From the NCBI GenBank assembly GCA_025059875.1, contig JANXCT010000001.1, forward strand, positions 248,001-312,000: a stretch of 64,000 nt of DNA. The letters are read 5' to 3'. Below, piece by piece: positions 1 through 64,000 of this stretch (within the stretch, counting starts at the first letter, position 1; each line of letters opens with the position of its first letter). The notes beneath the pieces were generated by a model. That model saw nothing but the letters and a program-made list of their open reading frames with translations, was not told the origin of the DNA and did not search any database. Position numbers and translations under genes: made by a program. Source of the stretch: Candidatus Kapaibacterium sp. (lineage in GTDB: Bacteria > Bacteroidota > Ignavibacteria > Kapaibacteriales > HRBIN21).

Positions 1-87
1 CGGTTCGTGCTGAAGGTACGTTTGACGAATCTTGTCGGCCATTTCGGAAGGCACTCGGGAGTCTGGCGACGGATGGGACATCATCAT
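1..87 (-). CDS. 5' end of an unidentified gene, grpE by position
   Basis: Only the first 29 codons are inside the window. The frame is open from three consecutive ATG codons (79-87) to the edge and begins MMMSHPSPDS, followed by a polar stretch. The start lies 44 bases downstream of the hrcA stop on the same strand. The gene after hrcA is very often grpE, whose N-terminus is typically polar and poorly conserved, so grpE is the positional guess. No grpE motif is visible in this fragment and another small gene cannot be excluded. Confidence 0.35.
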   Translation of the reverse strand, partial: MMMSHPSPDSRVPSEMADKIRQTYLQHEP

Positions 88-131
88 GCCTCTAGAACAC
101 AGTAAAAATAAGAGACGAAGGCTCTATGGGT

Positions 132-1190
132 TTATGTCTGAGACCATAGTTCGGAAACACGCTGGGCAACCCAGCGGACAATTGGGATGACCTTAGAGTA
201 AGGCATCCGCTTAGGGCCTAGGATGCCTACTACTCCGCGGGCGGAAGCTGTTCGGTATTGTCCCAGGATGATGGCGTAGTCCTGTAGCACGCTGAGTTGG
301 AGCTCACGCCCAATACCGATGAAGAGGGATTCTGGACAGAGGCTCCGCTCGTAGCGCTCCAGGAGCTGGTTGAGGACGGAGTCTTCTTCTACAAGGGCCG
401 TAATAGCCCGCATCCGCTCTGCAGAGGCGACTTCGGGGTATCGAAAGAGCTGGGCGGTACCGCTGACGAAGAGTCGACCAGACGGCTGAGAGAGCGCGGG
501 CAGGCGGTCTGTTAATCGCCGGAGAATGTCGAGAACTGCGGGTGAGACACTCCCCTCCAGCGTTCGTACGACCGTTGCTAAAACTTTGGTAGCTTCACTA
601 AGGGATCGTCCGCAGAGATGCTGGTTGAGTAGCTGAGTAGCGCTTTCAGCATACTCCGGTCGTAAAGGTTCAGCGGTAGGGATTAGAAGTGTCCGCACGA
701 TCTTGGAATCAACGATGACTACGAGCAGAGAGTACGAGGAGCTTATGGGCACAAGTTCCACACGGTGTACATGGAGCTGTTCTAGGGTCGGTAGGCGCGA
801 GATGCCGACAGCAGAGCTTAGGGTGCTGAGAACGCGCGAGGCGTCTTGTAAGAGCGCGTCCCAGCTTTCCCGAGTCTGAAGGCTATGTTGAATAGCCTTC
901 CGGTCAGCTGTGCTTAGTTCGTAGGTGTTGGGGAGGCTATTGACATAGGTCCGGTAGCCAGAATCTGTTGGGATCCGGCCTGCGGAGGTATGAGGATGGG
1001 TGAGATATCCCATCTCTTCCAGCTCTGCCATAACATTACGGATGCTGGCGGGGCTAAGATTGAGCCGACGCCGGAGGTGGCGGGCGATGAGGCGAGAACT
1101 GACAGGCTGCCCTGTCCGGATGTAGAGGTGCACAAGGGTTTGCAGTACACAACGCTGTCTCTCCGTCAGCACCTGGATCCTCCGTGGCAT
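132..1190 (-). CDS. hrcA: Heat-inducible transcription repressor HrcA
   Basis: About 352 residues, the usual HrcA length. The N-terminal winged-helix region starts MPRRIQVLTERQRCVLQTLV and continues with the family pattern SSRLIARHL, SPASIRNVMAELEEMGYL and HTSAGRIPTDSGYRTYV. The C-terminal GAF-like region includes VVGILGPKRMPYSKVIPIV. HrcA represses heat-shock chaperone operons by binding CIRCE elements. The open frame extends far upstream but there it only overlaps the preceding gene, so I place the start at the ATG at 1188-1190. It is the penultimate gene of the long minus-strand run and probably precedes grpE. I found no CIRCE inverted repeat in this window, so its targets presumably lie elsewhere. 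Confidence 0.93.
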   Translation of the reverse strand: MPRRIQVLTERQRCVLQTLVHLYIRTGQPVSSRLIARHLRRRLNLSPASIRNVMAELEEMGYLTHPHTSAGRIPTDSGYRTYVNSLPNTYELSTADRKAIQHSLQTRESWDALLQDASRVLSTLSSAVGISRLPTLEQLHVHRVELVPISSSYSLLVVIVDSKIVRTLLIPTAEPLRPEYAESATQLLNQHLCGRSLSEATKVLATVVRTLEGSVSPAVLDILRRLTDRLPALSQPSGRLFVSGTAQLFRYPEVASAERMRAITALVEEDSVLNQLLERYERSLCPESLFIGIGRELQLSVLQDYAIILGQYRTASARGVVGILGPKRMPYSKVIPIVRWVAQRVSELWSQT

Positions 1191-1249
1191 TCGAAGTCCA
1201 GAGTGGACCTCTGTGATGACGGAATATTCCGACGAACGTGATGCGCTAC

Positions 1250-3715
1250 CTAGGGTATTCCCCAAAGGCTCACCACATATGAGACGTACGTACTGAGAGA
1301 ACGTGAGGTCTCGCAGATCCCGAGTAGAAGCACCCCAGCAGTGACAGCAATCCAGGAAGTTCCGACGAGGAGGCTCCAAAGGCGGAGGCGCAAGATGCTT
1401 TGAGCCCCTCGCAGGATCCGCCAGCAGCTCCATATTCCGACTGCTCCCAGGAGCAGGAAGGTCGCTATCCTGGCTTCTGGAGAGCCCATGAGTCGTGCCC
1501 CTGCCAGTAGAAGCGGGGTTGGGAGCAGTACCGGTAGTGAGGCCCAAACGACGACGGAGAGTGATGTCATCCAAGAGACGTTCCGCCGTAAGAGGCGTGC
1601 CACAAGGGCGATGAAGGTGGAGGCCGTTACGAAAATCCCGGCAAAGAGGAACGCGTTGACGAGGAGTTGTGCCCATGGCCTAGTGATGCTCCATGCCACC
1701 GCTTCACGGATGGCGGAGCTCGGTAACAGATGCCATAGGAGGATGACCAGCGGAGGCTGGACTCGCAGCCATTCCTGGATGAGGGAGGCAAAGAGTGCAG
1801 CGGCGAAGTTGCAGAAGGCTCCCCACAGCAGAGTGGCGGCGTAATCTACGAAGCGGCCGTCACGTAAGTCAGCGAAGAAAGAAGTGCTTCGAGCTAAGGC
1901 GCGCCAGACATGCTGGCGGAACCGTGGGACACGGTTAAGCATCCAGCCCATGCCAAGGAGGAGGAAAGCCGCAAGCAGAGTGTGGAGTGGGGGTAGGTCA
2001 GCCGGGGGAGTTCCAGGTACCAGAAGCGGCTCTAAGTCCCGTTGGAGGAAGGCCTGAAGTGCACTGTAGGCCACTCGAGGGGTCCCTGTACTATCGGCAA
2101 TCCCAGTGGAGCATACGTGAGCTGCTGGAAAGGGGAAGCTGATCAGAGGGAAGGATGTGGCATAGTCTTGCCAGCTCCATACGATTGCTCCGGCAGTGCC
2201 GGAGCTAGCACATGTAGAGAGGAAGCTCCATATCCATCGGGCCTGAGCTTCTTCTGAGTTCGGCACGAGATACCCACGGTGCTCCTCGTTTGGGGAGATA
2301 GGCATGCCTCCAATGGGTACCAGTGCATATCGGCGTGCATAGTTGCGCCAGGAGGTAGGGCTACTGCTGAGACTCGCGAGATCGGCAAACGGAGGATGGA
2401 CGCGGAGGAAGAGTAGGGGAAAGCGTGGTGAAGACTCGAAGCGGGTATTTGCGTAGCTTTCCACGGCAAGGAGAAGGTTGTATGGCTGAAACCACCGCAG
2501 CATCTCGTCCTCGTATGCTCTTACAGCAGGGTGCGGTGGGAGGCCTTGCCAGAGGGTTACCGCGATGATTGCTGGGTTGCTCAACTGTTGGAGGAAGAGG
2601 CGAAGATAGAGCTGAAGGCTGCTACGGACTCGCGGAGATAACAACAACTGCGGTGGAAGCTCAGCAACAGGAAGGTCGCAAACCGCAGTGATCCCTGCCA
2701 CAGCAAGGGCCTGCAATAGATCGGGCGATGGGTGGTCACGCAGCCGAACTGTCGTGATCCCGAGCGCCTTCCATTGTCGGACTGTCGCCTGTAACGATGT
2801 CGTAGAAGTAGGGGACAGTGTTGGGTAGTACTCCACCCCGTACATTGGGAGGCGGACAGCGTTGCATGTAACAACAGCCGCACTCTCCGTCGTAGTGGTG
2901 CCAACGGACCGAAAGCCAGTCCTGATGAGCGCACCATCTATCGGTTGTGTGCTCCGGAGCAATTCAATTCGGGCTTCGTATAGCGTAGGGGTCTCAGGCG
3001 ACCACAGCTCCGGTGAAGTGAGCTCTATGGTGGTCTGCAACCGAGGGGGTACTTGAGGAGCGGCAAACGTCCGCTCAAGTACCATGGCGCTGTCGCGGAG
3101 GCGTTTGAGCTGGAAGCGAATGGTAAGAGGGTCAGAGCTTTCGCCTCCAATGCCAAGCTTGAGGTGAAGCTGCCCACTCTGCTGATTAGGGGATAAGGTT
3201 GTGAAGACTTCTGCTGCAGCAAGCCATGCCGATGATGTCCCTACGAGGAAGAGCTCGCGGAAACAACCGAGGACTCTCCGAGGGCCAAGGAAGGAGTGAG
3301 GCAGGAGACCTGCAGAGAGGCGAAGTTCTATGATATTCTCGCCTGCTCGCCACAGGCTTGCAGGAAGTGTGACGGTATTGGGAAGTCCGTAGCTGACAAG
3401 TTGCCCGGCATACCGACCGTTGAGATAGATCTCTGCGACATCGCCTAAGCCACGCGTAGAGAGGTGCCATACCCAGCGTAGGGCAGTGCTGTCCATCCGA
3501 ATGCTCCTTCGGTAGCGGAGCTCAGTCTGCTGAAACACGGTATGCGGAATCGTAGTCGCATGCCACGTGCTCCCGCCATCGGTTGACAGCTCCCATGTCC
3601 CTTGCAAAGGAATAGACCAGCGATGCAGCCACTGGTCCGGGACTGCCCACAGGAGTTGTCCACTTACCCATAGGAGGAAAGCTGGCCAGTACCAGTTGTT
3701 GCGTCGTCCCCCCAT
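1250..3715 (-). CDS. GH2-like pseudoenzyme fused to a C-terminal membrane domain
   Basis: 821 residues. A signal-anchor-like segment (about 10-25) precedes a GH2-type jellyroll (about 30-170), an Ig-like sandwich (ending near ELLRSTQPIDGALIRTGFRSV) and a TIM-barrel-like region (about 290-560) with LPMYGVEYYPT and, near its end, IVWSWQDYA. The acid/base site, normally a Trp-x-x-Asn-Glu motif, reads TLWQGLPP near residue 390, and the nucleophile region, normally Ser-Glu-Tyr-Gly, reads PIGGMPISP. Both catalytic glutamates therefore appear lost. From about residue 570 there are five or six hydrophobic helices. By fold this resembles a beta-glucuronidase/galactosidase, but it probably acts as a non-catalytic, membrane-bound carbohydrate-binding or structural protein. 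It follows the deacetylase gene by 16 bases and precedes hrcA. Confidence 0.6.
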   Translation of the reverse strand: MGGRRNNWYWPAFLLWVSGQLLWAVPDQWLHRWSIPLQGTWELSTDGGSTWHATTIPHTVFQQTELRYRRSIRMDSTALRWVWHLSTRGLGDVAEIYLNGRYAGQLVSYGLPNTVTLPASLWRAGENIIELRLSAGLLPHSFLGPRRVLGCFRELFLVGTSSAWLAAAEVFTTLSPNQQSGQLHLKLGIGGESSDPLTIRFQLKRLRDSAMVLERTFAAPQVPPRLQTTIELTSPELWSPETPTLYEARIELLRSTQPIDGALIRTGFRSVGTTTTESAAVVTCNAVRLPMYGVEYYPTLSPTSTTSLQATVRQWKALGITTVRLRDHPSPDLLQALAVAGITAVCDLPVAELPPQLLLSPRVRSSLQLYLRLFLQQLSNPAIIAVTLWQGLPPHPAVRAYEDEMLRWFQPYNLLLAVESYANTRFESSPRFPLLFLRVHPPFADLASLSSSPTSWRNYARRYALVPIGGMPISPNEEHRGYLVPNSEEAQARWIWSFLSTCASSGTAGAIVWSWQDYATSFPLISFPFPAAHVCSTGIADSTGTPRVAYSALQAFLQRDLEPLLVPGTPPADLPPLHTLLAAFLLLGMGWMLNRVPRFRQHVWRALARSTSFFADLRDGRFVDYAATLLWGAFCNFAAALFASLIQEWLRVQPPLVILLWHLLPSSAIREAVAWSITRPWAQLLVNAFLFAGIFVTASTFIALVARLLRRNVSWMTSLSVVVWASLPVLLPTPLLLAGARLMGSPEARIATFLLLGAVGIWSCWRILRGAQSILRLRLWSLLVGTSWIAVTAGVLLLGICETSRSLSTYVSYVVSLWGIP

Positions 3716-3731
3716 AGCGCCTCTTCTTGGC

Positions 3732-4637
3732 TTACGCTAGCCGACTGAAGAGCTCCGTAGCGACGCGGTATGTGTTGACGTATGCCTGGACGCTGAGCTC
3801 AATCGGGTCTGCGTATCCACCGCCCAGTGTGAGAACGATAGGGATTTCGTGGCGCAGGCACATAGAGAGCACAAGGAAGTCGCGCTCCATCAGCCCCAGA
3901 TGGCTTAAATCCAGGCGACCTAAGGTGTCTTCCCGCAGAGGATCAACCCCGGCTTGGTAGAGGACGATGTCCGGTTTGAAGGCGATGATACGCGGTAGCA
4001 AGCTCTCCAGCAGTCGTAAGTAGGTGTCGTCATCAGTGTGGTCCTCCAGTGGGACATCGAGGGTAGAGGGAACCTTGCGGTAGGGGTAGTTCCGGGCTCC
4101 ATGCATGCTGAAGGTGAAGATCTCGGGATAGGCACTCAGGATGGCAGCCGTCCCGTTACCCTGGTGAACGTCTAGGTCAATGATGGCGATTCGGCGGACC
4201 TTGCGGCGCTGTAGGAGCGAAAGAGCAACGATGGCGAGATCGTTGAAAACACAGAATCCCTCACCGCTGTCTGGCATAGCGTGGTGGGTTCCCCCGGCGA
4301 GGTTGCCAGAGATTCCCTCCTGGAGAGCGGCCTCGGCCGCTGCGAGTGCTCCACCAACGGTAGCTAGCGTGCGCAACACCAACTCTTGGCTCCACGGGAA
4401 GCCAATGCGACGCATAATGTTCGGCGGGATCGTGCCGGATAGGAAGGCCTGGACGTACTCTGGGATATGTGCCCGTAGCAGGTCTTCCGGGGATGCCAAG
4501 GGAGCTTCGCAGAAACAGGAGCCAGGAAGGACGTCTTGGGCCTCTAAGGCATGTCGAACCATTCGGTACTTGGACATCGGGAATCGGTGGCCTGGTGGGA
4601 GGGGAATGGTGTAGTGGTCCGAGTAGAAGACGCGCAT
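3732..4637 (-). CDS. Histone deacetylase/AcuC-family deacetylase
   Basis: 301 residues, the size of bacterial class II/AcuC-like deacetylases. Diagnostic motifs are visible in order: GHRFPMSKY near the start, GGTHHAMPDSGEGFCVFND (tandem catalytic histidines), IIDLDVHQGNGTA (zinc-binding Asp and His), YQAGVDPL (second zinc Asp) and LTLGGGY. The family removes acyl groups from lysine or from small amides. In bacteria the substrate may be acetyl-CoA synthetase or acetylpolyamines, and the sequence does not decide which. Its ATG lies one base past the stop of the upstream DUF1460 gene, so the two are translationally close within one operon. All metal-binding residues I would expect are present, so it should be active. 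Confidence 0.93.
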   Translation of the reverse strand: MRVFYSDHYTIPLPPGHRFPMSKYRMVRHALEAQDVLPGSCFCEAPLASPEDLLRAHIPEYVQAFLSGTIPPNIMRRIGFPWSQELVLRTLATVGGALAAAEAALQEGISGNLAGGTHHAMPDSGEGFCVFNDLAIVALSLLQRRKVRRIAIIDLDVHQGNGTAAILSAYPEIFTFSMHGARNYPYRKVPSTLDVPLEDHTDDDTYLRLLESLLPRIIAFKPDIVLYQAGVDPLREDTLGRLDLSHLGLMERDFLVLSMCLRHEIPIVLTLGGGYADPIELSVQAYVNTYRVATELFSRLA

Positions 4638-4638
4638 C

Positions 4639-5499
4639 TCAAGCCACCTCTAAAGGCCGGGCGACCGTGATGCCGGTGTGGGTTGGAACTGTAGCAATGT
4701 AGTCTGGGATAGGCCGATCTACCACCACCTTTCCAGCGCCCTGGGAGGCGTGGAGGAGGTGAATGCGGCCAGCATGGGGATACGCCAGTCCTAAATGCCC
4801 GTAGTCTAAGCCGCGGCGGTTGGTTGTGAAAGCGATGATGTCTCCGGAGTGTAAGAGCCTTTCGATAGTAGGAATGGAGTGGCGTGGGATGTACCAGTGC
4901 TGGAGGCTATTGATGTGTTGCTCGATCTGCGCGATTTGTGGGAGGAGTTCGGGGCGGGCCCTGAGGGCAGGGTACCGATGAGGGTTCTGGGACATGTAGG
5001 AGACTGAGAGGGGCAGAGGGATTCCGCCAAGCGCCTGTGTAATGTTCTGGAGGACACCATGCCGCTCGTTCTCGTAGAGCCACTCTGCAGTGTAGTGCAG
5101 CCGGGAGGTGTAGTCCCCAACCGTCCCGTTCCGGTAGCGGGTCCGCTTCACCTCTTCTAGGAAGCCGTCGTAGCTAGGCTTTCCGAGTTTGAGGGAGCGT
5201 GCAAGGCAGAGGGTTGCTTCTACGAAGGTGAAACAGTCCATGCCTGTGAAATCCACTCGGCAGGTCTCTTCCCCATCTTGGCTCTCCAGCGTGCCGGGGA
5301 CGTAAGGTGTTCCAACAAAGAGTTCCCCGAAGCGGCACATGAGGACCCCAATAGGAAGGCGTTCCCACCCCTCGGCAAGGGCTCTCTGCTGCATACGCAC
5401 GAGGATATGCTGGGTGATGGTCCCCTTGCCGTCATCGCGCTGGCGTTGGAGGAAGAGAGGTGCGGCAAGGAGCCACAAGAGGAAGGAACGGCGCTGCAT
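4639..5499 (-). CDS. DUF1460 / N-acetylmuramoyl-L-alanine amidase-like protein
   Basis: 286 residues with a short N-terminal hydrophobic segment (SFLLWLLAAPLFL) that looks like an export signal. The family core is clear: FGELFVGTPYVPGTLE followed by GMDCFTFVEATL, where the Cys is the expected papain-like (NlpC/P60-type) nucleophile, then YTSRLHYTAEW and, near the end, GDIIAFTT and DYGHLGLAY supplying the His. DUF1460 proteins are thought to cleave peptidoglycan-derived peptides in the periplasm; this substrate assignment is family inference. It begins three bases after aspS ends and touches the deacetylase gene downstream, so it is an internal cistron of the long operon. Confidence 0.85.
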   Translation of the reverse strand: MQRRSFLLWLLAAPLFLQRQRDDGKGTITQHILVRMQQRALAEGWERLPIGVLMCRFGELFVGTPYVPGTLESQDGEETCRVDFTGMDCFTFVEATLCLARSLKLGKPSYDGFLEEVKRTRYRNGTVGDYTSRLHYTAEWLYENERHGVLQNITQALGGIPLPLSVSYMSQNPHRYPALRARPELLPQIAQIEQHINSLQHWYIPRHSIPTIERLLHSGDIIAFTTNRRGLDYGHLGLAYPHAGRIHLLHASQGAGKVVVDRPIPDYIATVPTHTGITVARPLEVA

Positions 5500-5502
5500 G
5501 GT

Positions 5503-7269
5503 CTACCGAGAGGGTCGGAGACAGATGCCGAGCTCGTCGAGCTGCTCAGGTCTGACGGGGGCTGGAGCGCCGTCCATGAGCGATGCGCCGCTAGTAGTCT
5601 TCGGGAATGCGATGACATCCCGAATGCTCTCCGCGCTCGCCATCAACATGACGATCCGGTCGAGCCCTAGCGCAATGCCCCCGTGTGGTGGAGCTCCATA
5701 GCGGAAGGCTTCCAGAAGGAAGCCGAACTGGGCTGTGGCCTCCTCAAGGGGGAGTCCTATGACGGAGAACACCTTCTGCTGGAGCTCTGCCATATGGATG
5801 CGGATGCTTCCCCCTCCAATCTCTTCACCGTTGAGGACGAGGTCGTATGCTTGCGCCCGTACCCGTTCTGGGGCAGTGTCGAGGAGCGGGATATCCTCCT
5901 CCACAGGTGCTGTAAATGGGTGGTGGCGTGCGACGTAACGGCCCTCTGCTTCGGAGTACTCCAGCAACGGGAAGTCAACGATCCAGACGAAGCAGTGCCG
6001 CGAGGATGAAGTGAGTCCTTGACGCTCTGCAATCGCACGCCGTAGAGCCCCAAGCGCACGGTAACATGCCTCCCATGGTGCAGCAGCTAGGAGGAGTAGG
6101 TCTCCCGCTTGCAGCTGGAAGCGCTCGCGGAGGGCTTCCCGTTCCGTTTCGCTCAGGTGCTTGAGGATGGGAGATTGCCAGCCAGAGGCGTCGTACTTCA
6201 GCCAGATGACACCCGGTAGCCCCCACGGCGATACGACGCGTCCCAGCTCTTCCAGCTCCTTTCGAGAGTAGGCACTCCCACCTTCGATGCGCAGCCCTGC
6301 AATGACGTGGCCGGCCGCATAAGCCTGGCGGAAGATGCTGAAGTTGGTCGCTGCGAAGATATCGGTGGCTGTCTCCAGCTCCAAGCCGTAGCGAAGGTCT
6401 GGCTTATCGCTGCCGTAGCGCATCATCGCCTCTGTGTAGGACAGGCGGGGAAAGGGGGTGGAGAGCTCTATGCCCAGCACTTCATGCCACAGCTCTGCAA
6501 AGAGACCCTCAGTCAGAGCAAGCACATCTTCGCGATCTACGAAGGCCATCTCTACATCAACCTGAGTGAACTCCGGCTGGCGGTCGGCGCGCAGATCCTC
6601 ATCCCGAAAGCATTTCGCAATCTGCATGTATCGGTCGAAGCCTGCCACCATGAGGAGCTGCTTGAATAGCTGAGGGGATTGCGGCAGAGCGTAGAACCGC
6701 CCTGGCTGAAGACGGCAAGGAACCAGGAAATCCCGGGCTCCCTCAGGAGTAGAGCGAGTGAGGATTGGTGTCTCGATCTCCACGAATCCGTTCCGGTCGA
6801 AGTAGCGGTGGATGATTTGGTAGACACGGTGCCGGAGGCGCAGGTGATGCTGCATCCGAGGGCGTCGGAGGTCCAGGTAGCGGTATCGCAGGCGGAGCTC
6901 CTCTGTCAGCGGGATATCGTCACTGATCGGGAACGGGATAGTGGCGGCCGGATTGAGAACACCGAGGGCCTCGACGGCAACTTCCACATGCCCTGTCGGA
7001 AGCTGGGGGTTGGGGTTCTCTCGTGGTTGGACTGTGCCGCGCAGCCATAGGACGCTCTCCACTGATAGCTGTCGCGCGTAGCGTGCTAGTTCAGGGTTCT
7101 CGGTGGGTCGGATGATGGCTTGACATACCCCCGTGTGATCGCGGATATCCATGAAGAGTATGCCACCCAAGTCTCGGAGCCGGGCAAGCCAGCCATTGAG
7201 GACGACAGGCTGCCCAGCGTGGGAGAGCCGAAGCTCACCGCAGTACGTAGTCCGTTTCGGAAAGGGCAT
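5503..7269 (-). CDS. aspS: Aspartyl-tRNA synthetase
   Basis: 588 residues, the length of the bacterial type that carries the GAD insertion. The N-terminal OB fold reads RTTYCGELRLSHAGQPVVLNG and RDLGGILFMDIRDHTGVCQ. Class II motif 2 is FRDEDLRADRQPEFTQVDVE and motif 3 is GIALGLDRIVMLM. The enzyme charges tRNA-Asp in the cytoplasm; whether it also misacylates tRNA-Asn depends on gatCAB or asnS elsewhere in the genome. The start is fixed by the RTTYCGELR box right after MPFPK. The first 35 bases overlap the end of the upstream glycosyltransferase gene, which implies coupled translation. Confidence 0.97.
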   Translation of the reverse strand: MPFPKRTTYCGELRLSHAGQPVVLNGWLARLRDLGGILFMDIRDHTGVCQAIIRPTENPELARYARQLSVESVLWLRGTVQPRENPNPQLPTGHVEVAVEALGVLNPAATIPFPISDDIPLTEELRLRYRYLDLRRPRMQHHLRLRHRVYQIIHRYFDRNGFVEIETPILTRSTPEGARDFLVPCRLQPGRFYALPQSPQLFKQLLMVAGFDRYMQIAKCFRDEDLRADRQPEFTQVDVEMAFVDREDVLALTEGLFAELWHEVLGIELSTPFPRLSYTEAMMRYGSDKPDLRYGLELETATDIFAATNFSIFRQAYAAGHVIAGLRIEGGSAYSRKELEELGRVVSPWGLPGVIWLKYDASGWQSPILKHLSETEREALRERFQLQAGDLLLLAAAPWEACYRALGALRRAIAERQGLTSSSRHCFVWIVDFPLLEYSEAEGRYVARHHPFTAPVEEDIPLLDTAPERVRAQAYDLVLNGEEIGGGSIRIHMAELQQKVFSVIGLPLEEATAQFGFLLEAFRYGAPPHGGIALGLDRIVMLMASAESIRDVIAFPKTTSGASLMDGAPAPVRPEQLDELGICLRPSR

Positions 7270-8035
7270 GGGACCGCTCGGAGTGTGAGAGATGCCACCA
7301 CTTTGCCATGCTCAGCAGGATGTTGACGCTATCGAGCCATGCTGCCAAGAAGCCGGGAAACCCATCCCGGAAGCCACCCCAGAGGATGTATCGCTCAAGG
7401 AACCGCTTCCATGAGCGGAGCGCCCCGTGCCATATGAAGGTGCTCCAGCGCAGACGCCCGTACCGCTGGGCGAGCCATCGGGCCTGAAACTCTGTATCGC
7501 GATCGAGCTTTGCAAGGTACTCGGAGAGAGTCCGGTAGGGGAAGTGCTCTAAGGGATTTCGGAGGTAGCCGACCCTACCTTCGATAACGGGATACTCGTG
7601 GATGTGCTGTGCCGGAAATCGGAGGGTCCCGCGGCGGAAGAGGCGTAGCTGGTAGTCGGGGTAGTTGCGCCCATAGCGCAGGGGGTAGCCGAAGTACCAA
7701 TTCCGCCGCGGTATCCAGAAGCCATTCTCTGGGGGGTTCGTTGCCAGTAGGCGCTGGATTTCCTCAGCTAAGGCCGGTGGCACACGCTCGTCGGCGTCGA
7801 GCGAGAGGATCCAGTCTCCGGTCGCTAGAGCGAAACAGCGGTTTTTGTTGAGGTTCAGATTTGGGGTATGTTCAGCCGCAGCAACAACGGCCCCATGGGC
7901 AGCCGCAACCTGGGGGGTTGCATCTGTACTCCCGCAGTCCAAGACAATCACCTCATCGGCCCAGGCCACACTCGCAAGGGCTTCAGCAATACGGGTCGCT
8001 TCATTGCGTGCGATGATGCAGACCGAGAGGCGCAT
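7235..8035 (-). CDS. Family 2 glycosyltransferase (WaaE/LgtF-like)
   Basis: 266 residues, GT-A fold. It starts MRLSVCIIARNEATRIAEAL and has VIVLDCGSTDATPQVA (nucleotide binding), LNLNKNRCFALATGDWILSL and the DADE metal motif. It continues with the WaaE/LgtF-like RNWYFGYPLRYGRNYPDYQLR and an HIHEYP stretch. Such enzymes add a sugar to lipopolysaccharide core or other glycolipids at the inner face of the membrane; donor and acceptor are unknown. The open frame runs about 900 bases further upstream but only as antisense to the BNR gene, so I start at the ATG at 8033-8035, five bases after the BNR gene's stop. The final 12 codons overlap aspS. Confidence 0.9.
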   Translation of the reverse strand: MRLSVCIIARNEATRIAEALASVAWADEVIVLDCGSTDATPQVAAAHGAVVAAAEHTPNLNLNKNRCFALATGDWILSLDADERVPPALAEEIQRLLATNPPENGFWIPRRNWYFGYPLRYGRNYPDYQLRLFRRGTLRFPAQHIHEYPVIEGRVGYLRNPLEHFPYRTLSEYLAKLDRDTEFQARWLAQRYGRLRWSTFIWHGALRSWKRFLERYILWGGFRDGFPGFLAAWLDSVNILLSMAKWWHLSHSERSHALSETDYVLR

Positions 8036-8040
8036 TCTTC

Positions 8041-10101
8041 TTAGGGGACAAGCAGAACTTGGGAATGGAAGCCACCGCTGAAGCGGAGCGTAGCAAGGTA
8101 AACACCAGTGGCTATCGAGGGCAGTGCAAGCTGCAGATGCACCGTGCTGTGATGCTCCCAACGCCCTACCAGCTCTCCGCTGAGGGTAAAAAGGCAGAGC
8201 TCCATAGCAGCCTCGGTTGGAAGATCCACAGTGAGGATGCCAGCGGCGTACCGGAGGATGGTGCCAGTAGCTGGTAGGGATAGCCCTGCCGATATAGGGC
8301 TGGAGCGCCATAATCCACGCGGAGTCCCAGCTAAGAGTTGGGTTGGCCGTTCCAGGAGGGCATACACGGGCAGCCCGTCCCCCACAGTGCCAAGAGAATG
8401 CCATGAGAGCCCACCGTCGGTAGAGCGGAAGACTTCCCCTTCCAGAGTCCCAGCGTACCACATTGCTGTAGAGGCGCCTGCCGCTAGAGCCGTCAGTCCT
8501 CGCAGCAGAGGGTCTGCGGTCCCAATCGTTTGCCAGCTTTGGCCGCCGTCTGTGCTGCGGTATAGGCGGCCACCCCTCGTGTTGGGCAGGGACGAAGCTG
8601 CCAGCAGTATCTGCGGAGCGGCCGGATGGGAGACGAGGAAGTAGCACTCCCCACCCGGATAGCTGCTGATAGGCTGCCATGTACTTCCTGCATCCGTGCT
8701 CTGCACGATGCCGTCGGCACCGAACGCGAGAAAGGAGGATCCAGAGGCAATGACTGAAGCTACTCGAACATTCAGTGCAGGGGGCTCCCACGCTGCCCCC
8801 CCGTCGATAGAGCGTAGTAGTTCCCCGAGATCGGAGAGAGCAAGGATTGTGTCCCCAGAAGGACTTGCGGCAATCGAGACTAGAGAGCCGACAATCGGTA
8901 GGTCCTCTGTCAAGACCTGCCACCTCCCTGTACTGTGGTCGTAGCGGTAGATTCCAAGGGATGTTGCAACTACTACGCCAGAGCGGTACATCCCTACAGC
9001 GGTTAGTGGGTGCGGTCGGGGCAGCGAGAGAGCAATGTTGCTTAGGCTCGTGGCATCGGTATCAGACCAGAAGAGGCCGGCGGGTCCTCCAACGACGAAC
9101 GCTGAACCGAGTTGGGCTGCCCAGAGGATTGGGGGTGAGTCCAAACCCGTCCGAATGGCCTGCCATGATGCGTAAGGGCTCCACTGGTAAAGCTCCACGC
9201 CCCGAATAGCAGAGCCAACGAGCACACGGCCAGGGGCTATTGGGAGGAGAACGGTGATGTGGTCTGTGTAGCCGGAGTAGACAGTCTCCCACGTATTATC
9301 GGCGCGTAGAACTAAGAGCGCCCCCCGGCTAATCGCAGCAACTCCGGCATGCGAAGCGAATATCCCTCGAAGGGTTGTCCCTGGTAGGCTGGTTGCTATC
9401 CATGTAGTCCCATCGAAGCTTCGGTAGACTCCAGATGGTAGCACGACGCAGATGCTAGGCTCTACACCACCGGTGGTAGCTAGGTCTACCACTGGCTCGT
9501 TCGGTAGAGAACTGGCTACGGATTGCCATGAGCTACCACCGTCGGTACTTCGGAAGAGTCCAGCGCTAGTCCAGGCGAGGATATCGTTGAGAGCTCCAAA
9601 TGGGCAGAGGTCGTAGAGGGTTCCTTGAGGCAGCGGAATCGGCTCCCAGAGAGCACCAGCATCTCGACTCTGCCATGCCATCTGACCCCGTATACCGACG
9701 ACGACGTTGGGGTAGAGCGGATGGATCCGTATGCGGGTACCCCGATCGGCTAACACCGGATGGACTTGCATCCAGGTAACACCCTCGTCCGTGCTCCGCC
9801 AGAGTCCGTAAGGAGTTGTTACCAGCAGCACTTCAAGAGTCCCCATAGAGGCGAGCTCTACGCTGCTGACGGTGAGGGGGAACGTCGTAATACTGTTCCA
9901 GGCTGCCCCGACGGCTGGAGTCGTGTAGAGAGCTCCGTCAGCGCTCATCCACAGCCGTCCAGTGCGGGGGGATAGGACAATCGCGGTGGGGATGGCAGCC
10001 TCTACCTGCCCGCGAATCCTCGTCCACCCATGGGCTCCTACTTCAACTGCGACAACTAAGGCAAGACCGGCCAGAATGGGAGTGCCCCGTACCACATTCA
10101 T
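8041..10101 (-). CDS. Secreted BNR/Asp-box beta-propeller protein with T9SS-like C-terminus
   Basis: 686 residues. A hydrophobic N-terminal signal (ILAGLALVVAVEVGAHG) is followed by repeated Asp-box motifs of the form S-T-D-x-G-x-x-W: RSTDEGVTW, QSRDAGALW, RSTDGGSSW, RSIDGGAAW, QSTDAGSTW, RSTDGGQSW and RSTDGGLSW. These mark Ycf48/sortilin/sialidase-type propellers. The last 70 residues contain a beta-rich tail (LCLFTLSGELVGRWEHH, then IATGVYLATLRF) resembling a type A T9SS sorting domain, so export to the cell surface is likely. No enzymatic residues of sialidases are evident. Its ATG overlaps the stop of the aminotransferase gene (TGATG), so it is translated from the same message. Confidence 0.8.
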   Translation of the reverse strand: MNVVRGTPILAGLALVVAVEVGAHGWTRIRGQVEAAIPTAIVLSPRTGRLWMSADGALYTTPAVGAAWNSITTFPLTVSSVELASMGTLEVLLVTTPYGLWRSTDEGVTWMQVHPVLADRGTRIRIHPLYPNVVVGIRGQMAWQSRDAGALWEPIPLPQGTLYDLCPFGALNDILAWTSAGLFRSTDGGSSWQSVASSLPNEPVVDLATTGGVEPSICVVLPSGVYRSFDGTTWIATSLPGTTLRGIFASHAGVAAISRGALLVLRADNTWETVYSGYTDHITVLLPIAPGRVLVGSAIRGVELYQWSPYASWQAIRTGLDSPPILWAAQLGSAFVVGGPAGLFWSDTDATSLSNIALSLPRPHPLTAVGMYRSGVVVATSLGIYRYDHSTGRWQVLTEDLPIVGSLVSIAASPSGDTILALSDLGELLRSIDGGAAWEPPALNVRVASVIASGSSFLAFGADGIVQSTDAGSTWQPISSYPGGECYFLVSHPAAPQILLAASSLPNTRGGRLYRSTDGGQSWQTIGTADPLLRGLTALAAGASTAMWYAGTLEGEVFRSTDGGLSWHSLGTVGDGLPVYALLERPTQLLAGTPRGLWRSSPISAGLSLPATGTILRYAAGILTVDLPTEAAMELCLFTLSGELVGRWEHHSTVHLQLALPSIATGVYLATLRFSGGFHSQVLLVP

Positions 10102-11306
10102 CAGCTGTCAAAAGCAACTTCAGACATGCAGCTAGCGTGACGGGTGAGGAAGTCTTCTATCCGCTGCAGTGCTAGCTGGATATTCTCTACCGAGTTCGCA
10201 TACGAGAACCGCACGAATCCTTCTCCGTATGCTCCGAAGGCTGTGCCGCTCAGGCAGGCAACCCCGGCCTCGTAGAGTAGGCGTTCAGCAAACTCCCGAG
10301 AGCTCATGCCGGTTCCCCTGATATCAGGGAAGGCGTAGAATGCTCCTTGGGGGACCACACATGTAATGCCTGGCAAGCGGTTGAGCCCCTCTATGAGGAC
10401 ATCGCGGCGACGCTGGAATTCCTCGACGAATTGGCGGACTGTCGGGAGCGTCCGGTCGCTAAGTGCTTCAATCCCGGCGATTTGCGTGAAAGTCGCTGTA
10501 CAACTGGTGCAGTTTGTCTGTAGCCGAGCAACAACTTCAGCGATGTGGGCTGGCATGAGTCCGTAGCCAATTCTCCAGCCCGTCATAGCGAACGTCTTAG
10601 AAAAGCCATCTAGCACGATGGTGCGCTCCTTCATGCCCTCAAACTGCACGATGCTAACGTGCCGCGCACCGTCGTACATGATCTGCGAGTAGATTTCATC
10701 GCTGAAGACGATGAGGTTGTGGCGGCAGGCGATCTCGGCGATCTGCTCTAGCTCTTCGGCTGTCAGGATACTACCTGTTGGGTTGTGGGGGCTATTGAGC
10801 ACTATCATCCGCGTCCGGGGTGTTAGCCGAGCCTCTATATCACCGACGTCTACGCGAAATCCCTTCTCTTGCCGGAGGGGGAGAGGGACGGGGATAGCGT
10901 TCAGGAAGCGGATGACTGACTCGTAGATGGGAAATCCGGGGTTGGGATAGATCACCTCGTCGCCTTCCTCCAGCGTTGCCATCATGCCAAAGAAGATGAT
11001 CGGCTTCGCGCCGGGGGTAATGACCACCTCGTTGCCGGAGTAGAGCTGGATTCCGCGGGTTCGGTTGAAGTAGTCAGCGATTGCTTCGCGGACTTCTGGT
11101 AGCCCTGGTGAGGGACCGTAGTGCGTATACCCTTCGTCCAACGCCCGCTTAGCGGCCTCGCGGATGTTCTCTGGTGTGTCGAAGTCCGGCTCGCCAATCT
11201 CTAAGTGGACGATATGGTGCCCTTGGGCTTCAAGTTGGCGGGCACGGGCAAGGACTTCAAAAGCTGTTTCTGTGCCCAGGCGGCTAATTCGGCTAGCAAT
11301 GTGCAT
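10101..11306 (-). CDS. PLP-dependent class I aminotransferase (aspartate aminotransferase type)
   Basis: 401 residues, fold-type I. Visible motifs: HLEIGEPDFDTPENIREAA at the N-terminus, YTHYGPSPGLPEVREAIA, VLNSPHNPTGSI (cofactor and substrate Asn), FSDEIYSQIMYDG, and FSKTFAMTGWRIGYG containing the Schiff-base Lys. A C-terminal FVRFSYANS supplies the carboxylate-binding Arg. The family (aspartate/prephenate aminotransferase, subgroup I-gamma) makes aspartate, or arogenate for aromatic amino acids; sequence alone does not separate these. The start codon overlaps the tsaE stop by one base and the gene's own stop overlaps the next start, so translation is tightly coupled. Catalytic residues are intact. 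Confidence 0.93.
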   Translation of the reverse strand: MHIASRISRLGTETAFEVLARARQLEAQGHHIVHLEIGEPDFDTPENIREAAKRALDEGYTHYGPSPGLPEVREAIADYFNRTRGIQLYSGNEVVITPGAKPIIFFGMMATLEEGDEVIYPNPGFPIYESVIRFLNAIPVPLPLRQEKGFRVDVGDIEARLTPRTRMIVLNSPHNPTGSILTAEELEQIAEIACRHNLIVFSDEIYSQIMYDGARHVSIVQFEGMKERTIVLDGFSKTFAMTGWRIGYGLMPAHIAEVVARLQTNCTSCTATFTQIAGIEALSDRTLPTVRQFVEEFQRRRDVLIEGLNRLPGITCVVPQGAFYAFPDIRGTGMSSREFAERLLYEAGVACLSGTAFGAYGEGFVRFSYANSVENIQLALQRIEDFLTRHASCMSEVAFDS

Positions 11307-11794
11307 CAGCGCGCCTCGTTGGGTTGGACGTGTGTGATGCGGATGATTCGTAGAGTGTCAGCGTCGGGAGCGGGGTCGATCGAAATGGCATAGTGAGGGA
11401 TCGAAATGAGCGAGTCGGCGTGTTCAGACCACTCCACCATCTTGATTGCAGAGGGATCGGCAATGCACTCCTCGAAGCCGATGTCGTGGAGTTCTTGCAG
11501 CGACTTGATGCGGTAGAGGTCCACGTGGTAGAGCACGACTTCCTCGCCGTCGGGGAAAGTGCCGAGGTACTGGTTGATGATGGTGAAGGTGGGACTTGTG
11601 ACAAGCTCCTCTACTTGGAAGTACTGACAGACACCCTTGACGAAGGCTGTCTTGCCAGCCCCCAACTCTCCGTAGAAGGCAACGACATCCCCAGGCTTGA
11701 GTCGTTGAGCGAACGTGCGGGCGATCTGCAGGGTGTCGGCTTCGCTGTGGGAGAGGTACTCCTCCACGCCACCGTTAGGGGAGACTTTCGGCAT
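11306..11794 (-). CDS. tsaE: tRNA threonylcarbamoyladenosine biosynthesis ATPase TsaE
   Basis: About 162 residues. The P-loop GELGAGKTAFVKGVCQYF, the TSPTF box (VTSPTFTIINQY), HVDLYRI and MVEWSEH are the family signatures. TsaE works with TsaB and TsaD to build t6A37 on ANN-decoding tRNAs and hydrolyses ATP during the cycle. A TTG at 11804-11806 is in frame, but the ATG at 11792-11794 lies 30 bases after a promoter-like box (11824-11831), so I prefer the ATG. The porX gene ends 46 bases upstream, and the box sits in that gap. Confidence 0.93.
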   Translation of the reverse strand: MPKVSPNGGVEEYLSHSEADTLQIARTFAQRLKPGDVVAFYGELGAGKTAFVKGVCQYFQVEELVTSPTFTIINQYLGTFPDGEEVVLYHVDLYRIKSLQELHDIGFEECIADPSAIKMVEWSEHADSLISIPHYAISIDPAPDADTLRIIRITHVQPNEAR

Positions 11795-11823
11795 CTGGAC
11801 CGTCAAGAGACCCCAGTAGACTA

Positions 11824-11831
11824 CAAAAATA
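11824..11831 (-). promoter_or_regulatory. TATTTTTG promoter-like box upstream of tsaE
   Basis: Reads TATTTTTG on the minus strand, matching the Bacteroidota -7 consensus TAnnTTTG, 30 bases before the tsaE ATG and just outside the porX stop. No TTTG-type -33 element is evident. It could start an internal transcript for tsaE and the genes below it. Confidence 0.45.
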
Positions 11832-11840
11832 CGCGGCGCG

Positions 11841-13415
11841 CTATGCCCGAGGTTCTAAGATAGCCACCGGCAGCACCATCTCCTCCAGAGAGATTCCACC
11901 GTGCTGAAAGCTATCGCGATAGTGTTGGGCGTAGTAGTGGTAGTCGGTCGGGTAGACAAAGTAGTAGTTCTCCTTCGCGATCACCATTGTGGAAGCAGCG
12001 CTGCTTCGAGGCAGGAGCCATTGCTGAGGATCGCGGAGGTACACGACGCCGCGCTCGTACTCTACGCGGAGATTTCGGCCCAACTTGTACCGGAGATTCG
12101 TCGTCGTCTCCCGATCGCCATACACTTTCAGCGGTCGGAGGCATCGGATGGAGCCGTGATCGGTGGTGATGATGACAGTAGGCCTCGGCTCTGCTGTTGC
12201 CAACGTGCGCAAGATGCCGAAGAGGCTCGAGTGGAGGAACCAGGAGCGTGTCAAAGTGCGGTATGCAGCTTCGTCGGGGACGATCTCACGCAGGATCGGG
12301 GATTCTGAGCGTGAGTGGACGAGCATGTCGACGGCATTGACTACGATGGCAATCAGGCCGTGCTGGAGGTAGCGCCCGATTTCTTGCTCCACCTTGCGCC
12401 CGAAGGCGGGATCGATGATTTTGAAGTAGGCGATCCCACCAGGGACCTCCATACGACGTCGCTGGAAGTAGGATTCCAGGAGTTGCCGCTCGTAGGCATT
12501 CTGGCTCTGCTCGTCTCCAGATTCATGCCACCATTGCGGGTAGTACTGCTGGATCTGCAGCGGGAAGAGCCCAGAGAAAATGGCGTTTCGAGCATAGGCA
12601 GTTGTTGTCGGGAGGATGGAGCAGGCGTAGTTTCGTTCGATGCTGTAGAGTCGATGCAAGACATCTTCCAACACTAGCCACTGGTCAAGCCGCAGACAGT
12701 CGATCACGATGAAGACAACGGGCCGCTCTGCTGAAATGCGTGGTACTACGAACCGCTCGAGGAGGAACGGAGAAAGGGTCGGTACGTCTTCCCCTTTGGG
12801 ATTTCGGAGCCATGACTCGTAGGCCTGCTCTACGAAGGTTCCGAAAGCGGCGTTACATTCGCGCCATTGAGCTGCAAGCGTCTCATGGAGGCCCAACTCT
12901 GGGTGTTCTTCCAGCTCCATACTCCAGGTGACAAGCTTCAAGTAGATCTCCAGCCAGTCGTACCACGTCAGCGGCTCATTCAGACGCCGACCAATCATGT
13001 AGAAGCCCCGTAGGTAGTCCTGCGTTAGGCGCTCTCCTGTGATCCGCCGAGCCTCGAGCAACTTTTTGCAGGCTGCGAGGATCTGCGTCGGATTGACCGG
13101 CTTAGTCAGGTAGTCGTCAATCTTGCGTCCGATGGCCTCCTCCATAAGGGTCTCGGCTTCGTTTTTGGTGACCATGACGACTGGTACATGAGGGGCAAGC
13201 TCTTTAAGCACCTCTAAGGTCTCTAAGCCAGTCATCCCCATCATCATCTCGTCCAGGAAGATGAGGTCGTAGGCGTTCTGCCGGACGAGTTCGATAGCAT
13301 CCTCGCCGGAAGTAGCAGTAGCGACCTCGTACCCGTGCTGGCAGAGCAGGAGGATGTGGGGCTGTAAGAGTTCTACTTCGTCGTCTACCCAAAGAATTGT
13401 ACCACGGCTCTTCAT
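11841..13415 (-). CDS. porX: T9SS regulator PorX (response receiver fused to PglZ domain)
   Basis: 524 residues. The CheY-like receiver (about 5-125) has WVDDEVE, the phospho-acceptor Asp in LIFLDEMMMGMTG and the switch Lys in YLTKPVNP. A helical linker leads to a PglZ/alkaline-phosphatase-fold domain with VFIVIDCLRLDQW, SILPTTTAYARNAIFSGLFP and ITTDHGSIR, which supply the metal-binding residues. PorX is the cytoplasmic regulator of type IX secretion, usually activated by PorY, and its PglZ domain is a zinc phosphodiesterase in characterised homologues. It is the first gene of the minus-strand run and diverges from the Nif3 gene. The expected length and all key residues are present. Confidence 0.93.
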   Translation of the reverse strand: MKSRGTILWVDDEVELLQPHILLLCQHGYEVATATSGEDAIELVRQNAYDLIFLDEMMMGMTGLETLEVLKELAPHVPVVMVTKNEAETLMEEAIGRKIDDYLTKPVNPTQILAACKKLLEARRITGERLTQDYLRGFYMIGRRLNEPLTWYDWLEIYLKLVTWSMELEEHPELGLHETLAAQWRECNAAFGTFVEQAYESWLRNPKGEDVPTLSPFLLERFVVPRISAERPVVFIVIDCLRLDQWLVLEDVLHRLYSIERNYACSILPTTTAYARNAIFSGLFPLQIQQYYPQWWHESGDEQSQNAYERQLLESYFQRRRMEVPGGIAYFKIIDPAFGRKVEQEIGRYLQHGLIAIVVNAVDMLVHSRSESPILREIVPDEAAYRTLTRSWFLHSSLFGILRTLATAEPRPTVIITTDHGSIRCLRPLKVYGDRETTTNLRYKLGRNLRVEYERGVVYLRDPQQWLLPRSSAASTMVIAKENYYFVYPTDYHYYAQHYRDSFQHGGISLEEMVLPVAILEPRA

Positions 13416-13508
13416 CGTGTCGTCCTATGCTGGTGTCGTCCGGAGCAGACGAACGGGGAGCCTTCGCATTACCAAGTACGGTGCCAACGTGGGCAGCTGC
13501 GTTTTTCG

Positions 13509-13516
13509 TAAGTTTG
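13509..13516 (+). promoter_or_regulatory. TAAGTTTG promoter-like box before the Nif3 gene
   Basis: An exact TAnnTTTG match in the 125-base divergent gap between porX and the Nif3-like gene, 25 bases before the ATG at 13541. No clear -33 element and no strong ribosome binding site follow it. Confidence 0.45.
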
Positions 13517-13540
13517 CATGCTTGCGAGCTACATAGCCTC

Positions 13541-14410
13541 ATGGGCATAGCCCTCACAGAGTTTCTAGCACTGGTAGACCAAGAGTTTCCCCCAGAGACG
13601 GCGAACGAAGGTGATGTAACAGGGCTCCAACTTCAATCAGGGCGGCAAGAAGTCAATGCCATCCTGGTGTGCTACGAGGTCACGGATGCTGTCATTGAGG
13701 AGGCTCGGCAAGGTGGGTATGACCTTATTGTTGCCTTCCATCCTCTCCTCTTTTCGCCGCTTCGGGCTCTTACGGAGGCGGATCGTGTTGGGCATTTGAG
13801 CACGCTGCTCATCCAGTACGGGATTGCCCTTGTGGTCCTCCACACACGGGTTGATGCCCATCCGGAAGGAACGACTGCACGGCTTGCTCATGCTTTAGGG
13901 CTGCGGGTCCGGGAGCCGCTGCTGCCGGATCCTCGGTATGCAGGGTATGGGATGGGATCGGTTGTGGAGTGCGATCCGCCCCTGGAAGCCCGGGAGCTGA
14001 TAGAACGTGTCGCAAGGTACAGTGGACAGCCAGTACGGTATGTCCCGGGTAGACCTCACGCCATTCGGATGGTTGCTCTCGTTGGTGGGAGCGGAGCAAG
14101 CTTCTTACCGCAGGTACTGCAGCGGGGTCTGGACGCTTTCATCACCGGTGATGTCAAGTACCATGCCTTCCTCCAAGCACAGCATCGGCTGTGGCTCATT
14201 GATGCAGGGCATGCAGAGACAGAGCGCTATGTCCCGGAGGCGATGGCAGAACTTCTACGACGTTGCCTTTCTGATTCCGTCCCTGTGAAGATCGCGCGTT
14301 CGTGGCGTGCGCCTATTCATTGGTACTGGCAAGGGGCTCCAGGTCTCACAGCTGCTGCTGGACTCAATGAAGGACCAGATCTACTACCTCGCGCTCATCG
14401 CTGTGATTGA
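13541..14410 (+). CDS. Nif3-like dinuclear metal-centre protein
   Basis: 289 residues, shorter than the about 370-residue Nif3 form with a PII-like insert. Family motifs: ETANEGDVTGLQLQSG, LIVAFHPLLFSPL, VVLHTRVDAHPEGT, LVGGSGASFL, DAFITGDVKYHAF and DAGHAETERY. The first motif normally reads His-His-Pro; here it is Phe-His-Pro, so one metal ligand is replaced. Nif3 proteins are widespread and poorly understood, with GTP cyclohydrolase I type 2 or hydrolase activity proposed. I place the start at the ATG at 13541, because the frame upstream only crosses the divergent promoter gap. The 3' end overlaps the zinc-ribbon gene by 44 bases, a gene pair that recurs in many bacteria. Confidence 0.88.
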   Translation: MGIALTEFLALVDQEFPPETANEGDVTGLQLQSGRQEVNAILVCYEVTDAVIEEARQGGYDLIVAFHPLLFSPLRALTEADRVGHLSTLLIQYGIALVVLHTRVDAHPEGTTARLAHALGLRVREPLLPDPRYAGYGMGSVVECDPPLEARELIERVARYSGQPVRYVPGRPHAIRMVALVGGSGASFLPQVLQRGLDAFITGDVKYHAFLQAQHRLWLIDAGHAETERYVPEAMAELLRRCLSDSVPVKIARSWRAPIHWYWQGAPGLTAAAGLNEGPDLLPRAHRCD

Positions 14411-15107
14411 CCGGCGACTGGATGAGCTGCAAGAGGACTTCGGCGAACTGCCTGACCAAGTACAGCGCGCCCGCCAAGCTGTACAGCACCATGAGGCACT
14501 AGTCAACGAAACTCGTGGCATCATCGAGGAGATCCGCTCCTTCCGCGCTCAGGCGCATATTACCATCCAAGAGTTGCGCGACCGCGAGCAACGACTCTCC
14601 GAGCAGCAGTTCCGGGTCCGGAACAACCGAGAGTTCGATGCGTTGACCCGTGAGATTCAGAATGTACGGAGCGAGCGGGAACGTATTGAGCAGGAGCTCC
14701 GCAATTCGGTGGTCAAGTTGGAGAACCTGGAGAGCATCCTCCAGCGGCAAGAGGAAGAATTAGCACGTGCGCAACAGGAGCTGGCAGAACTGGAACACGC
14801 GCTGGAGCTGTTGAGCAGCCACCAGAGTGACGAGGTCGTGCAGCTCCACCAATGGCGGCAGCGACTGGTCCAGAAGGTACGTTCGGAGTTGCTGGGAGAG
14901 TATGAGCGCGTCCGTTCCTTCCATCGCGATGCATTGGTGCCGGTCCGCCGAGAAAGCTGCTCTGGGTGCTACAGTCGCATTACTCCCCAACGGTTGGTGG
15001 AGATTCGCATGTACCGCGAACATATCTTCCGTTGCGAACACTGCGGCAGGATTCTCTACCCAGAGGAGCGCCTTCCCGAGCTCGAAGAGGCGGAAGCGCT
15101 ATCATGA
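14367..15107 (+). CDS. Coiled-coil protein with C4 zinc ribbon (CdsZ-like)
   Basis: 246 residues. Residues about 15-185 are a long alpha-helical coiled coil rich in Glu, Gln and Arg. The C-terminus carries CSGCYSRITPQRL and, about 20 residues later, FRCEHCGRILYP: two CxxC pairs forming a C4 zinc ribbon. This is the zf-RING_7/YbaJ-like family typically next to Nif3 genes; its biochemical role is not established. I start at the ATG at 14367 (MKDQIYYLALIAVIDRRL), inside the end of the Nif3 gene. The stop overlaps the RNase H start as ATGA, so all three proteins are probably made from one transcript. Confidence 0.85.
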   Translation: MKDQIYYLALIAVIDRRLDELQEDFGELPDQVQRARQAVQHHEALVNETRGIIEEIRSFRAQAHITIQELRDREQRLSEQQFRVRNNREFDALTREIQNVRSERERIEQELRNSVVKLENLESILQRQEEELARAQQELAELEHALELLSSHQSDEVVQLHQWRQRLVQKVRSELLGEYERVRSFHRDALVPVRRESCSGCYSRITPQRLVEIRMYREHIFRCEHCGRILYPEERLPELEEAEALS

Positions 15108-15640
15108 AGCTACATGTCTTCATTGATGGAGCAGCGGCTGGGAATCCCGGCCCGGCAGGAATTGGTGTGGTCATCGTAGGTGACAATGGCGCTCCACTAC
15201 TCCAATGTGCTGAGTCCATCGGAACTGCAACGAATAACGTCGCCGAGTACCGTGCTCTCCTGCGGGCCTTAGAGATCCTTCCCAACTTGGATGTCCAACT
15301 GGACAGCGTGACTATCTGCAGCGATAGCCAACTGTTGGTTCAGCAGCTGACTGGCAGCTACCGCGTCCGGACACAACACTTGCTCTCTCTGTGGGAAGAG
15401 GCACGGCGGAGATTGCAGGAGCTGCAGGTTCCGGTCCGCATAGAGCATATTCCACGGGAGGCTAACTACGAGGCCGATCGACTGGCGCGAGTCGGGGCTC
15501 GGATGTCGCAACGACAGTATGCTAAGGGCAGTGAATCTTCGTCTTTCTACCAGCAAAGCCGGGGGACGCGGGCAGCCGCGGGAGCCAATGTGCTGGTTCC
15601 TGAGGAAAGTCCGAACTCCGCAGAGCAGCGTGCCGGCTAA
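15104..15640 (+). CDS. RNase HI-family protein whose 3' end overlaps rnpB
   Basis: 178 residues. The RNase H fold is complete by about residue 135, with the catalytic set visible: Asp in VFIDGAAAGNPGPAGIG, Glu in NNVAEYRALLRALE, Asp in ICSDSQLLVQQL and the last Asp in NYEADRLARVG. This class (RHase HI-like, often labelled reverse-transcriptase-like) cleaves RNA in RNA-DNA hybrids. Residues after about 140 form a low-complexity, Ser/Arg/Ala/Glu-rich tail with no family equivalent, and residues 152-178 are encoded by the first 83 bases of the RNase P RNA gene. The tail therefore looks like a by-product of running into rnpB. Start ATG at 15104 overlaps the preceding stop. Confidence 0.88.
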   Translation: MKLHVFIDGAAAGNPGPAGIGVVIVGDNGAPLLQCAESIGTATNNVAEYRALLRALEILPNLDVQLDSVTICSDSQLLVQQLTGSYRVRTQHLLSLWEEARRRLQELQVPVRIEHIPREANYEADRLARVGARMSQRQYAKGSESSSFYQQSRGTRAAAGANVLVPEESPNSAEQRAG

Positions 15641-16008
15641 CCGCCGGGCGGAACTCCGTTGGGGAGGTCCGACGGACAGTGCCACAGAGACCAGACCGCC
15701 AATCCGCTCATGGAGTTGCCACGACTCCATGGGGTCATGGAGGCAAGGGTGAAAGGGTGGGGTAAGAGCCCACCAGCACCTCGGGTAACCGAGGTGGCTT
15801 GGCAAACCCCACGCGGAGCAAGGCCGAGTAGGGATGTGGACCACGCTCCAGGGGTGGCGGGTGGCTCGCCCGCTGGGGGCTCCCTCCAACGGAGACCCCT
15901 CACATCCGGGTAGGCCGCTGGAGGGGATGGGAGACCATCCCCCAAGATACATGGCTGCCTCCCCCGAAGAACGGGGAAGACAGAATTCGGCTTACAGTGT
16001 CCCCCGGC
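15558..16008 (+). ncRNA. rnpB: RNase P RNA, bacterial type A
   Basis: The ends pair as helix P1: GCCGGGGGAC at 15558-15567 with GTCCCCCGGC at 15999-16008. The conserved core is unmistakable: GAGGAAAGTCC (15602-15612), ACAGTGCCACAGAGA (15676 on), GGGTAAGAGCCCACC, GCAAACCCCACGCGGAGCAA with AGTAGGG, AGATACATGGCTGCC, and AGACAGAATTCGGCTTACAG near the 3' end. About 451 nucleotides, a normal size for type A. This is the catalytic RNA that matures tRNA and tmRNA 5' ends. Its first 83 bases lie inside the RNase H coding region, so it is either processed from the operon transcript or has a promoter inside that gene. End positions are within a few bases. Confidence 0.96.
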
Positions 16009-16045
16009 GCACTTCTTCTCCATCGGTTGACTTCGGGAAGGGGTG

Positions 16046-16354
16046 ATGCGGCTTCCGGATGACCCATTGCTCCGAGAGCTTCTGCCGGAGTTCGTAGATA
16101 CGTGGCAGCATGAAGCACCTCTAATCCTGGAAGCAGCTCACAAGCAGAATGATGCCGAACTCTACCGGCTTGGGCATACGCTCAAAGGCTCTTGCCTGCA
16201 GTTTGGGCTGACTGAGCTGGCGGAGCTGGGAATTCAAGTGATGGAGTGCGCGCGGAATCATTCTTGGAATGCTGTCCCCGCTCTCTACGAGCAGATTGTG
16301 CTCCATCTACAGCAGCTTCAACGGTTGGTAGGGCATTCGCAAGGAGAGCAATGA
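16046..16354 (+). CDS. Hpt (histidine phosphotransfer) domain protein
   Basis: 102 residues, a single Hpt domain. The phospho-accepting His is in RLGHTLKGSCLQFG, preceded by the typical acidic-helical MRLPDDPLLRELLPEFVDTW start and followed by LAELGIQVMECARNH. Hpt proteins relay phosphate between hybrid kinases and response regulators in the cytoplasm. A GTG two codons earlier... (16043) is possible, but the ATG at 16046 has GGGAAG five bases upstream. It follows rnpB by 38 bases and overlaps the next gene as ATGA. A sensor protein with a degenerate kinase core lies 2.5 kb downstream; a functional link is only a possibility. Confidence 0.85.
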   Translation: MRLPDDPLLRELLPEFVDTWQHEAPLILEAAHKQNDAELYRLGHTLKGSCLQFGLTELAELGIQVMECARNHSWNAVPALYEQIVLHLQQLQRLVGHSQGEQ

Positions 16355-16827
16355 GGTATGTGATTGGCCTGGCCGTGCTCAGCGTGGCCCTTTGGGCCCA
16401 GGTACGCATTGCAGTTCTGCCGTTCCGCAACATGGACGGGGACCTGCGCTACAACTTCTGGTGTTATCGCCTTGCTGATAGTATCACCACTCTGCTAGCC
16501 CAGGCTGATACAGCTCGGCAGCACTACCTCTTGATCCCTCGGGACTCGCTAGAGCTCGTGCTAGGCGAGCTCAACTTGGACCCTACGACGCCACAGTACG
16601 ACTCGGATATTTGGAAAGCAGCGCAGTTACTGCGAGCTGATAAGGTTGTGACTGGAAACTTCAATCTGCTGCCGGGCAAGATACTGGTGAACGCCTACAT
16701 CTACGACATCCGTACGAAGCGAGAAGAGGCTGGGGCGCGTAACCTTTACCGCAGTGAAGAGCGGGCCGCTGAGCTTCCAGCAATCATCGTTGCACGACTC
16801 CTTCCGCACCTAACCCATGGACGCTGA
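16351..16827 (+). CDS. Exported TolB/FlgO-like N-terminal domain protein
   Basis: 158 residues. A signal peptide (MRYVIGLAVLSVALWAQ) is followed by VRIAVLPFRNMDGD, then YRLADSITTLLAQ, LIPRDSLELVLGEL, LRADKVVTGNFNL and ILVNAYIYDIRTK. This is the alpha/beta fold shared by TolB N-terminal, CsgG, LpoB and FlgO-like proteins, which usually act in the periplasm or at the outer membrane. The family gives no specific function here. AAGGAG lies ten bases before the ATG, and the ATG overlaps the Hpt stop. The end overlaps rimM by 11 bases. Confidence 0.7.
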   Translation: MRYVIGLAVLSVALWAQVRIAVLPFRNMDGDLRYNFWCYRLADSITTLLAQADTARQHYLLIPRDSLELVLGELNLDPTTPQYDSDIWKAAQLLRADKVVTGNFNLLPGKILVNAYIYDIRTKREEAGARNLYRSEERAAELPAIIVARLLPHLTHGR

Positions 16828-17407
16828 AAGGAGGTTGCGCTATATCGGCTCATTCGTCCGAACGCACGGACTCCGCGGAGGGCTCGTGCTCCGTTGGGCA
16901 CCGGAAGTGGAGCGATGGGAGCTTCGCGGAGGCCAAATCGTAGCGGTTGGCTACTCGGCGGAGTTCGCGCATCCCTACCGTATCCGTTCCCTGCAGCCCC
17001 TGGTGCGGGGGATGGTGGTGTTCTTGGAAGGAATCACAACGGTAGAGCAGGCTCGGAAGCTGCTGGAGCATGGGGTCTTCGTTGAGGAGGTAGAGCTCGC
17101 AGGCAGTACACAGGAGGAGGGGTGGGCTATAGAGGACATCCTCGGATGCACGGTCGTTGAGGAAGGGGCAGGGCAACATCTGGGCACGGTGGTAGATGTC
17201 TGGCTACTGCCCGCCAACGATGTTTGGGTCGTAGAGTTAGAGACAGCGTACTTGCCACTGCCAGCTATCCCGGACGTTGTACGGTGGGTGGACGTACGAC
17301 ACCGCCGTATTGGAGTCCGGCTGCTGCCGGGGCTGCTAGAGATAGCAGAGCCGAAGCGGAACCATGGAGCAGAACTCTCTCCGGACTTCGGAGTTGCTGC
17401 GGATTGA
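16817..17407 (+). CDS. rimM: Ribosome maturation factor RimM
   Basis: 196 residues. The N-terminal RimM domain shows [19 protein letters not shown] and [18 protein letters not shown]; the PRC-barrel half shows [29 protein letters not shown] and [20 protein letters not shown]. RimM binds ribosomal protein S19 and helps mature the 30S head. It sits directly before trmD, the classical rimM-trmD order, with a 44-base overlap. The usual flanking rpsP and rplS genes are not adjacent here; instead the pair sits between TolB-like and queC genes. Confidence 0.93.
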
Positions 17408-18116
17408 CGTCATCACAGCCCTCCCAGGGATTATCCAGCCCGTCATAGGGCAGAGCATCCTCGGGCGGGCGCAGCGGAGAGGGATTGTGCGGATTGTCAT
17501 CCACGACCTCCACCAGTACGGCGTTGATCGCCACGGACATATTGATGACGCCCCGTACGGTGGCGGCCCTGGGATGGTTATTCGATGCGAACCCGTCTTC
17601 GCGTGCATCGAGAAGCTACAGGCTGAGCGGCAATACGACGAGGTCATCTATATGACCGCAGACGGGGAACGCCTTACCCAGGCTCTGGTGAACCGGCTGT
17701 CGTTGTGCCGGAATCTCATCATCTTGGCAGGCCACTACAAGGGCGTGGACCAGCGCATTCGAGATGTGCTCGTGACGAAGGAGATCAGTATCGGAGACTA
17801 CGTCCTTACGGGTGGAGAGTTACCAGCGCTGGTGCTGATTGATGCTATTGTGCGGCTCCTGCCTGGTGCGCTGAATGACCCTGAGTCCGCCTTGGAAGAC
17901 TCTTTCCAAGCCGGGCTGCTGGAGCCGCCGATCTACACTCGGCCGGCCGACTTCCGTGGCTATAAGGTTCCCGAGGTACTACTCAGCGGAGACCATGAAG
18001 CAATTCGTCAGTGGCGCTACGAGCAAGCTCTGCGGAAGACCCTAGAACGTCGGCCAGAACTACTAGCAGACGCTTTCCCGGAGTTAGTGCAGAAGAAGGA
18101 TGGCTGCAACTCCTAA
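17364..18116 (+). CDS. trmD: tRNA (guanine-N1-)-methyltransferase TrmD
   Basis: 250 residues, SPOUT superfamily. Signatures: [67 protein letters not shown] and [16 protein letters not shown]. These build the trefoil-knot SAM site and the G37 recognition loop. The enzyme makes m1G37 in tRNAs reading CNN and CCG codons and prevents frameshifting. The ATG at 17364 gives a ten-residue extension before the conserved core, and no later ATG exists before RIDVIT, so I keep it. It overlaps queC by 17 bases. Confidence 0.96.
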
Positions 18117-18792
18117 GCTGGCTGTCGCACTGATGAGCGGTGGCATGGATTCTACTGTTGCGGCTGCACTCGTGCGCCACCAGGGGTACGAGATAGCAGC
18201 TCTTCATGTCACCTATGCTCATCGCACGGCCCGCCGTGAACAGCGGGCATTCCACGATATCTGTGAAGCTTGGGGAATCAGTCGGCAGCTGGTGGTTTCC
18301 ATTGACTACCTACGCTCCATCGGAGGGAGCGCGCTCACTGATGAGCGGATCCCCGTTCCCGAAGGACGGGTTGATCGGGCTGAAGTGCCGCCGACATACG
18401 TTCCGTTCCGCAATGCTAATCTCTTGAGCATTGCTACGAGCTGGGCAGAAGTCCTGAAAGCGGAGGCCATTGTCATTGGAGCCGTGGAGGAGGATTCCAG
18501 CGGGTATCCTGACTGCCGTCAGGTCTTCTACGAGGCTTTCCAGCGAGTCATTGAGCTGGGGACGCACCCAGAGACGCGAATCACACTTCTGACTCCAGTC
18601 ATCCACATGCGCAAGTGTGACATCGTACGCACGGGGGTAGGGTTAAGAGTGCCGTTTCACCTAACGTGGTCGTGCTACGTTCGGGAAGACATTCCTTGCG
18701 GCCGTTGCGACTCTTGCTTGCTTCGGCTTCGAGGGTTCCAGGAGGCAGGGGTTCCCGATCCGCTTCCCTACGACGCCCTAGCAGCAGAGTAG
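18100..18792 (+). CDS. queC: 7-cyano-7-deazaguanine synthase QueC
   Basis: 230 residues. The PP-loop is [16 protein letters not shown], the family box [18 protein letters not shown] and the zinc-binding Cys cluster [20 protein letters not shown] are all present. QueC converts carboxydeazaguanine to preQ0 with ATP and ammonia, an intermediate of queuosine and of some deazapurine DNA modifications. Neither queD, queE nor queF is next to it in this window. It overlaps trmD, so both tRNA-modification enzymes are co-expressed. Confidence 0.94.
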
Positions 18793-18845
18793 ACTCGGCT
18801 TCTGTCGGATGCATCTTTGCCCCACGCCTAGAGGTGGGAAGGGAC

Positions 18846-20756
18846 ATGTGGCCGGTAGAAAGAGAGCCCTCTTATGAAGCCCTCTTTACCCGAGGCACCG
18901 CTCACCGTGTCCGTCTGTGGGACCTACGGGTAACGTGGGCTGCCTTCGTTGTCCTCCTCGTGCTGTTGGGGGCGAATCTGGCACTATGGTGGCAGACGCG
19001 GTCGCAGATTCGGGCAGAGCAGGAAGCACTCTTCGATCGCGCCGTCTCTTCAGTCCTCACCCGTTTGGAGCGTCACATCCGGCATCACGAGGAGATTGCA
19101 CGCTCGGTCCAAGGGCTCTACACCAACTTCGTCCAGGTCGTCCGTGATGTATTCGAGCTCTATGCAACAGTACCGGCGCGCAGCAATCCCGCGGTACTCT
19201 CGGTTGCTTACGCTCCCTGCGTGGAGAGTGAGCAGTTGGGGAATTATCTGCACTATGCGCGTTCAGAGCGGTACTGGGAATACCGCATTTTCCCTTCGGA
19301 GACGGTGCCATACCTCTTCCCACTCCTGTACGTCGTGCCGACGGATTCAGCACCTCAATGGGTAGAATGGAACGCGATAGCCCATCCTGCATGGCGGGAT
19401 GCTATAGAGCGGGCCTACTCGACTGGTAGCATTACGGCTACTCCCTGGATTCCGCTGCGGGCAGATCGGGATACAGTGTGGGGCTTCGGACTCGTTGCGC
19501 CGATTTATCGCACAGAGCCCCATCCCTTCAGCCGCCTCCGGGTAGGTGACCGCTTCGTCGAGGGAGTCATCGTCCTAGAACTTGCTGGGAAGCCGCTGTT
19601 CCAGAACGCTCTGTTACCACCTGCCCCAACGGACTCCTTGATCGTTTTTGAGGGCTTTGATGTTCAGCCGGCGTCGGGAGAGGAGACCCATACCGTACGG
19701 ATTGTAGCTTCGCCTAACTGGGAAGCAGGAAACAGGGAGGCGCCTCTGCTTGTCGCCGAGCGATCGCTGAGGCTCGGAGATCGAAACCTGCGCTTACGCT
19801 TCGCCACAGTTCCAGCGTTTGAGGGGCTTTACCAGCGATGGCTTCCGTGGGCAGTTCTGGGAGGCGGGATTGCGCTGAGTGCTATCGGTTTCGGATTTGT
19901 GCTGTCGCTCGTTACAACCCGGGCACGGCCTCTAGCCCTAGCGGGGCAGATGACGCGGGCACAGCGGCGGATTTTGGAAGCGTCGCAGGATATCATTGCC
20001 GTATGGGAGGTCGATGGGCGGTGGCGGACGTCAAACCCAGCATTGCAGGCTGTCTTAGGATTTGAGCCAGAGGAGCTGGCTGGAAAGCCTGTGGAGGAAC
20101 TTGTCGTCCCAAGCTATCGCGAGCAGGTACGCCAGCAGATTGCCTCTGCCCCAGACGAAGAGGCCGTCATCGTGGAGGTTCCAATGTGGACGAAGACTGG
20201 CCAACAGCGCTGGATAGGGTGGAACCTAACGCGCTCTCTGCAAGATGGTCTGATCTACGCTATTGGTCGCGACATCACGGCGCAGAAGGAGCTTCAACGA
20301 CAGCAGGAAGTTGCGCGGCGGCAACTCATGTTGGCCCAGCAGTGGGCTCTGGAGGCGAGTGAGTTCAAGGCAGACTTCCTCTCCCGCCTAGGCTTCCAGC
20401 TTCGGAATGGGTTGACAGGGCTCGTGGGATTTGCAGAGCTCATTGCGCAGCGGCAGTATGCTTCAGAGGAGGAGCTACGGGACTACGTTGCTGCGATTCG
20501 CGAAGGAGCGGAGTACCTGCTTGGGATTGTCGCTGAAACTCCAGAGATTGCTGTTACCGTCACCGAGCAGCCAGTCGCTGTGGCCTCAATTCTGGGTGAG
20601 CTGGTTGCGGAGGCGGAGCGCCTTGGTATCCAGCTTTGTACGTCGATCCCGTCGGAGGCAGAGGCAACGGAAATTGGCGTCCAGGCCTCCCTCTTCCGGG
20701 AAGGTTTGAGCACACTGTTACAAGCCCTCTCTGCTGGTGGAGTTCGGGGGAGGTAA
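18846..20756 (+). CDS. CHASE-like/PAS sensor protein with degenerate histidine-kinase core
   Basis: 636 residues to the stop at 20756. A transmembrane helix (about 27-48) leads to a CHASE-like extracytoplasmic domain (about 60-320), a second helix (about 328-350), a PAS domain (about 365-475, EASQDIIAVWEVDG, IGRDITAQKELQ) and a HisKA-like helix pair. The H-box, normally S-H-E-L-R, reads FLSRLGFQLRNGL near residue 512, so the phospho-accepting His is replaced by Phe. The GHKL-like part that follows lacks an evident N-box. The frame stops shortly after LLQALSAGGVRG; a plausible continuation exists in another frame (next entry). GGAAGGG lies just before the ATG at 18846. It probably senses an external ligand, but kinase activity is doubtful. 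Confidence 0.7.
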   Translation: MWPVEREPSYEALFTRGTAHRVRLWDLRVTWAAFVVLLVLLGANLALWWQTRSQIRAEQEALFDRAVSSVLTRLERHIRHHEEIARSVQGLYTNFVQVVRDVFELYATVPARSNPAVLSVAYAPCVESEQLGNYLHYARSERYWEYRIFPSETVPYLFPLLYVVPTDSAPQWVEWNAIAHPAWRDAIERAYSTGSITATPWIPLRADRDTVWGFGLVAPIYRTEPHPFSRLRVGDRFVEGVIVLELAGKPLFQNALLPPAPTDSLIVFEGFDVQPASGEETHTVRIVASPNWEAGNREAPLLVAERSLRLGDRNLRLRFATVPAFEGLYQRWLPWAVLGGGIALSAIGFGFVLSLVTTRARPLALAGQMTRAQRRILEASQDIIAVWEVDGRWRTSNPALQAVLGFEPEELAGKPVEELVVPSYREQVRQQIASAPDEEAVIVEVPMWTKTGQQRWIGWNLTRSLQDGLIYAIGRDITAQKELQRQQEVARRQLMLAQQWALEASEFKADFLSRLGFQLRNGLTGLVGFAELIAQRQYASEEELRDYVAAIREGAEYLLGIVAETPEIAVTVTEQPVAVASILGELVAEAERLGIQLCTSIPSEAEATEIGVQASLFREGLSTLLQALSAGGVRGR

Positions 20757-21040
20757 CGTTGCAAGTAGAAGCAGATGCTCGCGAGGGGATCTCCGAGTGG
20801 ACGGTCGTTGCTCTGGCAACGCCTGCTCTCGGTGATGCGGTTGTGCGGATACAGTCGTGCTCTCAGCTAGAGGCGGTCGAGGACGAGATAAGCTTCCTGT
20901 TGCTCTTAGCGCAAGCGTTCTTCCGTCGTCTCAGGACCGAGTTGCGAGTGGAGTGCATAGGAGGTGAGTTCGTTGGCATCTTCACGCTACCGACCCAGCA
21001 GGCAGGGAGCGTTGACAGTTCGGGTCCGATGAGGGGGTAA
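20750..21040 (+). pseudogene. Out-of-frame C-terminal continuation of the degenerate sensor kinase
   Basis: Reading from 20750 in the next frame gives EVTLQVEADAREG, later VVRIQSCSQLEAVEDEISF, and GGEFVGIFTLP before the stop at 21040. This looks like the rest of a degraded GHKL ATPase lobe, including the final Gly-Gly-x-F-like strand. Adding a single G to the five-G run at 20746-20750 would fuse it in frame to the upstream sensor as AGGVRG-EVTLQV. The break is therefore a one-base deletion in a homopolymer, either real or a sequencing error. No start codon with a ribosome binding site was found for separate expression. Confidence 0.55.
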
Positions 21041-21044
21041 CACC

Positions 21045-21052
21045 TATTTTTG
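21045..21052 (+). promoter_or_regulatory. TATTTTTG promoter-like box before the OmpA-family gene
   Basis: TATTTTTG followed by CTCCTG, 31 bases before the ATG at 21083. The same 14-mer, TATTTTTGCTCCTG, recurs at 24957 before another envelope gene. It matches TAnnTTTG and fits a start site at about 21059. Confidence 0.5.
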
Positions 21053-21082
21053 CTCCTGCTGACCTTACTTGGCGGGAGTGAA

Positions 21083-23182
21083 ATGGGCGTACGGTATGGA
21101 TGGCTGATAGTTGGGAGCGTTGCCGTCACCATAGCTCAGGTTCCGCAGCCGATTGCACGCGTTGGAATCTCGTGGGGCTACGGGGCGAATCTCTTCTCGG
21201 CACAGTTCCGCCAGTTGCCAGGCGTCCCAAACTGCTGTCCTGGCTTCGATGGGGGGCGCGGGACCGGGATGACAGTGGGCCTTGTAGGTGAGTATCCCTG
21301 GCTCCCCTACGCTTGGCTATCCGGTCAGCTTGGGTTCTGGACGCTCTCAGGAGAGCTCTGGGAGCGCGAATCGATTGGCAACGTTGCCCTTCGCGAGGAA
21401 AATGGGGATATCGTCGTGCGCACAGCGGAGGTAGAGCATACACTGCGGGCTTCCCTAAGGGCTGTGGCAGCTGATATTGGACTGAGCTCGCGCTTCTTTG
21501 AGCGTTTCTTCGTTCGCCTTGGAGTCAATGTTGGAGTGTTGATACACCGGCGCTACCACCAGTATGAGCAGCTAGTAATGCCAGAAGGTGCTGTTTTTGC
21601 GCTGGAGGGAAGTCGGCGACGCAATGAGTTTGAGGGCCAGATTCCAGAAGCTCCCTGGGCACTGCTGGGAGGCAGCTTCGCTGTAGGCTATTGGCTCCCG
21701 TTGGGACATGGGGTGGAATTTGCCCCTACGCTCTCTTACACCTTCTTTCTGACCAACCTCAGCAGTGTCTCCTGGAAGCCATCGGCCTTCCGGTTGGGGA
21801 TATCGGCGGCGTACTCCCTCTATCCTCCTCCGGAGCCACTACGCGACACCATCTACCACAGAGATACGAGCGTCGTTAGGGTCGTTGGCCTTGCTCGAGA
21901 GGAGGTGGTTCTGCGCGATCGGCAATCGCGCACGGATACGCTGAGCGCTGGGGACCGTCCTTTGTACCGTACGACAGTAGCAGAGCTCTGGGAGCGTCGT
22001 GTGCCGCGGCATCCAATGCTGACGCCGACTGTTCAACTCGCATTGCCTGACACGGCGACCCAGCTGGTCGTGGAGGAGCTGGAGCAAGAGGAAGCTTTCC
22101 CACTGCTCCCCTACATCTTCTTCCCTGAGGGCTCAGCAGAGCTGTCGCAGACGCGTATGCAGCTCCTTACGCCGCCGGAAGCGCAACACTTCAATGAGCG
22201 TTCCCTCCCGATGAAGACGTTGCAGGTGTACTACCATCTGCTCAACATTGTCGGCAAGCGTTTGCAGCAGTTTCCTCAGGCACGACTGACCATAACGGGC
22301 TGTGTCAGCAACGTGGGTGTGGAAGAGAACAACCGGCAGCTAGCACGGAAGAGAGCGGAAGCTGTGCGCAGCTATCTTACCTCCGTCTGGGGGATAGCTC
22401 CGGAGCGCCTTCAGGTTCAGTCCCGTCTTCTGCCGGCGATCCCTGCTAATCCGGCTACCCCAGATGGGCAAGAAGAAAACCGGCGAGTGGAGCTCTCTGC
22501 AACGGTGCCGGAGATTTTAGCTCCAGTGTTCCTCTCTGAGATTGGCTACGTGGTCAATCCAAGCACGATCCTTGCCCGCATGTCAGTGCAGGCGGAAACT
22601 ACTGTTGCGCGGTGGCAACTGCGGCTCCTCCGTGCTGGCACAGTCCTGCAGAGTCAGGAGGGTAAGGGGATGCCGCCAGCAGAGTTGGCACTGTCCCTTG
22701 TACCGGAGCAACTTGCTACGGGGGATACAGTAATCTCTGCCGAGCTTTCAGTGCGAGACACTCTGGGTACAGAACGAGTGGCCCGGATCACGACTTCGTT
22801 CCGTCGTCTCAGCCTTCGCCACAAACGCGCTGAGCGCATGGGCAACGAGCGGCTAGAACGGTTTGCCTTCATGCTGTTTGAGTACGACAAGGCAACCCTT
22901 ACGAAAGACCATCGCCGCCTTCTTCCGGTTATCCGGCAACGGATCATGTCGGGGACGAGAGTTGTCATCAGTGGCTACGCCGATCGGACGGGCGATCCAG
23001 CTTACAACAGACGTCTTGCTGACCAGCGCTGCCGAGCTGTCTGGCAGGCTTTAGGGGTCCGCGATGTTACCCCGGAGATCCGCGCGATTGGCAGCGATGT
23101 CTTGCTGTACCCGAATGAGCTGCCAGAGGGGCGAGCGTACAGCCGAACGGTGCTTGTGGAGCTGTTGACACCAATAGAGTGA
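21083..23182 (+). CDS. Outer-membrane protein with N-terminal barrel and two OmpA-like domains
   Basis: 699 residues. Signal peptide MGVRYGWLIVGSVAVTIAQ, then an outer-membrane-barrel-like region to about 250 with alternating hydrophobics. A first OmpA-like domain (about 345-480) begins LLPYIFFPEGSAEL and has LTITGCVSNVGVEENNRQLA and a closing ENRRVEL. An extended beta-rich linker follows, and a second OmpA-like domain (about 590-699) with LFEYDKATLTKDHRRLL, VVISGYADRTGDPAYNRRLA and QRCRAVWQAL. OmpA C domains bind peptidoglycan, so this should tie the outer membrane to the wall. GGGAG precedes the ATG at 21083. Having two copies, only the second near canonical, is unusual. Confidence 0.82.
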   Translation: MGVRYGWLIVGSVAVTIAQVPQPIARVGISWGYGANLFSAQFRQLPGVPNCCPGFDGGRGTGMTVGLVGEYPWLPYAWLSGQLGFWTLSGELWERESIGNVALREENGDIVVRTAEVEHTLRASLRAVAADIGLSSRFFERFFVRLGVNVGVLIHRRYHQYEQLVMPEGAVFALEGSRRRNEFEGQIPEAPWALLGGSFAVGYWLPLGHGVEFAPTLSYTFFLTNLSSVSWKPSAFRLGISAAYSLYPPPEPLRDTIYHRDTSVVRVVGLAREEVVLRDRQSRTDTLSAGDRPLYRTTVAELWERRVPRHPMLTPTVQLALPDTATQLVVEELEQEEAFPLLPYIFFPEGSAELSQTRMQLLTPPEAQHFNERSLPMKTLQVYYHLLNIVGKRLQQFPQARLTITGCVSNVGVEENNRQLARKRAEAVRSYLTSVWGIAPERLQVQSRLLPAIPANPATPDGQEENRRVELSATVPEILAPVFLSEIGYVVNPSTILARMSVQAETTVARWQLRLLRAGTVLQSQEGKGMPPAELALSLVPEQLATGDTVISAELSVRDTLGTERVARITTSFRRLSLRHKRAERMGNERLERFAFMLFEYDKATLTKDHRRLLPVIRQRIMSGTRVVISGYADRTGDPAYNRRLADQRCRAVWQALGVRDVTPEIRAIGSDVLLYPNELPEGRAYSRTVLVELLTPIE

Positions 23183-23353
23183 CGTCCACCTGCGGAGTAG
23201 TTCTGCAGAAGGGGGCCGGGGATGGTATACTCTAGCAGCGTGGAGAGTAGTCGTGCAGGAGTGTCTGTTGGAAAAAGGCAGTGTTGGCGCGCCGTCTCAA
23301 GGAGTTGGGGGCAGGAATCCTTGTCGTAGAGCCGTTTTCAGGGTGATGCGAAG

Positions 23354-23384
23354 TTGCATTTGTGGATGATTTGTTGTATTTTAG
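23354..23384 (+). promoter_or_regulatory. Promoter before the HU-like gene
   Basis: TTGCAT at 23354-23359 and TATTTT at 23377-23382 are separated by 17 bases. The same stretch also reads TTG, 20 bases, TATTTTAG, a one-mismatch form of the Bacteroidota -33/-7 pair. The ATG follows at 23428, giving a leader of about 35-40 bases. Confidence 0.5.
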
Positions 23385-23427
23385 TGACGCCGTTTGGGAT
23401 ATTGTGCCACAACTATGGGGTGGTTCC

Positions 23428-23757
23428 ATGAACAAGGCGGAGTTAGTTGCGGCAATCGCTCAAAAGACCGGTTTATCTAAAGCGGTTGCCGAGAAGGCGC
23501 TCAAGGGCGTCGTGGATGCTGTGTCTGAGGCACTGGCTAAAGGTGAGTCGGTTGGGCTGGTGGGCTTTGGAACCTTTAGTGTGCAGCAGCGGGCAGCGCG
23601 GAGAGGGCGTAATCCGCGAACGGGTGCCCGCATTACTATCCCGGCGCGCAAGGTGCCGAAGTTTACACCTGGGAAGACGCTGCGGGAGCTGGTCAGCGGT
23701 CAGAAGAGGGCTGTAGCTCCAAAAGCAGCTGCGAAGAAGGCAGCGAAGAGAAAGTAG
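23428..23757 (+). CDS. HU/IHF-type nucleoid DNA-binding protein with basic tail
   Basis: 109 residues. Residues 1-90 are a standard HU fold: MNKAELVAAIAQKTGLSKAV, VGLVGFGTFSVQQRAAR, and the DNA-inserting arm GRNPRTGARITIPARKVPKF with its Pro. The final 19 residues are an Ala/Lys-rich tail (AAKKAAKRK), an extension seen in some HU proteins that adds DNA affinity. HU bends and compacts DNA. It is a single-gene unit with its own promoter and a strong terminator. The frame extends upstream of the ATG, but the promoter lies there, so the ATG at 23428 is the start. Confidence 0.95.
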   Translation: MNKAELVAAIAQKTGLSKAVAEKALKGVVDAVSEALAKGESVGLVGFGTFSVQQRAARRGRNPRTGARITIPARKVPKFTPGKTLRELVSGQKRAVAPKAAAKKAAKRK

Positions 23758-23786
23758 GCTCGGCAGCCCTTGAGCGTCAGAAGAAG

Positions 23787-23817
23787 GGCCGTCTCCCCTT
23801 AGGGGTGGCGGCCTTTT
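23787..23817 (+). terminator. Rho-independent terminator after the HU-like gene
   Basis: GGCCGTCTCCCC, a TTA loop and GGGGTGGCGGCC (with two mismatches) are followed by TTTT. It starts 30 bases after the HU stop. Confidence 0.85.
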
Positions 23818-23850
23818 CTATGTCTTTGGGGCCATTCAGAGGTAGGATCC

Positions 23851-23876
23851 CCCAAGCAAGCGGCATTGTGCTTGGG
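23851..23876 (+). repeat. Perfect inverted repeat upstream of pyrB
   Basis: CCCAAGCA at 23851-23858 pairs exactly with TGCTTGGG at 23869-23876 around a ten-base loop, followed by CCTTTG. It could be a weak second terminator, or a leader structure controlling pyrB about 100 bases downstream. No PyrR-type anti-terminator is recognisable. Confidence 0.45.
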
Positions 23877-23979
23877 CCTTTGAGGTGCGTCACTTAGAGA
23901 GGCTTGGTGGGATCATCAGGAGAGCTCTGCCGAGCTGAGTGCAGAGGCGAGAGATGTGCATAGCATTTTTTGGAGCATC

Positions 23980-24906
23980 ATGGCGCCCGGCTTGCGGCAG
24001 CATCATCTACTGGGTATTTCTGAGTTGACGCGGGAAGAGGTTGAGCTCATCTTCCACCGTGCAGAGGCGTACCTGCCGTACTGTCGCTCTGCACAACATC
24101 GTTTGCCGGACCTACGTGGGAAGACCGTCGTGCTGGCCTTCTTTGAGCCTTCCACTCGAACGCGGGTAAGCTTTGAGTTGGCAGCAAGGCGTCTTTCGGC
24201 GGATGTTGTCTCGTTTCAAGCAGCTGCTAGCAGTCTAGCAAAGGGAGAGTCATTGCTCGATACGGTGCAGACTCTAGAAGCCATGGGAATCGACGCTCTA
24301 GTAGTCCGCCATCGGGCTTCGGGGGTCCCTTGGCTGCTGCGGCGCTTTCTGAGTTGCAGTATTATCAATGCAGGTGATGGCCAACACGAGCATCCTACAC
24401 AGGCCCTTCTGGATGGCTTTACGCTCTGGAAGCACTTTGGGACTCTGCGGGGGCTACGAGTGTGTATCGTTGGGGACGTGCTGCATAGCCGGGTTGCCCG
24501 TTCCAACATCGCCCTTTTGCGGCTTTTTGGGGCTGAAGTTGCCGTCTGCGGTCCGGCGACGTTGCTGCCCCACAATGTGGAACGGGTCTGGGGGATTCGG
24601 TTATTTCGGGACTTGCGCGAAGCTGTAGAATGGGCCGACGTCCTCAACGTACTCCGCCTCCAGCGGGAACGGATGGAAAGCGGACTAGTGGCGAGCCTAG
24701 AGGAGTATCACCGCTTCTTCGGGATTACCGAGCAGGTCGTGGGGTGGAACCCTGCTGTACGGATTCTGCATCCCGGTCCGGTGAACTACGGTGTGGAGCT
24801 AGTTCCTGAGGTGGCTTTGGGGGCGAACTCTTACATCCGGCAGCAGGTCACGCACGGCGTAGCTATTCGGATGGCAGTGCTGTCGCTACTTCTGGGTGGC
24901 GGGTGA
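23980..24906 (+). CDS. pyrB: Aspartate carbamoyltransferase catalytic subunit
   Basis: 308 residues, the normal catalytic-chain length. Carbamoyl-phosphate site FFEPSTRTRVSFELAARRL, the AKGESLLDTVQTLEAMG loop with the moving Ser-Leu residues, aspartate and active-site motifs GDGQHEHPTQALLDGF and ILHPGPVNYGVEL are all intact. It catalyses the committed step of pyrimidine synthesis. A GTG at 23956 is in frame, but TGGAG five bases before the ATG at 23980 and the start MAPGLRQHHLLGISELTREE favour the latter. No pyrI, pyrC or pyrR follows, so the rest of the pathway is elsewhere. Confidence 0.95.
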   Translation: MAPGLRQHHLLGISELTREEVELIFHRAEAYLPYCRSAQHRLPDLRGKTVVLAFFEPSTRTRVSFELAARRLSADVVSFQAAASSLAKGESLLDTVQTLEAMGIDALVVRHRASGVPWLLRRFLSCSIINAGDGQHEHPTQALLDGFTLWKHFGTLRGLRVCIVGDVLHSRVARSNIALLRLFGAEVAVCGPATLLPHNVERVWGIRLFRDLREAVEWADVLNVLRLQRERMESGLVASLEEYHRFFGITEQVVGWNPAVRILHPGPVNYGVELVPEVALGANSYIRQQVTHGVAIRMAVLSLLLGGG

Positions 24907-24956
24907 TGTTATCACCCCGTTGCATTCGCCTGGGGATGCGGCGATGGTGAGTCTGG

Positions 24957-24964
24957 TATTTTTG
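24957..24964 (+). promoter_or_regulatory. TATTTTTG promoter-like box before the giant Ig-protein gene
   Basis: TATTTTTGCTCCTG here is identical to the box before the OmpA-family gene at 21045. It lies 44 bases before the ATG at 25008 and downstream of the pyrB stop. It argues against using the GTG at 24975 as the start. Confidence 0.5.
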
Positions 24965-25007
24965 CTCCTGACCCGTGGTATGTGCCATGTTTTGTCGCCA
25001 AAGGCCC

Positions 25008-28000
25008 ATGAGAACGATCAGAATGACATGGGTACTCACCATCTGCCTCTGCCTCCAAGCGGCAGCGCAATCCAATCCGACCCCGTTTGACCTGTCGTCA
25101 GGTCACTACAGCTTAACAGAGTGGTCTCCTACGAGTCCAGCTGGTACGTACCCGCCGAACATGATCTTCCACCGAACGAATGTTCAGGATCCCCAGCTCG
25201 CCGACGAGATGGTAGCAGATTACACAGGGGCATACAACCTTACGAGCGGAACACGTATCAATGGCCTTGGGGCCGATGGCTTTTCGTTCCTCAACACTGC
25301 TACGAATGGCAATCTTGGCGCAGCGGTCTTAGCGCTGAACACCACGGGACGAGTCAACATCCAGGTAACCTGGACCGGCGGCACGGTAGCGACGGGGGCA
25401 CGCGAATATCGGATTCGGCTGCAGTACCGGATTGGTACGACGGGTAGCTTTACTGACGTCCTCGTCGGAGGCCAGCCAGTGGAGTACGTAGCCAGTCAGA
25501 CAGCGGGGCATTCGCAGACGTTTGGCCCGATTACGCTACCAGCAGCCGTGGAGAATCAACCCGTGGTGCAGCTTCGGTGGAAATACTACTACGTGCCGCC
25601 GGCAACGGGAACGCGCCCACAGTTGCGCGTAGATGACATCTTCGTGACGAGCGTCCCTGCAGCGGGGCTGCCGACACGGCTGTCCATCACAGAGATCGTG
25701 CCATCTACGCCCTCAGCCCACACCCCTTTCTCCGTCACTGTGCGGGCTGAAGATGACAACGGCATCCCGCGGAACGTTACGCAGAACACTACAGTAGTGC
25801 TCTCGGTGGCTACGGGAACGGGAACATTGAGCGGAACGCTCACGGGCGTTATCTCGGCTGGGACGAATACAGTCGTGATCTCTGGGGTTCGGTACTCAGT
25901 AGCGGAATCGGGCGTGCGGCTGCGGGCGAGCCGTACGGCGGGACAGCTCCTCGCTGATGGTGTCAGCGCACCATTTACAGTCCTACCGCGGGCGTCTCAT
26001 TTAGCCATCACTGCGGCACCAACTGTAGGGTATGCAGGTGTTCCGCTACCGCCGCTCACGGTGGAGGCTCGCCGGCCTGACGGTACTGTAGACCCTAACT
26101 ACCCGGAGGTGCTGACGGTGACGAAGGTCTCAGGCCCGGGTACCCTGAGTGGAACGCTTTCCAGGACGCCGACGAACGGGGTAGCAAGCTTCACAGACCT
26201 GGTACTCGATCAGCCGGGGACATACGTTCTGAGAGTTTCCTCTCCGGACCTACCGGCAGTGCAGACGGCGCCGTTCACCGTACTGCCGTTACCCCAGATG
26301 AGTGAGCTCATCGTGCCACAGTACATGAAGTCACTCAGCGCCACGTTGCGGCTTCCCACGTGGGCGTTGGTGGAGCTGACGGATTTGCAGCCTAACACGA
26401 CATACCGCTACTTTGCCGGTGGTGATACTTCGACAACTACCACGGGGGTGGGGGCGGGGATCACCATCTTCTACGATGCCATACGCGACAGCTTCTACTA
26501 CAACCCGTTGCGTTCGCTGACTACCCCAGGCCAATACTCTGTCTTCCGCACTGGGCCGGGGCAGACCAGCGTACGGCTGTGGTTGAACCTAATCCCAAGT
26601 ACCAACATCCGCTTTGCGGAGGGCAACCGGATCTACTGGCTTCTGTTCCTGGGCGACAGCGTAGGCAACTTAATCCGTCGCTTCAGTGGTACGCTCTTCA
26701 TGCGGACACTGGAATTCGGCAGCGAGCCGTCCCGGGCCACTGGCTTAGCAGATCGGCGCAGTTGTGTGCTGCCGAAGCGTATCCTCTGCTTCTACGACAA
26801 TGAAGCGGGGACAGGGCGTCCAATCGCCACAGCAATGGTGCAAGATGAAGGACTCTTGCTGCCTGGTGGAGCGCCATTCTATGCAGCTCTAGATTCCGTC
26901 CGTGGCGCGTGGGCAACACTCATCCCGAACACTCTGCCAACGGGGATCCGACGGATCGAGGAGCGCCGGTTTGAGGATGGAGCCTTGGTGAACTACTGGA
27001 CTTCTCCCGACGGGCGATGGCTGAACGTCTCCACGGTCAATCCCTCTGGCGGCTCAGCGAATCCAATCTACATTGAGACGCCATGCCTTCGGATCGTAGA
27101 GCCGTCGTCGGGTGCGCAGTGGTGTGGCGGGAACGTGCATCAGATCCGATGGGAGGCGCGCGGGGTAAGGACAGTGCGGATAGAGTTGTCGCGCGATAGT
27201 GGGCGTACCTATCAGGTCATTGCGACTGGCGTTCTGGCGGCAGCTGGGAGTTTTGCCTGGAGTGTGCCTGACACGGAGAGTGTGGGGACCGTCTACCGGA
27301 TTCGCGTAGTAGATGAAGCCCGTCCGTGGTATGCTGATACCAGCGCACTCTTCACAATCAATGCTCCCCCGCGTATTCTGGAACAGCCCCGATCGGTGCT
27401 GGTGTGCATAGGCGGGCCGATAGAGCTACGCTTGAGAGCTACGGGTACGGGCCTTCGCTTCCAGTGGTACCGAGAAGGCAAGCCGATTCCAGGGGCGACT
27501 TTCCCCATCCTTCGGATTCAGGAGTCGGCCTATGAGCTGGGAGGAGCTTATTGGTGTGTAGTTACGGGGGTCGGGACGTGCCCGCCGGAGACCTCTGCAA
27601 TAGCCTACGTCTATGTGGTTGGGCCGACACGCATCACGCAGCAGCCAACAGACCAGGCCGTTCCTCTTGGCGAGACGGTCTACTTGAGGGTGGAAGCTGA
27701 GGTAGTGGATGGCCGCTACCAGTGGCGCCGTGGTGGTGTTCCGTTACGAGAGAGCGACAGGATCACGGGGGTAAACTCGTCGCTGCTGACGATTCGCCGT
27801 GTCCAGCCATCGGACACGTTGGGGACCTACGACGTTGTCGTGATCGGACGGTGCGGGCGTGACAGTTCTCGGCCCGTCCGAATTACACTGCTGCGCGTCA
27901 GCTTCGCGGAGCAGCCCCGCGGGGGTAACATCTGTGCTGGGGATGTCCTTCGATTGCGCGGCTTGGCTATCTCTGTGCCCTCAGGGTTGCCAATCCGCTA

Positions 28001-28973
28001 CCAGTGGTTCAAGGATGGGGTACCACTGCGTGACGGTGGCCGCATCAGTGGTGCAACCACCGAGGAACTCCGGATCTTCCCTGTGCTGACTAGTGACTCC
28101 GGAACCTACCAGCTCCATGCTGCGATTGAGGGTGCTGAAGCCTTCTCGGCACCAGCACTTGTGGATGTGCTGGAAGCTCCTACAGCCCAGGCAGAGTTAA
28201 CACTGCCGAACAGCCTCTGCCGAGGCGATGTGCTGACCTTCACACTCCGACAGCCAGGGAAGAGGCTTCGGTACGTTCTGCTCTGCAATGGACGTCCCGT
28301 GACGGGTCCACGGCCTGTTGGACAGCCAGTGGCTGTGCTCATCACTGACACCACCGTCGGAGAATACCGCTACGTCGTCTTCAACGAGTGTGGTTCGGAT
28401 ACGTCGCTACCAGTAGAGGTTGGGCTCAAGCCTGACACCCGAGTTACCCAACAGCCCCAGCGGCAAGTCACAGTCGTGGAAGGGAGTCCGCTCGTGCTGA
28501 GCGTCGCTGCTGTGGGGAGTGGAACGTTGCAGTACCAGTGGTACCGAAACGGACAGCCGATTCCCGGCGGAACCTCTGCGACGCTGACGATTCCGGCTGT
28601 GCAGCGCCGCGACTCTGGTGCTTACTACTGTGCCGTTCGCGGCGAATGTGGGATTGCACTCTCTGACACTGCCCGGGTAGTCGTGCAGCCAGTTGGGATC
28701 AGCGAGGAAACAGCAGAGACGGAGTTCCAGGTTGCGGTAGTGACGCAGCCGGTGCAGCAAGAGGTCACGGTCCGAGTGTGGAATCCTCACGGCATCCGCA
28801 TTCGGCTGGTGCTCCTCTCCAACCTTGGGCAAACGCTCTGGAATGGCGAGGTTACGCAGGCCGGTGAACGGCTCCTGGCTGTTCCTGTACAGCAGCTCGC
28901 CAGTGGTGTGGTGTGGTTTGTCGCTGAGGCGGAAGGACAGTATCAGCGAGTGCCGGTACTGATTGTGCGCTGA
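25008..28973 (+). CDS. Giant exported protein with invasin-like and immunoglobulin repeats, likely T9SS cargo
   Basis: 1321 residues from the ATG at 25008. Signal peptide ends near CLCLQAAAQ. An N-terminal beta-sandwich region (about 25-220) is followed by two Big_1/invasin-like repeats (FSVTVRAEDDNG, LTVEARRPDG; about 225-430), a beta domain common in Bacteroidota cargo (about 430-700), and four or more I-set-like Ig repeats carrying FQWYREGKPIPG, YQWFKDGVPL and YQWYRNGQPIPG with closing DSGAYYC. The C-terminal 80 residues (IRLVLLSNLGQTLWNG, LASGVVWFVAEA) resemble a type A sorting domain. A cell-surface adhesin or structural role is inferred. It is first in a two-gene unit; the next gene starts ten bases downstream. 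Confidence 0.78.
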   Translation: MRTIRMTWVLTICLCLQAAAQSNPTPFDLSSGHYSLTEWSPTSPAGTYPPNMIFHRTNVQDPQLADEMVADYTGAYNLTSGTRINGLGADGFSFLNTATNGNLGAAVLALNTTGRVNIQVTWTGGTVATGAREYRIRLQYRIGTTGSFTDVLVGGQPVEYVASQTAGHSQTFGPITLPAAVENQPVVQLRWKYYYVPPATGTRPQLRVDDIFVTSVPAAGLPTRLSITEIVPSTPSAHTPFSVTVRAEDDNGIPRNVTQNTTVVLSVATGTGTLSGTLTGVISAGTNTVVISGVRYSVAESGVRLRASRTAGQLLADGVSAPFTVLPRASHLAITAAPTVGYAGVPLPPLTVEARRPDGTVDPNYPEVLTVTKVSGPGTLSGTLSRTPTNGVASFTDLVLDQPGTYVLRVSSPDLPAVQTAPFTVLPLPQMSELIVPQYMKSLSATLRLPTWALVELTDLQPNTTYRYFAGGDTSTTTTGVGAGITIFYDAIRDSFYYNPLRSLTTPGQYSVFRTGPGQTSVRLWLNLIPSTNIRFAEGNRIYWLLFLGDSVGNLIRRFSGTLFMRTLEFGSEPSRATGLADRRSCVLPKRILCFYDNEAGTGRPIATAMVQDEGLLLPGGAPFYAALDSVRGAWATLIPNTLPTGIRRIEERRFEDGALVNYWTSPDGRWLNVSTVNPSGGSANPIYIETPCLRIVEPSSGAQWCGGNVHQIRWEARGVRTVRIELSRDSGRTYQVIATGVLAAAGSFAWSVPDTESVGTVYRIRVVDEARPWYADTSALFTINAPPRILEQPRSVLVCIGGPIELRLRATGTGLRFQWYREGKPIPGATFPILRIQESAYELGGAYWCVVTGVGTCPPETSAIAYVYVVGPTRITQQPTDQAVPLGETVYLRVEAEVVDGRYQWRRGGVPLRESDRITGVNSSLLTIRRVQPSDTLGTYDVVVIGRCGRDSSRPVRITLLRVSFAEQPRGGNICAGDVLRLRGLAISVPSGLPIRYQWFKDGVPLRDGGRISGATTEELRIFPVLTSDSGTYQLHAAIEGAEAFSAPALVDVLEAPTAQAELTLPNSLCRGDVLTFTLRQPGKRLRYVLLCNGRPVTGPRPVGQPVAVLITDTTVGEYRYVVFNECGSDTSLPVEVGLKPDTRVTQQPQRQVTVVEGSPLVLSVAAVGSGTLQYQWYRNGQPIPGGTSATLTIPAVQRRDSGAYYCAVRGECGIALSDTARVVVQPVGISEETAETEFQVAVVTQPVQQEVTVRVWNPHGIRIRLVLLSNLGQTLWNGEVTQAGERLLAVPVQQLASGVVWFVAEAEGQYQRVPVLIVR

Positions 28974-28983
28974 TGGAGGAGTG

Positions 28984-31900
28984 ATGGGCTGGCGGCTGTA
29001 TCTGGCCATCGTTGTAGCTGCTGTTACAACGGGTGGTCATCCGTTGAAGTCACAGACGCCACCAATCATTGTCAGCGAGTACTTCAACACCAGCCCGTTG
29101 CCGGTGGAGGAGTGGACGGAGCTCCTCGTGCTTGCCGACACGTTGGATCTGCGTGGTTACGTGCTGACCGACAACAACCAGACACAGACTCAGCAGCAGG
29201 GGGGTGTCCGCTTTCGGAATGTGCCGCTCTGGAGCCGCTTGCGGGCTGGTACCATCATCGTCATCAACCACCGGGGCTCCCAAGTGGTGGACGCTGACCC
29301 GCGCGACGGCTACATCGAGATAGGAGCCCAGAACACGACGTACTTCGAGCAGATCCGGCTGGACAACAACCCTGGCCTGACGTGGGAGGATGTCGCACTC
29401 AACGTAGCGCTGCAGGGGGATATTTTGCAAGTGCTGGACCCCCAGGGGCGGCACGTGCATGCCTTGGGGCATCGGGATGTGCCCGGACCCTTCTTTGATT
29501 CGCTCCCGCCACCAAAGGTACACCACAACGGTCCATGCCCAAATCCTGGTAGCGTTCGGGTAGTTCCTGGACTGTCCACAGCGGCATACGCGTCCGGCTC
29601 AGGGATAGACTCCACAGCAGCACAAACGGAGGACGTCACGAAAGGGCTTCCCAACCAGAGTCCACGACACCGTGACCTCAATCAGTTACTATGGCGTCGG
29701 GTTCGGCAGCCGCGCTGGAATGCTCCGGCATTCCAGAGGACTGAGTTGACCACTGCTGGAGTAGTGCTGGAGTGGTCTGCAGCGGAAGATGCTTATCCGC
29801 AGGATAGCCTGCAAGGGTACATCGTCGTGCGCGATACTGTCGGGCGACGGAGTGTGCCCGAAGACGGGCGGACGTATGCCGTAGGCGAGCGGATCGGGAC
29901 AGGGATCGTTGTGGCACAGACCCTAGGTGCTACCCGGCGGGCTGTGGATACGTTCCCCTTCCCCTGCGGAGCTCGCCTGACGTACCATGTCTACGCCTTT
30001 CGCTACTGGACCGATAACCGCTTAGGGAATGCCCCAGGGGCTACATTGGCTCGGGGCCGTTCGTATGCGGAAGAGAGCTATGCTGAGGCCACGGTAGAGA
30101 AGCCGCTTCCACCAGTGCCGCAGGTGCGTGCCTCTGCCCGAGAAGTCTGTGAAGGCGACAGCATTGTGCTATGGGTAGAGAATGCCGATACGGCGGCGTA
30201 TCGGTACCAGTGGACACTCAATGGGGTGCAGCTCGTTGGGGCAACGGAGCCACGGCTCGTTGTCCGTACCAGCGGACGATATGCCGTGCAGGCGCGGACA
30301 GCACTGGGGTGTGTGACTTCGGCAGAGATTGAGGTACGCGTCCACCCACGGCCTCGGCTCTGGGTAGCGGTAGAGGGTGACTCGCTTCTCTGTCCCGGAG
30401 ACACGGCGGTGCTGCGTGCTTCAGGAGCGTGGCGGTATCGGTGGTACTACGAAGGGACACCCGTCGACTCCAGCCCAGTCCTGCGGACAACCCGGCCAGG
30501 GCGCTACTGGGTAACGGGCTGGAGCGAGGCGGGCTGCATAGGAACTTCTGGGGTCATTGAGCTGAAGCTGCGGCGGGTTGAGCTTGTGGCGGATTCTGCC
30601 GTGCTGGATTTCGGAGTCTTAGGTGCGTGCGAGAGCGTCCGAGAGCGCACGGTTCGGCTGACGAACAGGGGGAATGTTCCCGTACTACTGTTTCGTCCCT
30701 CGTTGCCCTCGGGGTTTGCGATCGTTGGGCAGAGCTTTCCGGCAGAAGTGCCGGTCGGACAGTCGCTGACCCTTCGCGTACGCTTTGCCCCACCACGCGG
30801 TGGGAGCTATGGTGGGGTCGTTCGGTTCCTCACCCTCCCATGCTCGGCCGTTGTGGAACTGTCAGTGCGCGGAGAACGGCAGCCTGGGATTGCCAGCTTT
30901 GGAATGGCCGAACTCTCGTTTGGTACGGAGGCCCTCTGTCAGGCTCGTCCGCGGGATACGACGGTGTGGCTGTACAACCAGAGTGGAACGCAGCTGACAG
31001 CAGAAGCAGCCCAGGTTGGTACTCCATTTCAGCTTCTCGGTCCAGCCTTCCCCGTGGAGCTCGCTGCCGGAGACAGCATCGCTTTGCGGCTTCGCTATAC
31101 TCCAGTGATTGGAACCCACGCGCAGGAGCTGGCTGTGGCCGTCAGAGCTGGGCAATGCCAGGATACGGTCCGGGTAAGTCTGACGGCGACAGCAGCGCTG
31201 CCTCAAGTGCGTCTCTCGGCCTCCCAGATAGAGCTTCCGGCGCTGCGGGGCTGCCAGGTGGTGGCGGAAACGAGCTTGGTGGTGAGCAACGTAGGCATCC
31301 TTCCAGCACGTGTAGAAGTACTGCCTGCGGTGGGTATATCGGTCTTCGGGATGCCGGCAGAGCTACAGCCCTCTGAGAGCCGGACGGTACGCCTACGGGT
31401 GGTGCCTCCGGGACAGGGACTGTTCCAGACGGAGGCTTCCTTCGTCGTGAGCCCCTGTGGGGATACCCTGCGCGTCCCGATCCGTGTCCTTGTCGAGGGG
31501 GTCACAGCAGGCTTGACTGTCAGCGGGGTTGATTTTGGGACCGCCGTGTGGTGTGGAAGTCTGGATACTGTAGAGCAGGCGGTTGAATTCCGCACCAACG
31601 CTCGCGACGTAAGGCTTGTTGGGTACGAACTCGTTGGGGATGCAGAAGCCTTCTCGGTGGAGTGGTCTGCTGGGACACTCCTTGCCGACGGGCAGTCCAT
31701 CCACGTGCGCTTCCATCCCAGGCGAGAGGGACGGTACCGAGCAGAGCTGGAGTATCGGCTGCAGGTAGATACCTGTGTGCTCATCCAGCGCCTGACGCTG
31801 CAGGGAGCTGCACAGGCCGTTGGGTATGAGCTCAGTGCCGATGCTACTGATTTCGGGCAAGTTAGCCTCGGGCAGCGGGGCCAGCGGACATTGCGAATTC

Positions 31901-32832
31901 GGAATCCGAATCCCTTCCCCATCGTGTTGAGCGCTGTGGAGGGCATCGTACCACCATTCGGGCTTGAAGCCCCTCCTCGGCTCCCCGATACCCTCGCTGG
32001 CGGAGAGGAACGCTGGCTGCGGCTCTTCTACGCTCCCGCGCAAGCTCCGCGGCGAGATACTCTCCAGCTGCTGCTCCGATGGGCGGAACCCTGTGATACA
32101 GCACTACAGCTCACCTTCATTGGAGAGGCCGTGGAAGCGGCAGTCCGTCCAGCGCGGCTGTGGCTGGGGATGCCGGTCTTGCGAGCCAAACCAGGCGAGC
32201 AAGTGGTCATTCCTATCAGTGCGGTCCTGGAGGACAGTGGGGCTACAGTGGCCGTGAGCTTCCTCAGACTTCGGCTCCGGTATGACTGGCGGCTCTATGC
32301 AGTGCAGCACGTGGAGGGGGCTTCTACTCTGCGATGGCGAGAGCAGCGCCCGGGCGAGCTCCTCGTAGAGGCGGACTTTCCCGAAGGCCTACTGCAGGAA
32401 GTCCCTTTCCGTGTCGTTGGCAAGGCGCTATGGCATCCCCAGATTCAGACGCCGTTGGAGCTACTCAGTGATAGCATTCGTGCTACTCGACTGGTCCTGC
32501 TCTCCACCCGGGCCGGGATGTTAGTAGTGGATAGCCTCTGCCTTGCTCAGCAGCGTCGCTTCGGCACCGGAGCAGCGACCTCAATCTGGGTAGAGCGAGA
32601 TGGCGATTGCCTGAGGCTCGTTCTCTTGCTTGGCTCGGACGAGGGGGCTGACATGAGGGTTGTAGACCTCTTCGGTCGCGAAGTGTTCCGGTGGCGTGCC
32701 GACAGTGGACGTGCTGGGCAGCGGGTAGAATTCAGGCTCCCATGCACACAGATGGCGTCCGGGATCTACACAGCGGTTGTTAGGCAGCCTGACAGCCCAC
32801 CGAGAGCAGTGCGTTTCCTCTGGATGCCGTGA
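28984..32832 (+). CDS. Giant exported protein with lamin-tail and ASH/choice-of-anchor D repeats
   Basis: 1282 residues. Signal peptide MGWRLYLAIVVAAVTTGG, then a lamin-tail-like domain (about 22-180: IIVSEYFNTSPLPVEEWTEL, YVLTDNN). Next come a Fn3-like segment, Ig-like repeats (YRYQWTLNGVQL, RYRWYYEGTPV; about 390-520), and five or so ASH-type repeats (about 540-1050) with the pattern L-x-F-G then L-T-N-R-G, for example LDFGVLGACESVRERTVRLT and FGQVSLGQRGQRTLRIRN. A cohesin-like segment precedes the end (MRVVDLFGREVFRW, MASGIYTAVVRQ), which fits a T9SS sorting domain. GGAGG lies before the ATG. It is co-transcribed with the preceding giant gene; function is unknown, presumably surface-exposed. 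Confidence 0.78.
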   Translation: MGWRLYLAIVVAAVTTGGHPLKSQTPPIIVSEYFNTSPLPVEEWTELLVLADTLDLRGYVLTDNNQTQTQQQGGVRFRNVPLWSRLRAGTIIVINHRGSQVVDADPRDGYIEIGAQNTTYFEQIRLDNNPGLTWEDVALNVALQGDILQVLDPQGRHVHALGHRDVPGPFFDSLPPPKVHHNGPCPNPGSVRVVPGLSTAAYASGSGIDSTAAQTEDVTKGLPNQSPRHRDLNQLLWRRVRQPRWNAPAFQRTELTTAGVVLEWSAAEDAYPQDSLQGYIVVRDTVGRRSVPEDGRTYAVGERIGTGIVVAQTLGATRRAVDTFPFPCGARLTYHVYAFRYWTDNRLGNAPGATLARGRSYAEESYAEATVEKPLPPVPQVRASAREVCEGDSIVLWVENADTAAYRYQWTLNGVQLVGATEPRLVVRTSGRYAVQARTALGCVTSAEIEVRVHPRPRLWVAVEGDSLLCPGDTAVLRASGAWRYRWYYEGTPVDSSPVLRTTRPGRYWVTGWSEAGCIGTSGVIELKLRRVELVADSAVLDFGVLGACESVRERTVRLTNRGNVPVLLFRPSLPSGFAIVGQSFPAEVPVGQSLTLRVRFAPPRGGSYGGVVRFLTLPCSAVVELSVRGERQPGIASFGMAELSFGTEALCQARPRDTTVWLYNQSGTQLTAEAAQVGTPFQLLGPAFPVELAAGDSIALRLRYTPVIGTHAQELAVAVRAGQCQDTVRVSLTATAALPQVRLSASQIELPALRGCQVVAETSLVVSNVGILPARVEVLPAVGISVFGMPAELQPSESRTVRLRVVPPGQGLFQTEASFVVSPCGDTLRVPIRVLVEGVTAGLTVSGVDFGTAVWCGSLDTVEQAVEFRTNARDVRLVGYELVGDAEAFSVEWSAGTLLADGQSIHVRFHPRREGRYRAELEYRLQVDTCVLIQRLTLQGAAQAVGYELSADATDFGQVSLGQRGQRTLRIRNPNPFPIVLSAVEGIVPPFGLEAPPRLPDTLAGGEERWLRLFYAPAQAPRRDTLQLLLRWAEPCDTALQLTFIGEAVEAAVRPARLWLGMPVLRAKPGEQVVIPISAVLEDSGATVAVSFLRLRLRYDWRLYAVQHVEGASTLRWREQRPGELLVEADFPEGLLQEVPFRVVGKALWHPQIQTPLELLSDSIRATRLVLLSTRAGMLVVDSLCLAQQRRFGTGAATSIWVERDGDCLRLVLLLGSDEGADMRVVDLFGREVFRWRADSGRAGQRVEFRLPCTQMASGIYTAVVRQPDSPPRAVRFLWMP

Positions 32833-32847
32833 GTCCTCCTGTCACGG
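32827..32847. terminator. Hairpin spanning two convergent stop codons
   Basis: CCGTGA (32827-32832) pairs perfectly with TCACGG (32842-32847) around a nine-base loop. It contains the stop codons of both converging genes. No T-run follows on either strand, so it may slow or protect transcript ends rather than act as a classical terminator. Confidence 0.35.
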
Positions 32848-35178
32848 AGCGCAGCACGGAGGCCTGCGGAGGAGGGGTCCCTGGTACTCTACTACGTCTG
32901 CAAAGAGGTCTATCCGGCGGACTACGTCCAGTTCGTAGTAGTCATCAACCCGCTCAGCTGTGTACGCAGGTCTTCTGGGGATCACAGTGGGGTCGTACTG
33001 TCGCCCTTCGGCGAGGAAGATGATAGGCGTCTGGCGGATGCGGCGCTGGAACTCCTCTACGGACTCTGTATCCGTTGGCAACAGGATCTGCCCGTTCCTT
33101 CGGAGGGCAGTGAAGAGACTGTCCTCCTGAAGGCGCTGGAGAAGCTCGCGGAAACCGAAGAAAGCGCGGAGCTTAGAGAGGGTGTCATTGTCACGTCCCA
33201 CAAGGCTTGCACCAGGCAGGACGACAATCGGGTAGAGCCGAATCTGGCCTGAAGCGGAGTCGTAGGAGCCGCCAATGTAGCTTACTACCTCACTGCCGCG
33301 GTAGTCTCCACGAATGATCGGGCGGAAGTCGCTGTAGGCAGCTAACGTGATGATGAGCTTCGCCTGTCCGTTCCGCCGAGCGTTGTAGTCCAGGAATCGG
33401 GGGATGATGATGCGGGTAATGCTATCGGCCAGGAGCCGAAGGTTTCGCTCAACAATCCGGGCAAAGAAGGCGTACTCAGAGACACGCTTCTCATAACGTC
33501 GCTCTCGCCGCATCCGGAGGGCAGCCGGCTGGACGTACTGGTAGCCGAAGTACTGATTGTCCGGGTGGAGCTCGATGAAGCCGGCATCCTCATACGCTCG
33601 GGTTCGAAAGAGAAGTAGGTGGCGTCGGAGGTTCGCCGGGGTGTTGACTTCCCAGAAGGCCGTCTGGTAGTATGGCACACTACGCCGCAAAGGGTCTCTG
33701 AGCATCTCAGAGAAGATCCAGGAGCACTGCGGGGGAGTGTACCAGGCGGGGAAGACCCAGACGGTGTCAGAAATGATAGTGTCAGCGGTAATCCCAGCAA
33801 TCATGAAGCTGCCGGTCCTGCTCCGCTGGGAGAGTGCGAGGCGCTGCCGCGTCGGCGTCCCATCGGCGTCAGTGTAGAAGGTCAGCATTCGCTCTGGGCG
33901 TTCGCACGTTAGGGAGTCGTACAGGGAGCCGCCAGCGGCGCTGTAGGGTTTGCTTGGGGCGAGCTCAAAGGTTGCTCGTTGAGCGGTGCGCCGTTCTATG
34001 ACACGTCCAGAGCCATCGCGTAGCTCCAAGACAGGCTGGGGGACCGGACGAGAGGGGACCTCGGCATCCAGTATGACGATGGAGTAGGTGATCCGAGGCG
34101 GCCGGCACTCGAGGACGACGGGGAAAGCGTACAGGTCGATGCCACCAACGTTGCGGATAGAGCGCTGCGGCGAGTGGGGACTGGGCCGTGGCGAGGTATC
34201 CCGGTCTGAGGCGAAAAAGAGCCACCGCAGCGAGTCTGGAGTTGCATGCGGGTAAGGGATAGCAGGAGAGAGCTCTGCAGCACGGGTGTTGATCGTGTCT
34301 TCTCCCTTCGGGAAAGCCCGCACTGTGCGGACTGCCAGACGTTGGCGAGCGAAGTCCACGTCGAGCTCAGCGATGTAGAGGTCGAAGTCCCCCGTCCGAT
34401 TGCTGGTGAAGAGGAGGCGTGGACGGTACTCTGGGCAGAAGAGGAATGGGAAGTACTCCTGCGCGGGGGTGTTAACACTGCTGCCTCCAGGGACTTCTGC
34501 GAGGTTGCGGGCAGGTGTCCAGCGCCCGCCAACGCGGAAGGCGTAGTAGAGGTCCGCGTTCCCCCAGAGTGTGTCCCCATTCGGAAGCACGGAGAAGGCG
34601 TTTGCGAAGGGCCTACTCCACCCACGTTCTGGTGAGGGCGAAGGGACCATGCGATCGGAGGCGAAGATAAGGAGGACCGTGTCTCCACGGGCTCCGATCG
34701 TGGGCTGGGCATCCCAGGCTGGTGAGTTGATGGTATCTCCTAACGGGAATGCACGCCAGGTCCCGCCAACGAAGATGAAGCCGAAGAGGTCCATTCCGCC
34801 GGAGACGGGAGCTTCAGGCGTGATTGCCCGCTGAGCTGCTGCAATCCCCTCCGTTGGAGAGATGAAAGCAGCCGTCCCCTCGTTTGCAGGCAGGCTCGTC
34901 AGCCAGCGCCCAAAACCGGAGGAGTCCAGTAGCGGTGGTTGGAACTGTGGGGAAGGGGTGCTGAGCGCGATAGCGGCAGACCAGAGGTCCTCTGAACCTC
35001 GGCGGCTCGATGTGAAGAAGAGCTCGTTTGGGGCGATGGGCCGGAAGCTAGGGGCAAAGTCTGCTGCGGGAGAGTTCACGGGCTCCAAGTTCCCACGTGG
35101 ACGCTCGAAGCGTGAAGGCGTGGAGCACCCCCACCATAGCGCGACAAGGAGTACTACGGAATGGAGCAAGTGTCTCAT
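32842..35178 (-). CDS. PorE-like lipoprotein: PD40 propeller, regulatory sandwich, diverged OmpA domain
   Basis: 778 residues. The N-terminus MRHLLHSVVLLVALWWGCS has a lipobox-like end at Cys18. Residues about 45-350 hold PD40/WD40-like strands (ELFFTSSRRGSEDLW, LLFTSNRTGDFDLYIAELD, WLFFASDRDT, GGIDLYAF). A carboxypeptidase-regulatory-like sandwich follows (YSIVILDAEVPSRPVPQPVL, about 370). The C-terminal 190 residues look like a diverged OmpA C domain: LIITLAAYSDFRPIIRGDY, LSKLRAFFGFRELLQRL and VVRRIDLF. PD40, sandwich and OmpA in that order is the PorE arrangement minus its TPR region. PorE links the T9SS to peptidoglycan. The ATG at 35178 overlaps the stop of the gene above. It is last in a four-gene envelope operon. 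Confidence 0.68.
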   Translation of the reverse strand: MRHLLHSVVLLVALWWGCSTPSRFERPRGNLEPVNSPAADFAPSFRPIAPNELFFTSSRRGSEDLWSAAIALSTPSPQFQPPLLDSSGFGRWLTSLPANEGTAAFISPTEGIAAAQRAITPEAPVSGGMDLFGFIFVGGTWRAFPLGDTINSPAWDAQPTIGARGDTVLLIFASDRMVPSPSPERGWSRPFANAFSVLPNGDTLWGNADLYYAFRVGGRWTPARNLAEVPGGSSVNTPAQEYFPFLFCPEYRPRLLFTSNRTGDFDLYIAELDVDFARQRLAVRTVRAFPKGEDTINTRAAELSPAIPYPHATPDSLRWLFFASDRDTSPRPSPHSPQRSIRNVGGIDLYAFPVVLECRPPRITYSIVILDAEVPSRPVPQPVLELRDGSGRVIERRTAQRATFELAPSKPYSAAGGSLYDSLTCERPERMLTFYTDADGTPTRQRLALSQRSRTGSFMIAGITADTIISDTVWVFPAWYTPPQCSWIFSEMLRDPLRRSVPYYQTAFWEVNTPANLRRHLLLFRTRAYEDAGFIELHPDNQYFGYQYVQPAALRMRRERRYEKRVSEYAFFARIVERNLRLLADSITRIIIPRFLDYNARRNGQAKLIITLAAYSDFRPIIRGDYRGSEVVSYIGGSYDSASGQIRLYPIVVLPGASLVGRDNDTLSKLRAFFGFRELLQRLQEDSLFTALRRNGQILLPTDTESVEEFQRRIRQTPIIFLAEGRQYDPTVIPRRPAYTAERVDDYYELDVVRRIDLFADVVEYQGPLLRRPPCCAP

Positions 35179-36011
35179 GGCGTCCGGCACCCCTCTACTG
35201 TGAGCACTTGCGCGAACTTGATTGTGACGCGGTTCAGGTTCGGTGGAAGCGTCCCAGGACGGATGTCTTCGATGAGCACAGCGAACTCCGCTCCACTCTT
35301 TGCCCGGTAGTAGTAGACCTCGCCGATACGGACCCGGATGTCTAAAGCAGGCTGGAGGAATGAGCTTAAGAGCTGGACGATGTCCAGTGGCACGGGGACG
35401 GTCCCTGTGACATCATTGCCCTGGGCATCCAGTACACGGAGCACAACATCGTCCGTGGCTCGCTGGGTCGGTAGCCCTCTCCCGAAGAGCGAGGCCGAAC
35501 GGGCCGCTGCGTTCAACTGCCCCAGACGAGCTCGGAGGTAGTTGACGAAGTCCTCTGCACTGGCCGAGAGGAGTGGATCGGGGAGGCGCTCAATCCAGCC
35601 AGCAACGCGGATCCATGCCTCTGGCGGGTTGGTTGTGGGGTCTACCTCCACCACCATCCAGTCCCCCTGCATAGTCCAGTTTGGAGGGCGGACCGTGACG
35701 GCTTGGGCCGTATACGTCTGGCCCTGGTCCACGAAGCTCTGCTGCCCTAAGACTAAGAGCTGTCCTAAGGCAATGCGATCGTCGTTCGGCAGTGATCCGG
35801 AGCTGGCCGGTGTAGAGGGGAAGAGGAAGGTGTGGATGGAGTACGTCGGCACGGGTACACCCCGTGCGGCATCCCAGCGGGGGTCAAACTGCGTAATCGT
35901 GGCCTCTCGAACCCTGACGTCCGAGAAGGGATCGGGCTGCAGCTCCGGACAGGTACAGGAGAGGCTCAGCACGAGCAAGGAGCTCAGCATAGTGATAGTG
36001 CGGATGTGCAT
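35175..36011 (-). CDS. Putative lipoprotein of unknown function
   Basis: 278 residues. MHIRTITMLSSLLVLSLSC is a lipoprotein-type signal with Cys19. The mature part is mostly beta and contains no motif I recognise; segments such as WMVVEVDPTTNPPEAWIRVA and VRIGEVYYYRAKSGAEFAVL suggest a compact periplasmic domain. GGAG lies five bases before the ATG at 36011; the open frame continues upstream only as overlap with the neighbouring gene's end. It sits third in the four-gene operon, between a lipoprotein with a predicted barrel and the PorE-like protein, so a role in the same envelope complex is inferred. Confidence 0.7.
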   Translation of the reverse strand: MHIRTITMLSSLLVLSLSCTCPELQPDPFSDVRVREATITQFDPRWDAARGVPVPTYSIHTFLFPSTPASSGSLPNDDRIALGQLLVLGQQSFVDQGQTYTAQAVTVRPPNWTMQGDWMVVEVDPTTNPPEAWIRVAGWIERLPDPLLSASAEDFVNYLRARLGQLNAAARSASLFGRGLPTQRATDDVVLRVLDAQGNDVTGTVPVPLDIVQLLSSFLQPALDIRVRIGEVYYYRAKSGAEFAVLIEDIRPGTLPPNLNRVTIKFAQVLTVEGCRTP

Positions 36012-36039
36012 GATCTCCTCACTCCGCAAAGGGACTTCC

Positions 36040-37209
36040 TCAGAACGTGACGCCGACGCGGAAGAGCCAGGCATTGAGCCGCCGGCTGGAGGGCACATTC
36101 TGGAAGCCGAGCAGGTTGGTCTCTTCACCAATCGCAATCGAGCGCCAAGCAACGTCTGCAGCAAGGTCAATCCAAGGGGTCAGCGTAATCTCGACCCCAG
36201 CTCCCAAGCCCCAAGTGATAGGTAGGCTGAAATCTACCTGTGGCAGCCGTCCGGAAGCCTCTAGATCGCGGAGGAAGCGGACGCATTTGCTACAGTCTTG
36301 TCGCTGCGACAGCCAGAAGCGCGCCATCCGAAGCGTTAGACGGTCCAGGCTAGCGCCGAGCTGTGCGAAGAGATAAGGTCGTATGCATCCACTGACAGGG
36401 GCGGTGGAACCAATAGCTTCCTCTATCTGGGCCGAGATCTCTTGGGGGCCATGCATCGGGTCGAAGATAAACCGCTTCTGTGTCTCCCGCCGTACTCGGT
36501 GGTTGCCGATCTGGTACCGGACATGGAGGAGCGTTAGCGGACGCCGAAGTAGCTCGCTGCGGAAGGAGTTGTACACAGGAATCCCAGAGCTGTAGAGGAG
36601 CCCAATTCCCCACTCGCGGTAGGTTCCTAAGCGTACTCCTGCGGCTACCTCGCCGAGGTAGCGGAGTCGGCCTATGCGGCTGTCGCGGGTGGGAACGTCG
36701 CTGTAGAGAGCCGCCGTGCCTCGGAGTTCGAGGAAGTACCATCCAAAAGCCCGCTCCGGACAGCGAATAGTCAGCCCTGGGAGCTCTACGCCCAGCGGTA
36801 GACAATCGCACTCACGGGCACGCACGGGGATGGAACGGATTCTGGGGATGCGTTCGGTGACGGCATAGGTTTCCACGATGTCCCAGCCACCGTAGCGGCT
36901 CGTGTCCAGCCCAAAGCGGAGGGCAATGTTCTGAAGCTGCACTACTGGGACTTGCCAAAATTGGGGACGCTCACCTTCCGTCTCAGCGGGTCGGAAGAGC
37001 AGGATTGTATCATGCCCACCGCGAGGGTTTGGGCGGATCTGGAGTTCTACGGCCGTCCCTCGGACGAAGAAACCGCCGTAGAGCGTGTCCTGGAGTGCAT
37101 TGCGCCACTGGGAGACGAACTCTGGTCGGATGCGGAGGATGTCGTCGTACTGTGGTGGGCGAGTACATCCAAGGAGTAGTACGGCAGCAACCCAGTACCA
37201 GTGCTTCAT
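36040..37209 (-). CDS. Putative lipoprotein with outer-membrane-barrel-like C-terminus
   Basis: 389 residues. MKHWYWVAAVLLLGC is a lipoprotein signal with Cys15. The middle and C-terminal parts alternate hydrophobic and polar residues with Gly and aromatics (LRYLGEVAAGVRLGTYREWG, LFRVGVTF at the very end), and the terminal Phe fits an outer-membrane barrel. A Cys-rich stretch (ARECDCLPLG, RQDCSKCVRF) is unusual. No known family was recognised. The ATG at 37209 overlaps the preceding stop as ATGA, so expression is coupled to the 182-residue protein upstream. Confidence 0.68.
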   Translation of the reverse strand: MKHWYWVAAVLLLGCTRPPQYDDILRIRPEFVSQWRNALQDTLYGGFFVRGTAVELQIRPNPRGGHDTILLFRPAETEGERPQFWQVPVVQLQNIALRFGLDTSRYGGWDIVETYAVTERIPRIRSIPVRARECDCLPLGVELPGLTIRCPERAFGWYFLELRGTAALYSDVPTRDSRIGRLRYLGEVAAGVRLGTYREWGIGLLYSSGIPVYNSFRSELLRRPLTLLHVRYQIGNHRVRRETQKRFIFDPMHGPQEISAQIEEAIGSTAPVSGCIRPYLFAQLGASLDRLTLRMARFWLSQRQDCSKCVRFLRDLEASGRLPQVDFSLPITWGLGAGVEITLTPWIDLAADVAWRSIAIGEETNLLGFQNVPSSRRLNAWLFRVGVTF

Positions 37210-37754
37210 AGCCCCAACCGGAAGTGAAGTCCAACAAGCCAACTGCGGACGATTGGACGGGCTTCATCCCGCAGGAGGATATTCCACAGTGCATACTGCC
37301 CCGAGGCTTCCAGGAACCACGAGCAGCAAGGATCAGAGAAGGGGAAGACAATCCCAGCGCCGATAGCCGTTCCCAGTCCAGCAGGCAAGGCACCGTCGCG
37401 GGCATTGATGCCGTTAGCAAGGAGCCCGACGTGGGCATACAGTGGTACCTGGGTAGGATGCCATGGGAAGAAGCGGAGGGCAGCTTCAAGGCTAACGACC
37501 TCTTCGTACTTCGGGGGTAGCGGGCGGTGCCGGATCTCGCCAGAGTCGCGCATCTGCAGCCGATAGTAGTGGACGCCTACAAGTCCCCACAACTGGCAGT
37601 ACTGCCGAGAGCCCAGCACGAGACTGCTGCCGTAACCGATTCGGACCGCATCGTTGACCTCCCTGTACGGTATCCACACTGTAGGACCGATCCCCGTGAA
37701 GTTGAGCTGGGCAATTGCGGGAAGGCTCAGTAAGCAGACGAGAAGCAACCTCAT
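37206..37754 (-). CDS. Small outer-membrane beta-barrel-like protein
   Basis: 182 residues. Signal peptide MRLLLVCLLSLPAIAQ, then eight or so amphipathic strands (YGSSLVLGSRQYCQLWGLVG, LYAHVGLLANGI, LVGLHFRLGL at the end), the size of an eight-stranded barrel. I do not recognise the family; it is too short to be PorP/SprF. It is the first gene of the four-gene envelope operon. A promoter-like box (37898) and an inverted repeat just before the start codon (37762-37799) suggest a long leader. Confidence 0.7.
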   Translation of the reverse strand: MRLLLVCLLSLPAIAQLNFTGIGPTVWIPYREVNDAVRIGYGSSLVLGSRQYCQLWGLVGVHYYRLQMRDSGEIRHRPLPPKYEEVVSLEAALRFFPWHPTQVPLYAHVGLLANGINARDGALPAGLGTAIGAGIVFPFSDPCCSWFLEASGQYALWNILLRDEARPIVRSWLVGLHFRLGL

Positions 37755-37761
37755 TTGCTTT

Positions 37762-37799
37762 GCCCATCTGTTGTTGACCTGACTTGCGCAGAGATGGGC
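37762..37799 (-). repeat. Inverted repeat in the leader of the envelope operon
   Basis: GCCCATCT and AGATGGGC are perfect complements 22 bases apart. On the minus strand the second arm ends eight bases before the ATG at 37754, so a folded leader would occupy the ribosome binding region. This could control translation of the whole coupled operon. Confidence 0.45.
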
Positions 37800-37897
37800 G
37801 TCCGATAAGCTACCGTCGCCCAGTGCCTACATGAGCCCTCTGCCCTCGGGTGACGAGGATAGCTCGTACAGGCAGTGTTGTACCATAAGACCTGCCG

Positions 37898-37905
37898 CAA
37901 AAATA
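37898..37905 (-). promoter_or_regulatory. TATTTTTG promoter-like box for the envelope operon
   Basis: Reads GCGTATTTTTGCGG on the minus strand, a TAnnTTTG match 144 bases before the first start codon. The contexts at 57707 and 11824 are similar (GCGTATTTTTG). The leader would be about 137 bases. Confidence 0.45.
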
Positions 37906-38059
37906 CGCTCCATATGCAGCCCTGTGATCGTCGGAGCCAGAATGTTAGCGTGACAGAATTGCAACGAGTTGTGACATTCTAAACACGCCGTTCCAAGAAG
38001 ACACGCCAGGCTTGATGCAGCCGTCTTAGTAACTATTGTGTCACAGTCATCAGCTTGTG

Positions 38060-38977
38060 ATGGCGAGTTTAGCTGAACTCAAGCAACAATTCCGACAGCG
38101 TGATCGGGTCATCCGGGCACTAACCGTTGACGGTGCTTTTCGTGGGGTCGTGGTCAAGAACACCGTCGTAGCGCAGACAGCGCAGTCCCGGCATGGGTTG
38201 GAACCCGTTGGAGCTCGCCTGCTGGCGCAGGCTCTGGCGAGCGCCTCTCTCTTGGCCTCGTTCCTCAAAGGGGAGGAGCGTATCATAGTGGAGGCCGAGG
38301 GGGATGGGCCAGTCGCTGTCGTTGCGGCCGAAGCACTGCAAGTCGGAGAGGTACGGGGCTACGTCCGCTATGCCACCGAGCGGTCCGATGGCCTGCCACT
38401 AGCGGCGCATCCGTATCCCCTAGGGCGGCACGGTCTCTTCCGCGTGGTACGTATCCTCTACAACCACGTTGAGCCAGTCGTCAGCGTCGTGGAGCTCCAG
38501 CAAGGGGATATCGCTGCGAACTTGGAGTACTACTTTGAGCAATCGGAACAGATCCTGACGGCTGTTCGGTTCGACGTTGCTTTCACTCCCGATGGCAAAA
38601 TCAGCGCTTCAGCAGGGTTACTGGTGCAGACGATGCCCGGAGCTGCGGCCCATGTCATCCTCACCGTAGAACGTCGCCTGCAGGAGCTCCCTCCGCTGGC
38701 GGAGCTACTTACCGCTGGCGTTGCTCCGGAGGAGATTCTGAGCCGTGTCCTCCCGGAGACTTTCATGGTGCTCAACAACACGCCGATTGACTTCTTCTGC
38801 CGCTGCTCTCTAGAGCGCTTCAAAGAGCTCTTGGCGACACTGACCTACGAGGAGGTCAGCGAAATGCAACGCTTAGGGCAGAATGAGTTGGTCTGCCAGT
38901 ACTGCAGCGAGCGCTACCAGCTACGGGATAGCGACTTTGCTGAGGTCCTCCAGCGGATTCGAGCACGCATGAATTAG
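38060..38977 (+). CDS. hslO: Redox-regulated chaperone Hsp33
   Basis: 305 residues, the normal length. N-terminal core: FRGVVVKNTVVAQTAQSRHG, LKGEERIIVEAEGDGPV and GEVRGYVRYA. The redox switch has both Cys pairs, CRC in IDFFCRCSLERF and CQYC in ELVCQYCSERY, which bind zinc when reduced and form disulfides on oxidative stress to activate holdase function. The ATG at 38060 gives MASLAELKQQF; an upstream in-frame ATG at 38036 is possible. The end converges with the foldase gene, sharing TTAG as both stop codons. Confidence 0.95.
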   Translation: MASLAELKQQFRQRDRVIRALTVDGAFRGVVVKNTVVAQTAQSRHGLEPVGARLLAQALASASLLASFLKGEERIIVEAEGDGPVAVVAAEALQVGEVRGYVRYATERSDGLPLAAHPYPLGRHGLFRVVRILYNHVEPVVSVVELQQGDIAANLEYYFEQSEQILTAVRFDVAFTPDGKISASAGLLVQTMPGAAAHVILTVERRLQELPPLAELLTAGVAPEEILSRVLPETFMVLNNTPIDFFCRCSLERFKELLATLTYEEVSEMQRLGQNELVCQYCSERYQLRDSDFAEVLQRIRARMN

Positions 38978-41034
38978 CGTCGGCGTGCCAAGCCCCAGAT
39001 AGCAGCGAGCGCTGCGGTGTTGATCTTGACGGGGAAACGCTGGCGTAGGCGCTCTAACCACTGTTCCGTCAAGCGCTGCTGCTGGAGCTCCTGGAAGGCT
39101 GGAGCGAAGTCTGGGATAGCCTCTTCAAAGCCCTTCTGTCGTGGGGGCTCGTAGTCGTTGATCCGGAGCAGGACGAAGCCGTTCTCGTATGGCAGGGGGC
39201 CTATGATATCACCTTTCTTTGCCTGCTGCTGCTCTGCAAGGGCGGCGAGCTTGTTCTGCTTGGGTGTGAGCTTGCCCCAGTGCCCTTTCTTCTCTCGGTA
39301 GCCAGGGCGCTGAGTATACTGTTCAGCTAGCTTTGCAAAATCCGCACCTGCATCGAGCTGAGCCCGGAGTGTTCGGGCAAGAGAGTCGGAAGTGACGTAG
39401 ATTTCGCTGAGGTCGTAGACAGGTTCGGTGTAGTAGCGGTGCTTCGTGGTGTCGTAGTAAGCCCGAGCAGCTACGGTGTCAAAGCGGCTGAGCTTGCTCC
39501 AGACCTCTTGGTCCTCGACGCGGAATAAGAGGAGTCCATCCCGGAACTCCCGGAGTAGGCGAGCGAACTCAGGGTCCTGGCGCTCGAGGCCACGGCTAAG
39601 GTAATCCACGATTGCCGGGGTCGTGGCCCGTTGGACCGTTTGTAGGAGGTTTGCGGAGCGCAGAGGAAGGGTACGGTAGAAGGGCTGTGAGAGGGTGTCG
39701 ATGAGATGCCGCACGGTAACGGGTTGGAGATGACGACAGAGGTAGATCGGCTGGTCGAGCAGTGCTGTCGGGATGCGGGTAGCCCAAGCGGTGTCAGAGG
39801 GGTTGTTCGTTGTATCAATGGAGCTGACGAAGGCTTGGTAGACAGGTGTGTTCCATTGACAGCCCCAGGCTGTGCGAACCGAGTCCAGAAAGCGCTGGCG
39901 GTCCTCCTCGAAGTAGAGCCGGCGGTAGAGTCGCCGAAGAGTCTCGCGTTCCTCCTCTACCGCGTAGCGCTTCGTCGAGTCGCGGCGGATGATATGGACA
40001 CCGAAGCTTGTGACGGTAACCGTTAGGCCTCCATCGGGGATGGAGAAGAGCGCGTTCTCGAACTCCGGGAGCAGGCGGCTGGGGATGTTCTCGAAGCCTA
40101 GTGAGCGAGTGTACCAGCTTCCGAAGCTCCCGCCACGCTCGGCCGTGACATTGTCAATGGAGTTCTGGCGAGCTATCTCAGCGAAGTCTGCTCCGGACCG
40201 AAGGAGCTGTAGTAGCGAGTCAGCTTTAGCTAAAGCTGCAGCCGTATCTCCGTTAACGATAGGCAGAAGGATGTGCCGCGCCAATACGGCAACTCGGGGC
40301 TCTCGTTGCAAGAGCTTGACGACAAAGTAGCCGTGGCGGGTACGAATAGGGGCTGGGTAGAACTGCCCGGGCTTGAGTTGGTATGCCACGTCCTCAATTG
40401 GCCGGAGCACCATCCCGCCGGTAATGAAAGGGAGGATACCGCCTTGCTGGGCCGTTTCGCGATCGTCGGAGGAGTCCCGGGCGAGAGTCTCGAATGGCAC
40501 CCCTTGCTGCAGTAGGGCAATGGCTCGCTTTGCCCTCTCGTATGCAGGCAAGGTGTCCTGGTCAAAGTTCTGTGAGAAGAGCATGATTGCCAGCCGCAGC
40601 TCCGACTGGCGGCGCCGTAGGAGCTCTTCGACAGCGGGTTCGACAAGGCGCTTGTCGAAGAAGTACGTCTCGGCCAGCAGACGACGGTGGTTCTCAAACT
40701 CCCGCAGGAATGCGGAATCTTTGTCCAGTCCGCGGGAGAGAGCATCCAGGACTTTCAGGCGATAGTTGATGTAGAGCCGCAGGAAGGACTCGACGCTATC
40801 GCGCGGGACTTCGTAGAGTCGGGTGTGTTGGCGGGCGGTATTCCGACGGTATGCTTGCTCGAGCTCTCGGTATGTGATCTTCTCTGGGCCGACGGTAGCA
40901 AGCTCTTGCTGTTCGATCCGAGAGATGTGGATAGTCCGGGCTTTGGTCTTTTTAGGAACGACCTGCTGGGCTGCTATGCAGAGGGTACTGCTGGTGGCCG
41001 CCACGACTATCCATAGCCCGTACCGGAGACCCAT
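38974..41034 (-). CDS. SurA/PpiC-type periplasmic peptidyl-prolyl isomerase
   Basis: 686 residues. Signal peptide MGLRYGLWIVVAATSSTLCIAAQ, a SurA-like N-terminal helical region (YRELEQAYRRNTARQH, LRLYINYRLKVLDAL), then a first parvulin domain (QGVPFETLARDSSDDRETAQQGGILPF), a second (HILLPIVNGDTAAALAKADSLLQLL with GGSFGSWYTRSLGFENIPS) and a third, C-terminal one (LDAGADFAKLAEQYTQRPGYREKKGHWG, IIGPLPYENGFVLLRI). Such proteins escort outer-membrane and secreted proteins across the periplasm. It sits after the fibronectin-type gene with its own promoter-like box, consistent with serving the large secretome around it. Confidence 0.9.
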   Translation of the reverse strand: MGLRYGLWIVVAATSSTLCIAAQQVVPKKTKARTIHISRIEQQELATVGPEKITYRELEQAYRRNTARQHTRLYEVPRDSVESFLRLYINYRLKVLDALSRGLDKDSAFLREFENHRRLLAETYFFDKRLVEPAVEELLRRRQSELRLAIMLFSQNFDQDTLPAYERAKRAIALLQQGVPFETLARDSSDDRETAQQGGILPFITGGMVLRPIEDVAYQLKPGQFYPAPIRTRHGYFVVKLLQREPRVAVLARHILLPIVNGDTAAALAKADSLLQLLRSGADFAEIARQNSIDNVTAERGGSFGSWYTRSLGFENIPSRLLPEFENALFSIPDGGLTVTVTSFGVHIIRRDSTKRYAVEEERETLRRLYRRLYFEEDRQRFLDSVRTAWGCQWNTPVYQAFVSSIDTTNNPSDTAWATRIPTALLDQPIYLCRHLQPVTVRHLIDTLSQPFYRTLPLRSANLLQTVQRATTPAIVDYLSRGLERQDPEFARLLREFRDGLLLFRVEDQEVWSKLSRFDTVAARAYYDTTKHRYYTEPVYDLSEIYVTSDSLARTLRAQLDAGADFAKLAEQYTQRPGYREKKGHWGKLTPKQNKLAALAEQQQAKKGDIIGPLPYENGFVLLRINDYEPPRQKGFEEAIPDFAPAFQELQQQRLTEQWLERLRQRFPVKINTAALAAIWGLARRR

Positions 41035-41075
41035 GGCAGAGCCCTTTAGGAAGCACAGTTAGACACGCAGGCCCA

Positions 41076-41083
41076 CAAAATTA
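41076..41083 (-). promoter_or_regulatory. TAATTTTG promoter-like box before the SurA/PpiC gene
   Basis: Matches TAnnTTTG on the minus strand. It begins at the TAA stop of the upstream Fn3 gene and lies 42 bases before the foldase ATG. Confidence 0.42.
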
Positions 41084-43105
41084 CGGGGTAATAGTAGCGG
41101 CGGTGGAGGGGGCACTCCAATTGCCGGTGGTCAAGCTGCGGAGTCGGAGGCGGTAGTAGTAGAGCTGTCCACGTCGAACGGCTGTGTCCAGAAAGCGCCG
41201 CTGGGCGATTGGGAGTAGGGGCGTGATTGGCGTAAAGCGCTCCCCGTCGGTGCTCCGTTCTACGATGATGGCAGCGTCTGAGGAGGCGACTTCTCGCCAA
41301 ACGATGACGACACCCTCTGGAGTAGCGTAGACGGAATCGAGAGTGGGGGGCGCAGGGGGACGGGTGCTGTATGCTTGCCCGGCAATGCGCCCTGATGGCA
41401 TGGAGAGGTTGAAGGCGCTGTCGATTGCAACGAGCTCATACCAGTATATCCGCCCAGGCTCAACGAGGGAGTCTCGGTACTCTCGAGCCGTTCCTTCTAT
41501 CGGCTCACCCCCGTTGAGCGTGATAGGGGACTTGAGGGTATCTTCGTACCGATTGAGCCAAAAGCCTAGGAGATCACTGGCAGCACCGATTTGCCAGCGG
41601 AGTCGGATAGCGCCGTCCTCTGCGACTGCCTCTGTGAAGTACGGAGATGGTGGGGGCACGATGTCAGGCAGGAGTACCAGTACTGCAGGCGTCCAGTCGC
41701 TACGGTTTCCGCGGCGGTCGACAGCACGGACTCGGTACCAGAAGGTCGTGCGCCCGGCTTCGGGGGTAAGGATGTCCGTGAACGTGGTGTCTTCCAGGAT
41801 GTGGGTGCTCACGAGCGTAAACTCATCTATGGGTGAAAGGGCGCGTGCGACCTCATAGCCCCAGACGTCTTGAGCCATGCTACGGGTCCATACGAGGCGA
41901 GCCTTCCCAACTTCGCCGTAGCCCATGAAGTACCGTGGAGGTGGCGGCGGGATAACGTCGGGCACTGGTACGATGTGGGGGAGTGAGAGATCGCTCTCTT
42001 CCCCCTCTTCGGTGACGGTAGTGACTGCGTACGCGACGTGCTCGGCGGGGAGTTCCCCAGGCCAGTCTACGATCCTGCGGACATCTGCTGGTAGGGGGTG
42101 CGGGGTCAAGCGGACTCGGGCGGTATCCATGCCAAACGGCCATCGGTAAACGTGGTAGCCGGCAGCGCGGTAATCCTGCGAGGCCTCCCAGACGATAATG
42201 ATGCTGTCCCCCTCGGGCCGAGCAACAACACCGTAGGGAGCTAAGATTGGGCGGGCATCTCGGGCCACGACAGCAACGGGTTCGCTCCAGGGCCCTTCGT
42301 GTCCGAAGACGTCCACAGCGCTGACCCGGTAGCGGTAGAGTTTGCCTTTCTCCAGTCCTTCCACATCGGCGTAGAGGTACTCAGCAGGAAGGTTCTCGTC
42401 TATCCAGAGCGTGATGATAGGGTCTTCAGTCATGCGAATGAATCCTGTATCCCCTGGTGCTTGGCGCCAGACATGGTAGCCCCAGATGCCCCGTGCTTTC
42501 CCACCCTTGAAGTCCCAGAGGAGCCGGATACGGAGGCTATCGACAGCCTTTCCTTGCAGGTTCTTTGGAGGCTCTGGAAGCTCTCGGGACCCCGCCAGTA
42601 CGTCCAAGACCTCCGCAACGACGGAGTCACCAATGGCAACAGCGTAATCGTAGCGCCGTCCACTCCGGGCAGTCGTGTCGTGATACGTAGTGCCAAGGAC
42701 CGGAGCAACGCGAGGGAAGTCGTCGATCAACATCTCCTGCAGCAGTCCCAGGAGCTCGCGGCGGACGGAGTCTGGCTCTCGCGGGTCGGCAGCGGCTGTG
42801 ATGATAAGCTCAACTGTGTCGAGCCATCCAGGGGAGGCATCGGCCGGTGCATACGGCATCCATTGGGTCCTCGGGAGTCGGCGTGTGACCGCCAACGGCT
42901 CATAGACATTCTTGCGGCTCTCACGGCGTAGAATTCGGTACTCTGCGGGCAGGGGGCGATCTAGAGGGAGGGTCCACGCTAGGCGGATACCCACACTATC
43001 GCCCTTCGCCCAGAAGAAGAGTCGGGGCTGCGGCCGTGCAGCTATTGTGCTGCAGAGGAAGACCCCCACTGTGGCGCCGAGCCAGAAGGCCCTTCCCTTC
43101 CCCAT
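41081..43105 (-). CDS. Exported fibronectin type III repeat protein
   Basis: 674 residues. Signal peptide MGKGRAFWLGATVGVFLCSTIAA, then about five to six Fn3 repeats showing the family's Trp and Tyr positions: RIRLLWDFKGGKARGIWGYH, SIIIVWEASQDYRAAGYHVY, KARLVWTRSMAQDVWGYEVA, AIRLRWQIGAASDLLGFWLN and GVVIVWREVASSDAAIIVER, each followed by a Y-R-V-x-A-V-D strand. No enzyme domain and no clear T9SS tail: the end, LTTGNWSAPSTAATITP, is the last Fn3 strand. It is probably a periplasmic or surface scaffold. It lies 15 bases after the giant gene, so the two form one unit. Confidence 0.82.
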   Translation of the reverse strand: MGKGRAFWLGATVGVFLCSTIAARPQPRLFFWAKGDSVGIRLAWTLPLDRPLPAEYRILRRESRKNVYEPLAVTRRLPRTQWMPYAPADASPGWLDTVELIITAAADPREPDSVRRELLGLLQEMLIDDFPRVAPVLGTTYHDTTARSGRRYDYAVAIGDSVVAEVLDVLAGSRELPEPPKNLQGKAVDSLRIRLLWDFKGGKARGIWGYHVWRQAPGDTGFIRMTEDPIITLWIDENLPAEYLYADVEGLEKGKLYRYRVSAVDVFGHEGPWSEPVAVVARDARPILAPYGVVARPEGDSIIIVWEASQDYRAAGYHVYRWPFGMDTARVRLTPHPLPADVRRIVDWPGELPAEHVAYAVTTVTEEGEESDLSLPHIVPVPDVIPPPPPRYFMGYGEVGKARLVWTRSMAQDVWGYEVARALSPIDEFTLVSTHILEDTTFTDILTPEAGRTTFWYRVRAVDRRGNRSDWTPAVLVLLPDIVPPPSPYFTEAVAEDGAIRLRWQIGAASDLLGFWLNRYEDTLKSPITLNGGEPIEGTAREYRDSLVEPGRIYWYELVAIDSAFNLSMPSGRIAGQAYSTRPPAPPTLDSVYATPEGVVIVWREVASSDAAIIVERSTDGERFTPITPLLPIAQRRFLDTAVRRGQLYYYRLRLRSLTTGNWSAPSTAATITP

Positions 43106-43120
43106 CCCTAAGTTCCCCGA

Positions 43121-46100
43121 CTACTCTGCCTCAGTAATGGGACTCGGAATGTGCAAGCAATCTGATGGAGGCTGACACTGTGCGCAACCGGCCTGCGGAC
43201 CCGTATCTACACAGTTGTCAGTGTGGTTACTCTCCGTGAACGGTAGCCGCGGCAGAATTCGAATACTCCACCCTTGGAGGTCCGGCTCTATGGGGATGGT
43301 AACGGGAATGGTTACGCTGCCTCCTGGTAGGAGGGTCTGAGGCAGATGCCATACCGAGCGGATTTCTGTCACTGTTCCCCTAACATTCTTGCGGACAATG
43401 ATGCGGAAGGGGGTGCCGGCGAAGAGTTTCTGAGCTCCTGTGTTCTCTAGTACAACTGTGTCCGTGTAGGGAATGTTCGTGCCACCCACAGCAGCCGGAG
43501 CATACCATGCGTCATCGCCCGGGGCAAGAGAGGACCAGCGGAGTCGAGTAGAGAGTCGGAGCTGTAGCTCTGCTGCCGAAGGCTGGCGAGTCCATGTCCA
43601 GCGATCGAGTTCCAGCGGAAGCCCCTCCAGGAGTCGGTTGGCCGTGTCAGGACGCGGTGCTGTAGAACCCGCCTTCTTAGCGTTGAGGAGTGTAAAGTGG
43701 AAGGTGTTGGGGCGGATTGGTGAGATGACCATGTTGGTTGCTATGGGTTGGAACTCGAGCGTATCCAGCTCTAATTGAACTCCGAGGGCTGCTCCTGAAC
43801 TGGCTGGACGGACGGCTCGGATGGGAGGAGTTGGGGGACCACGCCATTCGTACGTGCGTCCAACACCGTCGCGGATACGGAGCCAGATGTCACGACCAAA
43901 CTGGAGTGGGGATATGAATTCTAGTCCCCGTAAGGCGTTGTAGAGGGCTATGAAGGCTGGAGTTCGCTGGGCGCTGGTATCTCGGATGGGGCCTATGGAG
44001 GAGCTGACTTCAAACTGCATCTCGCTGGGAGCTCCAGTAGTAAATGGCAGCGTATCGCGAGAGCGGGTAATGTATGCTTCGGTGCCGTTTGGGTTCCGTG
44101 CCCAGAAGTCCCCCTCTATGATGAGCCGATACGGTGTGTTCGGTAGTAGCACGGTTGCGAAGGAGGAGCCGCCGATCTGGAGGAGTGGAACAAGGGAAAG
44201 GGAATCGACGTGCAGGTGTTGTTGAATGCTAACCTGGCGTGGGGTGCCAAACCCCAGATCCCACAGGGATACAGCAAGATTGCGAATTTGCCACTGTCGG
44301 AGTCCTGAACCTCCGCTGCTCCAACTGCCGTTGGCAGGCGCTCCCAGTTTAACCCACAGCCGTTGAGTAATGCTAACGCCAGTCTGGCCCCGACCAGGAG
44401 AGGATGTGATGACAAGAGCTGGAGGCTGTTGCTCGCTGACGTTGTTGTTTGCCCATTGCTGGCGTTCGTTTGCGAGCCCAGAGCACGAGAGGGCTTCTGC
44501 CTGGTTGGCGAGCGGACCGCCTTTCTTAGCTCCCTCTCGGTTGTTCCAGCGTCCGTATCCATAGTATCCGTAGTCAGCGGAGATCGTCAGCTGGTGGAGT
44601 TTGGGGAGACAGACCTGCCGTCCAGCAACAGTGAAGCATGTCCGTGGGATGCTGATCTGTCCATCGAAGACCCCGCGAGCGCGCAGCTCTATGGATACTT
44701 GGCGGCAATCTTGAACATCTTTGTTACAATCGTCGTTTTTGCGGCAGTGGCTCCAGTGTTTGCTTAGGTCCACCCAGTTACCGGAACCACAGTAGTACCC
44801 CTGGAGATGGTCCGCTGCCTGAGTCCCTCGCCATCCTTTCCAGCTGGGCCAGCCGGACTGATCGAAGGTTAGCGACAATCCTAGCCCACCACCGAGCTTT
44901 GCCCGGCCAGTGTAGTTGTTTCCACTCCGCTGGAAGCGGAAGTAGTAGTAGCCACAGAATCCGGTACTGAACTCTACCCCAAAGTGGAAAGGAACTGAGG
45001 CTCTAGCAACTTCGAGCTTAACTCCGACAACACCAGCGCCTCGGAAATTGCCCTGGAACTCGCCCTCTGTTGGGCAGAGGCGGACATAGAGCCCCCATAG
45101 GCTGGCGTAGGCTTTTGCCACTACTTCAGCCCCGAGGATGTCTGTGCCGATGTTCGCATCCAGATCGGCTAAGATCCAGTTCCGGTCTGGAGAAGGGCCA
45201 ACATGGAAGCAGGAACTGCCTGGCTGGATCTGTGTGGAGAAACCCGCAGAGAAGAGCTGAATCCTGGATAACCGGACGCTAGCTCCTCCGCTCAGCGAGA
45301 TTGGGGGCTGGAGGCGTCCGCCGTTAATTGCCATCGTAGCGTTAGCACTGCCTTCCACAACTCGCAGCGCGGGGATGATCACGACCCCTCCGTCTATCGC
45401 TAGTTGTGTAGAGCTCCCAAAGGCGATGGTGCCGGTGACAGTGAGTCGGTAGAACTGCAGCGAACCGTCGGCGAAGATAAGCCCGCCACGGAGCATCAAG
45501 CCGGTGTGAGGATCAGGCACCAGTGGCGGCGGAGGTACGATCCCATTCGTCTCGCTGATTTGGTTGCGGTTGACGTTATCCAGTTTGACATGCCAACCAG
45601 CTCCTAGAAGGCCACCGACCAGGTGGAAAGCCCCGGGTACGATGGGAACACCACCAGGCACCACCACGGCTCCCTGAACAAACCAGAACTTGTACGGCGA
45701 TGGCGAGCTAACCGAGCCCAGTGCGAAATCCACTTGGGCCTCCACTCCGCCCAGGCATGTAAAGCTCCCGCTCAGAGTCCCTTGGAGACCTTTCGCTTGA
45801 ACAGAGCCAGAGCCCGAGCCATAGGTGATGTCTCCCCAGCGTAGCTCGCCGCGGATAGAGAAGGAGCCAGAGATGGAGACGTCGATCCCAGAGCCCTCAC
45901 TAGTCATGCAGAGGTTGTCGTAGATTCGCAGCCGGCGGACACGGACTCCATTTCCTCCGCCAGGTAGTCCTGAGTTGGCGTTGATGCTAATGCCGCCGCT
46001 GAGGCCAACCCACCATCGCTTCTGCGGGCTACTGCAGGAGCCCGTCGTAGGCTGGTGGTAGCCAAGCCCTACCTCTTGCACCTGAATGTCAATGCCGCCG

Positions 46101-48433
46101 ACAGATAGATTTGCCCAATTGCTGACATTGAGCCACCCCTCGGTCCCCTCTAGTTCAACGCGCCCGTCGTTCCAGATGCGGAGGCCGTTGAACGTTACAG
46201 AGTTCGTGCCATCAGCCGGTGCATGGAGGCGAACGTTGACGAACTCCAAGTACCCGGAGCTCGGACCCACCTTGACGAGCCGAGCATTCTGGAGGATGAG
46301 TCGAGCATAGGTGCCAAAGTCTAGCCGGATGTTCCCATAGATGTCCAGCGAACCCGTCCAGTTCCAACTGGCATCGCACGTGAACCGGATGTAGAGGCTA
46401 TCTAACTGTGTCCAACCAGCCGGCTTGCTAAGTCCAGGGGGGAGCAATAGCAGTCCGCGGAGGGCAAATTCGCTAAAGGTACCCCGACACCACCGCGCGG
46501 TGAGGGTATCTAGGCGAATACGGAAGCCAGCAAACCGGATGGTGTCTCGGACCTTTACGCGAGCGTTGAGGCTGAGCTTGAGCTGCCCACCGACATCTTC
46601 TGCAACGACATTCCGTGCCAGGAAGTCCGCTGTATCGTTGTCCCCAATCGGCACGGAGAGCTGAAGGCTTGGAATCCAGAGGCCTCGCCAGTTAGGTGAG
46701 CTCCAGTCCGGGAAGGTACACCCGCCTCCAGGGGGGAAACCCGTCGGATTAGCTGTCTGCGCAATGTCTAGCACTAACGTGTCTAGGCTAATTCGCAGCG
46801 GTGTGCCGACTACTTGGGCGCGGATTCGGTGCACGATTGTGACGAGGAAGTCTGCGCCCCCACGGTCCAGTCGCAGGTAGAAGTAAGCGTTTGCAGGAGG
46901 ATTGAGGCACTGGAGCTGTAAAGTGCCGCCAACGGTGAGGTGGCCTCTGAAGTTGCGGGGTGGGAGGGTATCGAAGCTGGCGTCGATCAAGATGGAGTCA
47001 AAGCGGACATGGAAGCACTGTCCAAGGAGCATCCCCGCTCCGCTACATTCCCAGGCTGTAGGAATCTTGATGCGAAGGGGTGGCAAGCCAGTCAGCTTTA
47101 CGGGTTGCCAACTCAGCTCTACTGAATCGCGTCCTCGGCAGGTGAGGCCGGAGCCTGTCCAATCGATGCTGAGGCGCGCTCGTACCTCGGCCATTGTGGC
47201 GGTGAACTTCCACTCTAGGATTTTAAGCACATGCTGGGCAGCCGCCACCCCGCTCTGGAGTAGCCGCTGTTTTACGGCAGAGGAGGTGAGGGTGCCACCG
47301 TGTAGACTTGGTAGGCCGAGGCTCGTGATAGTCAGGCTCTTAAAGGGAACTACCAAGGTGTCGCCCAGCCAGGGGATATAGATGTAGCCGGTATCGGGCC
47401 CGATGGTGCACGATGACCCCCTGCGGCAGAGCACTGGAGTGTGGAGGCGCATGATAAAGCCTCCACCCAGCCGGATATGAGTGATAAGGACTGTGTCTGG
47501 GCCGATAACTCTTCCGGTGCGTGGAGCGCTACCTCCATCCTCTTGGGAGGCATCTTTAGCTGGAGGTGTAGGCGGAGTTGTCGGGGGAGCTTCTCGCGCC
47601 GCTGGACCGGCCATGGGCGGATAGAAGAGGAAAATCGAACTCTTGCCATCGTTCCGAGCGGCGGGACGCCCATCAGGAGTCAATGCTTGCACCTGCCAGA
47701 CAAAGCCCTGGGCATCTGGGTAGAGCGAGAAGCTGGGGGCTGTTGGAGGATACCTCAGCGTCGTTGTCGAGAGAAGCTGCTCGTAGACAGGGGTGTTCCG
47801 CTCCAAGGCAGAACGACGGTCTTGCCCAGCGTAGAGCGGGGCAATACGGAGCCGGTAGACAACTGGCCCTACGAGAGGTCGCGGGGGTGTCCATATGAAG
47901 AGCGGCGTCAAAGAGGAGAGGCGAGTGGTATCTTCAGGGGCAAGGAGCACTGGAGGGTCGGGCGATACTACGCGTGCTACTGCACAGGTCCGTCCTGTTA
48001 TGACAATTGGACGGAAGTCCCTATCTAAGAGCCGGACGCAGAACTCGTATACACCTTCAGGCAGGAGACCGGTAACGAGGACCTGCTCTTCGATGCCAGC
48101 CTCGATCTCTGTTGCTTCATAGTTGATAATTTCAGAACCAGTAAGGGTCAACGTCGTCGGCCCAGCCGGGATCGCAATGCGGGGTTGGCGAGGGTGGCCA
48201 TCCTTGGAGCGAGCTACAACTCTCTGCGTCTGCGCATCCCGCAGCTCAAAGCTAATCACAGCATTTGGGTAGCTTGGCGTTGGGGAGGAAGAAGAGATGA
48301 GCACTCGAATGAGCGTTGGATCCTCTTGCCAGGCTGAGATCGCTGCCGGCAGCGGATCGCGGAGGAGGACGGTGAGACTGAGCTGCTGGGCCGCCACAGG
48401 GATGGCGCATACAAGAGCTATCAACCAGTGCAT
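43121..48433 (-). CDS. Giant (1770-residue) exported multi-domain protein
   Basis: Signal peptide MHWLIALVCAIPVAAQ. Residues about 20-300 resemble the TANFOR-type N-terminal region of large Bacteroidota proteins (TPLFIWTPPRPLVGPVVYRL, FVWQVQALTPDG), followed by a Pro-rich linker. Residues about 330-1300 are a long, Gly-rich, Cys-containing beta repeat region (for example LDIYGNIRLDFGTYARLILQ, ADGSLQFYRLTVTGTIAFGS), reminiscent of the beta-taco/AsmA-like pattern but not assignable. Next come a Big_5-like Ig domain (about 1360-1480, TSSPGRGQTGVSITQRLWV) and a CARDB-like domain (about 1650-1745, FTESNHTDNCVDTG). The many cysteines suggest an extracellular disulfide-rich product. No recognisable T9SS tail. 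The gene heads the unit with the Fn3 protein. Confidence 0.75.
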   Translation of the reverse strand: MHWLIALVCAIPVAAQQLSLTVLLRDPLPAAISAWQEDPTLIRVLISSSSPTPSYPNAVISFELRDAQTQRVVARSKDGHPRQPRIAIPAGPTTLTLTGSEIINYEATEIEAGIEEQVLVTGLLPEGVYEFCVRLLDRDFRPIVITGRTCAVARVVSPDPPVLLAPEDTTRLSSLTPLFIWTPPRPLVGPVVYRLRIAPLYAGQDRRSALERNTPVYEQLLSTTTLRYPPTAPSFSLYPDAQGFVWQVQALTPDGRPAARNDGKSSIFLFYPPMAGPAAREAPPTTPPTPPAKDASQEDGGSAPRTGRVIGPDTVLITHIRLGGGFIMRLHTPVLCRRGSSCTIGPDTGYIYIPWLGDTLVVPFKSLTITSLGLPSLHGGTLTSSAVKQRLLQSGVAAAQHVLKILEWKFTATMAEVRARLSIDWTGSGLTCRGRDSVELSWQPVKLTGLPPLRIKIPTAWECSGAGMLLGQCFHVRFDSILIDASFDTLPPRNFRGHLTVGGTLQLQCLNPPANAYFYLRLDRGGADFLVTIVHRIRAQVVGTPLRISLDTLVLDIAQTANPTGFPPGGGCTFPDWSSPNWRGLWIPSLQLSVPIGDNDTADFLARNVVAEDVGGQLKLSLNARVKVRDTIRFAGFRIRLDTLTARWCRGTFSEFALRGLLLLPPGLSKPAGWTQLDSLYIRFTCDASWNWTGSLDIYGNIRLDFGTYARLILQNARLVKVGPSSGYLEFVNVRLHAPADGTNSVTFNGLRIWNDGRVELEGTEGWLNVSNWANLSVGGIDIQVQEVGLGYHQPTTGSCSSPQKRWWVGLSGGISINANSGLPGGGNGVRVRRLRIYDNLCMTSEGSGIDVSISGSFSIRGELRWGDITYGSGSGSVQAKGLQGTLSGSFTCLGGVEAQVDFALGSVSSPSPYKFWFVQGAVVVPGGVPIVPGAFHLVGGLLGAGWHVKLDNVNRNQISETNGIVPPPPLVPDPHTGLMLRGGLIFADGSLQFYRLTVTGTIAFGSSTQLAIDGGVVIIPALRVVEGSANATMAINGGRLQPPISLSGGASVRLSRIQLFSAGFSTQIQPGSSCFHVGPSPDRNWILADLDANIGTDILGAEVVAKAYASLWGLYVRLCPTEGEFQGNFRGAGVVGVKLEVARASVPFHFGVEFSTGFCGYYYFRFQRSGNNYTGRAKLGGGLGLSLTFDQSGWPSWKGWRGTQAADHLQGYYCGSGNWVDLSKHWSHCRKNDDCNKDVQDCRQVSIELRARGVFDGQISIPRTCFTVAGRQVCLPKLHQLTISADYGYYGYGRWNNREGAKKGGPLANQAEALSCSGLANERQQWANNNVSEQQPPALVITSSPGRGQTGVSITQRLWVKLGAPANGSWSSGGSGLRQWQIRNLAVSLWDLGFGTPRQVSIQQHLHVDSLSLVPLLQIGGSSFATVLLPNTPYRLIIEGDFWARNPNGTEAYITRSRDTLPFTTGAPSEMQFEVSSSIGPIRDTSAQRTPAFIALYNALRGLEFISPLQFGRDIWLRIRDGVGRTYEWRGPPTPPIRAVRPASSGAALGVQLELDTLEFQPIATNMVISPIRPNTFHFTLLNAKKAGSTAPRPDTANRLLEGLPLELDRWTWTRQPSAAELQLRLSTRLRWSSLAPGDDAWYAPAAVGGTNIPYTDTVVLENTGAQKLFAGTPFRIIVRKNVRGTVTEIRSVWHLPQTLLPGGSVTIPVTIPIEPDLQGWSIRILPRLPFTESNHTDNCVDTGPQAGCAQCQPPSDCLHIPSPITEAE

Positions 48434-48534
48434 TGTGGAGTTCCTCTCTTGGTCCTACCTGGACTACACCCTCCCCTGCGTTCGCAGCGCATAGTACTTG
48501 TGTCCCTCCCCTAAGGTTCCTTTGGGAATAAGTG

Positions 48535-48542
48535 CAAAAGTA
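48535..48542 (-). promoter_or_regulatory. TACTTTTG promoter-like box for the giant gene
   Basis: An exact TAnnTTTG match on the minus strand in the 197-base divergent gap between the giant gene and the CDF gene. It predicts a leader of about 95 bases. The rest of the gap shows no further structure I could identify. Confidence 0.4.
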
Positions 48543-48630
48543 GGGGATCGGCAGCCATGATACGGCACGTTGGTTGAGCTACCCTGGACAAAGTTGCGAT
48601 GCGTCAATAGTACGCAGCAGAGAGGTATTA

Positions 48631-49536
48631 GTGGCCGTGCTGCATGCGACATATCGTGACGAGGGTTGGCGCCTCCGAGGGGCGCTCCTCCTGACTTGTG
48701 GACTCGTCGTCATCCAGGCTGTAGGGGCATGGTGGTCGAGCAGCCTTGCTCTGCTGTCGGATACGGGGCATTTGTTGACCGATCTCTTGACGCAACTGGC
48801 TGCGTACGTAGGGCTGTCCATCGCCAGCTACTCACCGCGTCCTGGCTCTCGCTTCACTTATGGGCTGCACCGGGTAGAAGTGGTCGTGGGAATTGTCAGT
48901 GCGGCATTCCTCTTGGTGCTCTGTGGATGGATAGCATGGGAGGCATTCGAGCGCCTGTGGACCCCCTATTCTGTCCTCCCACTGCCGATGGTTATCGCTG
49001 CACTTGTGGGGTTGGTGGGGAATGCTGTGGTGGTTGCCTTCCTGCGGCACGCTCATAGCCTTAGCACCCGGGCAGCGTACCTCCATGCGCTCAGCGACAT
49101 GGCATCGTCGTTAGCTGTTGTGGTTGCTGGCGCAGCTTTGTGGTGGACAGGTGCTGCATGGATTGATCCGGTACTCTCGCTCGTTCTAGTTGGCTTCTTA
49201 CTTCGGCATACGCTTGTGCTGTTGTGGGAGGCGCTAGGGATTGTGCTGGAAGCGTCTCCACGCGGGGTATCAGTCCCTCAGGTAGAGGAGGCACTTCGCC
49301 AGCTACCGGGCGTGCTGGATGTCCATGATTTGCACGTGTGGGGAATTGCCTCGCAAGAGGCAGTGCTGAGTGCTCATTTGGTTGTGGACTCCTCGGCCGC
49401 TACAGCCACTGTGCTCGAGCAAGCACAGAAAGTGCTCCAAGAGCGCTTTGGAATTCACCACAGCACGTTGCAGCTTGAGTCATCCGAGTTTGCGCAGGCC
49501 CGGCAGTGTGCGAACTGCTGCTACGCTGGGCGGTGA
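48631..49536 (+). CDS. Cation diffusion facilitator (zinc/divalent metal exporter)
   Basis: 301 residues starting at a GTG (48631) with AGAGG five bases before it; the open frame further upstream has no ATG. Six membrane helices, the metal-site pairs SDTGHLLTDLLTQ in helix II and HALSDMASSLAVVV in helix V, and a C-terminal cytoplasmic domain (LPGVLDVHDLHVWGIASQEAVLSAHL) are typical of the CDF family. Asp and His in both sites fit zinc as the substrate. The extreme end, QCANCCYAGR, is Cys-rich and could bind metal. It exports metal from the cytoplasm in exchange for protons. It is followed by a palindrome and a TonB receptor gene. Confidence 0.9.
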   Translation: MAVLHATYRDEGWRLRGALLLTCGLVVIQAVGAWWSSSLALLSDTGHLLTDLLTQLAAYVGLSIASYSPRPGSRFTYGLHRVEVVVGIVSAAFLLVLCGWIAWEAFERLWTPYSVLPLPMVIAALVGLVGNAVVVAFLRHAHSLSTRAAYLHALSDMASSLAVVVAGAALWWTGAAWIDPVLSLVLVGFLLRHTLVLLWEALGIVLEASPRGVSVPQVEEALRQLPGVLDVHDLHVWGIASQEAVLSAHLVVDSSAATATVLEQAQKVLQERFGIHHSTLQLESSEFAQARQCANCCYAGR

Positions 49537-49540
49537 GGGG

Positions 49541-49568
49541 ACCTGTTACGCTTTCGTAACGTGCAGGT
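49541..49568 (+). promoter_or_regulatory. Palindromic hairpin between the CDF and TonB-receptor genes
   Basis: GTTACG (49545-49550) and CGTAAC (49555-49560) are perfect arms around CTTT, extended by ACCTG (49541) and CAGGT (49564-49568). It may be an operator for a metal-responsive regulator or a leader hairpin. There is no T-run, so a terminator is unlikely. Confidence 0.4.
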
Positions 49569-49640
49569 AACACCCAGGTTGCAGTGCTGGGGGAATTTCG
49601 CGCCTGGCAGAGGGTACGTGTCACAACATTTGCAGCTCCA

Positions 49641-52445
49641 ATGGGATTTCTGAGTGTGTGCGCTGCTGCCTTACTGGTTGGTCATGCCATTGCCACGGCG
49701 CAGAGTAGCGACGGGCTGTTACGAGGGATCGTGCAGGATGCCGAGACGGGTGAGGGGCTGGGGAGGGCCACGATTATAGTGATGGGGCGCGATACAACAG
49801 GGGCCTTTGCAGACTTCCGAGGGAACTTTCGGCTGCGGGTCAAGCCGGGTCAGTACCGTCTCCGAGTATCCATGGTGGGCTACTCGGCAATGGAGCGCGA
49901 GCTCACAGTCCGGGCTGGCGACTCCGTCTGGCTGAGTGTTCGCCTCTACCCGACGGTACGGCAGATGGAAGGGGCCGTTGTGGAGGCTCGTCGCGACCGA
50001 GCGAGCGCGGAGAGTGCGATTAGCGTTCGGCGGTCTGCGACGGCCGTCGTGGAGGTCGTAGGAGCAGAGCAGTTGCGCCTCAGTGGAGATGCTGATGCAG
50101 GGCAAGCCCTCCAGCGGATCAGCAGCGTGACCGTTATGGAAGGGAAGTACCTCTTCGTACGTGGTACGAACGAGCGCTACAGCACAATCCTGCTCAACGG
50201 GCTGCCAGTTGCAATGTCGGAACCAGACCGCCGCGGCATAGCCTTAGAACTCTTCCCCACAGAGCTCCTAGAGCAAGTCTCTGTTGCAAAGGCTGCTACT
50301 GCTGAGAGCCCTGTTGCCGCAGGTGGGGTTGTAGAGCTACGGACGGTGGACATCCCGGATCGCCCCTTCATCCAGCTACGCTTGGGCAGTCCATACATTG
50401 CCGGGACGAGCTTTCGGAAGAACGGTTACTGGCACTACCCTGCAGGACCCCAGGACTGGCTGGCATGGGACACCGAGTGGCGCCATATGCCGCCCGGGAT
50501 ACCTAGCTCGCGGCGTGAAATGAGCGAACTCCTACGGGCTGTGTGGAATCCATACGACACAACAGGAGCACAGCAGCGGTGGGTAGAGCTTGGGCGCGGC
50601 TTCAACAATCAGCTCTGGAGGCGGGATACGACAACGGTTTCCGTGTTGCCCAACTTCCAGTTGGCGGCTGGATGGAGTTCGCCAATTGGGACTGCGTCTG
50701 AAGTAGGACTCGTGGGAACCCTACTCTACGAGCGTTCGGCGGCTATTCGAGAGGGACTCTGGCGTGGGCTCTTGGCAGACCGTCAGCTCCTATTCGAACA
50801 CGCGGGCAGAGAGGCCAATCGTGGTACCAGCTTAGCAGCGTTGCTCAATGTCGGCTATCGTCTCGGGGACGCGCATCGTTTCCATCTCCGTAACCTCTTT
50901 AGCCGTTCGCTCTCAGACCGCTTCCTGTTCTTAGAGGGGGCTGATTTTCAATACCAGATGCTCCAGCTGCGCCACTACGTCTACCACCTGACGCAGTATC
51001 AGTTCTGGAACAGCCAGCTAGGGGGCGAGCATGCTCTCAATGGTTACGCGCTGGCATGGGAGTTCAGTCGTGGGGAAGCTCGGCAGCAGCAACCGGACTA
51101 CCGCCGTCTCCGGTACCAGCGCCAGATCCACAGCAACCCCGACGATCCTTACGTAGCTGAGATTCCGGCGACCCAACAGGGCGACGGAACGCGGGCCGGG
51201 CGGTACTTCATAGACCTCCTGGAGAAGACCTCAGCAGCGAAGGTTCGGGGGCGCCTTCCATTGGCGGTCGGTTCACTGCAGCTTGGGTTCTCCTGGGAGC
51301 AGCGTCAGCGGCATTTTACAGCGCGCTCCATTACCCTCGTCCAGGCCCGAGGGGGAGCGCGTGACGTTGATCTGACGCTGCCGCCAGAGGAGCTCCTCCG
51401 CCCGGAGAACTTCCGCGAAGACGGACTTGGGATTTCTGAGGATACGAAGCTGAGCGACTCCTACCAGGCTGGTGAAAAGGTGTGGGCAACCTACGCGATT
51501 GGTGAAATCCCGGCGAACTTCTTGCAGCTCTCGCTTCGCTTCGCCGTGGGAGTCCGAGCAGAGTTAGCGCAGCAGGACCTGTCAACCCACTACATCAACG
51601 ACCAGCCATTGAGCGAGCACCGTCAATGGCTCAACTGGCTACCGACTGTCAACGCGGTGCTCCGTCTCAGCGATCAATTCCAGATCCGAAGTGCGCTCTT
51701 CCGCTCGGTGACCCGTCCAACATTCCGAGAGGTTGCTCCTTTCGCTTTCTTCGATGTGACGGAACAGGCGCTCGTCCAAGGGAATCCTCTACTGAAGCCT
51801 GCTGAGACGTGGAGTGCAGAGCTGCGGATGGAATGGTACCCGACACTATCGGAGTACTTCAGCGTGGGGGTCTTCGGTAAGCGGATCACAAACGCGATCG
51901 AAGAGACGATCTTCCCGCAGCAGAGCGAGCTAACACGCACGTTTGCAAACTCCGAAAATCCAGCGCAACTATGGGGAATTGAGCTGGAAGGTCGGAAGAA
52001 CCTCAGCTTCCTGGGTCCTTGGGGGCAGAGCATAGTGCTCTTCGGCAACTACAGCTACGTCCATGGGCGAGTTGGGGTGCGGAGCGGCGGTCTGATTGTA
52101 AAACGACAATTGTGGGGACAGGCGCCGTACAGCCTGAACGCTGGGATTGTCTGGCAAGCACCGTGGAAAGGGGAGCTGAGCTTGCAATGGAATCGGATTG
52201 GGCGGCGGATCGTGAAGGTAGGCCAGCCTGAACAGTACTCCTTCCCCGATCCCCACATCTACGAGGTGCCGCGCAACTTGGTGGATGTCGTGTACTTGCA
52301 GTCCTTGCCAGCAGGGCTCTCGCTCAGCGTCAAGGTGAAGAATCTGCTGCAGAGCCCTGTGCGATGGGAGCAAGGAGGCATCGAAGTCCATCGGTATGCG
52401 GAGCCGAGAGTTGTGAGCGTGAGCGTAAGCTACCGGCTGCAGTGA
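49641..52445 (+). CDS. TonB-dependent receptor with CarboxypepD_reg-like N-terminal domain
   Basis: 934 residues from the ATG at 49641; an in-frame GTG at 49584 is a less likely start. Signal peptide MGFLSVCAAALLVGHAIATA, then the regulatory-like sandwich (LRGIVQDAETGEGLGRATI, FRGNFRLRVKPGQYRLRVSM), a plug domain (GQALQRISSVTVMEGKYLFV, RGTNERYSTILLNGLPVAMS) and a long barrel ending in SVSVSYRLQ. It takes up a substrate across the outer membrane powered by TonB/ExbBD. The neighbouring CDF exporter suggests metals but does not prove it. The next gene, 50 bases downstream, encodes a T9SS cargo protein likely acting with it. Confidence 0.9.
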   Translation: MGFLSVCAAALLVGHAIATAQSSDGLLRGIVQDAETGEGLGRATIIVMGRDTTGAFADFRGNFRLRVKPGQYRLRVSMVGYSAMERELTVRAGDSVWLSVRLYPTVRQMEGAVVEARRDRASAESAISVRRSATAVVEVVGAEQLRLSGDADAGQALQRISSVTVMEGKYLFVRGTNERYSTILLNGLPVAMSEPDRRGIALELFPTELLEQVSVAKAATAESPVAAGGVVELRTVDIPDRPFIQLRLGSPYIAGTSFRKNGYWHYPAGPQDWLAWDTEWRHMPPGIPSSRREMSELLRAVWNPYDTTGAQQRWVELGRGFNNQLWRRDTTTVSVLPNFQLAAGWSSPIGTASEVGLVGTLLYERSAAIREGLWRGLLADRQLLFEHAGREANRGTSLAALLNVGYRLGDAHRFHLRNLFSRSLSDRFLFLEGADFQYQMLQLRHYVYHLTQYQFWNSQLGGEHALNGYALAWEFSRGEARQQQPDYRRLRYQRQIHSNPDDPYVAEIPATQQGDGTRAGRYFIDLLEKTSAAKVRGRLPLAVGSLQLGFSWEQRQRHFTARSITLVQARGGARDVDLTLPPEELLRPENFREDGLGISEDTKLSDSYQAGEKVWATYAIGEIPANFLQLSLRFAVGVRAELAQQDLSTHYINDQPLSEHRQWLNWLPTVNAVLRLSDQFQIRSALFRSVTRPTFREVAPFAFFDVTEQALVQGNPLLKPAETWSAELRMEWYPTLSEYFSVGVFGKRITNAIEETIFPQQSELTRTFANSENPAQLWGIELEGRKNLSFLGPWGQSIVLFGNYSYVHGRVGVRSGGLIVKRQLWGQAPYSLNAGIVWQAPWKGELSLQWNRIGRRIVKVGQPEQYSFPDPHIYEVPRNLVDVVYLQSLPAGLSLSVKVKNLLQSPVRWEQGGIEVHRYAEPRVVSVSVSYRLQ

Positions 52446-52494
52446 GATGGCCGGATGGTTGTCGTGGTATGTCGGTCTTAACTTCGGGGTAAAG

Positions 52495-54513
52495 ATGAAG
52501 CGGGTTGCGCACGTGCTCTTTGGGTTCGTTGTAGGAAGTTCCCTCCTGCTCGCCCAGCTTCCAACGAGCGTGCAGCTTCGAAAGCCGGAAGGCGGCAAGA
52601 CCTACCGCGCTGGGACATCGCAGGACCTAGAGTGGTACTGGGATACCACTGGCAGGGGGAACGTGTATCCTGTCTGGCGCTTCCAGTTCGGGACGTCTCC
52701 GAACGGACCCTGGCAGGACTTGCCGGGGGCAACGGCGGTGAAGGATAGCGGGCGGACACGTCTCCGGTACGCCGGTGGGTTCCGTGTGCCGGCTGTGCGG
52801 ACAACCTCTGGTTACGTGCGGATTGTGCTCGTCAATCCAGATGGTACCCTCAATGAAGCTGTCTCTGACGTGAACGATGCCCCATTCACAATTGACCAGC
52901 CCCAGCCAATTCGAGCTGACTCCGTCCTTCGAGATCCCATCCGGACGACGGTGACACTCTCGCGCGGTAAGATTTACCAGCTCGATGGTTACGTCTTCGT
53001 AGATAGTGGCGGAGTACTGCGGATTGAGCCAGGCACAATCATCATCGGTGATACCGTTGGGCAGAACTCTGCGCTGTGCATCAATCGCGGAGGTATCATC
53101 TATGCCGACGGGCGTCCCGATGCCCCGATTGTCTTCACTAGCTCTGCACCTCCAGGGCAGCGTGCGCCGGGTGATTGGGGTGGTGTGCTGATCTGCGGCC
53201 GTGCACGCATCAACAACCCTGGTGGGCAGGCAGCTTTAGAGGGTGGGATTGCCGATGCTCAACGAGTCCGGGGATGGTTCGGTGGCAACGATGACAACGA
53301 CAGCTCTGGAGTTCTGCGCTACGTCCGGATCGAATTCGCTGGAATTGCGGCCTTCCCGAACCAAGAGCTCAACAGCCTAACGATGGGCGGCGTTGGGCGT
53401 CGGACGGTGATTGAGAATGTCCAAGTCTCGTACGCAAATGATGACGCCTTCGAGTGGTTTGGTGGCACAGTAGACGCTCGGAATTTGATCAGCTATGCCA
53501 CGTTGGACGACGACTTCGACGGTGATAACGGCTGGCGTGGGCGGGTGCAGTTCGGGTTGGTGGTGCGCCGGCCGCAGTTAGCCGACGTTTCTACCAGTCA
53601 GGCGTTTGAGATGGACAATGATGCTGCAGCTTCATTCAACCAGCCATATACTGCGCCCATCTTCTCCAACATCACCGTCATTGGTCCGCTCCAGGATACT
53701 TCGTGGGCGGCTGGGCAGAATTTCAGCCGATTCTTTGGAGCTGCCATCCAGATCCGCCGTAACGCGCGGACGAGCATCTTCAACTCTGTCATCTTGGGGT
53801 GGCCTCGGGGAGTCGAGATTGCGAACACGAACACGATGGCTGCCGCTCAGGCTGACTCCGTACAGATCCGCCACTGTTCCTTCTTCGGTATCAAGGGGAC
53901 ATGGCTGAACTTCGCCGGTGGAACGCCGCCGTCAGGCATGACAACCGACTGGATTGCAACGCCGGCCTTCCGAAACGAGCTCTACAAGGAGTCACCGCTG
54001 CTAGCAGCGCTCTACAACCCCTTTGCCTACGACGACAATGTGCTCTTCGATCCGCGGCCGCGACCATCGGCTCCGTACTTGAATACGGCTTCGTTTGATC
54101 GTAGCGGAGTCGTTGCCATAGACGATCCCTGGTTCCAGCGTGTCTCCTACCGCGGAGCTTTCCACGATCGCCGCTGGGACCTCCCATGGGCGAACTATGA
54201 CCCAGTGCGGACAGACTACGCCGTTTCAGTCAATGAACCATGGCATCACTGGGCTACACGACTGGAAGTCTTCCCCAATCCAGTAGCGTCGGAAGTTGCG
54301 TGGATCCGGTACGAAGTGCCGATGGATTCGCCAGTACGGCTGGAGATCGTCACGGCCCTCGGTGAAGTCGTGTGGCAGGAGGCAGCACAACTTCTGCCGC
54401 AGGGAATCTACGAACGGCCGGTACCGATTGGACTACTGGGTTCTGGAACGTACTTTGTCCGCCTGCAGACTGCCGAAGGAGTTGTCACGCAACCCCTCTG
54501 CCGCTTGCGCTAA
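52495..54513 (+). CDS. T9SS cargo protein, beta-helix-like, paired with the TonB receptor
   Basis: 672 residues. Signal peptide MKRVAHVLFGFVVGSSLLLA, a Ser-Thr-rich Ig-like segment, then from about residue 150 a repeated parallel-beta region with GGVLRIEPGTIIIGDTVGQN, GDWGGVLICGRARINNPGGQ, LRYVRIEFAGIA and FEWFGGTVDARNLISYATLD. The last 85 residues are a textbook type A T9SS sorting domain: LEVFPNPVASEVAWIRYEVP, then GIYERPVPI and LGSGTYFVRLQTAEG. Related proteins sit beside TonB receptors in Bacteroidota; their ligand is not established. I start at the ATG at 52495. Transcription ends at a strong terminator at 54551. Confidence 0.88.
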   Translation: MKRVAHVLFGFVVGSSLLLAQLPTSVQLRKPEGGKTYRAGTSQDLEWYWDTTGRGNVYPVWRFQFGTSPNGPWQDLPGATAVKDSGRTRLRYAGGFRVPAVRTTSGYVRIVLVNPDGTLNEAVSDVNDAPFTIDQPQPIRADSVLRDPIRTTVTLSRGKIYQLDGYVFVDSGGVLRIEPGTIIIGDTVGQNSALCINRGGIIYADGRPDAPIVFTSSAPPGQRAPGDWGGVLICGRARINNPGGQAALEGGIADAQRVRGWFGGNDDNDSSGVLRYVRIEFAGIAAFPNQELNSLTMGGVGRRTVIENVQVSYANDDAFEWFGGTVDARNLISYATLDDDFDGDNGWRGRVQFGLVVRRPQLADVSTSQAFEMDNDAAASFNQPYTAPIFSNITVIGPLQDTSWAAGQNFSRFFGAAIQIRRNARTSIFNSVILGWPRGVEIANTNTMAAAQADSVQIRHCSFFGIKGTWLNFAGGTPPSGMTTDWIATPAFRNELYKESPLLAALYNPFAYDDNVLFDPRPRPSAPYLNTASFDRSGVVAIDDPWFQRVSYRGAFHDRRWDLPWANYDPVRTDYAVSVNEPWHHWATRLEVFPNPVASEVAWIRYEVPMDSPVRLEIVTALGEVVWQEAAQLLPQGIYERPVPIGLLGSGTYFVRLQTAEGVVTQPLCRLR

Positions 54514-54514
54514 C

Positions 54515-54532
54515 CCCCGTAGGGATACGGGG
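54515..54532 (+). repeat. Short perfect hairpin after the T9SS cargo gene
   Basis: CCCCGTA and TACGGGG around a GGGA loop, two bases after the stop codon. It precedes the main terminator by about 20 bases and has no T-run. Confidence 0.5.
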
Positions 54533-54550
54533 CAGCAGCGCCCACAAAAG

Positions 54551-54586
54551 CCTACGCCCCCGGGTTGCCGGGGGCGTAGGTTTTTT
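54551..54586. terminator. Strong bidirectional terminator
   Basis: CCTACGCCCCCGG and CCGGGGGCGTAGG are perfect 13-base arms around GTTG, followed by TTTTTT on the plus strand and by CTTTT on the minus strand. It serves the cargo gene on one side and the tmRNA gene, whose 3' end is 64 bases away, on the other. Confidence 0.93.
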
Positions 54587-54649
54587 GGGTGGGTGGAGGT
54601 ATGTACGGCAGGGCGTTGTGGTGGTGAAATTGAGAGGGCAGGGATATCG

Positions 54650-55023
54650 TGGAGATGGTGGGAGTCGAACCCACGTCCAAGATGTGAACTCAGGAGTCTC
54701 TCCATGCTCAGCCACCCTTTCTGACTTCGCTCTGGCGGCTCCGGGTGGCGGGACGTCCAGAGCTATCGCCGTCTCGCTTCAGCGCTTTCGGCGCCCGGCG
54801 ATGGCCCCGAAGGCACTGCCCATCTGAGGTCCACGCCTGGTGCAGGACGGATGGGCACGTCATCTGCCCAGACGATGGCGCCTAATCCCTCGGATTAGGC
54901 GGCCATGCGGTACGAGACCGCGTCGGCACTTTTTGTCCGCCGGTTGTATTAACGTGCTCACCGGCGAAGCACGGCATGCAACCCCTGAGTTCTCTCATCT
55001 TGTCGAGACCCAGGTCCATCCCC
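54650..55023 (-). ncRNA. ssrA: Transfer-messenger RNA, tag ADAVSYRMAA
   Basis: About 374 nucleotides. Acceptor stem arms GGGGATG (5' end at 55023) and CATCTCC (54651-54657) pair with one G-U. The T arm reads GTGGGTTCGACTCCCAC on the minus strand. Near the 5' end the core TGGGTCTCGACAAG and GGTTGCATGCCG match tmRNA. The tag frame (GCC at 54927 to TAA at 54895) encodes ADAVSYRMAA, close in pattern to the Chlorobium-type tag ending YSYAMAA. CCA is not encoded (CGA follows). tmRNA with SmpB rescues stalled ribosomes. It follows argS on the same strand. End positions are within a few bases. Confidence 0.95.
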
Positions 55024-55171
55024 GTTCGAGCAGTCCTATAGACGTCGTAGCGGCAGTGTATAGTCTACGCCACAACTCAGGCTGACCACTAAGCCTCGGG
55101 TTGCGGTCCTAAGCTACCCCGGGGTGTCTCAGGAATGTGCTCCTCGAGCTACGAACATGGGGTAGTACCCA

Positions 55172-56827
55172 TCAGTCTTGGAGGCGCTCCATCCGTTCCG
55201 GAGCGCTGACGCCGAGAATTGCGAGTCCGTTACGCAGGACGCGCTGAGTGGCGCGGGCCATGACGAGTCGAGCATGCATTTGCTCTGCTGTCTCTGCTCC
55301 GACGATACGGTGACTGTGGTAGAACGAGTGGAAGGCTTGCGCGACTTCGCGGAGGTACTCCGCCAAAAGTTGTGGCTCGTAGAGGCGAGCGGCCTTGCGA
55401 ACTCGTTCCGGAAAGCGTACGAGGAGCTTAATGAGGGTCTGTTCAGCCGGGAGTACAAGACAGCGGAGATCAGCCGTTTCATCAGGCACAATCCCACGTT
55501 CTGCCGCATGCCGAAAGATGGAGCAGATGCGAGCGTGGGCATACTGGAGGTAGAACACAGGATTGGCTTCTGTCTGCTGACGGGCAAGCTCCAGGTCAAA
55601 TTCCAGATGTGTGCTCGGTGCCCGGAGGAGGAAGAAGAAGCGGACGACATCAGGCCCGACCTCCTCTAATAGCTCGTCGAGCGTGTAGCTCTTGCCAGAA
55701 CGCTTGGACATCTTGACTTGCTGTCCCCCTTCTACAAGCGTGACGAACTGGTGGAGGACGACTTTGACACAGGAAGTGTCGTATCCTAAGGCGCGGAGGG
55801 CTGTCAGCACATCCTCTATTGTCGTGATGTGGTCGGCGCCAAGCACGTCGACGATGAGGTCATAGCCGCGTTCTAGCTTGTCTCGGTGATAAGCGATGTC
55901 AGGGAGGCGGTAGGTGCCTTCTCTGCTGGATTTTACGAGTACGCGGTCTTGCCGTCCAAAGCGGCTGAGGGCTATCCAGAGTGCTCCATCTCGCTCGTAC
56001 ACAAGGCCCCGCTCCTGCAGTGCTGCTATGATGGCATCCACCTTACCATCACGGTAGAGCGAGTCCTCGTTGAAGTAGACGTCGTGCCGGATTCCCATGC
56101 GTTCTAAGGTCCTCCGGATACGGTCAAAGCACCATGCCTCGGCTATGCGACGGCTGAGGCTGAGGTGCTCTTCATTCGGCTCGCGGAGTGAGTCGCCGTA
56201 CTGGTGCAGAAGCTCGCGGGCGATTTCCCAGATGTAGTCTCCATGGTAGCCATCTTCGGGGAAGGGATAGTCGTCGCCTAAGAGCTGTCGGTAGCGGGCA
56301 TAGACGCTCTGTCCGAGGAGCGCCATCTGCCGGCCAGCATTGTTGAAGTAGTACTCCCGCGTTACATCGTAGCCACACCACTGGAGGAGGTTTGCGATCG
56401 TATCTCCCAGAGCGGCATTGCGGCCATGGCCTAAATGCAGGGGGCCCGTGGGGTTGGCTGAGACATACTCCACGTTTGCTCGCTTGCCTGCCCCTTCCGA
56501 GAGCCGTCCGAATTCGTCGCCGGCATCAGCGATCGTGCGGAGCAACCGAGCGAAGAAGTGTGGAGTAAAGCGGAAGTTGATGAACCCAGGACCTGCGAGC
56601 TCCACAGCACAGTCTTCGGGAGGGAGCTGGAGGTGACGCAGGAGTTCCTCTGCAATCTGGCGTGGTGGACGCCGTAGTGGGCGAGCAAGCTGCAGAGCAA
56701 CGGTCGTAGCAAGGTCCCCATGTTCAGGGACCTTGGGGACCTCTAGCTCTGGGGTTACGAGCCCGGCTGCCCCAATGCGTTCTAATGCCTGCTGTAGAAA
56801 GGGCTCAACGTAGCTCTCCAGCAGCAT
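55172..56827 (-). CDS. argS: Arginyl-tRNA synthetase
   Basis: 551 residues. Additional N-terminal domain (VEPFLQQALERIG, EVPKVPEHGDLATTVALQLA), HIGH-type motif ANPTGPLHLGHGRNAALGDT, VLGADHITTIEDVLTAL, KMSKS-like VKMSKRSGKSYTLDELLEE and the DALR anticodon-binding domain (RCLVLPAEQTLIKLLVRFPE, VAQAFHSFYHSHRI). Class I enzyme charging tRNA-Arg. It starts one base past the rsfS stop, so the two are coupled. The KMSK motif with Arg in place of the last Ser is common in this family. Confidence 0.97.
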   Translation of the reverse strand: MLLESYVEPFLQQALERIGAAGLVTPELEVPKVPEHGDLATTVALQLARPLRRPPRQIAEELLRHLQLPPEDCAVELAGPGFINFRFTPHFFARLLRTIADAGDEFGRLSEGAGKRANVEYVSANPTGPLHLGHGRNAALGDTIANLLQWCGYDVTREYYFNNAGRQMALLGQSVYARYRQLLGDDYPFPEDGYHGDYIWEIARELLHQYGDSLREPNEEHLSLSRRIAEAWCFDRIRRTLERMGIRHDVYFNEDSLYRDGKVDAIIAALQERGLVYERDGALWIALSRFGRQDRVLVKSSREGTYRLPDIAYHRDKLERGYDLIVDVLGADHITTIEDVLTALRALGYDTSCVKVVLHQFVTLVEGGQQVKMSKRSGKSYTLDELLEEVGPDVVRFFFLLRAPSTHLEFDLELARQQTEANPVFYLQYAHARICSIFRHAAERGIVPDETADLRCLVLPAEQTLIKLLVRFPERVRKAARLYEPQLLAEYLREVAQAFHSFYHSHRIVGAETAEQMHARLVMARATQRVLRNGLAILGVSAPERMERLQD

Positions 56828-56828
56828 C

Positions 56829-57242
56829 CTAGGAGCTTTCTACAGTGGGGACACTCACCGTATACAATCGCCGGCTTTGCTCCGAGAAGCGGAGCTGCGG
56901 AACGTCACCCCACAGGCGCTCCAGACGATAGTATGCGCGCGTCTGGGGACGGAAGAGGTGGACGACGACGCTGCCATAGTCCAGCAGTACCCATTGCAGG
57001 GCTTCCCAACCTTCGCGTCGTGGCTTGGGGATGCCACGCGTGTGCATAGCCTCCTCTATCGCCATCGCTACCGCTTGGATATGGGGCTCTGTCTCGCACG
57101 TGGCAAGGACGAAGTAGTCCGCTGGTGCGTTCTTGAGGACCTCGAGGCGTAGCACCAAGATGTCGTCTGCCTTCTTCTCCCACGCAACACGAGCACATAG
57201 TTGGGCAATGCCTCTGGACGTTCGGAGCGGTGCCCGCTTCAT
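56829..57242 (-). CDS. rsfS: Ribosome silencing factor RsfS
   Basis: 137 residues. Family core: KKADDILVLRLEVLKNAPAD, YFVLATCETEPHIQAVAMAI, GWEALQWVLLDYGSVVVHLF and RAYYRLERLWGDVPQL. RsfS binds L14 on the 50S subunit and blocks subunit joining under starvation. The ATG overlaps the stop of the LytR_C gene as ATGA, and the gene ends one base before argS begins. Confidence 0.93.
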   Translation of the reverse strand: MKRAPLRTSRGIAQLCARVAWEKKADDILVLRLEVLKNAPADYFVLATCETEPHIQAVAMAIEEAMHTRGIPKPRREGWEALQWVLLDYGSVVVHLFRPQTRAYYRLERLWGDVPQLRFSEQSRRLYTVSVPTVESS

Positions 57243-57682
57243 CGGGATGCAAAGGGCATGGTCTGGAGGATGTCTAACCCCAGCACGAGCGAGCAGTGAA
57301 CGTAGAGATTGGAGTCTGGACGCGACAGCACCGCTGCTTCCGGTAGTCCGGCAAGCCTTGCTACATAACGAGCAAGACGCTGAGAGCCGACGTGATCCCA
57401 GACGGCTGAATGGGTCATAACCGCTTCAGCATTTGCAATCTCCACGACGTCAATGCCGGAGCGCCGCAGGTACTCCATCATCCGGCGAGCGGCTTTAGGG
57501 TAGCCACAGGCGTTGAGGATGCGAACCTGTAGGGTCTCTCCAGGTAGCAGCCGCTCCTCTGTGTGCAAAGGGAGGGGGCCTGCGGCCAGGGTCCAGCGGT
57601 AGACTAACGACACGCTACCAAGTACCACGAATCCTCCCAAAAGGAGCGTGGCAAGGTTGTACCACCACCGTCGGTGCGCCAT
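57239..57682 (-). CDS. Membrane-anchored LytR C-terminal-domain protein
   Basis: About 147 residues. One N-terminal membrane helix (YNLATLLLGGFVVLGSVSLV) followed by a LytR_C-like domain: LQVRILNACGYPKAARRMME, LRRSGIDVVEIANAE, TMF-like VWDHVGSQRLARYVARLAG. The domain occurs at the end of LytR-type wall enzymes and alone beside rsfS in many Bacteroidota. The ATG at 57682 lies 25 bases after the TATTTTTG box, whereas the upstream ATG at 57709 falls inside that box, so 57682 is the start. It heads the rsfS-argS unit. Confidence 0.78.
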   Translation of the reverse strand: MAHRRWWYNLATLLLGGFVVLGSVSLVYRWTLAAGPLPLHTEERLLPGETLQVRILNACGYPKAARRMMEYLRRSGIDVVEIANAEAVMTHSAVWDHVGSQRLARYVARLAGLPEAAVLSRPDSNLYVHCSLVLGLDILQTMPFASR

Positions 57683-57706
57683 GCTGTAGGGTAGTGACGG
57701 CTGTCG

Positions 57707-57714
57707 CAAAAATA
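57707..57714 (-). promoter_or_regulatory. TATTTTTG promoter-like box before the LytR_C-rsfS-argS unit
   Basis: GCGTATTTTTGCG on the minus strand, a TAnnTTTG match 25 bases before the ATG at 57682. It decides the start choice of that gene. Confidence 0.5.
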
Positions 57715-57843
57715 CGCAAAGCCTTTTCTAGGGGACTTTCTAGGCCGACTTCCAGAGTGAGACACTGCTTCGGAGGGAGAGAGTCTTGCTCAAGCCTCCG
57801 GCGAAGATGCCGATACTTCCACTGCCACATGATGGAGGGAGCG

Positions 57844-58245
57844 ATGTCAGCAACTGAGGCTGCCCTACAGACACTGGAAGAGCTGTTGACAACCCTCCAG
57901 CGAATGGCATGGCAGCAGCGGGAGGCGCTCGTTGCACTCCGTGTTGGTGTGGTTGAGGCCCTGGCAGCTCAGCAGAACGCTCTCCTGCAGCAGCTCCAGG
58001 ATTGGCAGCAGCGGTTCGCATCATTACCAGAGACACTGAGGCGAGAGCCTTCCCTCCAACAGCGGTGGAAGCGGTTACGGATTCAGGCAGCAGAGGTGCA
58101 GCGTCTGCTACAGCTGAACCGAGTTCTGGCGCAGCGGGCCCAGCACCACACAACGGCGCTTTTGGAGGCACTGCTGCCGGAAGGCTACCTCTATGACCGG
58201 CAGGTGCAGTGGTGCAGTGCTGATGAGCTTCTGTGCTCTCCGTAA
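57844..58245 (+). CDS. FlgN-like coiled-coil protein
   Basis: 133 residues, almost all helix: LQTLEELLTTLQRMAWQQRE, VVEALAAQQNALLQQLQDWQ and a third helix RWKRLRIQAAEVQRLLQLNR. The heptad pattern and length fit the FlgN flagellar chaperone family, but no other flagellar gene is in the window, so this is a structural resemblance only. GGAGGGA lies just before the ATG at 57844. It is divergent from the LytR_C gene and followed by a 700-base non-coding stretch. Confidence 0.55.
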   Translation: MSATEAALQTLEELLTTLQRMAWQQREALVALRVGVVEALAAQQNALLQQLQDWQQRFASLPETLRREPSLQQRWKRLRIQAAEVQRLLQLNRVLAQRAQHHTTALLEALLPEGYLYDRQVQWCSADELLCSP

Positions 58246-58287
58246 CTGCTCAGAGTTCCTTCCCAGCACATTAGTCGGCAGGTAGTC

Positions 58288-58903
58288 CTACGCCGCCAGT
58301 GATGATGAGGCGTAGCGATACCAAAAGCGGAGGGGAGCTACGACGCGGAGTTGGAAACGCACTGGGAAGACAGTAGCGCTCGCTGCGGTTGCTACGTTGA
58401 ATTCCCACCGCTCCGGTGCGATGACACCAGCCTTCGATGGCCTCCAGGGTGTCCTGCCCGGCTCTGAGGGCCCTGGGATGTCAGCTTAGAGGCTGGGTTC
58501 CGCTGGGGAACTCAGGGGCATTTACATCGCGCATGCTTCTAAGCAGCGCTGCAGCACTATCGCGTTGGCCTATACTCGGCGCAGCGCCATGGACTAGTGC
58601 CAGGACTAGGATTTGCTTGACTCCCTGCCGGGCTGGTATGGAGGCAAATGCAAATCCTCGAAGGTGCTAGAGTGCTACAACTGGCGATACCTGGGTGCTG
58701 TATGACTGCCTTTGGGGACGTGCCAGTAGCAGGTACCATCCGTCGTGGGCAAGAGCTTGAGCGCTTGCGATGCAGGTGAGAGCTCTGCCGACCTCAAAGA
58801 CAAGCCCTCCATGAGTTAAGCGAAGCCCCTTGCTCCAATGTTTGAGACTAGGGTTGGAAGAACGCAGGGGCGGAGGCCATAGGTAGGTGGTAGGCAGGAT
58901 TCC
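58288..58903 (-). pseudogene. Possible decayed gene on the minus strand
   Basis: Reading one minus-strand frame gives protein-like text (LRLTHGGLVFEVGRALTCIA, SAQALAHDGWYLLLARP), a TAG at 58667-58669, then more (HLRGFAFASIPARQGVKQIL, LLRSMRDVNAPEF) and a TGA at 58481-58483. A frame shift then gives GVIAPERWEFNVATAASATV and VFPVRFQLRVVAPLRFWYRY to a stop at 58288. This looks like a gene with two in-frame stops and a frameshift. No family was recognised, the frame also stays open across the icd promoter, and chance coding-like text cannot be excluded. Confidence 0.3.
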
Positions 58904-58911
58904 TATTTTTG
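58904..58911 (+). promoter_or_regulatory. TATTTTTG promoter-like box before icd
   Basis: TAnnTTTG match 35 bases before the icd ATG at 58946, at the end of the intergenic stretch. Confidence 0.5.
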
Positions 58912-58945
58912 TCGCTGCCTGAGGTGCAACGGACTGGCGCTGCTC

Positions 58946-60388
58946 ATGGCACGGTACCGCGTAACGCTGATTCCCGGTGATGGTATTGGTCCCGAGGTGA
59001 TCGGCGCAGCCCGCCGCATCTTGGAGGCTGCTGGTGTTCCGATTGAGTGGGAGGTCTGCGAAGCTGGGGCAAGTGTGTTTCGCAAGGGGATTGAGTCAGG
59101 AGTGCCGCCGGAGACGATCGAGTCTATCCGACGAACACGTGTGGTTCTGAAGGGGCCGCTGGAGACACCAGTCGGCTACGGGGAGAAGAGTGCGAACGTG
59201 ACCCTTCGCAAGCTCTTTGAGACCTATGCCAACATCCGACCTGTGCGGGAGTTCCCGAACGTTAAGACTCCCTACAGTGGGCGGGGAATCGACCTCGTGG
59301 TGGTGCGGGAGAACGTGGAGGACCTCTACGCTGCCATCGAACACATGCAGACGCCTGGGGTTGCGCAGGCGCTCAAGCTAATCTCCCGCAAGGGCTGCGA
59401 GAAGGTCATCCGCCTCGCTTTTGAACTGGCTCGGGCTGAAGGGCGCCGTAGTGTCCACTGCGCTACCAAGGCCAACATCCTGAAGCTCACCGAAGGGATG
59501 ATGAAACGGACCTTCGAAGAGGTTGCCCGCGATTACCCCGATATAGAAGCCCACCACATCATTGTGGACAACTGCGCTCACCAGCTCGTCAAGCGTCCGG
59601 AGCAGTTCGAGGTGATCGTTACGACGAACATGAACGGGGATATCCTCAGCGACTTAACCTCGGCACTCATCGGTGGGCTCGGTTTTGCTTCCTCTGCCAA
59701 CATCGGTGATGAGGTGGCCATCTTTGAGGCAGTCCATGGCTCTGCGCCGAAGTATGCAGGCAAGAACGTGGCCAATCCTACAGCGGTGATCGGCTCGGCA
59801 ATCCTCATGCTCCGGTACTTGGGTGAGTTTGAGAAGGCCGAGCTCATCGAGAATGCCCTGTTGGTAACGCTGGAGGAAGGCAAAGTCTTGACGGGCGATG
59901 TAGTCGGCTACGACCGTGGGGCCTCCACAACTGCTTATGCAGAAGCGATTATTGACAACTTGGGGCGAAAGCCAGAGACCGTCAGCGTTCGGCAGTACAA
60001 GCCTCTGCAGATTCCTAGGCTTAGCAAGGCCCTCGCGTGGGTGCGGCCGCAGCAGCGGCAGGTCGTCGGGGTGGATGTCTTCGTGGAAACGGAAGACCTG
60101 CCGGAGCAGTTGGGGCCGGAACTGGAACGGTTAGTCCAAGGGACAGTCTTCCGGCTGAAGATGGTCTCTAACCGAGGGACGAAAGTATACCCACCCACGG
60201 GGGCCATGCCGGATTACGTAGACCACTACCGCTGCCGATTCCTAGCGAGGGACGGGGAGACGGTAGAGAACAGCCACATTATCGAACTCCTTCGCCGTAT
60301 TGGAGAGCGGTACTGCTGGATGCACGTGGAGAAGCTGACGCTGATAGATGGAGCGATGGGCTTTACGAAAGCACAAGGCGAAGACTGA
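58946..60388 (+). CDS. icd: Isocitrate dehydrogenase with C-terminal extension
   Basis: 480 residues. The catalytic beta-decarboxylating dehydrogenase core (about 1-340) has LIPGDGIGPEVIGAARRILE, KSANVTLRKLFETYANIRPV, VVVRENVEDLYAAIEH, the Asp pair in MNGDILSDLTSALIGGLGFA and AVHGSAPKYAGKNVANPTAV. A further 140 residues (QVVGVDVFVETEDLPEQLGP, YRCRFLARDGETVENSHIIE) match the extra C-terminal domain of Thermus/Rickettsia-type IDH. The cofactor is likely NADP, inferred from family. It makes 2-oxoglutarate in the TCA cycle. Its own promoter-like box precedes it. Confidence 0.92.
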   Translation: MARYRVTLIPGDGIGPEVIGAARRILEAAGVPIEWEVCEAGASVFRKGIESGVPPETIESIRRTRVVLKGPLETPVGYGEKSANVTLRKLFETYANIRPVREFPNVKTPYSGRGIDLVVVRENVEDLYAAIEHMQTPGVAQALKLISRKGCEKVIRLAFELARAEGRRSVHCATKANILKLTEGMMKRTFEEVARDYPDIEAHHIIVDNCAHQLVKRPEQFEVIVTTNMNGDILSDLTSALIGGLGFASSANIGDEVAIFEAVHGSAPKYAGKNVANPTAVIGSAILMLRYLGEFEKAELIENALLVTLEEGKVLTGDVVGYDRGASTTAYAEAIIDNLGRKPETVSVRQYKPLQIPRLSKALAWVRPQQRQVVGVDVFVETEDLPEQLGPELERLVQGTVFRLKMVSNRGTKVYPPTGAMPDYVDHYRCRFLARDGETVENSHIIELLRRIGERYCWMHVEKLTLIDGAMGFTKAQGED

Positions 60389-60439
60389 GGTACAGACGGG
60401 CCTTAACTGAGCGGCAGCTAGTAGCCCCCAAGCTTTTGC

Positions 60440-60447
60440 TAATTTTG
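60440..60447 (+). promoter_or_regulatory. TAATTTTG promoter-like box before the thioredoxin gene
   Basis: TAnnTTTG match 36 bases before the ATG at 60483. It leaves the alternative ATG at 60459 with almost no leader, supporting the later start. Confidence 0.45.
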
Positions 60448-60482
60448 CCGGTAGTCCTTTGGTACCTAAGCAAGGGTGCTCC

Positions 60483-60842
60483 ATGAAGCCAGTAGAAGTC
60501 TCCGACCAAACCTTTACCACAGAGGTCTTGCAACACCCTGGAGTTGTTCTTGTGGACTTCTGGGCAGCATGGTGTGGGCCGTGCCGAATGATTGCACCGA
60601 TTGTGGAGGAAATTGCTCATGAGTATGCCAGTAGGGGTGTCAAGGTCGCGAAGGTGGATGTGGATCGGAATCCCCGCGTTGCGTTGCAGTACGGAATTCG
60701 AGCTATACCATCCCTCCTGTTCTTCCGTGGCGGAGAGCATGTGGATACGGTAATCGGGGCCGTACCGAAGGGCTACCTCGTTGAGCGGCTGGAGGCACTC
60801 TTGGCAGAAACAGAGGATGGCACGACCGCCGCTGCTCGCTGA
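60483..60842 (+). CDS. trxA: Thioredoxin
   Basis: 119 residues. The active site is [20 protein letters not shown] with the canonical WCGPC, the cis-Pro lies in [16 protein letters not shown], and [16 protein letters not shown] closes the fold. A general cytoplasmic dithiol reductant. AAGG precedes the ATG at 60483. The 3' end overlaps the pterin dehydratase-like gene by 26 bases. Confidence 0.95.
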
Positions 60843-61113
60843 GGAGGAACTTCAGCAGGCACTGCAGGAGTTACCGCTCTGGCAGCGTGAGGGGAATACG
60901 CTCGTCCGAGAGTTTGTCGCTCCCAACTTCGCCGCGGCGGTGGGGCTCTTGAATGCGATTGCTGTCTTGGCTGAAGGGATGGATCATCACCCGGATTTGC
61001 TGCTGTACGGATGGAACAAGTTGCGGGTAACCCTCACAACACATGACCGCGGTGGGCTGACGGAACTAGATATCCGCTTGGCGAAGGCAATAGAGCAGCT
61101 ACGCTTCTTCTAA
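60817..61113 (+). CDS. 4a-hydroxytetrahydrobiopterin dehydratase-like protein
   Basis: 98 residues, the normal size. PCD/DCoH motifs: [40 protein letters not shown] (the two catalytic His with the third in LTTHD) and [15 protein letters not shown]. It dehydrates pterin carbinolamine, recycling the cofactor of aromatic hydroxylases, or assists molybdopterin synthesis. The ATG at 60817 lies within the end of the thioredoxin gene. No phenylalanine hydroxylase gene is nearby, so the pathway is open. Confidence 0.9.
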
Positions 61114-61132
61114 GCGAGGGGGACGAGGGTCG

Positions 61133-62443
61133 ATGAGGGATAGGTGTACCCTCATTGAGCGCGTGCAGGCGCGGGAGATTCTCGACTCGCGGGGGCATCC
61201 AACGATAGAGGTGGAAGTAGTGCTCAGCGGAGGTGCTTGTGGACGTGCGGCTGCGCCAGCAGGTGCTAGCACCGGTAGGAATGAAGCTCAAGAGCTGCGG
61301 GATGGTGGACAGCGATTTCGAGGGCGAGGTGTTCGGAAGGCAGTTGCCAACGTTCACGAGCGGATTGCTCCAGCCCTGCGAGGGATGGATGCGACAGAAC
61401 AATGGTCGATTGACCGACGGCTGCTAGAGTTAGACGGAACTCCAACGAAGTCAGAACTTGGTGCTAATGCAATTGTCGGCGTTTCGCTAGCAGTAGCGCG
61501 AGCAGCGGCAGCAGCGCTTGGCCTCCCACTCTTTACCTACCTCGGTGGTAGGGCCGCTCGACACCTGCCCGTCCCACTCTTCAACGTGCTGAATGGCGGT
61601 CGGCATGCAGACAATACCCTAGACGTTCAGGAGTTCTTGCTCATCCCTCATGGAATGCCATCCTTTGCTGAAGCTCTGCGGGCAGGTGCGGAAGTCTATG
61701 CAGCGCTGCGTGAGCTCTTTCGGGCCGGGGGATATGGTACGGCGGTCGGCGATGAGGGTGGGTTCTCTCCATCTGGGATTAAGTCGCACGAGGAGGCGAT
61801 AGAGCTCTTGCTACAGGCGATTGAGCAGGCAGGGTATGTGCCGGGACGCCAGATTGCTCTTGGCCTAGACGTTGCGGCTAGCGAGCTTGCAGAGGGCAAC
61901 ACCTACGACTTCAAACGGTCTGGCAAAGGGAGGCAAACCGCCGACGAACTCATTGCTTGGTACGAGGAGCTTGCTCGGCAGTATCCCTTAGTTCTCCTGG
62001 AAGATGGACTCGGTGAGCTGGATTGGGAGGGATGGCGCCGACTGACGCAACGCTTAGGTAAGCAGCTCTTGTTAGTTGGGGATGACCTCTTTGTGACCAA
62101 TCCAAAGCTGCTGCAACGTGGGATTGCAGAAGGGGTCGCAAATGCTATCCTCATCAAGCCGAACCAGATTGGGACACTCAGCGAGACAATCGAGGCTGTC
62201 CAAATAGCTCACCGAGCGCACTACCGCACAATTCTCTCCCATCGCTCTGGTGAGACGGAAGACCCCATCATCGCCCATCTCGCTGTCGGCTTAGGGGCAC
62301 ATGGTCTGAAAGCAGGGGCTCCCTGCCGAGGCGAGCGGACGGCAAAGTACAACGAGCTGCTCCGGATCGAGGAAGCGTTGGGGTCAGACGCTGTGTACAT
62401 TGGGACAGCAGGTCTCTTCCCACAGGTGGTCTCACACACCTGA
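61133..62443 (+). CDS. eno: Enolase
   Basis: 436 residues. [17 protein letters not shown] at the N-terminus, the catalytic loop [48 protein letters not shown], metal ligands in [25 protein letters not shown] and [12 protein letters not shown], the catalytic Lys in [17 protein letters not shown], and [18 protein letters not shown]. It interconverts 2-phosphoglycerate and phosphoenolpyruvate. All catalytic residues are present; the EDGL and DDLF variants also occur in E. coli enolase. It starts 20 bases after the pterin dehydratase-like gene. Confidence 0.97.
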
Positions 62444-62451
62444 GGAGCAAC

Positions 62452-63855
62452 ATGATCCGGTTTGGGACAGATGGCTGGCGCGGCGTCATTGCGTACGATT
62501 TTACTGTGGACAACCTCAGGCTCGTTTCACTGGCAACAGCGCGCTACATTCACAGCCTAGGGCTGCGGTATCCGGCAGTCGTGGTAGGCTACGACACGCG
62601 CTTCCTATCACGAGAATTCGCTCACGAGGTTGCCTGCGTGCTTGCCTCTGAGAACATTGTGGTGCACCTTATGGAGACATTTGCCCCCACTCCCTTGGTG
62701 TCGTTTCACACCAAGCAGAAGGGAGCTGCGCTAGGGATTGTCATCACCGCTAGCCACAATCCTGCCAAATACAACGGCTACAAGATTCGGGGAAACTTTG
62801 GTGGGCCAGCAACTCCGGAGCAGGTGGCGGAAGTAGAGCAGTTCGTTGCTCAAGTGTTCCAGAATCCCCCTAGGCGCTGGAAACTTAAGTCGCTGGAGCA
62901 GTACATCGAAGACAATTTGGTTCGCCCGTTTGATCCACGCGAATCCTACGTCCGGCACATCCGCAAGAAGATCGCGCTAGAGCTCATCCAAAGGTCCAAC
63001 CTGCGCATCCTTCACGATCCGATGTACGGGGCAGGCATAGGGCTTCTGCGGTCGATATTGCCCCAGGTAGAGGAACTCCATTCGGAGCTCAACCCTATCT
63101 TCGGAGAGGTAGAGCAGCCGGAACCTATCCCCGAACGGCTGCGGGCAACGATGGAGTATGTCCGGCGGGCAGGACGCTACGACGTCTGTATCGTCACCGA
63201 CGGAGATGCCGATCGGGTAGCAGCCATAGACCACGAAGGCAACTACGTTGACTCCCAACGACTGTTCATGCTGCTGCTGAAGTACCTGTACGAGGACAAG
63301 AAGCGGAGTGGTATCGTCGCGAAGACGGTGTCGGTGACCTCGATGGTGGACCTCTACTGCCAGCGCCACGAGATTCCGCTGGTGGTCACCCCGGTTGGCT
63401 TCAAGCATATTGCCCGTCTCATGCAGGAGGAGCGGGTTCTGTTAGGTGGTGAGGAGTCCGGTGGATTTGCCACGGTGATTCACATTCCGGAGCGGGATGG
63501 CATCTTCTGTGGGCTGCTGCTGCTGGAGATGATGGCACGTCGCCAGAAGTCGCTGAAGCAGTTGAGTCAGGAGCTGGATGAAGAATTTGGTCCTCATCGG
63601 TACCGGCGGTTAGATGTCCATGTCAGCGAGCGGGAGAAGGCGGGAATTCTGAAGGCCTGTGCCAAGCAGCCGGCACGTTTGGGGCGCTATCCCGTAGAGC
63701 GAATTGACACCACTGATGGCTTCAAGTTCTTTGTCCCCAAAGGATGGCTACTTATCCGCCCCTCAGGAACAGAGCCACTAGTGCGGTACTACGCTGAAGG
63801 GGATTCGCTCAGCATGGTGAACGAGCTGCTAGAGGAGGCTCGAAAGCTACGTTAA
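62452..63855 (+). CDS. Phosphoglucomutase/phosphomannomutase-family enzyme
   Basis: 467 residues. RFGTDGWRGVIA at the N-terminus, phospho-Ser loop VITASHNPAKYNGYKI, metal-binding TDGDADRVAA, sugar-binding GGEESGGFA and phosphate-binding RPSGTEPLVRYY: the four active-site motifs of the alpha-D-phosphohexomutase superfamily. It moves phosphate between C1 and C6 of hexose phosphates; glucose, mannose or glucosamine cannot be separated by eye, though FGTDGWRG is typical of PGM/PMM of this subgroup. It follows eno by eight bases and converges with the next gene, sharing TTAA at the stops. Confidence 0.94.
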   Translation: MIRFGTDGWRGVIAYDFTVDNLRLVSLATARYIHSLGLRYPAVVVGYDTRFLSREFAHEVACVLASENIVVHLMETFAPTPLVSFHTKQKGAALGIVITASHNPAKYNGYKIRGNFGGPATPEQVAEVEQFVAQVFQNPPRRWKLKSLEQYIEDNLVRPFDPRESYVRHIRKKIALELIQRSNLRILHDPMYGAGIGLLRSILPQVEELHSELNPIFGEVEQPEPIPERLRATMEYVRRAGRYDVCIVTDGDADRVAAIDHEGNYVDSQRLFMLLLKYLYEDKKRSGIVAKTVSVTSMVDLYCQRHEIPLVVTPVGFKHIARLMQEERVLLGGEESGGFATVIHIPERDGIFCGLLLLEMMARRQKSLKQLSQELDEEFGPHRYRRLDVHVSEREKAGILKACAKQPARLGRYPVERIDTTDGFKFFVPKGWLLIRPSGTEPLVRYYAEGDSLSMVNELLEEARKLR

Positions 63856-64000
63856 GATAGACTGCCTTGGTAGCAACGACGGATATTCGGCGCTAAGTAG
63901 TGCTCAAAGGTGCGGTCGCAGTCGTATTCCGGTTCCCACCCCCAATCGCGGCGGGCAGCGCTGTCATCAGTGTCCTCAGGCCATGTATCCACAATGGCTT
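63852..64000 (-). CDS. 3' end of an NAD-dependent epimerase, threonine 3-dehydrogenase-like
   Basis: The last 48 codons before a TAA at 63852-63854: IVDTWPEDTDDSAARRDWGW, then EPEYDCDRTFEHYLAPNIR. The W-P-x-x-x-D-D-x-x-A-R-x-D-W-G-W pattern is the C-terminal signature of the epimerase-type L-threonine 3-dehydrogenases and related sugar epimerases. The rest of the gene is beyond the window. Confidence 0.75.
   Translation of the reverse strand, partial: AIVDTWPEDTDDSAARRDWGWEPEYDCDRTFEHYLAPNIRRCYQGSLS

Follow-up and report, generated by a model that had tools for sequence, protein, structure and literature searches.

The systems closest to the locus described here are class A RNase P RNA, as captured by the Rfam family RF00010, and the RNase H1 enzymes represented by the solved structures 3u3g/4h8k and by the N-terminal domain of Rv2228c (3hst), which are the nearest structures to the RNase H considered in this study. 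In the literature that we searched, we found no description of a zinc ribbon–RNase H–rnpB gene neighbourhood, and nothing on point for overlaps with rnpB or for CT398 or Rv2228c together with rnpB. Here, we have analysed a window of 64,000 nucleotides from Candidatus Kapaibacterium sp. (contig JANXCT010000001.1, positions 248,001 to 312,000 of the forward strand; all coordinates below count from the first letter of this window), in which a gene of the RNase H1 family runs into rnpB on the same strand. The protein matches the RNase H1 type over residues 2-130 but has an extra tail of approximately 40 residues, predicted to be disordered, the last 27 of which are encoded by rnpB. Likewise, the window rnpB matches the class A model over its full length, whereas its 5' 83 nt double as an open reading frame. 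The overlap is real but belongs to the species level, and its most probable origin is a stop codon lost within a tight and old gene tandem.

Anatomy of the overlap

The rnpB gene occupies 15558..16010 on the plus strand. A single full-length match to the Rfam model RNaseP_bact_a is present in the window (15560-16010, plus strand; 271.4 bits, E=1.7e-87), which spans all model positions 1-367 and lies well above the gathering cut-off of 100 bits, and this is the sole copy in the genome. Judged by sequence, the gene is a class A RNase P RNA, in agreement with the type assigned in the initial annotation. Both the alignment and the minimum free energy (MFE) fold place the first pair of helix P1 at G15558, where GCCGGGGGAC pairs with GUCCCCCGGC, which confirms the P1 start proposed for that base.

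Upstream lies a tandem of protein genes on the same strand, headed by a NIF3/DUF34 gene (13397..14410, plus strand; Pfam DUF34_NIF3) and followed by a zinc-ribbon/coiled-coil gene of the CT398-like type (14307..15107, plus strand; Pfam Zn_ribbon_9), which in this order is the gene most often found immediately before rnpB. The ATG of the RNase H1-family gene (15104..15640, plus strand; 178 amino acids) overlaps the TGA that ends the zinc-ribbon gene. From this ATG at 15104, the RNase H frame has no stop and, as had been read at the outset, stays open to the TAA that ends at 15640. Its product matches both Pfam RNase_H (45.2 bits, cut-off 25.8) and RVT_3 (67.7 bits, cut-off 21.6) inside residues 3-132, and D8, E48, D74 and D125, which we take from established knowledge of RNase H1 to be the acidic catalytic D-E-D-D set, are invariant across seven homologues. 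The end of the fold falls near residue 132-140, consistent with the earlier estimate of approximately residue 135. AlphaFold gives high confidence over most of the RNase H fold and pLDDT values below 50 for residues 141-172 and 174-178, and residues 141-178 are predicted to be disordered.

The two genes share 83 nt (15558..15640, plus strand), comprising the last 27 codons of the RNase H gene and its stop codon; both the sense overlap of this length and the encoding of the last 27 residues by rnpB, claimed in the initial annotation, agree with the coordinates of the RNA and of the reading frame. Within rnpB, the shared region is the 5' part, from P1 up to the conserved UAAC loop. The terminal TAA (15638..15640, plus strand) is the UAA of the RNA's own conserved CUAAC motif (GGCUAAC), a motif found in all six genus members. 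The spacing in rnpB from GAGGAAAGUCC to this UAA preserves the frame GAG GAA AGU CCG ... UAA, which runs through conserved region I without an early stop, and an upstream frame that enters rnpB in the GAG GAA AGU CCG phase terminates after about 70-85 nt. In three-frame readings of 60 rnpB loci, one frame often met its first stop 70-90 nt into the RNA, mostly at the conserved UAA; an overlap of approximately 80 nt is therefore the ordinary result of losing an upstream stop in this frame.

Transcription of rnpB and a shared upstream element

A promoter-like element, TTCGTCT (15538..15544, plus strand), lies approximately 20 nt before rnpB and is present in five of the six genus members, with TACGTCT in the sixth. 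In the 60 nt that precede rnpB, its core, CGTCT, is the only 5-mer common to all six members; the distance of this core from the RNA is 20-24 nt in five of them and 36 nt in G002. Simulated windows matched in composition gave a shared 5-mer of any kind in 0.03% of trials and, in 20,000 sets, never a 7-mer common to at least five of six; these figures are generous given the shared ancestry of the genus members. The core is kept both where it is coding (G000, G002 and G003, whose tails owe their serine run to it) and where it is non-coding (the other three members), so the reason for its retention lies at the level of DNA or RNA. Before tmRNA, the same pentamer is found at a distance of 20-21 nt in all six members (as CGTTT in G005). 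In the window, the two CGTCT sites are 15540-15544 (plus strand) before rnpB and 55040-55044 (minus strand) before the tmRNA gene (54647-55023, minus strand), whose tag peptide is ADAVSYRMAA.

We infer that CGTCT is probably a promoter element of rnpB and tmRNA. Two features count against this part of our account: no recognisable -35 was found for the element, and it is unlike the TAnnTTTG-like boxes carried instead by the tRNAs, rRNA and SRP RNA of the genus (the SRP RNA box reads TAATTTCG). A TAnnTTTG box of the Bacteroidota type before rnpB was considered and rejected, as none was found in this genus. The occurrence of CGTCT at rnpB and tmRNA could mark a different sigma factor. If CGTCT serves as the rnpB promoter, the main transcripts would begin downstream of the codon at which RNase H translation starts and would be free of RNase H ribosomes. 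The suggestion that ribosomes might interfere with the folding of RNase P RNA thus survives in part: such interference would be possible on read-through transcripts, but restricted to them if rnpB has its own start.

Another explanation is that rnpB lacks a dedicated promoter and is released by processing from the 3' portion of a NIF3/zinc-ribbon/RNase H mRNA, in which case the overlap would be a by-product. Although the gaps between the upstream stop and P1 are very small across the order, down to 6 nt, as would be expected in that case, the CGTCT element is conserved in the genus and also stands before tmRNA, and some of the order's other members have boxA-like or TAnnTTTG elements before rnpB; we consider processing from such an mRNA unlikely.

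Several further observations concern upstream elements in related genomes. A boxA-like sequence, G[CT]TCTTT[GA], is found in the 25 nt that precede rnpB at 16 of 113 loci of the order (L009, L011, L014, L034, L041, L058, L060, L088, L093, L094, L105, L108, L120, L123, L127 and L129) and at 2 of the 31 loci from other phyla (L145 and L193), compared with a background mean of 0.07 per same-size window. The position of these sites before rnpB suggests Nus-type antitermination of RNase P RNA synthesis; the papers searched contained nothing on boxA with rnpB. As an identity for the genus element itself, boxA was rejected, because the rRNA leaders of the genus have a normal GTTCTTTGAAAAC boxA, unlike TTCGTCT. 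In several genus members (L082, L083 and L085), GAAATTAGCAAA, the reverse complement of the TTTGCTAATTTC-type box, is located upstream of SRP RNA, as if there were a divergent promoter there.

Distribution of the overlap in the genus

The comparison set consisted of rnpB loci from the five congeners and from 54 additional relatives in the order. Relative to RNA position 1, the RNase H stop is found at +81 in the window's own genome, at -31, -1, +34, -33 and -36 in G001 to G005, respectively, and at +25 in G010, which belongs to another family. The RNase H gene thus ends before rnpB in four of the five congeners, an outcome that the initial annotation had named as one that would refute it, and the two genes do not form a conserved overlapping pair.

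The proposal that the shared bases are under two constraints finds no support in these comparisons. RNase H proteins align well up to approximately residue 138, with 58-63% identity within the genus; beyond this point, no convincing alignment of the tails was obtained among homologues, and the tail is variable in both length and sequence in addition to its predicted disorder. Variable columns of the overlap across the genus number 5/27, 11/27 and 7/27 at RNase H codon positions 1, 2 and 3, respectively. Because no third-position bias is seen, the sequences give no sign of a second constraint on the overlap bases at the protein level.

The upstream sequence retains what may be a trace of the lost stop. 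A TAA at 15523..15525 (plus strand), 35 nt before the RNA and out of frame, lies at the site of the in-frame RNase H stop of three sister species, to which it is presumably homologous. In these species (G001, G004 and G005), the in-frame stop is located 27 nt past the arginine codon that ends an LGAR-like motif, whereas the TAA of the window lies only 20 nt past that codon; this difference in spacing suggests a net 7-nt shortening as the simplest origin of the overlap. Neither G002 nor G003 has a stop at this position. Both trees give poor support to either tail length, short or long, as the ancestral one in the genus, and we count this against the stop-loss account.

The same signature could reflect a sequencing or assembly error, with a small indel around 15503-15522 that disrupted the reading frame and concealed the real stop. 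The coincidence of the out-of-frame TAA with the sister stops, the 7-nt deficit relative to these species and the draft state of the genome (33 contigs) are all in line with such an error; however, a net error of 7 nt is less usual than one of 1 nt, the contig is 590 kb long, and G003 and G010 also overlap, making an overlap plausible in itself. We consider an artefact quite unlikely.

A conserved neighbourhood across phyla

It is the neighbourhood, and not the overlap, that is the conserved feature and deserves more attention. Across 113 rnpB loci of the order, the zinc-ribbon gene stands directly upstream of rnpB in 85, with stops at -152 to -6 and none overlapping, while RNase H lies between the two in 7, 3 of which overlap; the zinc-ribbon gene is thus kept just upstream, directly or with RNase H between, in 92 loci, and in 21 neither gene was found upstream of rnpB.

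RNase H relatives were collected from a set with one genome per species, which yielded 80 loci from many phyla; this named collection may omit records close to the window's own genome. Rfam scans of all 80 showed 31 with a class A rnpB downstream of RNase H and in the same orientation, although the loci were picked by similarity to the window RNase H and this proportion is not the linkage rate for all bacteria. In 26 of the 31, at most 250 nt separate the RNA from the RNase H stop. As a bacterial genome holds about one rnpB in millions of bases, this linkage cannot be due to chance. The zinc-ribbon gene precedes RNase H in 22 of the 26 closely linked loci, so that all three genes keep their order and strand in distant phyla. 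Actinobacterial RNase H loci (L146, L149 and L198) also show the order zinc ribbon, RNase H, rnpB seen in the window, but their rnpB lies 0.9-1.3 kb past RNase H, without overlap. In L162 (Bdellovibrionota), the RNase H reading frame, judged by its sequence, appears to be fused to an acetyltransferase-like C-terminal region and ends 247 nt before rnpB.

Long overlaps are found in 4 of the 26 linked loci, namely, two in Omnitrophota (L199, +68; L217, +69), one in Latescibacterota (L142, +71) and one in Armatimonadota (L170, +75), and a fifth locus (L207) overlaps by 2 nt. In L170, the RNase H reading frame (3001-3657) runs through an extra unidentified stretch before its 75 nt in rnpB. The four long overlaps resemble that of the window in that RNase H enters rnpB and acquires an EESPxS tail, but they belong to distant phyla and their tails before conserved region I are unrelated to the window tail. 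All five, the window included, use one frame of the RNA, in which conserved region I is read as EESPxS, and selection could be an alternative cause of this common frame, although the frame is also one that meets no early stop in that region. The tails of the two Omnitrophota species are alike (DDRPDVFIMGEESPSS), indicating that an overlap can last within a clade. Both the single frame and this pair of tails count against the stop-loss account. One reading of these data is that the RNase H-rnpB pair represents an ancient functional linkage, for example, R-loop clearing by RNase H at a highly transcribed untranslated gene, with the overlap serving in several lineages to couple the translation of RNase H to the supply of RNase P RNA; we see only a slim prospect of this being correct. 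It is likewise improbable that the overlap is itself functional, with RNase H ribosomes tuning the folding or decay of nascent RNase P RNA or the RNA-encoded tail giving RNase H a new contact, because, despite overlaps of 68-81 nt in four lineages with the EESPxS-giving frame every time and a tail common to two Omnitrophota species, the overlap is missing in four of five congeners and most of the 26 linked loci, the tail of the window protein is unconserved and predicted to be disordered, and the internal start element predicts rnpB transcripts that lack the RNase H start codon.

Origin and significance of the overlap

Taken together, we favour, with a probability of roughly 0.78, bypass of a stop codon in an old tandem, with a 27-residue tail that is tolerated and not used and an rnpB transcribed mainly from its own start. 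On this account, rnpB closes an old tandem of zinc-ribbon protein, RNase H1 and RNase P RNA, in which tens of bases would separate the RNase H stop from P1. In this species, the stop was apparently bypassed through the net 7-nt shortening, which would have left the TAA out of frame and allowed the frame to continue to the UAA in the conserved loop of RNase P RNA. The tail would be tolerated rather than used, and rnpB would be made mainly from its own start near TTCGTCT, inside the RNase H coding sequence. RNase H translation would then touch minor read-through transcripts only and would not govern the folding of RNase P RNA.

The overlap is a natural and clear-cut example of a protein-coding gene that enters a ribozyme gene and uses the ribozyme's conserved UAA as its stop codon. 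It also bears on genome annotation, since RNase H C-termini with EESPxS that are reported by gene callers may be RNase P RNA sequence. The neighbourhood that spans phyla is the more useful result, as it makes a link between the removal of RNA-DNA hybrids and the expression of RNase P testable.
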